NCBI GenBank assembly: GCA_026004395.1 | Contig: BPJB01000001.1 | Location: 225,370 to 263,342 of the forward strand | DNA from: Patescibacteria group bacterium | GTDB taxonomy: Bacteria; Patescibacteriota; Microgenomatia; Levybacterales; UBA12049 | DNA: 37,973 nucleotides | Direction of reading: 5' to 3' | In this document: piece by piece, positions 1 to 37,973 of the stretch | Position numbering within the stretch: the stretch's first letter is position 1 | Layout: every line of letters begins with the position of its first letter | Notes under the pieces: model-generated | What the model was told of the DNA's origin: nothing | Seen by the model: the letters and a program-made list of their open reading frames with translations, nothing else | Databases searched by the model: none | Made by a program: the position numbers and the translations under genes

Positions 1-2714
1 CATTAATCGTTAATACACTTCAAAAAGACGAAACAGGAAGTGAATCGGAAGCAATTATTGAAATCTTTAAAAGAATGCATCCTGGCGAGCCAATTGTATA
101 TGATAAGGTAAAAGAGAATTTCATTAATCTTTTTTTCAATAATCGACGTTATGATCTGGGAGTTGTTGGTCGATACAAAATGAATAAAAGATTGCGTGAG
201 GTTCCCAACTTTACTCCATCAGATGAAAGAGTTCTTACCCTTGATGATATAGTTGCAACAATTAGCTATCTTATCATGCTCAATCAAGGTAAAGGTATTG
301 TAGATGATATTGATAGCTTAGCAAATAGACGAGTTAGAAGCGTAGGAGAGCTAGTTGCAACTAATGCATTTAGGGTGGGTGTATTAAGGCTTGAGAGGAG
401 TATTAAAGAACGAATGAGTCTTATGCAGACTGATCAACCAGTTACAGTCTCCAATCTAATCAATGCCCGACCAATTATGGCTTCAATTAATGAATTTTTC
501 CGAACCTCTCAGCTTTCTACAATTCTTGATCAGACTAATCCGCTTTCAGAAATTGATAATTTAAATCGTCTTACTGTTATGGGTGCAGGAGGTATATCTC
601 GCGAAAGAGCAGCATTCTCCATTCGTGATATTAATAGTTCGCAGTATGGTCGTATTGATCCTATCCGTTCTCCTGAAGGTCCAAATATTGGTCTTGTGAC
701 TTATATGGCACTTTATTCTCGCGTAAATGAATATGGTTTTTTAGAAGCTCCTTATAGAAAGGTCATAAAAGAAAAAGTAGGAAAGAAAACTGTTGTAAAA
801 GTTACTGATGAAATTGAATATCTGGCAGCAGATGATGAAAGGACTAAATATATAACTCATGCAGGGATAAATATAGGAGAAAATGGCGAGATACTTGACT
901 CACGTGTTCCTGCACGCTACAAAGGAGATTTCATCGAAGTTGATAAAGAACTCATCGAGTATATTGATGTTGTTCCAAGACAGGTTGTTGGTACCAGCGC
1001 TTCTCTTATTCCTTTTGTAGCACATGATGAAGCCAACCGCGCATTGATGGGTACCCATATGCAGTGTCAAGCGGTACCTCTTGTAAAACCAGATAGTCCG
1101 ATAATAGGTACTGGCATGGAATCTATTGTTTCGGAAGTAATGGGTAGAGTAGTAAGATCGCCGTTTGATGGTAAAGTTACATTCGTTGATGCAAATAAAG
1201 TATCTATAGAGGGTAAGAATGGAGAAAAAGCTACATTCCCAATTACATCCTTTAGGAGGACATCCAATGCCACATCATACACTCAAAAAGCAGTAGTTTC
1301 AGAGGGACAGACTATTAAAAAGGGTGATATATTGATTGACGGACCAGCATCTCAAAATGGAGAATTAGCTCTAGGCCAAAATCTTCTTATTGCCTATGCT
1401 TCTTTGGATGGTTTAGGTTATGAAGATGCAATAGTTATCTCAGATAGATTGGTTAAAGAAGATATTCTTTCTTCTATTCATATTGAAAAATATGAGGCAT
1501 CAGTGGTTGAAACAAAACTTGGTCCTGAGGAGATTACACCCGATATACCCAATGTTGGAGAAGAAGAGCTTGCTCATTTGGATGAAGATGGGATTATAGT
1601 TGTCGGATCTGAGGTAGGACCGGGTGATATTCTTGTGGGTAAGATTGCACCTAAGGGAGAAACAGAACTTACTGCTGAGGAAAGACTTCTGCGGGCTATT
1701 TTTGGAGAGCAGGCAAGAGAAGTACGCGATACTTCTCTGAGAATGCCTCACGGAGAAAGAGGGACAGTAATTTCTGTTCAGGTACTGGATAGAAAGAAAG
1801 GGGATGAACTTGAGCCAGGAACACTTAAGAAAATTATTGTTGAGGTGGCTCAGTTTAGACATGTCGTAGTAGGAGATAAGTTGGCTGGGCGTCATGGTAA
1901 CAAAGGCATTATCTCCCGTATACTTCCTGCGTCAGATATGCCCTATCTTGAAGATGGTACGCCAGTTGACATCATAATCTCTCCAATGTCTATTCTTGCT
2001 CGTATGAATCTAGGACAGATTCTGGAAGCACATCTTGGGTTTGCTGCACAAAAATTAGGGATGAAAATTGCTGTACCTGTTTTTGAGCATATTCCTGAGC
2101 AAAGGATCATTGATCTTCTACAACAAGCTGGTCTTCCCGTCAATGGAAAGGTAACACTCTATGATGGCCGAACAGGTGAACCATACGAGAATCCTGTGGT
2201 CGTGGGGATTGAATACATTATGAAGCTAATTCACATGGTGGAGGATAAAACACATGCAAGATCCACTGGCCCCTACTCTCTTGTGACACAGCAACCTCTA
2301 GGAGGCAAAGCTCAGATGGGTGGTCAAAGACTTGGAGAGATGGAAGTATGGGCACTTGAAGCACATCGTGCTCGTCATATTCTTCAGGAAATGTTGACAA
2401 TAAAAGCAGATGATGTTATTGGTCGCGCAAAAGCATTTGAGGCTATCGTTAAAGGTACAGATATTCCAACACCCAAAGTACCAGAGTCATTTAAAGTGCT
2501 GATTAAGGAATTACAATCTCTTGGTCTTAATGTTGTGCCAATAGGTGCAACAGTGTATAATGAGGTTTCTGATGAAGTCAGTGAAGATATTAAAAAGGAA
2601 GCAGAAGAACTTCAGCATGAATTAGCAGCAGATCAGGCAGTTGTGTCTGATTCAGGTTATGAAACAGAAACATCAGATGTTGTCAGAGCAGAAGGAGTGA
2701 CAAATAATGAATAA
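1..2714 (+). CDS. rpoB: RNA polymerase beta subunit, 5' partial
   Basis: This is the beta subunit of the core RNA polymerase, forming the catalytic cleft with beta'. The reading frame is open from base 3, so the true start lies before the window. About 903 residues are present and the N-terminal few hundred of a usual 1100-1300 are missing. The rifampicin-region core is visible at bases about 495-690 (SQLSTILDQTNPLSE, then GRIDPIRSPEGPNIGL). Further on come GDKLAGRHGNKGIISRI near 1875 and the C-terminal block GGKAQMGGQRLGEMEVWALE near 2300. The tail after about base 2530 is acidic and poorly conserved. The stop overlaps the rpoC start by 8 bases, so the two are co-transcribed and probably translationally coupled. 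Residues at several rifampicin-contact positions differ from E. coli (see findings). Identity is certain from conserved motifs. Confidence 0.98.
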   Translation, partial: LIVNTLQKDETGSESEAIIEIFKRMHPGEPIVYDKVKENFINLFFNNRRYDLGVVGRYKMNKRLREVPNFTPSDERVLTLDDIVATISYLIMLNQGKGIVDDIDSLANRRVRSVGELVATNAFRVGVLRLERSIKERMSLMQTDQPVTVSNLINARPIMASINEFFRTSQLSTILDQTNPLSEIDNLNRLTVMGAGGISRERAAFSIRDINSSQYGRIDPIRSPEGPNIGLVTYMALYSRVNEYGFLEAPYRKVIKEKVGKKTVVKVTDEIEYLAADDERTKYITHAGINIGENGEILDSRVPARYKGDFIEVDKELIEYIDVVPRQVVGTSASLIPFVAHDEANRALMGTHMQCQAVPLVKPDSPIIGTGMESIVSEVMGRVVRSPFDGKVTFVDANKVSIEGKNGEKATFPITSFRRTSNATSYTQKAVVSEGQTIKKGDILIDGPASQNGELALGQNLLIAYASLDGLGYEDAIVISDRLVKEDILSSIHIEKYEASVVETKLGPEEITPDIPNVGEEELAHLDEDGIIVVGSEVGPGDILVGKIAPKGETELTAEERLLRAIFGEQAREVRDTSLRMPHGERGTVISVQVLDRKKGDELEPGTLKKIIVEVAQFRHVVVGDKLAGRHGNKGIISRILPASDMPYLEDGTPVDIIISPMSILARMNLGQILEAHLGFAAQKLGMKIAVPVFEHIPEQRIIDLLQQAGLPVNGKVTLYDGRTGEPYENPVVVGIEYIMKLIHMVEDKTHARSTGPYSLVTQQPLGGKAQMGGQRLGEMEVWALEAHRARHILQEMLTIKADDVIGRAKAFEAIVKGTDIPTPKVPESFKVLIKELQSLGLNVVPIGATVYNEVSDEVSEDIKKEAEELQHELAADQAVVSDSGYETETSDVVRAEGVTNNE

Positions 2715-5700
2715 CCTTGGACAGAAAAAACAAATAAAAGATTTAACAATATCAGACTTTAAAGCTCTAAAACTACTACTTGCAAATAAAGATGATATTG
2801 CTTCATGGTCATATGGAGAAGTAACAAAACCTGAGACAATTAACTACAGAACTCTCAGGCCGGAAAAAGATGGTCTTTTTGATGAGAGGATTTTTGGTCC
2901 TACAAAAGATTGGGAGTGTTATTGCGGTAAATATAAAAGAATTAGATATAAAGGAATTATTTGTGATAAATGTGGTGTTGAGGTGACTCTCTCGCGTGTT
3001 CGACGTGAGCGTCTTGGACATATAAGTCTTGCTGCACCTGTGGCTCATGTTTGGTATTTCAAAGGAGCATCGTCTCCTCTATCAGTTCTTCTTGATATTC
3101 CTCAGAAAAATCTAGAATCAGTTATCTACTATGCTTCATATTTGGTTACTGCAATAGATGAGCAGAAAAAGAAAGAATCACTTGAGGTTCTGATGAAAAA
3201 TATTGAGAAGAGAAAGCAGGCTCTAAAAGATAAGATGAGAGAAGAGGAAGAACGTATTAATGCCGAAATAAAAGAAAAGGAACAGGAAGTAAAAAATGAA
3301 AATGTTAAGCGAGAACAACGACAACTTATTGCAGAAGAATTAAATCTAGCAAAGAGACAAAGAATAACACGTCTTAAAGAGACATTTGAAAATGAGTCAA
3401 AAAAGATTGATGAAATTGCCGATACTCTTATCAAACTTCTCAAGAGCCTTCATGTAGGTAGTGTTCTTTCTGAGGATGAGTATTATAAGTTGCTTGAATA
3501 TGAGATTCCTGTTTTCTTTACCATTAAGACAGGTTCAGAATCTCTTTTAGAACTTATAAATTCTCTTGATCTCTCAAAACTAATTGGTGAGTTGAGAGTT
3601 GAGGCTGAGAAATCAAGCGGTCAACGATATCTTAAGATAATTAAACGCCTTCGACTAGTTGAGAATATGAGAAAAGCCGGTGTATCGCCTGCCTCCATGA
3701 TCTTGACAATTCTTCCAGTTATTCCTCCAGATCTAAGACCAATGGTCCAGTTAGCTGGAGGAAGATTTGCTACCTCTGATTTAAATGATCTTTATCGAAG
3801 GGTTATTAACAGAAACAATAGACTAAAGCATCTAATTGCTCTTGGAGCACCGGAGATAATTTTAAGAAATGAAAAACGCATGCTACAGGAGGCTGTAGAT
3901 TCACTTATTGATTCATCCCAAAGAGGGGGTCAGACAATTGCAACACCTTTGAGATCTCTTTCTGATATGCTCAGAGGAAAACAGGGGAGATTTCGACAAA
4001 ATTTGCTTGGTAAGCGTGTTGATTATTCAGGAAGATCAGTTATAGTCGTAGGACCTGAACTTAAGCTCAACCAGTGCGGTCTTCCTAAAGAGATGGCACT
4101 GGAGATGTTTAAACCATTTGTTCTGCGCGAGGTAATTGTCCGTGGGCTTGCAACCAATATCAAGTCAGCAAAGAGATATATTGAAAAAAGACCACCAGAG
4201 GTATTTGATATTCTTGAAGAGATTACCAAAAATCATCCAGTGTTGTTAAATCGTGCTCCAACACTTCATAAGTTAGGTATTCAGGCTTTCTATCCTGTGC
4301 TTATCGAAGGATCAGCAATTCAACTTCATCCTTGTGTCTGTGCGGGATACAATGCAGACTTTGATGGAGATCAGATGGCTGTACATATTCCTCTTTCTCA
4401 AAAATCTCAACAGGAAGCGAAAGAGTTAATGATGCCCAATCATAATCTTCTCAAACCAGCTGATGGATCACCAATTACGCTTCCTAATAAAGAAATGGCA
4501 CAGGGAGTATATTTCCTGACATCTCTTGATGAATCACTGCGCAAGAGTCCTGAGGAGATGAAGCATTTTGAAAATGAGATGAGTGCGATAATGGCTTATG
4601 ATCTTGGAAAAATTAAACTAAGAGAACCAATAAAGGTTAGGATTAGTAAAAATAATAAATCTAGTATGATAGAGACCACTGTCGGTAGAATTCGTTTTAA
4701 CGAACTTCTTCCTCAGCAATTTGATTATATGAACGAAGCTGTAAATGCTGCGGGTATTAAAAGACTTATTACTAGAGCAATGAAGATCTGTTCCAATGAG
4801 GAGGTAACAACTCTTATTGATTCTATTAAAGATCTTGGATTTTACGGAGCGACGATCTCTGGCCTTTCGGTATCAGTATTTGACTGTGAGATTGTCCCTG
4901 AAAAGAACAAACTTCTTGCAGAGGCTGATAAGAAAGTTGCTGCTATTGAGGATGAATATCAGCGCGGTCTGATTACTCTTGAAGAAAAGAAGCGACTTTC
5001 CAATGAAGTGTGGCTTAAGACAACAGATGAGATTGCTCGTCTTACATGGAATAGTCTGAAGGAGGATAATCCAATAAAAATTAGTATTGACTCTGGAGGT
5101 TCTCGTGCAGGTGTTGAGCAGCTTAAGCAGCTTTCAGCTATTAGAGGGCTTATAGTTGATCCTCTCGGAAAAATTGTTGAACTTCCAATAAAATCCAATT
5201 TCCGTGAAGGTCTTTCAATTTTTGAATATGTAGCATCTGCAAGAGGATCACGCAAAGGACTTACTGATTCAGCTCTAAAGACAGCTAATGCCGGATACCT
5301 TACTCGAAGATTAGTAGACGTTGCGCATGATGTTATTGTTATGGATGAAGATTGCGGTACAACAGATGGAATAGTTATAAGTACTAAAGATCAGGATAGA
5401 ACGACTTCGTTTGCAGATAGAATTTTAGGTAGAACTTTGGCAGCAAACGCTCTGAACAAGAGTCGTAAAATCATACTCAAAGCTGGTGATGAGCTTAATG
5501 AAGATAATGTGAAACTTTTGCTTGATAATGAAGTGACCGAAGTAGAAGTACGTACACCTCTAATGTGTAAACTGGCTTACGGAGTTTGTGCTGCCTGCTA
5601 CGGATGGGATTTCTCTACAAGACGGAGAGTAAAAGTTGGTGTTCCTGTAGGAGTAATTGCGGCTCAGAGTATTGGAGAGCCAGGCACACAGTTAACTATG

Positions 5701-6516
5701 CGTGTTCGACACTTTGGAGGAGTTGTGATGTCAGATGTGACTCAAGGTCTTCCTCGTGTGGAAGAACTTTTTGAGATGCGAACACCCAAAAATTTGGCTC
5801 CTATTTCAGATATTTCAGGAAGAGTGAAGATCGAGACTAGAGATGAGGGATATAGAATACAAGTGAGAAACACTCGCATCAAACCTGTCGAAGTTCAAGA
5901 ATATTTTGTACCTCTTGCTGCAACTTTGGCAGTTGAGGATGGTCAGGAAATTGCAGCTGGTACTCCTCTTGCACAGGGATATCTTGATCCCAAGGAGATA
6001 CTTAAAATAGGTGGAATTTGGCAAGCTCAGAAGTATTTGATATCTGAAATTCAGAAAGTGTATGAGTCACAAGGTATTTCTATCAATGATAAACACTTTG
6101 AAGTGATTATTCGTAAGATGTCTGATAAGATTATTGTTGATACTGTTGGAGATACTTCGCTTATTCCTGGAGACTTTGTTACAAGAGCACGATTTGAAGA
6201 AATCAATGCAGAAGTACTTTCTGAGGGTGGCAATCCCGCTACTGGAAGACAAGTTGTCTTAGGTATAACTAAAGCTGCTCTCTTCTCAGACTCATGGCTT
6301 TCAGCAGCTTCTTTCCAGGAGACAACGAAGGTATTGACAGAAGCAGCTCTTGAGGGGAAGGAAGATAGGCTTATAGGACTTAAAGAGAATGTAATAATTG
6401 GAAGATTGATACCTGTTGAGGGAAAGGAACTTGCAGATGTTAAAGCAACAACAGAAGAGTTGACTAAAAAGGCTAAAGAAACAAATGTAGATCAGACTAT
6501 AGAGGCTGCCGTGTAA
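2707..6516 (+). CDS. rpoC: RNA polymerase beta' subunit
   Basis: The beta' subunit carries the Mg-binding catalytic loop. NADFDGDQMAVH is visible around residue 550, with its three Asp intact. The N-terminal zinc ribbon is complete (Cys71, Cys73, Cys86, Cys89). The second zinc site is also present: Cys in MDEDCGTTDG, then CKLAYGVCAAC. The bridge-helix and trigger-loop area (GVIAAQSIGEPGTQLTMRVRHFGG) is intact. Residues about 150-245 form a charged, Glu/Lys-rich coiled-coil insertion between clamp segments; inserts here occur in other bacterial beta' subunits. At 1269 residues the length is normal. The ATG at 2707 lies inside the end of rpoB and is preceded by AAGGAG at 2692-2697, a good Shine-Dalgarno at 9 bases. 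The next genes, rpsL and rpsG, have their own promoter 100 bases downstream. Confidence 0.98.
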   Translation: MNNLGQKKQIKDLTISDFKALKLLLANKDDIASWSYGEVTKPETINYRTLRPEKDGLFDERIFGPTKDWECYCGKYKRIRYKGIICDKCGVEVTLSRVRRERLGHISLAAPVAHVWYFKGASSPLSVLLDIPQKNLESVIYYASYLVTAIDEQKKKESLEVLMKNIEKRKQALKDKMREEEERINAEIKEKEQEVKNENVKREQRQLIAEELNLAKRQRITRLKETFENESKKIDEIADTLIKLLKSLHVGSVLSEDEYYKLLEYEIPVFFTIKTGSESLLELINSLDLSKLIGELRVEAEKSSGQRYLKIIKRLRLVENMRKAGVSPASMILTILPVIPPDLRPMVQLAGGRFATSDLNDLYRRVINRNNRLKHLIALGAPEIILRNEKRMLQEAVDSLIDSSQRGGQTIATPLRSLSDMLRGKQGRFRQNLLGKRVDYSGRSVIVVGPELKLNQCGLPKEMALEMFKPFVLREVIVRGLATNIKSAKRYIEKRPPEVFDILEEITKNHPVLLNRAPTLHKLGIQAFYPVLIEGSAIQLHPCVCAGYNADFDGDQMAVHIPLSQKSQQEAKELMMPNHNLLKPADGSPITLPNKEMAQGVYFLTSLDESLRKSPEEMKHFENEMSAIMAYDLGKIKLREPIKVRISKNNKSSMIETTVGRIRFNELLPQQFDYMNEAVNAAGIKRLITRAMKICSNEEVTTLIDSIKDLGFYGATISGLSVSVFDCEIVPEKNKLLAEADKKVAAIEDEYQRGLITLEEKKRLSNEVWLKTTDEIARLTWNSLKEDNPIKISIDSGGSRAGVEQLKQLSAIRGLIVDPLGKIVELPIKSNFREGLSIFEYVASARGSRKGLTDSALKTANAGYLTRRLVDVAHDVIVMDEDCGTTDGIVISTKDQDRTTSFADRILGRTLAANALNKSRKIILKAGDELNEDNVKLLLDNEVTEVEVRTPLMCKLAYGVCAACYGWDFSTRRRVKVGVPVGVIAAQSIGEPGTQLTMRVRHFGGVVMSDVTQGLPRVEELFEMRTPKNLAPISDISGRVKIETRDEGYRIQVRNTRIKPVEVQEYFVPLAATLAVEDGQEIAAGTPLAQGYLDPKEILKIGGIWQAQKYLISEIQKVYESQGISINDKHFEVIIRKMSDKIIVDTVGDTSLIPGDFVTRARFEEINAEVLSEGGNPATGRQVVLGITKAALFSDSWLSAASFQETTKVLTEAALEGKEDRLIGLKENVIIGRLIPVEGKELADVKATTEELTKKAKETNVDQTIEAAV

Positions 6517-6551
6517 AGTTTTCTTTGTGGAAAATCCTCCTTTTAAAGTTA

Positions 6552-6580
6552 TTCCTATAGAGAGCTTTCTGTGGTATAAT
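6552..6580 (+). promoter_or_regulatory. sigma70 promoter for rpsL-rpsG
   Basis: The -10 is a perfect TATAAT at 6575-6580 with an extended TG (TGGTATAAT), and a weak -35 TTCCTA lies at 6552-6557 with 17-base spacing. Transcription would start near 6587, leaving a leader of about 30 bases without a recognisable Shine-Dalgarno before the ATG at 6618. Confidence 0.75.
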
Positions 6581-6617
6581 AGCCTCACAGTTTGATAGAT
6601 ATTAATTTTTATTGTCT

Positions 6618-7040
6618 ATGCCAACATTGTCACAATTAGCAAAACATGGAAGAAAACAAAAAATAAAGAAAGTGAAAGCCACTGCTCTTCGTCGTTTCTT
6701 TAATGCTAAAGATAGAGTTTATAAGGAGTTAGCAGCGCCGCAGAAACGTGGTGTAGTTACTTTGGTAAAAACGATGACTCCTAAAAAACCAAACTCAGCT
6801 CTTAGAAAAGTAGCTCGTGTCAAATTGTCCAATAAAGTCGAAGTTACTGCCTATATTCCGGGTATTGGCCATACACTTTCTGAACACGGTATTGTCTTGG
6901 TAAGAGGAGGACGTGTAAAAGATCTCCCAGGTGTGAAATATCACATTGTGAGAGGGAAATTTGATCTTTTGGGTGTTGAAGGACGAAGAACTTCACGCAG
7001 TAAATATGGAGCTAAGATGCCGCAAGCTGCTGCCAAATAA
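6618..7040 (+). CDS. rpsL: 30S ribosomal protein uS12
   Basis: uS12 sits at the decoding centre of the 30S subunit. I place the start at the ATG at 6618 ([13 protein letters not shown]), which matches the family N-terminus MPTxxQL. The TTG six bases upstream would add two residues with no homology support. The 140-residue protein contains PQKRGV, the streptomycin/accuracy loop [11 protein letters not shown] and the loop [13 protein letters not shown]. The stretch between residues about 12 and 38 is longer than in E. coli but comparable with Firmicute S12. No clear Shine-Dalgarno is seen. rpsG follows 3 bases after the stop, so they form one operon. The usual downstream partners fusA and tuf are absent; the next gene is on the other strand. 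Confidence 0.97.
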
Positions 7041-7043
7041 ACT

Positions 7044-7520
7044 ATGAGACACGCAAAGATTCAAAAACGACAAATTGAGCCAGATAAAATCTATAACAAC
7101 GTTTTAGTAGCCAAACTTATTAACCGCATTATGAGAGACGGTAAAAAGACTATTGCTGAAAAACACGTGTATACAGCTTTTAAACTAATCAAAGAGCAGA
7201 CCGATCAAGATCCTTTACAGCTTTTTGAGAAGGCAGTTCAAAATGTAGGTCCTAAGATGGAAATCAAAGCAAGGCGAATTGGAGGAGCAAATTTTCAGGT
7301 CCCTGTTGAGGTCAAACATGATCGTCGCATTGCTCTTGCTATTCGTTGGATTATCGAAGCTGCAAGAAAAAGACCCAATAAAGAGTACCATACGTTTGCT
7401 GAGAAGCTAGCAGCAGAGTTAATAGCAGCTGCCAATAATGAAGGAGAAGCTATCAGAAAGCGCGATATGACTTTGCGTCAAGCAGAAGCCAATAAGGCAT
7501 TTGCAACTTTTCGTTGGTAA
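7044..7520 (+). CDS. rpsG: 30S ribosomal protein uS7
   Basis: uS7 nucleates assembly of the 30S head and lies near the E site. The 158-residue protein has normal length and the family pattern. Seen are LINRIMRDGKKTIAEK, AVQNVGPKMEIKARRIGGANFQVPVEV, the R-rich IRWIIEAARKR segment and a C-terminal KRDMTLRQAEANKAFATFRW. The start ATG is 3 bases after the rpsL stop. There is no separate promoter, so it should be co-transcribed from the promoter at 6552-6580. The gene is followed by a 67-base AT-rich gap and a convergent gene, with no strong terminator hairpin visible. Confidence 0.97.
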   Translation: MRHAKIQKRQIEPDKIYNNVLVAKLINRIMRDGKKTIAEKHVYTAFKLIKEQTDQDPLQLFEKAVQNVGPKMEIKARRIGGANFQVPVEVKHDRRIALAIRWIIEAARKRPNKEYHTFAEKLAAELIAAANNEGEAIRKRDMTLRQAEANKAFATFRW

Positions 7521-7587
7521 ACATATTTGATTTTTATTAATCTACGTTTTTCTTCTAGATTTATTTTATTTGTGAAATAGTTGAAGT

Positions 7588-8250
7588 TTATTCCTGAATC
7601 GTTATATTGAGGATTTTATCTCCAATTTCGATTTTATCTACAACATCCATTCCTTCCTTAACCATGCCAAAATTTGTATATTGGTTATTAAGATGTGAAG
7701 CATCAGTTTTGGTTATAAAAAACTGTGAATCGTTGGAAATCTCAATATTACTTCCTCTAGCAACACCTAAGGATCCTCGTACAAATGGTTTCGAGTTTAG
7801 TTCAGTTTTCATCTCTCCTCCACCTGTGCCGTCTCCTTTGGGATCGCCTCCTTGAATTACCCAATCCTCAACACGATGAAAAGTAAGATTTTTATAAAAG
7901 CCATCCTTTGCTTTTTTTATAAAATTGGCAACCGTGTAAGGTGCATCCTCGCCATAGAGTTCAAGAATAATATCTCCTTTTGTTGTTGAAATGGTAGCAG
8001 TTGCAGAGGCTGTTTTGTATGCTTCAAGCTCTTGCTGATTGACTATTTGTTGTTGATTACTTTTTTCAGTTTCTGGTGTATTAAGCGTTGTTTGTGGTTG
8101 CGTAGGAATAAGGGTAATCTGTGCTGGAATATCTGATATGGACACTTGTTTTTTCTCTTTTTCTGCAGTACTTGATGACTGAGTTATGACAACTACAATT
8201 GCAAAAATTAAGAGAATAGTTAGAAAGATAGTAATTTGTAATTTTTGCAT
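7588..8250 (-). CDS. Membrane-anchored cyclophilin-type peptidyl-prolyl isomerase
   Basis: This is probably a cis-trans prolyl isomerase that helps fold exported proteins. Residues about 5-25 form one hydrophobic segment (signal anchor). A Gln/Thr/Ser-rich linker to about residue 80 follows, and then the cyclophilin domain (about 85-220). The domain begins with the typical TTKGDIILELYGEDAPYTVANF and contains FHRVEDWVIQGGDPKGDGTGGG, including the catalytic Arg. SQFFITKTDASHLNNQYTNFGMV follows. The C-terminus is typical of short bacterial cyclophilins. The gene is divergent from lepA across a 91-base region. A TGCTAAAAT box ends 6 bases before its ATG, so the transcript is probably leaderless. 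The outside location of the enzyme domain is inferred from the anchor. Confidence 0.92.
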   Translation of the reverse strand: MQKLQITIFLTILLIFAIVVVITQSSSTAEKEKKQVSISDIPAQITLIPTQPQTTLNTPETEKSNQQQIVNQQELEAYKTASATATISTTKGDIILELYGEDAPYTVANFIKKAKDGFYKNLTFHRVEDWVIQGGDPKGDGTGGGEMKTELNSKPFVRGSLGVARGSNIEISNDSQFFITKTDASHLNNQYTNFGMVKEGMDVVDKIEIGDKILNITIQE

Positions 8251-8256
8251 TTTAAT

Positions 8257-8284
8257 ATTTTAGCAAGATATTTTGAATTGACAA
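8257..8284 (-). promoter_or_regulatory. Extended -10 promoter of the cyclophilin gene
   Basis: On the minus strand, TGC+TAAAAT occupies 8265-8257, with TTGTCA at 8284-8279 (16-base spacer). Only 6 bases separate the -10 from the ATG at 8250, which predicts a leaderless mRNA. Confidence 0.65.
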
Positions 8285-8303
8285 GATAATTTTTAGATTT
8301 TTT

Positions 8304-8332
8304 TTGCTAATCAAGGCATAATACGCTAAAAT
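8304..8332 (+). promoter_or_regulatory. Promoter of lepA
   Basis: TTGCTA at 8304-8309 is followed after 17 bases by TAAAAT at 8327-8332, within GCTAAAAT. The ATG is 9 bases further on, so initiation is probably at or next to the start codon. Confidence 0.6.
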
Positions 8333-8341
8333 GAGATCGCT

Positions 8342-10072
8342 ATGCAACAAGAACAGATTAGAAATTTCGCAATTATTGCGCATATAGATCATGGTAAATC
8401 GACACTTTCTGATCGATTGCTTGAGATTACCAATACAGTCTCAAAGGATAAACTAAGTGAGCAGTTTCTAGATCAGAATCCTATCAGTAGAGAGCGGGGC
8501 ATTACAATCAAACTTGCTCCTGTTAGGATGCATTATACACTAAGTGGCGTAAGTTATGAACTCAACTTGATTGACACGCCAGGTCATGTTGATTTTTCTT
8601 ATGAAGTATCACGGACTCTAGCAGCATGTGAAGGAGCGATTCTGCTTGTAGATGCTACTCAAGGCATTCAGGCGCAGACAGTTGCGCATTTCTATGCTGC
8701 CAAGAAAGAAGGACTGGTGATGATACCGGTGATTAATAAAATTGATCTTCCTAATGCAATGACAGCAACAGTTATGAAAGAGCTTGTGGATATTTTTGGA
8801 TTTCAAAAAGATGAGATTTTATTAATCTCAGCAAAGACAGGAGAGAACGTTCCTCAACTTCTTGAAAGAATAGTACACAAAATCCCAGCTCCATCAGGCA
8901 ATCCTCTAGGTACTCTCAGAGCTTTGATTTTTGATGCAGTCTATGATGAGTATCGAGGAGTTGTTACGTATATACGTATTATTGATGGCAGTCTTAAAAA
9001 AGGTGATAAAGTAACTTTTTATCAAAGTAACGTTACGTCGGAAGTGACTGATATTGGTTATTTCTCGCCTTTTCTTAGATCTAGTGAAGAACTAACCACA
9101 GGTGAAATAGGATATGTTATCTGTGGAATTAAAAATATCAGAGAAGCTCGTGTAGGAGATACAATAATCAGTTTTGGAGGAGTTGCTAAACCTTTGCCGG
9201 GCTACACAACACCCAAACCTATGGTCTTTTTTGGCATGTATCCAAAAGATCAAAAGAACTTTATTCATCTTCGTGATGCTTTAGGTAAACTTTCTCTTAA
9301 TGACACAGCTATCACCTACACTGAAGAGTATTCAGCATATCTTGGTAGTGGTTTTAGAGTGGGTTTTCTGGGTTTACTCCATGCGGAAATTGTCAAAGAG
9401 CGACTCCAGAAGGAATTTGGACTAGATTTACTGCTTACTATGCCACAAGTTTTATACAAAAGAGAAGATGATGGAAGAATATTAGAACCGTATATGTTGC
9501 TTACCGTGTATGTTCCCAAAGAATATGTCGGAGGGATTATGACAGTTTGTCAAAAGCGAAAAGGAATTCTCGTTGATATGCAGTATCATGAATCGTATGC
9601 TACTCTTTCTTACGAGATGCCTTATACCATGTTTGTGCGAGGCCTATCAGCAGAGTTAAAATCTATATCCAGCGGATATGCCAGTATTGACTATGAACTT
9701 TTAGATTATAAAGAGGCAGATCTTGCTCAACTTGAGGTACGTATTAATGATAATCCAATTGATGTGTTATCGGAACTTGTTTATAAAGATGAGGCAATAT
9801 CTCTCGCGCGGGAGAAAGCGGTAAAACTCAAAGAATCGCTTCCCCGTCAACAATTTAGACAGATTATACAAGCTGTTGTCAATGGCAATATTGTAGCCCG
9901 TGAAGAGATACCTCCTTTTAGAAAAGACGTGCTTGCCAAGATGAGTGGAGGAGATAGAACTCGTAAAGATAAGCTTCTTGAGGCACAAAAGAAAGGTAAA
10001 TCTCGCTTGTTCCAACAAAGTAAAATTCATCTTCCACAAGAAGCACTGTACTCAATTATTGAAAATTCATAG
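8342..10072 (+). CDS. lepA: Elongation factor 4 (LepA) GTPase
   Basis: LepA/EF4 is a ribosome-associated translational GTPase. It is implicated in 30S biogenesis and in back-translocation under stress. The G1 motif AHIDHGKST is at residues 13-21. The switch region with RERGITIK, G3 DTPGHVD and G4 NKIDLP follow. The C-terminal domain unique to LepA ends with GGDRTRKDKLLEAQKKGKSR, which separates it from EF-G and TypA. The 576 residues are slightly short of the usual 600. The gene stands alone, with its stop 4 bases from the convergent surface-protein gene. There is no Shine-Dalgarno. A -10 element ends 9 bases before the ATG, consistent with a leaderless message. It occupies the place after rpsL-rpsG where fusA often lies, but domain content clearly says LepA. 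Confidence 0.96.
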   Translation: MQQEQIRNFAIIAHIDHGKSTLSDRLLEITNTVSKDKLSEQFLDQNPISRERGITIKLAPVRMHYTLSGVSYELNLIDTPGHVDFSYEVSRTLAACEGAILLVDATQGIQAQTVAHFYAAKKEGLVMIPVINKIDLPNAMTATVMKELVDIFGFQKDEILLISAKTGENVPQLLERIVHKIPAPSGNPLGTLRALIFDAVYDEYRGVVTYIRIIDGSLKKGDKVTFYQSNVTSEVTDIGYFSPFLRSSEELTTGEIGYVICGIKNIREARVGDTIISFGGVAKPLPGYTTPKPMVFFGMYPKDQKNFIHLRDALGKLSLNDTAITYTEEYSAYLGSGFRVGFLGLLHAEIVKERLQKEFGLDLLLTMPQVLYKREDDGRILEPYMLLTVYVPKEYVGGIMTVCQKRKGILVDMQYHESYATLSYEMPYTMFVRGLSAELKSISSGYASIDYELLDYKEADLAQLEVRINDNPIDVLSELVYKDEAISLAREKAVKLKESLPRQQFRQIIQAVVNGNIVAREEIPPFRKDVLAKMSGGDRTRKDKLLEAQKKGKSRLFQQSKIHLPQEALYSIIENS

Positions 10073-10076
10073 AGTT

Positions 10077-11201
10077 TTAGAGTGTAAAGAAGAGAATTGC
10101 TCCAATAATACTTAACACCGTGAAGAATGCTCCAATACCAATCACTGTTGCTCCCGGTCCTGGTGCTTCTAATGTTGGTGTAGGAGTATCAACTCCAGTT
10201 GTTGGTGTTGTGGGTGTAGAAGTTGCAGTCGGTGTGAGTGTGCCTGTGGGTGTGGCTGTTGGTTCACCGGCAATCGTAACAGTTGTCTGACAACTTTGTG
10301 CAGAGCTGACACCACCTTGATCATCGGTAAGCAGTGCTTGAGCTGTGTATTGTCCCGCAGCTGTATAGGTGTGTGTATAATTTGTATTTATGTTTTTAAC
10401 ACCAAGATTTTCAGTGTAATTGATGACATTATTATCTCCATAGTTTATTGTGACTTTTTCAATTGTTCCATCAGCATCGCTACCTACAACATTGAATGTG
10501 ACATCGACTGGAGCAGAAGTAGAAGCTACTGTGGCAGTGAATGCAGAGCAAACTGGTAGAGTATTTCCCGCTGTTACAGTAGGTGTAGGAGTTAGGGTGG
10601 GTGTTGTTGTTGGGGTTGGTGTTGGAGAGGTTTCACCTCCAATGGATATTGCAGCAGGAGATGTGCTGGAGAGAACATTTTCGCTTGCTTGATCTTGTGG
10701 TCCTATTGAAAGAACTTGAGTCTGAGTAGGTCCAAACGTAATTTGTGTAGGTGTATCGGTTGGTTCTTTGGCGACAAATTGGAAAGTAGCAACTTTTGTT
10801 GGTGTCTGAATTGCTTTAGTAGGATCTGAACCGACAGAAAGTGTTACGAGAATTTTCCCATCCTCATATACAGGTCCTTCAGTTACAGAAGGAAATGCTA
10901 GAGTATTTGGTTCGAAAGCTTTTCCTTGAGTGCCTGATGCAGTTGCAAGTTTAGTTGAATCGTAGAGAATTTCTAGTCTCACGAAGGATACAAGATTGCT
11001 ATTGGGATTTACCATAAGATCAAGTGATACGACATCGCCAACGTTTACTGAAGATGTTGCGGGAGTAAACGAGAGTGTCGTTGCAGCTTGTGCTCTTGAT
11101 CGGATCTCTTGTTGCTGTTGAATGAAATAGAGTGTTAAAGGAATGGCAACAAGAAGGATCAAGATAAATCCAATGAGTAATAGTTTTTTGGCAGAAAACA
11201 T
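10077..11201 (-). CDS. Surface protein with cohesin-like and PKD-like domains, membrane-anchored at both ends
   Basis: I do not know a precise function; the architecture suggests a cell-surface adhesion or scaffolding protein. Residues 5-27 form a hydrophobic signal anchor followed by QQQQEIRSRAQA, which looks like a signal-peptide junction. Residues about 42-187 resemble a cohesin fold (SVNVGDVVSLDLMVNP, FVRLEILYDSTKL, ATFQFVA). A Pro/Thr-rich linker (192-210) leads to a PKD-like Ig domain (about 217-311; SDADGTIEKVTINYGD, YTHTYTAAGQYTAQALLTDD). A second Pro/Thr linker (313-345) precedes a C-terminal hydrophobic helix (352-373). No dockerin is seen in this window. The Pro/Thr tracts make low-complexity DNA at 10190-10260 and 10565-10630. 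The gene is single, convergent with lepA and divergent from groES. Confidence 0.82.
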   Translation of the reverse strand: MFSAKKLLLIGFILILLVAIPLTLYFIQQQQEIRSRAQAATTLSFTPATSSVNVGDVVSLDLMVNPNSNLVSFVRLEILYDSTKLATASGTQGKAFEPNTLAFPSVTEGPVYEDGKILVTLSVGSDPTKAIQTPTKVATFQFVAKEPTDTPTQITFGPTQTQVLSIGPQDQASENVLSSTSPAAISIGGETSPTPTPTTTPTLTPTPTVTAGNTLPVCSAFTATVASTSAPVDVTFNVVGSDADGTIEKVTINYGDNNVINYTENLGVKNINTNYTHTYTAAGQYTAQALLTDDQGGVSSAQSCQTTVTIAGEPTATPTGTLTPTATSTPTTPTTGVDTPTPTLEAPGPGATVIGIGAFFTVLSIIGAILFFTL

Positions 11202-11233
11202 ATATTTAAAATTATTGAGATGTTACTCTTCTT

Positions 11234-11263
11234 ATCGTAGAGTAATATAAGATCAAGTGTCAA
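11234..11263 (-). promoter_or_regulatory. Promoter of the cohesin/PKD surface gene
   Basis: The minus strand reads TTGACA (11263-11258), an 18-base spacer, then TACGAT (11239-11234). The predicted leader is about 25-30 bases and lacks a clear Shine-Dalgarno. Confidence 0.55.
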
Positions 11264-11316
11264 CCCCAGTATATAAATGCGTGTAAAATGAATTTGTTAA
11301 ACTCAACTATAGGGTA

Positions 11317-11345
11317 TTGACAAGAAAGGAAACTTACGCTATAAA
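11317..11345 (+). promoter_or_regulatory. sigma70 promoter of groES-groEL
   Basis: A consensus TTGACA (11317-11322), a 17-base spacer and TATAAA (11340-11345) form one of the best promoters in the window. The predicted start point, about 7 bases downstream, falls inside the CIRCE-like repeat that begins at 11346. Confidence 0.85.
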
Positions 11346-11372
11346 TTAGCAGTGTAATTAACCGAGTGATTA
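11346..11372 (+). promoter_or_regulatory. Degenerate CIRCE operator (HrcA site)
   Basis: TTAGCAGTG, nine bases, then GAGTGATTA compares with the CIRCE consensus TTAGCACTC-N9-GAGTGCTAA. It matches 14 of 18 positions with exactly the 9-base spacer. It lies immediately after the groES -10, where CIRCE elements normally sit. HrcA repression with heat induction is the implied regulation. No hrcA gene is in this window. Confidence 0.65.
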
Positions 11373-11393
11373 TCTAAACAAAAAGAGATTCTT

Positions 11394-11705
11394 ATGGCAA
11401 GCAAAACATCAACAAACATATCTATAAAACCGCTTTTTGATAACGTTTTAATCAAACCAGAAGAAGCAGAGGAGAAAACACCAAGTGGGATTATTCTTCC
11501 TGATACAGCCAAGGAGAAACCCCAAATAGGTACTGTAATGGCAGTTGGCAATGGTCATGTTACACCAGAGGGTAAAACACTTCCTATGGCAGTTAAGGTA
11601 GGTCAAAAAGTTATGTATAAAAAATGGGGAGGAAACGAGATAAAAGTTGGATCTGAGGAATGGATGATTGTTAAACAAGATGATATATTAGCAATCGTTG
11701 ATTAA
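11394..11705 (+). CDS. groES: Co-chaperonin GroES
   Basis: GroES forms the heptameric lid of the GroEL folding chamber. The 103-residue protein is slightly longer at the N-terminus than the usual 95-97. It shows the family start SIKPLFDNVLIKPEEAEEKT, then the mobile loop around residues 27-40 (TPSGIILPDTAKEKPQ) with the GroEL-binding Ile-Ile-Leu, and a C-terminal MIVKQDDILAIV. groEL follows 15 bases downstream, making a standard groESL operon. The 5' leader of about 45 bases starts within the CIRCE-like operator and has only a weak purine stretch (AAAAGAG) before the ATG. Confidence 0.97.
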   Translation: MASKTSTNISIKPLFDNVLIKPEEAEEKTPSGIILPDTAKEKPQIGTVMAVGNGHVTPEGKTLPMAVKVGQKVMYKKWGGNEIKVGSEEWMIVKQDDILAIVD

Positions 11706-11712
11706 AGGAGGT
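11706..11712 (+). promoter_or_regulatory. Shine-Dalgarno of groEL
   Basis: AGGAGGT, within AAAGGAGGT, lies 8 bases before the groEL ATG. It directly follows the groES stop codon and explains strong internal initiation in the operon. Confidence 0.85.
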
Positions 11713-11714
11713 AA

Positions 11715-13379
<1,665 letters not shown>

Positions 13380-13388
13380 TCAAGAAGT

Positions 13389-13444
13389 AATCCGTTAAAT
13401 CGCATTTGATTAACTAAATATATTTGCGATGAAGCGGATTTTTT
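13389..13444 (+). terminator. Intrinsic terminator of groESL
   Basis: AATCCG and ATCGCA on the left arm pair with TGCGAT and CGGATT on the right arm across a small internal loop, followed by a run of six T. The T run overlaps the stop codon of the convergent pyrophosphatase gene, so the hairpin may serve both directions. Confidence 0.75.
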
Positions 13445-13988
13445 AGTGCTGAAGAAATGCCTTAAGTTGATTGAAAGCTATAGCTCGGGGTGATGTTTGG
13501 TCATATTCATAATCAGTCATTTCTGCTCGTACTTTGGAATACCCTTGAGGAATAAAAATATTGTCCCAACCAAATCCTTTCTTTCCACTGGGCTTTAGCG
13601 CAATTTGTCCTCTCACTTCCCCTTTAAAGAAATGCATGTTTTTTCCATCATGATACCCTATTATTGCTTGGGCAATAGCATCTCGTGAATTAAAGAGATT
13701 AACAATATCACAAATTTTTTCACTTCCAAGTTCTTGAATGAAGAACTTAATTAATGGTCCTGGTAGTCTATTCATAGCGGAAATCACAAGTGACACATCA
13801 TCTAAAAATAATGGCTTTTTAAGTAAATTATAGGCTGTACTCGTTTTATGACTAATTACCTCTTGCAGATCTAATGATTGGATTTCAGGAATTACGATTG
13901 ATACAACCTCAACGTTGTATCCCAACAGTCTGCTCATATGTTTTGCCTTCCCAGGATTGCTTGTAATATAAGAAATCGAGTTTATCAT
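13443..13988 (-). CDS. Non-canonical purine NTP pyrophosphatase (RdgB/HAM1/ITPA family)
   Basis: The family hydrolyses dITP, XTP and related deaminated nucleotides to the monophosphate and pyrophosphate, keeping them out of DNA and RNA. The 181-residue protein shows the N-terminal SNPGKAKHMSRLLG and an acidic segment ending in a Leu/Asp-rich LDLQEVI. The conserved LFLDDVSLVISAMNRLPGPLIKFF follows, and then GKKGFGWDNIFIPQGYSKVRAEM. The motif style with GPLIKFF resembles the archaeal/eukaryotic ITPA branch more than E. coli RdgB; this is an impression from reading, not an alignment. Its ATG shares one base with the murJ stop, so it is translated as the second gene of a murJ operon. Confidence 0.88.
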   Translation of the reverse strand: MINSISYITSNPGKAKHMSRLLGYNVEVVSIVIPEIQSLDLQEVISHKTSTAYNLLKKPLFLDDVSLVISAMNRLPGPLIKFFIQELGSEKICDIVNLFNSRDAIAQAIIGYHDGKNMHFFKGEVRGQIALKPSGKKGFGWDNIFIPQGYSKVRAEMTDYEYDQTSPRAIAFNQLKAFLQH

Positions 13989-15652
13989 TAGGGATTTGTG
14001 CGATTGGCATCAATAACTTCTCCGCTCTTTTTGAGTATTTCGCGCCAGTTACCGACGCGTTGCATTATCAGAAGATATGTGGTCGCCTCTCTAATCTTAA
14101 AAATCCAGGTAAGAAAAAGATAAAAAGAAAGTCCTGCACAGCTTGAAATCCCTGTCAGAATAATAAGATTTACTGTTCGTGTTGTATCAATGACAAATTT
14201 ATCAAGAATTTTAATAGGAACATAAAGTGCTACGCCTGTTAGGATGGTGGTAAAGAAAAATTTCAATAGAGATTTTGCAAGAGAAGATTTATTAAATCCA
14301 CCTATTTTTTTATCAAGCAATACAAAAAGCAAAAACAACTGAAGTATATTTGCTAAAGAAAATGCCAGTGCGACACTTTCTATTCCTAAGTGATTTAATA
14401 TTACAAAAATATAGCTTAAGACAATAAGAAACAGTGTTGATATGGTGCTGGTGAGAAGCGGAATAGTTGAATTATGAAGAGCATAAAAAGCGCGATAAAA
14501 TAATACAATCAATCCTTGTGCAAATATAGAGAGTGAAAGGAATGCCAGTGTCCGTCCGGTAATTAATGTTGCTTCCCAATCGAACATATCAGCTCCATAA
14601 ACCAAACGTACAATGGGTATTCGCAAGACAAGAATAAGTGCTGATATTGGAAGAATAAGATAAAGCATTTGATTAAAGCTACTAAGGAACGTAAGTTTAA
14701 AATTTTCAAGATTGTTTTTCTCGCGTGAGAGAACTGGAAAAGCAGCCTGAGAAATGCTAAAACCAATGAGGGATACAGGTGCAAACATTAGTACTTTGGC
14801 ATAGTCAAAGAGAAGATGCATACGTCCGGGATCAAGCATAAAGCCTATGACAGATGCAAGCGCAATTGTGCCCGCTTGTTGAACTGCAACTTGGATTGTT
14901 CGAGGCCACATAAGAGAAAATATTTTTTTCACTCCTTCATGATGCCAAAGAAGTGATGAGGGAGTGAAGGAAAATCCTATTTTTCGTGCCAGAGGAATTT
15001 GAAAAAGCAGATATATTGCAGCACCAAAGATAACACCAAGTGGAGCAGAGTAAATTCCAAAGGTATTGTGAAGAAGAAAGATTCCAATAATAATTCCTAA
15101 ATTATAAAATGCTGCTGCAAATCCTGGGAGAAAAAAATGGTTATATGACTGAAGTAAAGCTGTAAAAAATGTTCCGATGATAAAAATAAATTGTCCGATA
15201 ATTAAAAGTCGCATTAGATTTGCCATTAGATCCATTTGATCTATTGAAAAATTTTTTCCTAGATTGAAAAGTTGAAGAAAAAACGGAGCAAAGATAAATA
15301 GCACAAAAGATATCAGAAGAAAAATAATTAAACCCAACGTAAGAAGTGTTGAAGCCATTGAATGAGCTTCTTTTTCTTGCCCCTTTGAAAGATAATCTGA
15401 GAAAATGGGAATAAATGCTGATGATAAAGCAGCCGCAATAATCAGTTGAAAAAAAGTATCAGGAAGAATAGATGCGTAATTATAAAGACCCAATTCATTT
15501 GTTGCTCCAAATATAGAGACCAGAAGCCGATTACGAAACAATCCAAGAATTTGTGAAATGATGACAGTAGCCATGATGACATATGCCGCTGAGAGAATGT
15601 TGGTCTGTCTTTTGAGAAGCATTGTAATTCCTTTGCGAATAATCTCTGTCAT
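13988..15652 (-). CDS. murJ: Lipid II flippase MurJ (MviN family)
   Basis: MurJ moves lipid II across the cytoplasmic membrane for peptidoglycan synthesis. The 554-residue protein is almost entirely transmembrane, with about 14 hydrophobic helices. The family start is recognisable: AAYVIMATVIISQILGLFRNRLLVSIFGA, then LYNYASILPDTFFQLIIAAALSSAFIPIFSDYL. A second block, KIFSLMWPRTIQVAVQQ, is also typical. The ATG at 15652 is used here; a later ATG (MLLKRQ, 10 residues in) is an alternative. The pyrophosphatase gene overlaps the stop by one base. Its presence implies that the cell makes its own peptidoglycan. A clear promoter was not found; TAATAT lies 9 bases before the ATG. Confidence 0.93.
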   Translation of the reverse strand: MTEIIRKGITMLLKRQTNILSAAYVIMATVIISQILGLFRNRLLVSIFGATNELGLYNYASILPDTFFQLIIAAALSSAFIPIFSDYLSKGQEKEAHSMASTLLTLGLIIFLLISFVLFIFAPFFLQLFNLGKNFSIDQMDLMANLMRLLIIGQFIFIIGTFFTALLQSYNHFFLPGFAAAFYNLGIIIGIFLLHNTFGIYSAPLGVIFGAAIYLLFQIPLARKIGFSFTPSSLLWHHEGVKKIFSLMWPRTIQVAVQQAGTIALASVIGFMLDPGRMHLLFDYAKVLMFAPVSLIGFSISQAAFPVLSREKNNLENFKLTFLSSFNQMLYLILPISALILVLRIPIVRLVYGADMFDWEATLITGRTLAFLSLSIFAQGLIVLFYRAFYALHNSTIPLLTSTISTLFLIVLSYIFVILNHLGIESVALAFSLANILQLFLLFVLLDKKIGGFNKSSLAKSLLKFFFTTILTGVALYVPIKILDKFVIDTTRTVNLIILTGISSCAGLSFYLFLTWIFKIREATTYLLIMQRVGNWREILKKSGEVIDANRTNP

Positions 15653-15768
15653 AGGTGTCTGATATTAAAATGGATAAAAGTTGATACACCTTTCTTGAGT
15701 AATAACACATTCATAGCAAATAAAAATTAGGACAAAAAAATAAAAAAAACTTAGAGCAAGCTCAGAAG

Positions 15769-15797
15769 TTGTTTTTTAAAGTATATCATGCTAAAAT
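15769..15797 (+). promoter_or_regulatory. Promoter of rpsT
   Basis: TTGTTT (15769-15774), a 17-base spacer and TAAAAT (15792-15797) with the extended TGC form the promoter. The ATG is only 6 bases downstream, which predicts a leaderless mRNA. Confidence 0.7.
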
Positions 15798-15803
15798 ACT
15801 GTT

Positions 15804-16166
15804 ATGCCAGTCTTAAAACACGCAAAGAAGAAGTTGAGACAAGACATTAAAAGAACCCGTGCAAATAAACGTATTAAATCACTTTATAAACAACTTCTTA
15901 AAAAAGCCAAAGAAAATCCCACAGCAGAAGCAGTAAGTGTTGCATTTAAAGCTATTGATAAAGCAGCAAAGAGAAATGTTATCCATACAAATAAAGCTGC
16001 GCGTCTCAAATCAGCTCTTTCTAAAATATATGCAGGGTCACTAAAGAAGGAACAAAACGTTGAAGATAAGAAAAAAGAAGCAAAAACTTCAGAAAAGACG
16101 GCTAAAAAAACAACTTCAACTACTAAGCTTTCAACCAAAACTAAAAAGGCAGCTGAGAAAAAATAA
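15804..16166 (+). CDS. rpsT: 30S ribosomal protein bS20 with Lys-rich C-terminal extension
   Basis: bS20 is a helical 16S rRNA-binding protein of the 30S body. Residues 1-80 match the family (MPVLKHAKKKLRQDIKRTRANKRIKSLYKQ at the start, then AAKRNVIHTNKAARLKSALSK). Residues about 81-120 are an extra tail of Lys, Thr, Ser and Glu without hydrophobic residues. Typical bS20 is about 85-90 residues, so the tail adds roughly 35. No Shine-Dalgarno is present; the extended -10 lies 6 bases before the ATG. serS follows 43 bases downstream from its own promoter. Confidence 0.93.
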   Translation: MPVLKHAKKKLRQDIKRTRANKRIKSLYKQLLKKAKENPTAEAVSVAFKAIDKAAKRNVIHTNKAARLKSALSKIYAGSLKKEQNVEDKKKEAKTSEKTAKKTTSTTKLSTKTKKAAEKK

Positions 16167-16174
16167 ACTCTTCA

Positions 16175-16203
16175 TTGACCGTATCTAGTAAAAGAGATAT
16201 AAT
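16175..16203 (+). promoter_or_regulatory. Promoter of serS
   Basis: TTGACC (16175-16180), a 17-base spacer and a perfect TATAAT (16198-16203) are followed by the ATG 6 bases later. This is the clearest leaderless promoter in the window. Confidence 0.85.
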
Positions 16204-16209
16204 CCCATC

Positions 16210-17475
16210 ATGATTGATCTTAGTCTTCTGCGTGAAAATCCTCAGGCTATTCAACTTGCAGCTCTTCATAAAGGCGTAACAATTGATGTAGATCATATAC
16301 TTGAGATTGATCAGAAATATCGTGAATTAACGATTTCTGTGCAGACATTGCGTGAAGAACGTAACCGCTTGGCAAGATTAGCTGCTTTGTCAGAGGAAAA
16401 AGAGCGCAAGAAAGCGATAGAAGAAGGCAGAAAACTTAAGATTCTTCTAGAACAAAAAGAACATGCATTATCAGCAGTGAAAGATGAATTGCAACGTATG
16501 CTCCTTTCTATACCGAATCCTGCTAAGCCTGATGTGAAAGTTGGCAAGGATGATTCTGAAAACGAAGTTATAAGGAAGTTTAAAGAGCCCACAAAACTTT
16601 CATTCAATCCTAGAGATCATGTTGAATTGGGTGAAATATTGGATATTATTGATATTGAACGAGCCGCTAAAGTAGCGGGTGCTCGGTTTGCCTATCTTAA
16701 AAATGATGGTGTATTGCTTGAATTGGCATTGGTAAAATATGCATTTGATTTTCTCATAAAGGAAGGCTTCACTCCTGTTATCACTCCAGTTCTTATCAAA
16801 AAAGAGGTTATGAGAGGTCTTGGTTATATGGAACATGGGGGAGAAGAAGATATGTTTTACATACCCACTGACGATTTAATACTTGTTGGAACTGCAGAGC
16901 ATGCACTTGTCCCAATGCATATGAATGAAGTATTAAATAGTAAAGAACTTCCTAAACGCTATGTAGGATTTTCATCTGCATTTCGTCGAGAAGCAGGATC
17001 ATATGGTAAAGATACACGTGGGATTTTACGGGTGCATCAATTTGACAAGGTTGAGATGGTCAGCTTTGTTGAACAAAACAAAGATGATGATGAACATGAG
17101 TATTTATTAGGATTAGAAGAAAAATTGTTTCAATCGCTTGAGATTCCTTATCAGGTAGTAAAGATGTGTACAGGAGATCTTGGATTCCCTGCAGCGCGTA
17201 AATTTGATTTAGAGGCATGGATTCCTTCTCAAGGAAAATACCGTGAAGTGACGTCTGTATCTACAGTAACTGATTTTCAGTCACGCCGTCTTAATATTCG
17301 CTATAGATCAGCTGATCAGACACTGTTCGCATATGTTCTTAATGGTACGGCATTTGCTATTGGAAGAACAATTATTGCTGTTCTTGAAAATTATCAACAG
17401 GAAGATGGTAGTGTTGTCATCCCTGAAGTATTGCGGAATTATATAGGCAAAGACATTCTCAAACCCCGCGTTTAG
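16210..17475 (+). CDS. serS: Seryl-tRNA synthetase
   Basis: This class II synthetase charges tRNA-Ser. The 421-residue protein has normal length. The N-terminal 105 residues form the antiparallel coiled-coil arm that grips the tRNA-Ser variable arm (Glu/Lys-rich, residues about 35-100). The catalytic domain carries the TAEHALVPMH block and motif 2 (FSSAFRREAGSYGKDTRGILRVHQFDKVEM). Motif 3 is near the end (NGTAFAIGRTIIAVLENYQQEDGSVVIPEVL), where the catalytic Arg follows AIG. It is transcribed from its own TTGACC/TATAAT promoter as a probably leaderless message. Downstream is a long non-coding stretch. Confidence 0.97.
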   Translation: MIDLSLLRENPQAIQLAALHKGVTIDVDHILEIDQKYRELTISVQTLREERNRLARLAALSEEKERKKAIEEGRKLKILLEQKEHALSAVKDELQRMLLSIPNPAKPDVKVGKDDSENEVIRKFKEPTKLSFNPRDHVELGEILDIIDIERAAKVAGARFAYLKNDGVLLELALVKYAFDFLIKEGFTPVITPVLIKKEVMRGLGYMEHGGEEDMFYIPTDDLILVGTAEHALVPMHMNEVLNSKELPKRYVGFSSAFRREAGSYGKDTRGILRVHQFDKVEMVSFVEQNKDDDEHEYLLGLEEKLFQSLEIPYQVVKMCTGDLGFPAARKFDLEAWIPSQGKYREVTSVSTVTDFQSRRLNIRYRSADQTLFAYVLNGTAFAIGRTIIAVLENYQQEDGSVVIPEVLRNYIGKDILKPRV

Positions 17476-17780
17476 TGTTTTTATTGAGTTTTTTATTACC
17501 TATTAGAATTAGGATTGTTTTATTGTCCAACATATAATACCTCAGATCTTATCTTTTCTTCTCTATTTTGTAACAAATAAGTAATAAACATATTTATTAT
17601 TTTTTGCTTTTCTCTCAATCTAAACATCAATATTTGAAGCTGATAAATTTTCTTGACACAAAAATCAAAAAGTACAATGATAAAAAGAGATATAGATGAA
17701 TAAGAAAAAGTAAAAGCAAGCAATGCACATACGCAACTTTTATCTTTGCAAATCCCCAATTTAATTATAACGAAGGGGAA
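17476..17780. other. Non-coding AT-rich stretch downstream of serS
   Basis: No convincing gene is seen on either strand. It contains T-rich runs after serS (no strong hairpin), a perfect TTGACA at 17653-17658 without a good -10 at 17 bases (AATGAT), and TATAAC at 17766-17771 close to the small basic-protein gene. The last two may be alternative promoters for that gene, giving leaders of roughly 110 or 20 bases. Confidence 0.5.
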
Positions 17781-17781
17781 G

Positions 17782-17791
17782 GGAGGTGATC
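17782..17791 (+). promoter_or_regulatory. Near-perfect Shine-Dalgarno of the 23-residue protein
   Basis: GGAGGTGATC is fully complementary over ten bases to the canonical bacterial 16S 3' end (GATCACCTCC) and lies 5 bases before an ATG. It is the longest such match in the window and is what identifies the short reading frame as a gene. Confidence 0.8.
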
Positions 17792-17796
17792 TGTTA

Positions 17797-17868
17797 ATGG
17801 CAGCAAAAGCAAAGAAGCGCACAACCAAGAAGACAGCAACCAAACGCACTACAAAGAAGCGAAAGTAA
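17797..17868 (+). CDS. 23-residue Lys/Arg-rich basic protein
   Basis: The predicted product begins MAAKAKKRTTKK and ends TTKKRK; 12 of its 23 residues are Lys or Arg, and the rest are Ala and Thr except the initiator Met. It has no acidic or aromatic residue and no hydrophobic core, so it should be unfolded alone and bind nucleic acid. The composition resembles tails of histone H1-like bacterial proteins, or small basic ribosome-associated proteins such as bTHX; I cannot assign either. The support is a ten-base Shine-Dalgarno five bases upstream and a dedicated terminator at 17901-17930. An antisense reading frame over the same bases is a mirror of the Lys/Arg codons. The isolated unit implies strong, independent expression. 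Confidence 0.72.
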   Translation: MAAKAKKRTTKKTATKRTTKKRK

Positions 17869-17880
17869 AGTTGTTGCTCA

Positions 17881-17900
17881 TACCAATTGATCAATTGGTA
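17881..17900. repeat. Perfect 20-bp palindrome
   Basis: TACCAATTGATCAATTGGTA is identical to its reverse complement over all 20 bases. It lies between the small basic-protein gene and its terminator, 64 bases before the secA ATG. It could be a dyad operator, an RNA hairpin that protects the 3' end, or part of a tandem terminator. Confidence 0.8.
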
Positions 17901-17930
17901 AACCCCGTTCTAGAAATAGGCGGGGTTTTT
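17901..17930 (+). terminator. Intrinsic terminator of the basic-protein gene
   Basis: AACCCCG pairs with CGGGGTT, an inner CTA-GAAA-TAG stem-loop sits inside, and five T follow. It separates the small gene from secA. Confidence 0.88.
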
Positions 17931-17945
17931 ATCGAAGCTAGCATG

Positions 17946-17954
17946 TGCTAAAAT
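17946..17954 (+). promoter_or_regulatory. Extended -10 of secA
   Basis: TGCTAAAAT ends 9 bases before the secA ATG. The -35 area falls in the T run of the preceding terminator and has no TTGACA match, so the extended -10 must carry the signal. A leaderless or near-leaderless transcript is predicted. Confidence 0.6.
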
Positions 17955-17963
17955 AAAGCAGGT

Positions 17964-20642
17964 ATGTTACAGTTCTTACAAAAATTTTTTGATACCAATA
18001 ACCGCGAGATCAAACGCTTAGATGCTATTGTAGCTGAGATTAACTTCCTTGAAGAGAGGATGAGGAAACTTAGAGAAAAAGATTTTCCTCAGAAAACAAA
18101 CGAATTGCGAGAAAGAGTAAAAGAGGGAGAATCTCTGGATAGTATCCTGCCTGAAGCATTTGCACTGGTGAGAGAAGCCTCACGTAGGAGTATAGGACTT
18201 AGGCATTATGATGTGCAACTTATGGCAGCAATTGTGCTTGCTCGCGGCAAGATCGCTGAACAGAAAACAGGGGAAGGAAAAACTCTTTCTGCAGTTCCTG
18301 CTCTCTATCTTAATAGTCTAACAGGTAGGAGTGTTCATTTGGTCACAGTCAATGACTACCTTGCAAGGCGTGATGCTGGGTGGATGGGTCCAATATTCCA
18401 TTTGTTAGGTGTTTCTGTTTCCTCAATAATTAATAATCAATCATTTCTTTTTGATCCAGAACATCAAGATAAGTCTGCTGTTGATCCCCGTCTTGCCCAT
18501 TTGAGGCCGATTACTCGCAAAGAAGCATATCAAGCAGATGTTGTTTATGGCATTAACTCAGAATTTGGCTTTGACTATCTACGCGATAACATGGCTCAAT
18601 CGTTGGATGATACTGTACAGCGCGATTTTTATTATGCTATCGTTGATGAGGTTGATTCTGTTCTTATTGATGAGGCACGTACTCCACATATTATCTCAGC
18701 ACCTGATGAGGCACCATCACATAAATATTATGAATATGCTAAATTGGTCGAGAAATTGAACCCAGACATTGATTATAAAATTGATGAGAAATTACGTACA
18801 GCCCATCTTACTGATCATGGAATTGCCAAAATTGAAAAACTTTTTGGTCTTGCAAATATCTATGAGCAAGATTTCGATACTGTCTATCACATAGAAGCAG
18901 CCTTAAAGGCACGAACTCTTTTTCATCGGGAAAAAGATTATATTGTAAAAGACAACCAGGTAATCTTGATAGATGAGTTCACAGGAAGACTTTTGGAAGG
19001 ACGTCGTCTCTCAGAAGGGCTCCATCAGGCAATTGAAGCAAAAGAGGGTGTTCCGATCCAAAGAGAGTCAAAGACACTTGCTACTGTATCTTTGCAAAAT
19101 TATTTCAGAATGTATGAGAAGCTTGCAGGGATGACAGGTACAGCTGTTACTGAGGCAGAGGAGTTCAATAAAATTTACAAACTAGATGTTGTTGTGATCC
19201 CAACGCACAATCCTATTATCAGAGAAGATTTACCTGATGTTGTATATAAAACAACGCGTGCTAAATTAACAGCTGTTGTTGATGAAATAGTCAAAGCTCA
19301 TAAGAGGGGTCAGCCTGTTCTTATTGGTACAACATCAATTGAAAAGAATGAGATCATTTCAGAGTTATTGAGACGAAAGGGCATTAAACATGAAGTGCTC
19401 AATGCCAAAAATCATGCGCGCGAGGCGCAGATTATAGCACAGGCTGGTAAAAAAGGTGCGGTAACTGTGGCTACCAACATGGCAGGTCGCGGTGTTGATA
19501 TCATCCTAGGAGGAGCTATACCTGAAACAGAAGAGGGTAAAAAACAATGGGAAAAAGAACATAAAGAAATATTGTCATTAGGTGGATTGTATGTGATTGG
19601 TACTGAAAGACATGAATCTCGTCGCATAGATAATCAGCTTCGAGGTCGTTCAGGTCGTCAGGGTGATCCCGGCAAATCTCAATTTTTTGTTGCTCTAGAT
19701 GATGATATTATGCGTCTTTTTGGAGGAGATAAGATTGCATCTCTTATGACTAGATTTAATATGCCTGAAGATGTACCGCTGACTCATCCTTTTGTTTCTC
19801 GAGCAATTGAGAACGCTCAGGTTAAGGTTGAGGGATTTAATTTTGATATTCGCAAACATCTCGTTGAGTACGATGATGTCTTGAACAAGCAGCGTGAGAT
19901 TATTTATTCTTTTAGGCGTAAAGTTCTTGAGTCATCAAAAGATGGTAAAGGTCTGAAAGAAGATGTAATAAAGCGTATAAAGAATGCAGTTTATGATCTT
20001 GTTAGACTAAATATCGAGTCACCATATACAGAAAATGAGAACATAAATGAGAATATTATTAAAGAATTCGCAACGATTATTCCATTTGATGACCAAAGCC
20101 AAAAACAGCTTGTACTTCAGTTAGAACAGCTTCCAACAGATGAGGAGAAAGCAGATTTTCTAATTGGCCTTGCTCAAGATCTTTACGAAAAAAGAGAAGA
20201 ACAAATGGGGAGTGAGATTATGCGTGTGATTGAGCAAAAAATTTTTCTTGATGTCATCGATTATCTCTGGATGGATCATTTGGATGCAATAGAAAATCTA
20301 AGACAAGGAATAGGTCTTCGTGGTTATGCTCAACGTGATCCTTTGGTGGAGTATAAAAATGAGGCATTTCGTATGTTTGAACAGTTAATTAATGCTATTG
20401 ATGATGCAATAGTTCATAGGATCTATAAGATACAGGTAGTGCAGCCTTCAACGAGTATTCATGCTCATATGACGACTAATACTCCTCAGGGTGAGATTAG
20501 CCAAGATAATAAAAATTCAAAATTTTCTTCAGAAAATACCAACCAAACGACTCAGAACAAAAAGAAATTGGGAAGAAATGATCCATGCTGGTGTGGAAGT
20601 GGAAAAAAGTTCAAGAAATGCCACTATCCTGTTTTAGGATAA
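17964..20642 (+). CDS. secA: Preprotein translocase ATPase SecA
   Basis: SecA drives export of unfolded proteins through SecYEG. The 892-residue protein is complete. Walker A (QKTGEGKTLSAVPALYL) is near residue 100, and VNDYLARRDAGWMGPI follows. The DEAD-type DEVDSVLIDEART is near residue 226 and INSEFGFDYLRDNM lies just upstream of it. The helicase motif GRAGRQGDPG is represented as RGRSGRQGDPG. The C-terminus is the zinc-binding SEC-C tail with ligands in DPCWCGSGKKFKKCH, preceded by a Ser/Asn/Gln-rich linker. This tail normally binds SecB or the ribosome. Three small unrecognised genes follow, the first only 7 bases after the stop. Confidence 0.97.
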   Translation: MLQFLQKFFDTNNREIKRLDAIVAEINFLEERMRKLREKDFPQKTNELRERVKEGESLDSILPEAFALVREASRRSIGLRHYDVQLMAAIVLARGKIAEQKTGEGKTLSAVPALYLNSLTGRSVHLVTVNDYLARRDAGWMGPIFHLLGVSVSSIINNQSFLFDPEHQDKSAVDPRLAHLRPITRKEAYQADVVYGINSEFGFDYLRDNMAQSLDDTVQRDFYYAIVDEVDSVLIDEARTPHIISAPDEAPSHKYYEYAKLVEKLNPDIDYKIDEKLRTAHLTDHGIAKIEKLFGLANIYEQDFDTVYHIEAALKARTLFHREKDYIVKDNQVILIDEFTGRLLEGRRLSEGLHQAIEAKEGVPIQRESKTLATVSLQNYFRMYEKLAGMTGTAVTEAEEFNKIYKLDVVVIPTHNPIIREDLPDVVYKTTRAKLTAVVDEIVKAHKRGQPVLIGTTSIEKNEIISELLRRKGIKHEVLNAKNHAREAQIIAQAGKKGAVTVATNMAGRGVDIILGGAIPETEEGKKQWEKEHKEILSLGGLYVIGTERHESRRIDNQLRGRSGRQGDPGKSQFFVALDDDIMRLFGGDKIASLMTRFNMPEDVPLTHPFVSRAIENAQVKVEGFNFDIRKHLVEYDDVLNKQREIIYSFRRKVLESSKDGKGLKEDVIKRIKNAVYDLVRLNIESPYTENENINENIIKEFATIIPFDDQSQKQLVLQLEQLPTDEEKADFLIGLAQDLYEKREEQMGSEIMRVIEQKIFLDVIDYLWMDHLDAIENLRQGIGLRGYAQRDPLVEYKNEAFRMFEQLINAIDDAIVHRIYKIQVVQPSTSIHAHMTTNTPQGEISQDNKNSKFSSENTNQTTQNKKKLGRNDPCWCGSGKKFKKCHYPVLG

Positions 20643-20649
20643 GAAAATT

Positions 20650-21039
20650 GTGGAAAAATCATCTATAAATCCAAAAGAGAGAGAAGAGTTAGCTGCAACT
20701 TCTGCAGGAGAATCATCAGAGAACAAACAGAGAGCCTCTAAGGAGAGATATACTGCACTGCTTTCAAGGTATACTCAGTATACAGAACAGATCCGTCACA
20801 TGCAGTACCTCATGCGACCCTTTGATGATATTCATCAGATTGACTTGAAGGGTTCAGAGCTACATCGCAAGTTGGAGGAGCTAGGAGCAAAGCTTGGCAA
20901 AGATACAGAAGATATTGGGCTTGATATACTTCTTCATGAAGGCAATCTGCGAGAGTATGGTATTAATGCGCCACTCATAGGTTTGTCACTGGTTGGTCTT
21001 ACTTTTCGATACCGTGAAGAAGAAGAAAGGTTGAAATAA
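20650..21039 (+). CDS. Hypothetical protein 1 of the secA-linked trio
   Basis: I do not recognise this 129-residue protein. It starts with GTG 7 bases after the secA stop; no in-frame ATG occurs before residue 52, so GTG is the best choice. Residues 1-30 are polar and probably disordered (Ser/Glu/Lys). Residues 30-90 look helical with heptad-like spacing (RYTALLSRYTQYTEQIRHMQYLMRPF, SELHRKLEELGAKLG). A short, more hydrophobic segment follows (INAPLIGLSLVGLTFRY) and the end is acidic/basic. There is no signal peptide or full membrane helix. The tight spacing says it is co-transcribed with secA. It could be a CPR-specific secretion accessory factor or an unrelated passenger; sequence alone does not decide. 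Confidence 0.6.
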   Translation: MEKSSINPKEREELAATSAGESSENKQRASKERYTALLSRYTQYTEQIRHMQYLMRPFDDIHQIDLKGSELHRKLEELGAKLGKDTEDIGLDILLHEGNLREYGINAPLIGLSLVGLTFRYREEEERLK

Positions 21040-21056
21040 CTGATAAAAGTAACCAG

Positions 21057-21482
21057 ATGCCAACACAGGAGCTTAAAACACCTGATGGGAAGAGTATTGC
21101 TGCTTGTTATCAACAATATACCTTAATGGGGGATTATAAACCAAGGGGTGGTCGTTATTATAAAAGGAGTGAGGATGAAAAGAAAAAGTATAATCCCTAT
21201 AAAATAATTATCAGTGGTAAAGCAGATGAGATAGAGAAATGGAAGCAAGGTAGATACTTTGCAATTATTTTTTCACGCTTTCGTAGAAGTTATGCAGACT
21301 TTATCCCTCAAACTGGATCTTTACTGCATACTACAAGAGTTAAACGGATGACTGCGCTAGCCAAAGATTTTGGACTTAACTTGTATATAGCTTCTGATAT
21401 TATGGGTCATCGAGATTATGGGCCGGAAGAGTTGTTTGGCATTGAAGTACCCAAGGAGTTGATGAAATCGCAAAAGCGATGA
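21057..21482 (+). CDS. Hypothetical protein 2 of the secA-linked trio
   Basis: I do not recognise this 141-residue protein. It is basic and rich in Tyr, Lys and Arg (residues 28-50, GDYKPRGGRYYKRSEDEKKKYNPYK). A predicted alpha/beta part follows (IIISGKADEIEKWKQGRYFAIIFSRFRRSYADF), then HTTRVKRMTALAKDFGLNLYIASDIMGHRDYG. The composition suggests nucleic-acid or ribosome binding, but no named motif is visible. The ATG at 21057 is 17 bases after the preceding stop, without an obvious Shine-Dalgarno. Its stop overlaps the next start as ATGA, so the next gene is translationally coupled. The three reading frames of the trio differ and each has its own start, so they are not pieces of one broken gene. 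Confidence 0.62.
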   Translation: MPTQELKTPDGKSIAACYQQYTLMGDYKPRGGRYYKRSEDEKKKYNPYKIIISGKADEIEKWKQGRYFAIIFSRFRRSYADFIPQTGSLLHTTRVKRMTALAKDFGLNLYIASDIMGHRDYGPEELFGIEVPKELMKSQKR

Positions 21483-21838
21483 GAGAGTATCCGCAGAAAT
21501 ATTATTTGACAGAAGATGAGCTGATTGATCCATATAGGAGAGATTTTTTGGAAGAGGAAAGTGAAGAATCTCTCATGGCTATGAGATATGCGCTGGATAT
21601 CAAACACGCTATTTTAATTAGACGAGGTCAAGAGCCAGAATGGAATTTTTGGTATGATTTACTTAGACTAGAGGATGTATTTAATAAGAAAACTGGGAGA
21701 TATCTGTATTGGGGTCACTCATTTTTTGATAAGGTGAATAATGCGATAAATCAACTTCAAAATGTCAATCCCCAAATCGCTGAAGAAATGGATAGAATAC
21801 TACAAGACATACGTCAAGCATACCTTAAAGGTCAATAA
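21479..21838 (+). CDS. Hypothetical protein 3 of the secA-linked trio
   Basis: I do not recognise this 119-residue protein. It is acidic at the N-terminus (EDELIDPYRRDFLEEESEES). The rest is likely helical, with several Trp/Tyr residues (EPEWNFWYDLLRLEDVF, RYLYWGHSFFDKVNNAINQL) and a C-terminal helix (IAEEMDRILQDIRQAYLKG). No membrane segment or signal peptide is present. It begins within the stop of the preceding gene (ATGA overlap, bases 21479-21482), so the pair is probably made in fixed ratio. The opposite net charge of proteins 2 and 3 fits a complex between them, but that is only an inference. Confidence 0.62.
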   Translation: MREYPQKYYLTEDELIDPYRRDFLEEESEESLMAMRYALDIKHAILIRRGQEPEWNFWYDLLRLEDVFNKKTGRYLYWGHSFFDKVNNAINQLQNVNPQIAEEMDRILQDIRQAYLKGQ

Positions 21839-22059
21839 ATATAAAAAAAATAATTCTCTTGTTTTACTACGTTACTAATTAATAATCATTGGGGTTAATT
21901 TTATTTTTACAAATATAACATCGAAAGTTAGGAACTAAAAGGCTCCTATATTATGTTGTCTTATTGAAAGTTGAAAAGAGAGAATCAAGATTGTATTTGT
22001 ATAATAATTTTGTCAGAATTTTTATAATTCTTCTAGATTTAATTTATTCATTAATGTAA
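21839..22059. other. Non-coding AT-rich gap between convergent units
   Basis: This 221-base gap separates the convergent secA unit and the methyltransferase gene. I see no gene, no strong terminator and no clear repeat. A TATAAT at 22000-22005 on the plus strand has no matching -35 and no gene after it. Confidence 0.5.
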
Positions 22060-23034
22060 TTAACCAAAATTGGAACGCAGTTTTCTTATCTTGGCAATAA
22101 AAAATCCTTCCATCGTTGCTGATGGCAAAATACGTATCGCATTTTTTATTTTAGAATTATATACATGCTTTCCCCAGTGGAGAATAGCAGGATCAGTTTT
22201 AAGACCTGATAGATCAATGGGTTCAAGATCTAGATTATCTTTTTCTTTCTGCAAAAGCCAGTCAATTACTTCTTCATTTTCCTCAGGTGCAAGTGTGCAA
22301 GTGGAATAAACGATGATACCTCCTACTTTAGTTGCTGAGACAGCAGATCTTAGCAAGAAACGCTCGCGTTGGCTTAGAATTTTTATTCTTTTAATTGACC
22401 AGTCTTTATAGGTCTTAGGATCATAGCAGTTGATTCTACCTTCAAGACTGCACGGCGCATCAACAAGTGAACGATCAAAGTATTCAGGGTATTTTTGCCA
22501 GAGTATTTGTCCGGGCATACAAATCACTTTGGTGTTAGTCACTTGTTGGTGTTTTAAGTTGGCTTTTAGTTTGTAAATTCGTGATTTACTGATATCATTG
22601 GCAATTATTTCTCCTGTGTTTTGCATAAGTGCAGCTATTTGAGTTGTCTTACTTCCTGGTGCAGCAGCAATATCGAGAATTTTTTCATTAGGTTGAGGCG
22701 CAAGAATGAGTGGTGGAATCATGCTTGAGAGACTTTGGATATAAAAATATCCATTTTTATAAAAGTCAGTCTTCATCAGGATCTCCAAAGATTTTTGGGA
22801 ATCATTCAACAGCAAAAATGCTTCTTTATTCCATAAGACTCGCTTAAAAGATAGTCCCAATTCCACAAGTATTCTTTCGAGTTGATCTGCTGAGATTTTT
22901 AAAGTATTTGTGCGAATACTTAGAGGACGTTGTGCACAGAATGCACTCAGAACTTCTTTTTTTCTATTGGGTGGAACGAGTTGTTCAATTCGTTCTAAAA
23001 ATTTTGAGGGCAGATTGCTTACTCCATGTTCCAT
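22060..23034 (-). CDS. RNA m5C methyltransferase, NOL1/NOP2/Sun (RsmB/RsmF) family
   Basis: The family uses S-adenosylmethionine to make 5-methylcytosine in rRNA or tRNA. The 324-residue protein has the family linker PLSIRTNTLKISADQL (residues 37-52) and the SAM loop ILDIAAAPGSKTTQIAAL (119-136). Both cysteines of the two-cysteine mechanism are present: Cys195 in DAPCSLEG and Cys246 in YSTCTLAPEENEEV. It lacks the NusB-like N-terminal domain of RsmB and the C-terminal PUA-like extension of RsmF, so the exact target is unclear. It lies 87 bases after the rimP homologue on the same strand, and both would act in 30S maturation. No Shine-Dalgarno is evident. Confidence 0.88.
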   Translation of the reverse strand: MEHGVSNLPSKFLERIEQLVPPNRKKEVLSAFCAQRPLSIRTNTLKISADQLERILVELGLSFKRVLWNKEAFLLLNDSQKSLEILMKTDFYKNGYFYIQSLSSMIPPLILAPQPNEKILDIAAAPGSKTTQIAALMQNTGEIIANDISKSRIYKLKANLKHQQVTNTKVICMPGQILWQKYPEYFDRSLVDAPCSLEGRINCYDPKTYKDWSIKRIKILSQRERFLLRSAVSATKVGGIIVYSTCTLAPEENEEVIDWLLQKEKDNLDLEPIDLSGLKTDPAILHWGKHVYNSKIKNAIRILPSATMEGFFIAKIRKLRSNFG

Positions 23035-23121
23035 AGCATAGATTCTGTCAGAAAGATAGGCACAAGTGAATTTAATTAGTTGATTATTTATAAATTTTTC
23101 TAAGCTGAAGTATAGCAGTTA

Positions 23122-23439
23122 CTATTCTTCATTCCACTCAGGAAGTGTAACAGTTTCTTTAACACCCGGAGATGACACTTCAAGAATATACGACTCCTTT
23201 ATAAGATCTGCTTTATCTAAGATTTTACCTATTCGTCTTGATACTTTGGCACAATCATCAATAGTAATTCCTTTGCCACTGTTGCTTTTATCAATTGTAA
23301 TCACAAGTGCTCTCTCTCCTTCATATGCTTCTTCAGTAGTAAACTTAACATCCACAAGGATATAGCCCATTTTATTAATGGGATCTTCAATCAGATTTTT
23401 TATTGTCTCTTCAAGTTTTTTATCTTGTATATTCTTCAT
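23122..23439 (-). CDS. rimP: Ribosome maturation factor RimP, short form
   Basis: RimP assists 30S maturation. The 105-residue protein matches only the N-terminal alpha/beta domain. The pattern MGYILVDVKFTTEEAYEGERALVITIDK is followed by GITIDDCAKVSRRIGKILDKADLI and the signature YILEVSSPGVKE. The chain stops 12 residues later, whereas typical RimP (about 150 residues) continues with an SH3-like domain. The gap to the next gene is 87 bases, too small to hide a frameshifted C-terminal domain of normal size. The usual nusA-infB neighbours are absent. Identity is good; whether the short form is functional is unknown. Confidence 0.8.
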   Translation of the reverse strand: MKNIQDKKLEETIKNLIEDPINKMGYILVDVKFTTEEAYEGERALVITIDKSNSGKGITIDDCAKVSRRIGKILDKADLIKESYILEVSSPGVKETVTLPEWNEE

Positions 23440-23719
23440 TCTTATTAAACAAAGTACAAAGACGATGATTTTTACTGTTTGTCAATCTTAAAATAATTGA
23501 CACAAAAAAATAAAACTTCTAGATGAAGAGATCATCTCAGATATGTATGATTTTTGCAAGAGAGAATACAGTTGTTGACAGTCATTGGTTCAGCACGAAT
23601 AATAAAACATAGAACTTCAATTTATCAAAATAATATGTAGTTAATCTGAGAGGTTTTTGTAGGATTTCTTTAACAATTACCATAAAATTTTCTTGTTTTT
23701 TTATAAAGCTTAATCTAAC
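23440..23719. promoter_or_regulatory. Intergenic regulatory region between rimP and the SerB-like gene
   Basis: This 290-base divergent region holds no gene that I can support. It contains an inverted repeat TGTCAAT-N9-ATTGACA (23480-23502), which places a TTGACA on each strand. It also has a 6-bp hairpin AGATGA-AGAGA-TCATCT (23521-23537) and a good plus-strand promoter TTGACA-17-AATAAT (23575-23603). The -10-like minus-strand partners are weak. The plus-strand promoter would give the phosphatase gene a leader of about 120 bases in addition to its proximal leaderless promoter. Confidence 0.5.
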
Positions 23720-23725
23720 TATAGT
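23720..23725 (+). promoter_or_regulatory. Proximal -10 of the SerB-like gene
   Basis: TATAGT ends 7 bases before the GTG at 23733. This spacing, seen at other genes here, supports GTG as the start and a leaderless transcript. Confidence 0.5.
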
Positions 23726-23732
23726 TTAAATT

Positions 23733-24410
23733 GTGCATTCAATCATGCAGAAAAATACTTATCTTATTATTGATTTTGATAGTACGATTGTTGGTGTAGA
23801 ATCATTGGACAAACTTGCTGAGATAGTACTTAAGAATCATCCTCAGAGAGTGCAAATTGTTGAACAAATAAAAGAGATTACTGTCATGGGGATGGAAGGT
23901 AAGATTACTTTTGATGAATCTCTAAAAAGACGCCTTTCATTTTTCCTTCCCACAAAATCTGACCTGAATATGTTGATTGATATCTTAAAACAGAATATCT
24001 CCAGGAGTTTTTTACAGAATAAAAAATTTTTGCAGGAGTATAAAGATGCTATTTATGTTCTCTCAGGCGGGTTTAGAGAATATATCCTACCTATTATAAG
24101 AGAGCTTGGACTTAGATCCGATCATGTATTTGCCAATAACTTTCTATTTGATGCACAAGGAAGAGCTGTAGGTTATAACACAAACAATCTCTTAGCCAAA
24201 TCACAAGGCAAAACTCTAACTGTTAAGAGTCTTAGTTTGGAAGGCACAGTCATTGTTGTTGGTGATGGGTTTACAGATTATGAAATTGTTCAGCAAGGAA
24301 TAGCAGATAGATTTATTGCCTACACGGAATATGTTAGTCGTCCTGAGATCCTAGAGAAGGCAGATAAGATTGCCTTAGTATTTGATGATGTGTTGGAGTA
24401 CATTGCATAA
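23733..24410 (+). CDS. HAD-family phosphatase, phosphoserine phosphatase-like (SerB)
   Basis: The protein has all four HAD motifs. The nucleophile loop DFDSTI has Asp14 and Asp16, Ser111 is in LSGGF, Lys156 is in LAKSQGK, and GDGFTDYE (177-184) binds Mg. The cap between motifs I and II, with GVESLDKLAE and a helical segment, and the overall length of 225 match SerB, which releases L-serine from phosphoserine. Other HAD phosphatases of this subclass (sugar or nucleotide) cannot be excluded. I choose the GTG at 23733 because a -10 box ends 7 bases before it; the ATG four codons later is the alternative. The protein is probably cytoplasmic. It is a single gene with neighbours of unrelated function. 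Confidence 0.78.
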   Translation: MHSIMQKNTYLIIDFDSTIVGVESLDKLAEIVLKNHPQRVQIVEQIKEITVMGMEGKITFDESLKRRLSFFLPTKSDLNMLIDILKQNISRSFLQNKKFLQEYKDAIYVLSGGFREYILPIIRELGLRSDHVFANNFLFDAQGRAVGYNTNNLLAKSQGKTLTVKSLSLEGTVIVVGDGFTDYEIVQQGIADRFIAYTEYVSRPEILEKADKIALVFDDVLEYIA

Positions 24411-24507
24411 AAGACAAACTGGAACGTAAGCATTTTTATAGATTTATTAAGATCTACTGCTTAGCAAGGATTGTTATTAATTTCGTCAAAATGAGATAGA
24501 GATTTTT

Positions 24508-24529
24508 AAAGAGAGTAGAATATCTCTTT
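24508..24529. repeat. 7-bp inverted repeat before the flavodoxin gene
   Basis: AAAGAGA, 8 bases, TCTCTTT. It covers the -35 area of the flavodoxin promoter and may be an operator, or a weak hairpin ending the upstream transcript. Confidence 0.4.
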
Positions 24530-24543
24530 CTTAGATTATACGC

Positions 24544-24549
24544 TATACT
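24544..24549 (+). promoter_or_regulatory. -10 of the flavodoxin gene
   Basis: TATACT within CGCTATACT ends 6 bases before the ATG at 24556. No good -35 is seen. A leaderless transcript is predicted. Confidence 0.5.
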
Positions 24550-24555
24550 GAGTAT

Positions 24556-25017
24556 ATGCAGTTTTTTATTGGGTACGCCACCTACTCCAGTGGCACACTC
24601 TTGGTTAGCGAAATTATTGAAAATGAACTCAATAAAGTAAGTGCAAGAGTTGTTAGAAAAGATATTAGATACGCAAGCAAAAACGATCTTAAGCAAAGTG
24701 ATGTTGTTATTCTTGGTTCACCCAGTTGGTGGAATAGGCATAAAGATGGAATGCCCCATGAGTTCATGCTCTCATTTATGGAGTCTTTGCAGGGGTTTAC
24801 CTTTCCTGCTAAAAAATTTGCTATTTTTGGTCTTGGTGATACTGCCTATGCCAAATTTTGCGGCGCTGTTGATCAGCTGGAAGATTTCGTAGGATCTCTC
24901 AAAGGTGAACTAATTGTCCCTTCACTGCGAATTGATGGATTTTTCTTCCAACAAAAAGAAAATGAAAAAAAAGTAAAAGAATGGACGCAGAAGATCATCT
25001 CACATATAAATTGGTAA
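24556..25017 (+). CDS. Flavodoxin-like FMN-binding protein
   Basis: The 153-residue protein has the flavodoxin fold. The N-terminal phosphate loop is YATYSSGTLLVSEII, where the SSGT replaces the common T-x-T-G-N-T. The second loop SDVVILGSPSWWNR carries aromatic residues for the isoalloxazine ring. The third is KKFAIFGLGDTAYAKFCGAVDQLEDFV, a strong flavodoxin signature. No signal peptide is present, so it should be a cytoplasmic single- or two-electron carrier. No partner oxidoreductase is nearby. It is a single gene, with DUF2795 107 bases downstream. The changed phosphate loop leaves FMN binding likely but not proven. Confidence 0.85.
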   Translation: MQFFIGYATYSSGTLLVSEIIENELNKVSARVVRKDIRYASKNDLKQSDVVILGSPSWWNRHKDGMPHEFMLSFMESLQGFTFPAKKFAIFGLGDTAYAKFCGAVDQLEDFVGSLKGELIVPSLRIDGFFFQQKENEKKVKEWTQKIISHINW

Positions 25018-25124
25018 TACCTTTCTTATTTTTTGCTACATAATTCTTACAAAAGTATTGCTTCTTTCTTAATACTGATGCATATAGTCGGTGGAGATTC
25101 CTTTAAAGTTAAGGGGGTGAGCAC

Positions 25125-25361
25125 ATGCCAAATTATCTTGATGAGTTTAAAATTAATTTAGAAGGGATTGATATTGACGAAGTGAGTTCCTTTATTCAAG
25201 GAGCAGACTTTCCAGCAACGAAACAAGAGATTCTGGAAGTAGCGTTTGCTAATGGTGCTCCTGAGTATATTATTGATTTTCTTGATAGATTACCTGATGA
25301 GGAGTATTCGAGTTTTGCAGATCTTTTGTTTGCCCTTGAGGATCTCCAACTACAGAGTTGA
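25125..25361 (+). CDS. DUF2795 family small protein
   Basis: The 78-residue acidic protein matches the pattern of DUF2795: an L-x-G-I start (INLEGIDIDEV), ADFPATKQEILEVAFANGAP, then IIDFLDRLPDEEYSSFADLLFAL. The family has no firm function; homologues are often small helical proteins in Actinobacteria and related groups. A good Shine-Dalgarno-like GGGGGTGA lies at 25113-25120, 4-5 bases before the ATG, so this gene is translated with a leader. A possible promoter is TTGCTT (25058-25063) with TATAGT (25083-25088) at a long 19-base spacing. The next gene starts 47 bases downstream. Confidence 0.75.
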   Translation: MPNYLDEFKINLEGIDIDEVSSFIQGADFPATKQEILEVAFANGAPEYIIDFLDRLPDEEYSSFADLLFALEDLQLQS

Positions 25362-25408
25362 GAGATAATATTTGACTCTTTCAAAGAAACATGTAACGAT
25401 AAAATTAC

Positions 25409-26317
25409 ATGTTCTTGCTTAATTCTCTTGTTAAGAAGCACAACCCACATTATAAACACCTGAGTAAGAAATGGACAGCTAAGCATCGTGTTTTGAAACG
25501 CAAAGTATGGGACAAACACAAAAATGCTCTAGAATGGGTAAGTAAGAATCTACCGGGAAGAGAACACATTGCCGCAGGATCGCTTACAGGTCTTCTACTG
25601 CTTTCACCTCCATCCTCTGCTGCTCTTCCCGAGCCTAAACCTGTTGAGTATAATCATGAGCAATTACTTCCTGTTTCAAAAAAATCTTACTTAATTGCTG
25701 ATCTTTCAACTTTTCTTCCCACAAAGGTGCGTCCTCTTGATCCGAGAGAAGAGCAAGCAATCGCTGAAATTCTATCACGTCATTTTGGAATGAAAGTACG
25801 TCCAGAAATTGAGGGTAAAAGATTAGAGAGATCCTATGGTCTTATTGGAGCAGAACAGCATTTAATGCGTTATCCGGGTGATAATCTAGCAACACACTTT
25901 CAAACCGCTGATGAAGCGGCTCAATTTGCTCGTTTTGGGATGGCACCTGGAAGAGGTGCGTGGGGATATTTTGCTCCATCATTTGGTGAGCTAACACAAA
26001 AAGATGTGGATCGGGAAAAATATTATATCGCTGTTCAAACATTTCTAGCTCCAGGGTTTAGGGAAAATGTTAGAGAATACTACGACTTCTTTAGGTATAG
26101 AAAAATGTTGGTTGTCAATCCGCAAAATGGACGGTCAGTGGTAGTAGTTATAGGAGACGCAGGTCCTGCAGTATGGACTGGAAAGCATCTTGGTGGATCA
26201 CCTGAGGTGATGGCTCATCTTAAAAGAGTTGATGGCCCATCTCGTGGTCCTGTACTTTACTTTTTTATTGATGATCCTCATGACACTATACCTCTTGGTC
26301 CAGTCGAACCGTTATAA
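25409..26317 (+). CDS. Secreted protein with a possible double-psi barrel-like C-terminal domain
   Basis: This 302-residue protein is not in a family I can name with confidence. A very basic N-terminus of about 50 residues leads to a hydrophobic segment, IAAGSLTGLLLLSPPSSAA, with a possible signal-peptidase site after SSAA, so export or membrane anchoring is likely. The C-terminal part contains RKMLVVNPQNGRSVVVVIGDAGPAVWTGKHLGGSPEVMAHL. This resembles the double-psi beta-barrel pattern of RlpA/3D-type wall proteins (V-x-N-P-x-N-G-x-S-V). The Asp in IGDAGP would be the candidate functional residue; this is inference. The central part (PLDPREEQAIAEIL, PGDNLATHF) is unrecognised. The start could be the ATG at 25409 or a TTG two codons later. 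Confidence 0.62.
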   Translation: MFLLNSLVKKHNPHYKHLSKKWTAKHRVLKRKVWDKHKNALEWVSKNLPGREHIAAGSLTGLLLLSPPSSAALPEPKPVEYNHEQLLPVSKKSYLIADLSTFLPTKVRPLDPREEQAIAEILSRHFGMKVRPEIEGKRLERSYGLIGAEQHLMRYPGDNLATHFQTADEAAQFARFGMAPGRGAWGYFAPSFGELTQKDVDREKYYIAVQTFLAPGFRENVREYYDFFRYRKMLVVNPQNGRSVVVVIGDAGPAVWTGKHLGGSPEVMAHLKRVDGPSRGPVLYFFIDDPHDTIPLGPVEPL

Positions 26318-26318
26318 T
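26313..26318 (+). promoter_or_regulatory. -10 overlapping the preceding stop codon
   Basis: A perfect TATAAT spans the stop TAA of the secreted-protein gene and ends 6 bases before the ATG at 26325. It decides the start of the next gene and again predicts a leaderless transcript; no good -35 is visible. Confidence 0.55.
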
Positions 26319-26324
26319 ATATTT

Positions 26325-26651
26325 ATGAAAAAAAGATTTTATAGCCATATTATAGAATTGGACTCAATTACAGTTAGGCTTGACGATTTGGGACTGAGTA
26401 ATGAGGAGAGGCTTCATCTTCTAACTCTTATTGAGTCAAACTTAGATCATGTTATATTAGATGCGATTTTATCTGAATTGAATGAAGAAGAAAAAAAGTT
26501 ATTCCTTCAAGCAGTGGCATCAGAAAATCATGATGAGGTTTGGAAAATCTTAAAAAAAAGAGTAGAAAATATTGAACAGAAGATCATAAAAGCCGCAGAA
26601 GATCTTAAAAGGGAGCTTCATCAAGATCTTGATGAAGTGAAAACAAAATAA
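26325..26651 (+). CDS. DUF5663-like small helical protein
   Basis: The 108-residue protein starts MKKRFYSHIIELDSITVRLDDLGL. The LDDLGL-x(2)-EER core, followed by repeated helices (LLTLIESNLDHVILDAILSELNEEEKKLFLQAV, then WKILKKRVENIEQKI), resembles DUF5663, a family common in CPR genomes. Function is unknown; a helical protein-protein adaptor is plausible. I take the ATG at 26325 over a longer upstream frame, because TATAAT lies 6 bases before it and the extra residues upstream would lie inside the preceding gene. The next gene begins one base after the stop, so the two should be co-transcribed. Confidence 0.68.
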   Translation: MKKRFYSHIIELDSITVRLDDLGLSNEERLHLLTLIESNLDHVILDAILSELNEEEKKLFLQAVASENHDEVWKILKKRVENIEQKIIKAAEDLKRELHQDLDEVKTK

Positions 26652-26652
26652 A

Positions 26653-27732
26653 ATGTTGAGAAAAAAAATTATTATCGCTTACAGTACTGATAGATCACTA
26701 CTTGTTTATACTGAAAAAGTACTTCAGAAAGAGATCCAATATCCGCTAGAGTTTATCAAGGATCGGAATTTGGAAAATCAAAAAGCATTTATCAATTTTC
26801 TTCGTGATCAACTTAATTCCTTTATCACATCGTCACAATCTGTGATACTTGTTCTGGGCAAAGGAGTCTTATTCCAAGAAAGTATTCGCAACGATGAGCG
26901 TAATAAAGAAGAAAAATTAGAAAAATTTTATGAATCTCTTACTTTAGATCAAGATGATCGCCTTGTACACTCAGTTAAGACTGATCATAAAACATATATT
27001 GTTGTAACCAGTAAGTATCTGGTTAATTGTTTAGAATCTGCGTTTGATAGTAGAAAAAATCTTAAAGCAATAGTACCCATATCGCTTTTTACTGATAATT
27101 TAGAGGACACTCTTTCAGAGGATATTATAAAGCTAATTTTAGAAGAAGAGGATTTGTATGAGCTTTGTAACTTCACCTCAGTTAAGATGGAAAAATCAGC
27201 CTTTGAGAATACGAATTCATCTTCGGAAGATTACTCTACTTCTCCAACTTCGGCTGTTATCCATTCCTCATCCATTAATTATGGGGGAGTTTTTTTTCTC
27301 CTGTTTTTTATAGGAAGTGCACTGACAGTTGTATTTGGCGGAGGTTATTATTTACTCCAGCGTTCAGAACAAAAAGATTTATCTTCAGTAACTCATACTC
27401 CCTCTTCAATTCCAACTCCAACTCCTACTCCTACTCCAATTACCCTAGCAAAAGAGGAATTAAAAATTCGTATTCTTAATGGTACAGGAATTCCCAAACA
27501 AGCATCCAAAGTCCAGAAAGCACTTGAGGACAAAGGATACAAAAAAATAGAAACAGATAACGCTGAAGATACCAATCAGGAAGAAACACAAGTGACATTT
27601 TCCTCAAGAATTTCAGAAGAACTTAAAAGAGAGATTATGGAGGTGCTTGAGTCTATGTTCACTACTGTTGTCAAGGATCAGGATAGCAACATTGATGCGG
27701 ATGTGCTCATAATTACCGGAAGCGAAAAGTAA
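26653..27732 (+). CDS. Single-pass membrane protein with C-terminal LytR_C domain
   Basis: The 359-residue protein has three parts. Residues 1-185 form a cytoplasmic region with alternating beta and helix (IIIAYSTDRSLLVYTEKVL, SVILVLGKGVLF, DHKTYIVVTSKYLVNCLESAF). Its layout faintly recalls PilM/GspL-type actin-like domains, a weak impression. A transmembrane helix occupies about 210-236. After a Pro/Thr linker (about 250-265) comes a LytR_C-like domain, starting ELKIRILNGTGIPKQASKVQKALEDKGYKKIET and ending ADVLIITG. LytR_C domains normally sit outside the membrane next to wall-polymer ligases or stand alone. Coupling one to a cytoplasmic domain suggests signalling or assembly across the membrane. 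It is in an operon with the DUF5663-like gene. It is followed by a structured non-coding stretch. Confidence 0.68.
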   Translation: MLRKKIIIAYSTDRSLLVYTEKVLQKEIQYPLEFIKDRNLENQKAFINFLRDQLNSFITSSQSVILVLGKGVLFQESIRNDERNKEEKLEKFYESLTLDQDDRLVHSVKTDHKTYIVVTSKYLVNCLESAFDSRKNLKAIVPISLFTDNLEDTLSEDIIKLILEEEDLYELCNFTSVKMEKSAFENTNSSSEDYSTSPTSAVIHSSSINYGGVFFLLFFIGSALTVVFGGGYYLLQRSEQKDLSSVTHTPSSIPTPTPTPTPITLAKEELKIRILNGTGIPKQASKVQKALEDKGYKKIETDNAEDTNQEETQVTFSSRISEELKREIMEVLESMFTTVVKDQDSNIDADVLIITGSEK

Positions 27733-27831
27733 ATCTTCTTTCATGCAAATTTCTTACACAAATTAGGTTTTGTTATTACGTTTTCCAAGTACTCTAGGAA
27801 CCAGATATTTATATGAATCATACACAAGAGT

Positions 27832-27951
27832 AGAAAGGAGTTTTAATACATCGGGCAGGGTAGGCTCCTTTCTGAAAGGGTAAAAGGTAGTCCCACCATG
27901 AATTATGGGTACATTACCAGGAAGCCTCCGCATTGCGGAGGCTTTCCTTTT
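27832..27951 (+). ncRNA. Candidate structured RNA, three hairpins ending in a terminator
   Basis: Hairpin 1 pairs AGAAAGGAG (27832-27840) with CTCCTTTCT (27865-27873), nine perfect pairs around a 24-base G-rich loop. Hairpin 2 pairs GGTA, GT and CCCA (27886-27895) with TGGG, AC and TACC (27906-27918), ten pairs with two bulges. Hairpin 3 is the terminator at 27920-27951. No convincing reading frame with a Shine-Dalgarno lies inside. I compared it by eye with T-box, M-box, TPP, SAM, c-di-GMP, ZTP, 6S, SRP, tmRNA and RNase P consensus parts and found none. It may be a small RNA, an attenuator or the 3' end of the preceding operon. Confidence 0.45.
27920..27951 (+). terminator. Strong GC-rich terminator hairpin
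   Basis: GCCTCCGC pairs with GCGGAGGC around a 3-base loop, extended by A-T and G-C pairs at the base, followed by CTTTT. It is the most stable hairpin in the window, although the T run is short. It ends the operon or RNA upstream of the GH57 gene. Confidence 0.82.
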
Positions 27952-28033
27952 GGTGTAAGTTGCCCTCTTGTCTACTTTTTATCATGTCAGTTTATTGTCA
28001 AGTTTTTTTTGTAGCTTAGGAGTAAAATAAGCC

Positions 28034-28039
28034 TATAAT
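28034..28039 (+). promoter_or_regulatory. -10 of the GH57 gene
   Basis: A perfect TATAAT with a possible TTGTAG at 28009-28014 (19-base spacing). The leader of about 30 bases contains a small CAAGA-CGCA-TCTTG hairpin and no clear Shine-Dalgarno. Confidence 0.55.
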
Positions 28040-28076
28040 AATTAAAGAGCGCAAGACGCATCTTGTTCTTAGTTAT

Positions 28077-29498
28077 ATGGCTAAAGAAAATTATTCTCCT
28101 CTTTCTGAGATATACGCTCAGTATGGCGCTTCTTTTGATCATAAACAGAGAGAAGAGACTGAACATCGGGAACGACAGCGTGAAGTGTTAATTGTTGGAC
28201 ACACGTATCAACCTCCCCGAGAAGTATGGCTTCCATCTCAACACAGAAGACTTTATATGGTCCCAGAGGTTAATGCACATATTAACGATGAAGTATATCG
28301 TCCTCTTTTTGAGACGACTGAGACTGCCTCATTTGATGAAAATTATTCAATTCCTGATGGAATTTACTCTTATTGGGCACCCTTACGAGATTGGAAAATG
28401 TCACACGATCCTGATGGATTTGAAAAAACTCGGATGAATATCGCAAAAATGGAGGATAGAGAATATAAAATTCTTGGTGATACATATCTTCATGTAATAA
28501 TGCCACTGCAGACTGAGGATGATCAAAGAATGTTGGCTGAAATAGGAAAAGAAGCATTTGTACAAGATTTTGGATTTGCTCCCCAAGGTGTATGGGTTGC
28601 TGAGACAGGAATTTCATCTACTACTATTAGAATACTGCATGATGTAGGATATAAATTTGTAGTTCTCAGAGATAACCAAATAATCTCTTCTGATCATAAT
28701 CCCATGTATATTCCAGTTCGTGATCCAGAAGGCAACGAAATAGGTGAGATGGCTGTTATCCATTTTAATTCGGGGCTTAGCGGTGCGGTATCTTTTCAGG
28801 ATAGATATACAGAGAATGCGGATTCCTTCCTTGAGGATCAAAGGATATATGCATCAGGAGATATTACTATCGGTTCAGACACAGAGCTGTATGGACATCA
28901 CAAAAAGGGTCGCCAATGGTGGAGAAGATGGGTGACAAGACGTGATGTTTTGTCTTCACATGGATTTAGTCCCTTTAATATTAAAGCAAGGCTTGCTGAT
29001 TCTGAGCATACTAGAACAGAACTTATTGAAAATAGTAGTTGGAGTTGCGACCATGCTTTGGGTAGATGGACAGGCAATTGTAACTGTGATAATCCAACAT
29101 GGGAAGCATTAAATGATAAAAAGGAATTTTATAATGCACTCACAGAATATGGACTGATACTCAATCAGATGCTTAATCAAGTTTTTCCAGAATGGAGAGA
29201 GAAATTCAAAGCATTTTTCCTAGGAGTGAGAAAAACATGGTTTGGTGATGGAGATGTTGAGCAGAATATAGATGATCTTGTATTTTCAGATACAGCAGGA
29301 CTAGGTATTCTTAGGGATATTACGATCAGAAAATTATTTGAAGCCAAGATGTGTGAGCTTGTTGGTAAAACTTCATGTGGATGGTTTTTCCCCAAAGTAG
29401 ATACTCCAGAGAGAGAGCTTCCTCGTGCAATGATTAGGGAAATTGAAAATCTGATTCCTCAGATAAATGAGAGAGAAGGTTTGTATAAAGCTGCTTAG
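28077..29498 (+). CDS. Glycoside hydrolase family 57-like protein (DUF3536 type)
   Basis: The 473-residue protein has the GH57 layout. VGHTYQPPREVW near residue 40 is the first conserved region (H-x-Y-Q-P-P-R-E, as in DUF3536 members). PQGVWVAETGISSTTIRIL around residue 170 contains the Glu expected to be the nucleophile. GSDTELYGHHKKGR around residue 268 contains the Asp of the acid/base region. ENSSWSCDHALGRWTGNCNC near residue 320 is characteristic of DUF3536. GH57 enzymes act on alpha-glucans such as glycogen or amylopectin. No signal peptide is present, so an intracellular storage-polysaccharide role is most likely. The substrate is unknown. It is a single gene between the structured RNA and the sigma-factor gene. 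Confidence 0.8.
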   Translation: MAKENYSPLSEIYAQYGASFDHKQREETEHRERQREVLIVGHTYQPPREVWLPSQHRRLYMVPEVNAHINDEVYRPLFETTETASFDENYSIPDGIYSYWAPLRDWKMSHDPDGFEKTRMNIAKMEDREYKILGDTYLHVIMPLQTEDDQRMLAEIGKEAFVQDFGFAPQGVWVAETGISSTTIRILHDVGYKFVVLRDNQIISSDHNPMYIPVRDPEGNEIGEMAVIHFNSGLSGAVSFQDRYTENADSFLEDQRIYASGDITIGSDTELYGHHKKGRQWWRRWVTRRDVLSSHGFSPFNIKARLADSEHTRTELIENSSWSCDHALGRWTGNCNCDNPTWEALNDKKEFYNALTEYGLILNQMLNQVFPEWREKFKAFFLGVRKTWFGDGDVEQNIDDLVFSDTAGLGILRDITIRKLFEAKMCELVGKTSCGWFFPKVDTPERELPRAMIREIENLIPQINEREGLYKAA

Positions 29499-29502
29499 TT
29501 AG

Positions 29503-29521
29503 CTTACAAAGATTTTGTAAG
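29503..29521 (+). terminator. AT-rich hairpin after the GH57 gene
   Basis: CTTACAAA, GAT, TTTGTAAG: a perfect 8-bp inverted repeat starting 5 bases after the stop and followed by a T-rich but interrupted stretch. It is a weak terminator or an mRNA 3'-end hairpin. Confidence 0.45.
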
Positions 29522-29561
29522 ATTTTAAGATTTATTATTTCTTCCATTTTTTTATTGATAA

Positions 29562-29584
29562 AACCTTAAGGTTGATAAAATCAA
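29562..29584. promoter_or_regulatory. Overlapping palindromes at the sigma-factor promoter
   Basis: AACCTTAAGGTT (29562-29573) is a perfect 12-bp palindrome. It overlaps by two bases a second inverted repeat TTGAT-AAA-ATCAA (29572-29584), whose first six bases are the -35 TTGATA. Such a dyad over a -35 is where a repressor or an autoregulating HTH protein could bind. Confidence 0.45.
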
Positions 29585-29600
29585 ACCTACAGGCTATAAT
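29572..29600 (+). promoter_or_regulatory. Promoter of the sigma-factor gene
   Basis: TTGATA (29572-29577), a 17-base spacer and a perfect TATAAT (29595-29600). The ATG is 8 bases later, which predicts a leaderless transcript. Confidence 0.82.
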
Positions 29601-29608
29601 TCCGTTTT

Positions 29609-31039
29609 ATGATTGAGCGTAAGACTTTAGCGCAGCGTCTTGCTGAACGTCGTGCATTACAAAGAGCTACTGCAATTAATGGCCATGTAACTGAGGAGGA
29701 ATCAGCATCACCTAACTCTAATCAAAGAGATATTCATTTAGATGCAAACCCTAATTCAAAAGATAAAAACTTGCTTGTACCTCTTTCATTACTGACAAAA
29801 AATAATTCTGATCCACAAAGTAGAAATAATATTTTCCCTAATGATGATGAATTCATGGACAATCTTCTCCAGGAGGAAGAATTTGCCAAAAAGATAATTG
29901 CAGAAAACTTCAGTGATGACTTGGATACAACTTCAACTGATCCCATGACTATTTATTTACAAGAAATTGGTAGATTTCCGCTTCTAACAGCTCAGCAAGA
30001 AATTGATCTTGCACAGAGAAAAGATAGAGGAGATGAAAATGCAAAACGAATGCTAATACAGCACAATCTGCGTTTGGTGGTCACTATTGCAAAAAAGTAT
30101 GTGAATTCTTCTAATCTTTCATTAAGTGATCTGATACAGGAAGGAAATATTGGTTTGATGCGAGCTGTTGACAGATATGATTGGGCAAGAGGATTTAGAT
30201 TCTCAACCTATGCAGTCTGGTGGATTCGCCAGAGCATAAAAAGAGCAATATTAGATAAAAGCAATACTATTCGTGTTCCTGCTTATATAGAACTGGAAGC
30301 TAATAGAATGATATCTACTCAAGAAGCATTAAAAATGTCATTGGGAAGAGATCCTACACTGGATGAAGTTAGAGAAGCTATGTCTATTACCAACGATCGA
30401 TTGGAAAATATCTTACAAGCAGAAGGTTTAAAACAAATGAGCTACTTGTCTAAAACTGTGACAGAGGAAGGACGAAAACTCTCTGAATTTATTCCAAGTG
30501 ATGATATTTCTGTTGAAGATTTAGGAAGTGCATCTTTTGAATTTGATAGATTCCTTCAGAGCTTGAATAAATTAACAGAAAGGGAAAGATTTATAATCAT
30601 CGAACATAAAGCAAAGCAAAGAACTCTTGAAGAAGTTGGAAAGGATCTGGATCTGTCTCGGGAAAGAGTAAGACAAATTATGAATAGAGCTTTAGAAAAA
30701 TTACGTAATTATCTTGAAATTGGAGAATATGTCCCTAAGGAAGAGAGTTCAGAAGAAGTTAGTATTAAGGAAAATCTACAAGACAATGATACTCAAGAGA
30801 AGATTTTTCATCTATCCGATCGTGAGAAAGCAATAATTATCCTTATGTCACAGGGGTTGTCATACAAAGAGATTGCTGCACATCTGGGAATTAATCCTAG
30901 CAATATAAAAAATCTGGTAAGTAAAATTTTTCGAAAGTTAGGTGTAAATAACCGTTTTGAATTATTTGGTATTGCCTATAAAGAAGGTATTCTTCCTCTT
31001 GATGGAAATAATGATTTGAGAGAAGGAAAGGAAGTGTAA
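29609..31039 (+). CDS. Sigma70-family factor fused to a C-terminal LuxR-type HTH
   Basis: The 476-residue protein is a primary-type sigma factor. Region 1.2 starts near residue 112 (PMTIYLQEIGRFPLLT). Region 2 follows, with NLRLVVTIAKKYV, LSLSDLIQEGNIGLMRAVDRYDWARGFRFSTYAVWWIRQSIKRAI, which contacts the -10. Region 3 and region 4 (LTERERFIIIEHKAKQRTLEEVGKDLDLSRERVRQIMNRALEKLRNYL) end near residue 370. A second HTH follows at about 400-460: LSDREKAIIILMSQGLSYKEIAAHLGINPSNIKNLVSKIFRKLGV. This is the GerE/LuxR pattern and is not part of normal sigma factors. Region 1.1 is not recognisable; residues 1-110 are polar. It is probably either the housekeeping sigma or a close paralogue; no other sigma gene is in the window. 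Confidence 0.9.
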   Translation: MIERKTLAQRLAERRALQRATAINGHVTEEESASPNSNQRDIHLDANPNSKDKNLLVPLSLLTKNNSDPQSRNNIFPNDDEFMDNLLQEEEFAKKIIAENFSDDLDTTSTDPMTIYLQEIGRFPLLTAQQEIDLAQRKDRGDENAKRMLIQHNLRLVVTIAKKYVNSSNLSLSDLIQEGNIGLMRAVDRYDWARGFRFSTYAVWWIRQSIKRAILDKSNTIRVPAYIELEANRMISTQEALKMSLGRDPTLDEVREAMSITNDRLENILQAEGLKQMSYLSKTVTEEGRKLSEFIPSDDISVEDLGSASFEFDRFLQSLNKLTERERFIIIEHKAKQRTLEEVGKDLDLSRERVRQIMNRALEKLRNYLEIGEYVPKEESSEEVSIKENLQDNDTQEKIFHLSDREKAIIILMSQGLSYKEIAAHLGINPSNIKNLVSKIFRKLGVNNRFELFGIAYKEGILPLDGNNDLREGKEV

Positions 31040-31108
31040 TTGAATTACCTAAGGAAAAAACCGTAGTGACCTTTTAAATTTATTGATTATTGATACGTTA
31101 TCGAGTCC

Positions 31109-31969
31109 TCAATCTTGATGATATTTGATAAGGGATTTAAGTTGATCAAGGTTTGCTTTATCTGGTCCTTTTTTATCAAAACCGGGAGTTTCAATAATAA
31201 AAGGTTTATCTTGCGTTAGTTTATCTGTAAGCAGTAAGTGAAAAGTCTTAGGTGGTATGGTTCCTTTGCCGATATTTTCATGGCGGTCTCGAAATGATCC
31301 TTGTGGATCTTTACTATCATTTACCTGAAATAGTTCCAAGAAGTTCATTCCAATTTGTTTATCAAAATAATCCCAAAATCTCTTAAAACGTTCTCTACTT
31401 GAGAGATCGTAACCTGCTGCCCACAGATGACAGGTATCTAGACATACGCGAATGCGCGGATTATTTAATTCTTTGACTATAAATCCTATCTCATCAAGTG
31501 ACCAGCATAACTTTTTATTTCCAGCATTTTCAATGATAAACTCTGTTGTCTGAGGAGTTTTATCAAGAACAATCTGAATATTATTAAGTAAAAGAGTATA
31601 TTGCTTGTTTGATGGCTTTTCGTTTTTTTGTCTAAAAGATCCTAAGTGAATAATTGTACCTTTAATCTGCATTTTTTCAGCAAGAATAAGCTCGTTAATA
31701 AGTGACTGAACTGATTTTTCTCCAATATCTTTGCTATCTGCAAGATTGATAAGATAAGATGCATGAAAATATACAGGGAATATTGAAAATTTTTCTTGGT
31801 ACTCAAGAAAAGAATTAATTTGATCTATTTTTGGTTGATAGATATTCCATGTTCTAGGAGATGAAGAGAAAATTTGCAAACAATTTCCTCCTATCTCTAT
31901 GATCTTAAGAAGAGCATTTTGGAATCCACCTGCGATTGAAAGATGTGCTCCTAGTCGGATATTGCTCAC
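31109..31969 (-). CDS. nfo: Endonuclease IV (AP endonuclease)
   Basis: Endonuclease IV cuts DNA 5' to abasic sites and removes 3' blocks using a trinuclear zinc centre. The 286-residue protein carries the signature IRLGAHLSIAGGFQNAL, FIIENAG, CLDTCHLWAAGYDL, LFQVNDSKDPQGS, DRHENIGKG and the C-terminal IIETPG. These supply the His, Glu and Asp metal ligands. The start is a GTG, six bases after a TATACT on the minus strand, so the message is probably leaderless. The gene is divergent from an AlkA-type glycosylase. Together they give the first two steps of base-excision repair. Convergent with the sigma gene; no strong terminator is seen between them. Confidence 0.95.
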   Translation of the reverse strand: MSNIRLGAHLSIAGGFQNALLKIIEIGGNCLQIFSSSPRTWNIYQPKIDQINSFLEYQEKFSIFPVYFHASYLINLADSKDIGEKSVQSLINELILAEKMQIKGTIIHLGSFRQKNEKPSNKQYTLLLNNIQIVLDKTPQTTEFIIENAGNKKLCWSLDEIGFIVKELNNPRIRVCLDTCHLWAAGYDLSSRERFKRFWDYFDKQIGMNFLELFQVNDSKDPQGSFRDRHENIGKGTIPPKTFHLLLTDKLTQDKPFIIETPGFDKKGPDKANLDQLKSLIKYHQD

Positions 31970-31975
31970 TGCTGT

Positions 31976-31981
31976 AGTATA
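31976..31981 (-). promoter_or_regulatory. -10 of nfo
   Basis: TATACT on the minus strand ends 6 bases before the GTG at 31969. It overlaps TATAAC on the plus strand (31978-31983), one of the candidate -10 elements of the glycosylase gene, so the two promoters would compete. Confidence 0.5.
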
Positions 31982-32006
31982 ACATAGCTATGCTTTATAC
32001 TATACT
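31978..32006 (+). promoter_or_regulatory. Candidate -10 elements of the AlkA-type gene
   Basis: Three boxes are possible: TATAAC (31978-31983, six bases before the ATG at 31990), TATACT (31996-32001, nine bases before the ATG at 32011) and TATACT (32001-32006). No good -35 is seen. The first overlaps the nfo -10 on the other strand. Confidence 0.4.
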
Positions 32007-32010
32007 TATC

Positions 32011-32610
32011 ATGAATTATGAAGAAGTAGCAAAGTATTTAAAAAAGCAAGATCCTATTCTTGGCAGGATTATTGATCAAACTTCTCCAGTAAAACTACGA
32101 CAGAGCGGGAATTACTTTAGTGATCTTGTAGAATCAATTATCTCACAGCAACTCTCTTTAAAGGCAGCGGATACGATATTTAGGCGGTTTGTTGCTCTTT
32201 TCCCCGACAATGAAGTTGCTCCTGAAAATGTGTTAGCGCTGGATATAGCAGATATCAGGAATGCAGGGGTTTCTTATCAGAAGATTCTTTACATTCAAGA
32301 TCTTGCTAAGAAGACGTTGGAAAGTGATATTATTTTTGAACAATTTGAGACTATGACAGATGAGGAAATTATAGAGCAGCTTACTAAAATAAAAGGAATA
32401 GGAAGATGGACAGCTGAGATGTTTCTGATGTTTTCGATGGGTCGTCCAGATGTTTTCTCATATGGAGATTTAGGCTTGAGAAGAGCATTACAAAATTTGT
32501 ATGGCTTAGATCATGAGCCAACATATAAGGAGGCGAAAAAAATTGCAGAGAGATGGAAGCCATTTAGGACTATTGCATGTTGTTATTTGTGGAGAAGTCG
32601 TGAGCTATGA
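32011..32610 (+). CDS. AlkA-type 3-methyladenine DNA glycosylase
   Basis: The protein belongs to the HhH-GPD superfamily, which flips out and removes damaged bases. The helix-hairpin-helix is LTKIKGIGRWTAEMFLMF, and the catalytic Asp is in DVFSYGDLGLRRALQNLYG. The N-terminal half has the family LVESIISQQLSLKAADTIFRRF. It has no iron-sulfur cluster and is shorter than E. coli AlkA, matching the compact forms that act mainly on alkylated purines. I favour the ATG at 32011 (MNYEEVAKYLKKQDPIL), which matches the usual family start. The ATG at 31990 adds seven hydrophobic residues and cannot be excluded. It is divergent from nfo, and the next gene follows after 12 bases. Confidence 0.9.
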   Translation: MNYEEVAKYLKKQDPILGRIIDQTSPVKLRQSGNYFSDLVESIISQQLSLKAADTIFRRFVALFPDNEVAPENVLALDIADIRNAGVSYQKILYIQDLAKKTLESDIIFEQFETMTDEEIIEQLTKIKGIGRWTAEMFLMFSMGRPDVFSYGDLGLRRALQNLYGLDHEPTYKEAKKIAERWKPFRTIACCYLWRSREL

Positions 32611-32616
32611 TACGAT
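32587..32616 (+). promoter_or_regulatory. Possible promoter of the hydroxyacid dehydrogenase gene
   Basis: TTGTGG (32587-32592), 18 bases and TACGAT (32611-32616), ending 6 bases before the ATG. It overlaps the end of the glycosylase gene and is weak by consensus; co-transcription from upstream is the alternative. Confidence 0.35.
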
Positions 32617-32622
32617 AAAGTT

Positions 32623-33618
32623 ATGAAAATTGCCTTTTTTGAGATTGAAGAATGGGAGATAGATTTCCTCAAAAAACAACTTGAGGGTCATGACCTTAGG
32701 TTTGAGACTTCGACAGTCAATGTTGATACTCCATTGATTTCTAATATAGAAATACTTTCTGTTTTTATTTATTCATCAATTACCAAAGAACTTCTTGATA
32801 AAATGCCAAATCTTAAAATGATTGTTACCCGCTCAACAGGAATTGATCATATTGATTTACAGGCATGTCAAGCTAAAAATATCCTTGTTACCAATGTGCC
32901 TGAGTATGGCAGTCAGACTGTAGCTGAGCATACATTTGCACTTTTACTTGCACTCTCCCGAAAAATAATTCCTTCCGTTGAGCGCACACGACGAAGTGAT
33001 TTTACTCTTGAGGGTCTTCGCGGATTTGATCTGTATAAGAAAACAATTGGTGTAGTGGGCGCAGGACATATTGGTCAAGCTGTTATCAAAATTGCTAAAG
33101 GGTTTGGCATGGATGTTATTGTTTATTCCAAACATCAGAGGATGGAATTGGCAAAAGAGCTTGGTTTTTTGTATGTTGGTTTTGATCATCTTCTACGAGT
33201 TGCGGATATAATTACTTTTCATGTTCCTCTTACAGATGAAACTAAGCATATGTTTAATAAAAAAACACTTCCCAAATTGAAAAGGGGATGTATTGTTCTT
33301 AATACAGCACGAGGAGGAATCATCGAGACAGAGGCACTTCTTATGGGGCTTGAACAAGGAATTATTGCAGGTGCTGGTATAGATGTTTTGGAGGAAGAAT
33401 GTTTTATTAAAGAAGAGCGTCAGCTTCTGACAAAACAGTTCTTAAAGGAATGCGATTTGAAGACTCAACTTCTTAACCATGTATTAGTGACAAAAGAAAA
33501 TGTTCTTGTTACACCGCATAATGCTTTTAATAGCCAGGAGGCTCTACAGAGAATTCTTGACGTAACTGTTGAGAACGTGCTATCGTTTGTGCATAATCAC
33601 GCCATTAATGTAGTTTGA
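32623..33618 (+). CDS. D-2-hydroxyacid dehydrogenase (D-lactate dehydrogenase-like)
   Basis: The enzyme reduces a 2-keto acid with NADH, most simply pyruvate to D-lactate, regenerating NAD during fermentation. The 331-residue length fits LdhA. The Rossmann motif GVVGAGHIGQAV is near residue 145. The catalytic triad is visible: Arg230 in NTARGG, Glu in DVLEEE (about 257-259) and His299 in TPHNAF. The N-terminal part carries LKMIVTRSTGIDHIDLQACQ and VPEYGSQTVAEHTFALLLALSR, both typical. A PGDH-type (SerA) function is possible, since a SerB-like enzyme is in the window, but the C-terminal ACT domain of SerA is absent. It starts 12 bases after the glycosylase stop. Confidence 0.85.
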   Translation: MKIAFFEIEEWEIDFLKKQLEGHDLRFETSTVNVDTPLISNIEILSVFIYSSITKELLDKMPNLKMIVTRSTGIDHIDLQACQAKNILVTNVPEYGSQTVAEHTFALLLALSRKIIPSVERTRRSDFTLEGLRGFDLYKKTIGVVGAGHIGQAVIKIAKGFGMDVIVYSKHQRMELAKELGFLYVGFDHLLRVADIITFHVPLTDETKHMFNKKTLPKLKRGCIVLNTARGGIIETEALLMGLEQGIIAGAGIDVLEEECFIKEERQLLTKQFLKECDLKTQLLNHVLVTKENVLVTPHNAFNSQEALQRILDVTVENVLSFVHNHAINVV

Positions 33619-33621
33619 GGC

Positions 33622-33660
33622 TATAATAATAGGATGGTAAATACAACACTAAAAGTTTGA
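33622..33660 (+). promoter_or_regulatory. -10 box and 8-codon micro reading frame after the dehydrogenase
   Basis: A perfect TATAAT (33622-33627) lies 6 bases before an ATG (33634) that opens an 8-codon frame (MVNTTLKV) ending at 33660. The spacing is the same as at the leaderless genes here. It may be an upstream promoter for transketolase with a 130-base leader, or a leaderless leader peptide. Confidence 0.3.
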
Positions 33661-33754
33661 CAATTACGATGTTATTATCGGTAAATATTATACATGTAAC
33701 CACTTTACGACACAGATTTTGTTACCTTGAGAATATCTTGGAAGCTTGCCCGAC

Positions 33755-33760
33755 TATAAC
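33755..33760 (+). promoter_or_regulatory. -10 of transketolase
   Basis: TATAAC ends 6 bases before the ATG at 33767, which decides that ATG over the TTG 21 bases upstream. No good -35 is seen. Confidence 0.5.
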
Positions 33761-33766
33761 AATACT

Positions 33767-35617
33767 ATGACTAAATTTACTGATTGGGAACAGAAAGCAA
33801 AACTTATTCGCAAACTTTGTCTTGAATCAACAACAATTGCCGGATCAGGACATCCGACTTCATGCCTTTCTGCTGCGGATTTGATGACTGTTTTATTTGA
33901 TAAATACTATGTTTATGACTTGGATAATCCATTAAACTACAACAATGACCGACTGATTTTCTCTAAAGGACATGCTGCACCATTGTTATACGCATTATAC
34001 GCAGTAGCAGGTGCACTGCCATTTGCTGAGCTAATGACGCTTCGTAAGTTTACAAGTCGTCTTGAAGGACATCCAACTTCAGAATTTCCTTATGTTGAGG
34101 CTGCAACTGGTTCATTAGGACAAGGACTATCTATTGGAGCAGGAATGGCTTATTTTGGTAAGATAGGTGGCTTAAGTAATAAAGTGTACGTGCTCCTTGG
34201 AGATGGAGAGCTAGCAGAAGGGCAGGTTTGGGAGGCAGCAAACTTCGCATCCTATTATAAATTGAATAATTTGATTGTTATTGCTGATATTAATAGACTG
34301 GGACAAAGTCAGGAAACCATGTTTGGGCATAAGATTGATGAGTATCAAAAAAGATTTGAGGCTTTTGGTTTTGAGACTACCGTCATTGATGGACATGATT
34401 TTTCTCAGATTGATACTGCATTCCAAAAGGCTTTGAGCAATAAAACACAAAAACCATTTGCTATTTTGGCTAAAACTTTTAAAGGGAAAGGCATTTCTTT
34501 TCTTGAAGATCGTGAAGGAGAGCACGGTAAAGTACTCAAAAAAGAACAATTAGATATTGCATTAAAGGAACTTGGAGAGATTAATAACTCTTTACGTTTT
34601 ATATTAAAGAAACCCCAACCTTTTAATTTTGAATCAGAAACAGAAGATATTTTGCAGTCGTCTTTGGATTTGTCTTGGCAAAAAGGAGAGCAGATTGCAA
34701 CACGTGAGATCTATGGGACAATCCTTGCTCATCTAGCAAAAAGGGATCTTTCCATTATCGCTCTTGATGCAGATGTAAAAAACTCTACATTTAGTCAGGA
34801 TTTTTTAAAAGCTTATCCTGAGAGATTTATAGAATGTTTCATTGCTGAGCAGAATATGGTAGGTGTTGCCCTCGGACTTTCTCGATTAAGAAGGACTCCT
34901 TTTGTTTCAACATTTGCTGCGTTTTTTACCAGAGCATTTGATCAGATCCGTATGGTTGCTATCTCAAGAGCTAATATTAAATTTGTTGGATCACATGCTG
35001 GAGTCTCTATTGGGGAGGATGGACCATCACAGATGGGGCTTGAAGATATTGCCATGTTTGGATCTATTCCTCAATCAGTTGTTCTTCAACCATCAGATGC
35101 TGTATCAGCTGCAAAGCTACTGAATGTCATGGCTAATCATAAAGGTATATCCTATTTGCGCACCTTTAGACCCAAAACAGCAGTAATCTATGACAATGAT
35201 GAAGAATTTGTCATTGGTGGATCAAAGGTCATTTATTCTTCTCTTGAAGATATTTTGACAGTTATTGCGAGCGGGATCACAGTTCATGAAGCAATCAAAG
35301 CACACGATGTATTACAAAAAGAGGGAATTAATATTCGTGTTGTAGATTGTTACTCCATAAAGCCCATAGATAGAAAAACCCTAGAACAATGTATCAATGA
35401 GACAAGGAAAAAAATTATTATTACTGTAGAAGATCATTTTGAACATGGAGGACTTGGAGATTTTGTTCTTGATGCTGTTTCAACAACAGGTGCCAAAGTT
35501 GTCAAGCTTGCGGTTACTCATATCTCACATTCAGGAAGCAAAGATGAAATTTTAGCAGACGCTGACATAAACTCAGCAAAGATAGTAAACAAAATAAAAG
35601 AGCTTGTTTTAGAATGA
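33767..35617 (+). CDS. tkt: Transketolase
   Basis: Transketolase moves two-carbon units between sugar phosphates in the non-oxidative pentose phosphate pathway using thiamine diphosphate. The 616-residue protein contains both halves. The N-terminal half has GSGHPTSC, SKGHAAPLLYALY, GSLGQGLSIGAGMA and the ThDP/Mg motif GDGELAEGQVWEAANFASYYKLNNLIVIADIN. The C-terminal half has the catalytic Glu in AEQNMVGVALGLS and GSHAGVSIGEDGPSQMGLED. I start at ATG 33767, because an upstream TTG start would place the -10 element inside the coding region. The subunit is shorter than the about 660 residues of E. coli TktA. A 1-deoxyxylulose-5-phosphate synthase assignment is unlikely given the GEDGPS block. 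Confidence 0.95.
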   Translation: MTKFTDWEQKAKLIRKLCLESTTIAGSGHPTSCLSAADLMTVLFDKYYVYDLDNPLNYNNDRLIFSKGHAAPLLYALYAVAGALPFAELMTLRKFTSRLEGHPTSEFPYVEAATGSLGQGLSIGAGMAYFGKIGGLSNKVYVLLGDGELAEGQVWEAANFASYYKLNNLIVIADINRLGQSQETMFGHKIDEYQKRFEAFGFETTVIDGHDFSQIDTAFQKALSNKTQKPFAILAKTFKGKGISFLEDREGEHGKVLKKEQLDIALKELGEINNSLRFILKKPQPFNFESETEDILQSSLDLSWQKGEQIATREIYGTILAHLAKRDLSIIALDADVKNSTFSQDFLKAYPERFIECFIAEQNMVGVALGLSRLRRTPFVSTFAAFFTRAFDQIRMVAISRANIKFVGSHAGVSIGEDGPSQMGLEDIAMFGSIPQSVVLQPSDAVSAAKLLNVMANHKGISYLRTFRPKTAVIYDNDEEFVIGGSKVIYSSLEDILTVIASGITVHEAIKAHDVLQKEGINIRVVDCYSIKPIDRKTLEQCINETRKKIIITVEDHFEHGGLGDFVLDAVSTTGAKVVKLAVTHISHSGSKDEILADADINSAKIVNKIKELVLE

Positions 35618-35672
35618 TGACATTTATTACTCTGATACTACTATATCAACATTATTAGCTTCTTGATAGATT

Positions 35673-36407
35673 ATGCAATCTAAAAATAATCTTTTTATTT
35701 CCGTTGTTATTCCTGCTTATAATGAAGAAAGAACTCTTTCTAAAACATTAGATTCTTTACAAAAGCAGAGATCCAAGAATAATTTTGAGGTAATTGTCGT
35801 TGACAATAACTCAACAGATCAAACAGCACAGATAGCTCGAACATACAAAAAAACTCTAGATATTAAAGTCATTAATGAGCAAAAAAAGGGTAGAAGTCCT
35901 GCAAGAAGAGCAGGATTTGCTCAGGCTAGAGGCGAGATTATCCTTTCTACAGATGCAGATACTATTGTACCTGAGAACTGGGTAGAAAAGATGGGAGCAT
36001 ATTTTAATGATAAAGATATTATTGCAGTAACAGGAAGAAGTAAGATTATTGATTGCTCTTTAAGAGTCAATCTATTATTTAACTTTCTCCAACCTATTTT
36101 TATGCATGCATATAGAATTGTCTTTGGACACTATTGGTTGAGTGGTTTTAATTTTGCCATAAGAAAAGATGCCTATATCAAAGCTGGAGGTTTTAATCCC
36201 AACCTCAATAGCCAAGAAGATACAGAATTAGCATTTAGAGTAAGCAAATTAGGTAAGATAAAGTTTATTAACTCCCCGATTGTTATTGCCTCTGGAAGAC
36301 GTTTTCAACAAGGACTTCTGCAAGGATTCTATGTTTATATAAAAAGTTACATCTTTTATTTCTTTTTGAAAAATGAAGAGAAAACTTTTCTACCTGATAT
36401 TAGATAA
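35673..36407 (+). CDS. Family 2 glycosyltransferase
   Basis: The 244-residue protein has the GT-A fold. The start ISVVIPAYNEERTLSKTLDSL is followed by EVIVVDNNSTDQTAQIAR and the donor-binding LSTDADTIVPENWVEKM with the DAD metal motif. The acceptor-side SGFNFAIRKDAYIKAGGFNPNLNSQEDTELAFRVSKLGKI carries the ED motif expected to hold the catalytic base. The C-terminus has a short hydrophobic stretch (VYIKSYIFYFFL) that may sit on the membrane. The substrate is unknown; it could add sugars to lipids, proteins or cell-surface polymers. It starts 55 bases after the transketolase stop. No Shine-Dalgarno or leaderless -10 is clear. Confidence 0.87.
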   Translation: MQSKNNLFISVVIPAYNEERTLSKTLDSLQKQRSKNNFEVIVVDNNSTDQTAQIARTYKKTLDIKVINEQKKGRSPARRAGFAQARGEIILSTDADTIVPENWVEKMGAYFNDKDIIAVTGRSKIIDCSLRVNLLFNFLQPIFMHAYRIVFGHYWLSGFNFAIRKDAYIKAGGFNPNLNSQEDTELAFRVSKLGKIKFINSPIVIASGRRFQQGLLQGFYVYIKSYIFYFFLKNEEKTFLPDIR

Positions 36408-36448
36408 CTTACACTTTCAAAGATATTTTTATTTAAAAACAATATAAA

Positions 36449-36790
36449 ATGAATAAAAAGCAATTTTTGATAAATATTTTGATTATCTTTATTCTAACAG
36501 GATTAGTAATTTTTTTGACAACTTATACACCTGTGATACATGATAAACTACAAATGCCTTATAAACTTGTAGCAGGAGCACAAAGTGTAAGTTTGGAAGA
36601 GGAGAAAATTAAAATGCAAGAGAAGATTATGCAAGATATAAATCAACATTTAACTTCTTTGGGTGATTACACAATGAATTTAACCCTTAAAGAGATTATC
36701 TCGATAATTTCTAAAACAGGCAAGATCGCAGATGATTTACAACGTCTTCAAAGATTAGTTGAGGAAGGTTTATCTAATGAAAAAAATTAA
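36449..36790 (+). CDS. Small membrane-anchored protein of unknown function
   Basis: I do not recognise this 113-residue protein. Residues 5-25 form one hydrophobic helix (FLINILIIFILTGLVIFLTTY). The rest is polar and helical: VSLEEEKIKMQEKIMQDINQHL, then TLKEIISIISKTGKIADDLQRLQRLVEEGL, which has heptad-like spacing and could form a coiled coil outside the membrane. Its last 14 bases overlap the start of the Nramp-related transporter in another frame, so the two are translationally coupled and may work together. This pairing is inferred from overlap only. Confidence 0.6.
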   Translation: MNKKQFLINILIIFILTGLVIFLTTYTPVIHDKLQMPYKLVAGAQSVSLEEEKIKMQEKIMQDINQHLTSLGDYTMNLTLKEIISIISKTGKIADDLQRLQRLVEEGLSNEKN

Positions 36791-37973
36791 GAGATTTCTC
36801 AAACTTCTTGGTCCTGGTTTTATCACTGGTGCATCAGATGATGATCCATCAGGAATAGGTACATATTCTCAGACTGGAGCTGCTTTTGGATATCAACAGT
36901 TGTGGCTTGTTCCTTTTGCTTTTCCTCTGATGACAGCTGTTCAGGAAATGTGTGGGAGAATTGGACTAGTGACTGGAAAAGGTCTCGCAGGCGTAATACG
37001 CAAGTATTATTCTGTAAAAATTCTCTATATAGCAGTTTTTTTACTTTTGTTTGCCAATACTATTAATATCGGCGCAAATCTTGGTGCTATGGCAAGTGTA
37101 GCTGAGATGCTTTTTGGAATTCCTTTTATTGTCTGGATTCTTGTAATGACTGTGATTACATTGCTCCTTGAGATTTTTGTAAGTTATAGGATATATGCAT
37201 CATTTCTTAAGTATCTTGCATTTTCAATTTTTTCCTATATTGTTGCCGGATTTACAATAAAACAGGATTGGAGCGCGATTTTTGCTGCGACTTTTGTTCC
37301 ATCAATCAATTTATCAAGGGAATATCTTTTCAATATCGTTGCGGTATTAGGAACAACGATCTCACCATATCTTTTCTTTTGGCAGGCAGGAGAAGAGGTA
37401 GAAGAGGAAGTAGAGACTGGTAAATTACGTTCTATGGGCGTAGGTATTCCGCATATCAATATGCGATCAATAAAGGCTATGCGTCAGGACACAGCACTTG
37501 GAATGTTTTTTTCACAACTGATTTCTTTTTTTATTATTGTAACTACTGCCTCAACTTTATATCAAAATGGAATAAACAATGTTGAAACTGCTGTTCAGGC
37601 AGCAGAAGCACTTAAACCAATTGCTGGAGATTTTGCGTATCTACTTTTTGCTATAGGAATAATTGGTACTGGACTGCTCTCTGTTCCTGTACTTGCCGGA
37701 TCAGCATCCTATGCTCTTTCAGAGGCATTTGGATGGAAAGAAGGTCTTTATAGAAAATTTACTCAGGCTCATGGATTTTATGGTGTTATCACAGTTGCTA
37801 CAATTATAGGTTTATTGATAAATTTTATTTCCGTAAAACCATTTACACTGCTTTATTATGCTGCAGTACTTAATGGAATTGTAGCTCCTGTATTACTTTT
37901 GATAATTGTTCTTATAGCAAATAATTCTCAAATAATGGGTAAGTATAAAAATAATTTTTTTTCAAATCTTTTT
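36777..37973 (+). CDS. Nramp-related divalent metal transporter, 3' partial
   Basis: The frame opens with the ATG at 36777 and runs past the window end, giving 399 residues. It is an Nramp/SLC11-type transporter with about ten hydrophobic helices visible. TM1 carries GPGFITGASDDDPSGIGTYSQTGAAFGY (residues 12-39), where D23-P24-S25-G26 replaces the canonical DPGN. TM6 has GTTISPYLFFWQAGEEVEEE (192 onward), where SPY replaces the canonical MPH. These changes are typical of the Nramp-related subgroup and remove the metal-selective Asn and Met, so Mg or another hard ion is as likely as Mn or Fe. The start overlaps the preceding small membrane protein by 14 bases. The C-terminal part is missing. 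Confidence 0.88.
   Translation, partial: MKKIKRFLKLLGPGFITGASDDDPSGIGTYSQTGAAFGYQQLWLVPFAFPLMTAVQEMCGRIGLVTGKGLAGVIRKYYSVKILYIAVFLLLFANTINIGANLGAMASVAEMLFGIPFIVWILVMTVITLLLEIFVSYRIYASFLKYLAFSIFSYIVAGFTIKQDWSAIFAATFVPSINLSREYLFNIVAVLGTTISPYLFFWQAGEEVEEEVETGKLRSMGVGIPHINMRSIKAMRQDTALGMFFSQLISFFIIVTTASTLYQNGINNVETAVQAAEALKPIAGDFAYLLFAIGIIGTGLLSVPVLAGSASYALSEAFGWKEGLYRKFTQAHGFYGVITVATIIGLLINFISVKPFTLLYYAAVLNGIVAPVLLLIIVLIANNSQIMGKYKNNFFSNLF

Follow-up and report, generated by a model that had tools for sequence, protein, structure and literature searches.

A candidate microgene for a short polycationic peptide upstream of secA in Levybacteria-like Patescibacteria

In a Levybacteria-like bacterium, the interval between serS and secA appears to hold an independent microgene whose short polycationic product would be made in large amounts and would bind nucleic acids by charge. 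Our comparative sequence analysis leads us to give this reading a probability of roughly 0.6. The window, meaning the whole 37,973-nt stretch of DNA analyzed, comes from a genome of a single 1.08-Mb contig, and the closest relatives of its SecA belong to Candidatus Levybacteria/Levyibacteriota (Microgenomates, Patescibacteria). An earlier sequence-only reading had described in this interval a small, complete, and probably highly expressed unit; with its own promoter, Shine–Dalgarno (SD) sequence, ORF, and terminator, and with conservation in relatives, the unit still merits that description. The relevant features are as follows, in window coordinates.

16210..17475, plus strand: serS, the upstream neighbor, assigned from sequence and labeled so in the sequence-only reading
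17653..17681, plus strand: predicted microgene promoter, TTGACA, a 17-nt spacer and AATGAT (NANNNT), from a promoter scan and from relatives
17754..17778, plus strand: possible, tentatively placed 5′UTR stem, CCCC (17754-57) with GGGG (17775-78), immediately 5′ of the SD
17782..17791, plus strand: extended SD GGAGGTGATC, 10 nt complementary to the 16S 3′ end
17797..17868, plus strand: micro-ORF for the 23-aa polycationic microprotein MAAKAKKRTTKKTATKRTTKKRK, with ATG at 17797 and TAA ending at 17868
17882..17899, unstranded: perfect 18-bp palindrome ACCAATTGATCAATTGGT, predicted from relatives and folding to form RNA hairpin H2 of a lineage-specific 3′ element
17900..17930, plus strand: G+C-rich intrinsic terminator of the microgene, stem AAACCCCG/CGGGGTTT, inner CTA-GAAA-TAG, then T5
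17946..17954, plus strand: extended −10 promoter of secA, TGCTAAAAT, 10 nt before the secA ATG and also seen in relatives
17964..20642, plus strand: secA, the downstream neighbor, predicted from its own promoter to be transcribed separately

The sequence-only reading had called this ribosome binding site the strongest in the window, a ten-base SD five bases from a frame with 12 basic residues (K/R) among 23. All of these figures hold, and when 32 window genes are scored against the anti-SD tail, the 10-nt pairing of the micro-ORF (−21.9 kcal/mol) is both the longest and the most stable, the runner-up being groEL with 8 nt and −15.6 kcal/mol. Most of the other genes scored lack an SD, while an SD of the AAGGAGGTGA type precedes nearly all relatives of the micro-ORF. 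Upstream, TTGACA-N16-18-NANNNT is found at every one of the 37 copies whose 5′ flank is long enough to test (2% of shuffles). The promoter and the palindrome are features beyond those that the sequence-only reading had described. The dedicated terminator that it had proposed is borne out by a fold z of −3.4 for 17866-17935 (strand folding against shuffles); its energy is about −15.5 kcal/mol in the window and has a median of −20 in relatives, and its loop length explains why a simple terminator scan passed over it. A conserved 5′UTR hairpin was considered as a general feature and rejected, the fold of the upstream 60 nt having a median z of −1.2 across relatives, marginal against shuffles. Judged by these signals, the micro-ORF is apparently strongly expressed. 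Many other window genes show no SD and a −10-like TGnTAnnAT or TATAAT about 7–12 nt before the start (17946-17954, and before rpsT at 15804, lepA at 8342, serS at 16210, the rpoD-like gene at 29609, and the starts at 24556 and 31990), a pattern that suggests mostly leaderless mRNAs; the micro-ORF departs from it in having a long leader and a 10-nt SD.

A protein-level search with the 23-mer returned only the self-match and is uninformative because the query is too short and of low complexity. Relatives were sought instead by position at secA loci, by pattern, and by RNA and sequence models. We fetched 80 secA loci of relatives and examined 400 nt upstream of each, which gave, with the window included, 77 testable regions from Levybacteria-like Microgenomates; an ORF was counted if it was short, preceded by an SD, rich in K/R, and free of acidic residues, and first-order shuffles served as controls. 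The short basic frame that the sequence-only reading had expected between serS and secA in related genomes is present in 40 of these regions, against 12 of 7,700 shuffled ones. These ORFs, whose conservation extends across genera, encode 8–23 aa, mostly M-A-K(n), typical products being MAKKKKKKK, MAKKKKKSKKRK, MAAKKKAKKKATKKRK, MARKKAKRKKRKKRKK, and MPVKKKKKVSKKVVKSKSKKKK. Frameshifts or stops in close relatives had been named as what would speak against the gene; no broken frame was seen, relatives having either an intact ORF or no unit at all. In L004, L017, and L033, for example, serS runs almost directly into secA. These three are close relatives, and their natural absences of the microgene are useful for comparison. 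Model R1, which represents the entire unit, finds it in 23 of 27 same-family genomes of a class-wide sample, as well as in other families; it is absent from the remaining four (G001, G005, G016, and G078) and so is not indispensable.

Families f5, f9, f10, f14, and f45 of the Microgenomia also have copies elsewhere than at secA, with unrelated genes as neighbors. Those of f9 stand upstream of a glycosyltransferase gene and encode MAKKRKKKR, MAKKRKKKK, MAKKKKKKSKK, and MAKKKKKKK, each with an SD and a terminator; f5 has MAKKKKKK and MPKKKKKK and f10 has MPAKKTTTKKTTAKKTTTKKKKK, beside other genes; thrS, too, is among the genes that have a copy upstream. Elsewhere in Patescibacteria, the same AAGGAGGTGA signal precedes longer analogues of 24, 34, 42, and 58 aa. 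Homology of the distant ORFs is unprovable from such sequences, and convergence is possible. Weak matches to models R2 and R1 (L154, L163, L206, L211, L212, and L220 among others) were rejected as longer proteins or noise once their frames had been read. One genome, G032, carries a second copy besides the 10-aa one before secA, a 35-aa paralogue, MPAKKKAKKKVVKKKVAKKTVKKTTKKKATKKKRK, at L168:2298-2405 of the oriented locus.

Three independent signs make a clear case, at the level of sequence, for selection on the peptide itself. The first is composition. Across 67 distinct coding sequences, the 894 residues after the start comprise K572, A138, R71, T49, V26, P19, S10, G6, and M3, a K+R share of 72%, and contain no D or E where about 109 would be expected from position-specific base frequencies; the filter used to match micro-ORFs (K/R ≥ 0.42) partly favors this composition test and does not exclude D or E. 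E abounds when the same DNA is read in the +2 frame (the codon-phase test), and GAR codons are only one transition away from AAR, yet acidic residues are absent from the micro-peptides; selection for purine-rich RNA cannot be the source of this absence. The second sign is codon choice: AAG makes up 62% of lysine codons in the micro-ORFs versus 22% in the secA genes at those loci, with the bias in this direction at 39 of 41 loci (Wilcoxon p 5e-12). The longest A-run averages 5.95 (maximum 8), where a mean of 12.2 would be expected under secA codon use. Robust sliding of Escherichia coli ribosomes occurs at A11, and strings of AAG codons provoke no sliding (PMC4363877). The runs seen here, of at most 8, stay below the sliding length, so the codons would protect a faithful product; and since the lysine codons appear chosen to avoid sliding, that faithful product would matter. 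The third sign is that the ORF outlasts the RNA element that follows it, being retained at loci that lack the 3′ palindrome element or carry a decayed form of it (L022, L025, L026, L030, and L044). What is kept across copies is charge, with K/R and small residues (A/T/S/V/P/G) and, in most cases, A or P next to the start; length, from 8 to 58 aa, and exact residue order drift. The micro-ORF is thus very likely a translated, selected gene. Its low-complexity composition and A-rich lysine codons would also be those of a chance ORF in A-rich intergenic DNA, an explanation that the shuffle controls, the codon-phase test, the AAG bias, and the conservation across genera refute, leaving its probability close to nil.

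The 3′ element raises a different question, namely whether function lies in the RNA and not in the peptide. The transcript would then be a regulatory or dual-function RNA in which translation of the ORF does no more than position a ribosome beside alternating hairpins. In f1 and the relatives closest to it, TTGGTAAGCwATTTGGAGCATTACCAATTGATCAGTTGGTAA comes after the stop codon. In close relatives this element can be divided, directly after the stop, into segments TTGGTAA / TTACCAAT / GTTGGTAA, or, as delimited in L002-L066, TTGGTAA / TTACCAATTGATCA / GTTGGTAA, with a near-invariant TGATCA loop region. Hairpins 1:2 (median −8.6 kcal/mol) and 2:3 (−7.3) are mutually exclusive and of similar strength, pairing amounts to 97% in the 2:3 helix and 86% in the 1:2 helix, and a ribosome terminating at the stop would cover segment 1. 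The palindrome is also unique in its genome: a search at up to 2 mismatches found no second copy, which removed it as a candidate genome-wide DNA operator or repeat, and an Rfam search of 17400-18100 gave no match at E up to 1. Against the RNA reading, the element is confined to two families, the window's own and a neighboring one; the ORF persists without hairpin 1, both in the window, where hairpin 2 is perfect, and in L024, L045, and L060, as it does without an intact palindrome; covariation is weak; and the selection on peptide charge would go unexplained. We regard this reading as improbable. In close relatives, nevertheless, the bistable element suggests a layer of regulation that lies outside the polycation model.

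The location invites comparison with secA regulation. Expression of secA is regulated by the upstream arrest peptide SecM, and the arrangement here is similar in having a small ORF upstream of secA and structured RNA in between. Polylysine slows ribosomes (PMC4363877), and such pausing, or a SecM-like arrest, could in principle tune terminator read-through into secA; the copies in families f1 and f2 are indeed seen 74–290 nt upstream of secA, with the terminator in between. However, an extended −10 promoter (TGnTAnnnT no more than 60 nt from the secA start) is found at 68 of 81 loci, with or without the micro-ORF, versus 9% of shuffles, so that secA would have its own promoter even where the unit is absent. 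The terminator, judged from sequence, stands apart from the alternating hairpins and does not overlap them. The unit is not always upstream of secA, the copies before the glycosyltransferase gene, thrS, and others being cases in point. Unlike SecM, the micro-ORF is far too short, products of 8–12 aa being unable to exit the tunnel and sense secretion, and its codons are selected against sliding; no export signal, C-terminal arrest motif, or hydrophobic stretch was found in the 8–23 aa peptides. Because of the separate secA promoter, the copies elsewhere, and the independence of terminator and hairpins, a leader peptide or attenuator of secA is very improbable.

In the main rival reading, the product would be a new, lineage-specific tiny ribosomal protein seated in a defined rRNA pocket, like the mycobacterial bL37 and bS22 or Thermus Thx. 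These proteins are similarly small (about 24–33 aa), very basic, and missed by annotation. Proteins of this kind, such as bL37, keep specific residues. Size, charge, the strong SD, and the apparent high expression all agree with such a role, as do the gene-expression cluster of the window (rpoBC, rpsL, rpsG, rpsT, and serS) and a distant copy (L208) that follows rplM-rpsI; a precedent exists in bL37 (24 aa), itself detected solely by cryo-EM (PMC5876184). In contrast to bL37, bS22, and Thx, with their specific conserved residues and fixed site, the micro-peptides conserve composition only. Binding in a pocket should preserve specific side chains, whereas lengths here range from 8 to 58 aa and positions are not conserved, be it for an aromatic residue, a glycine, or any other specific side chain. 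No PDB sequence matched at E up to 10, and the window peptide had no hit in Pfam or NCBIfam. A dedicated ribosomal protein is therefore, in our estimate, unlikely.

The preferred reading, a free peptide acting by charge, finds its closest parallels in histone H1-like proteins. Like Chlamydia Hc2 and the KPAA tails of AlgP and PhaF, the micro-peptides are rich in K/A/T/V/P, lack acidic residues (K+R 72%, D+E 0 in the 894 residues), have a repeat-like order, and tolerate variation in length. The length of Hc2 varies through lysine-rich repeats (PMC2848022), and the KPAA tail of AlgP binds DNA and polyphosphate granules (PMC9239181). Unlike H1-like proteins, they would be free peptides of 8–35 aa without a folded domain; the 42- and 58-aa patescibacterial analogues resemble a free H1 tail. 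In profile searches, the window peptide matched neither HC2 (PF07382) nor NF038053 (NCBIfam); the 42-aa analogue alone reached PF07382, at E=0.14 and 12.7 bits, below the cut-off of 40, and the best match to NF038053 was likewise subthreshold (E=2.1). The conservation of charge with free length and order suggests that the micro-peptide works like an H1-type tail.

In the proposed mechanism, the dedicated promoter, ten-base SD, polybasic ORF, and own terminator would yield a monocistronic transcript, with secA served by its separate promoter, and the product, made in bulk, would be a short peptide that is strongly positive and has no fixed structure. Resembling a detached C-terminal tail of histone H1, this free peptide might bind polyanions by charge alone, whether DNA, rRNA or mRNA, or possibly polyphosphate, and so help to compact the nucleoid or neutralize RNA in a very small cell. 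Our confidence in an action on nucleic acids through bulk charge is moderate. The sequence-only reading had proposed a nucleoid-compacting or ribosome-associated peptide, and either role would fit the composition. HU is alike in being an abundant basic nucleoid protein and differs in being of unrelated fold and size and separately encoded in the same genomes. HU (PF00216) was found in all near-complete family genomes searched. The micro-peptide would accordingly be no stand-in for HU, and with HU present a nucleoid role is not obviously needed. An HU substitute, or an HU tail lost in genomes without the unit, was rejected as an explanation, HU being present and the HU C-termini that were read having no lysine-rich tail.

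Extended beyond this family, the argument becomes more tentative. It is possible, though we would put it at somewhat short of even odds, that many Patescibacteria devote a strongly expressed gene to a near-homopolymeric lysine peptide, in some cases as short as 8–9 residues, that serves as an encoded polyamine-like polycation packing the nucleoid or ribosome. If this is true, few of the conserved protein-coding genes known would be shorter. A literature search of partial coverage found no description of the microgene. This class had little chance of detection: gene callers drop ORFs so short, and tryptic proteomics would overlook peptides cleaved at almost every residue. Specifically, the metaproteomic evidence that the sequence-only reading had suggested seeking would fail under standard tryptic protocols because trypsin leaves of these peptides only pieces one to four residues long. 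If the peptide is made as strongly as its signals imply, all models of what makes up the nucleoid and the ribosome of these ultrasmall bacteria miss a component. The microgene would also be a very simple system, with selection on charge and codon phase and almost no sequence constraint.

Two further observations concern the neighborhood. Three successive small ORFs of 129, 141, and 119 aa follow secA (20650-21838); a Pfam scan of the first two found no family above cut-off. Ribosomal protein S20, encoded at 15804-16166, bears a long K/T/A-rich C-terminal extension (approximately residues 80–120) whose composition resembles that of the micro-peptide.
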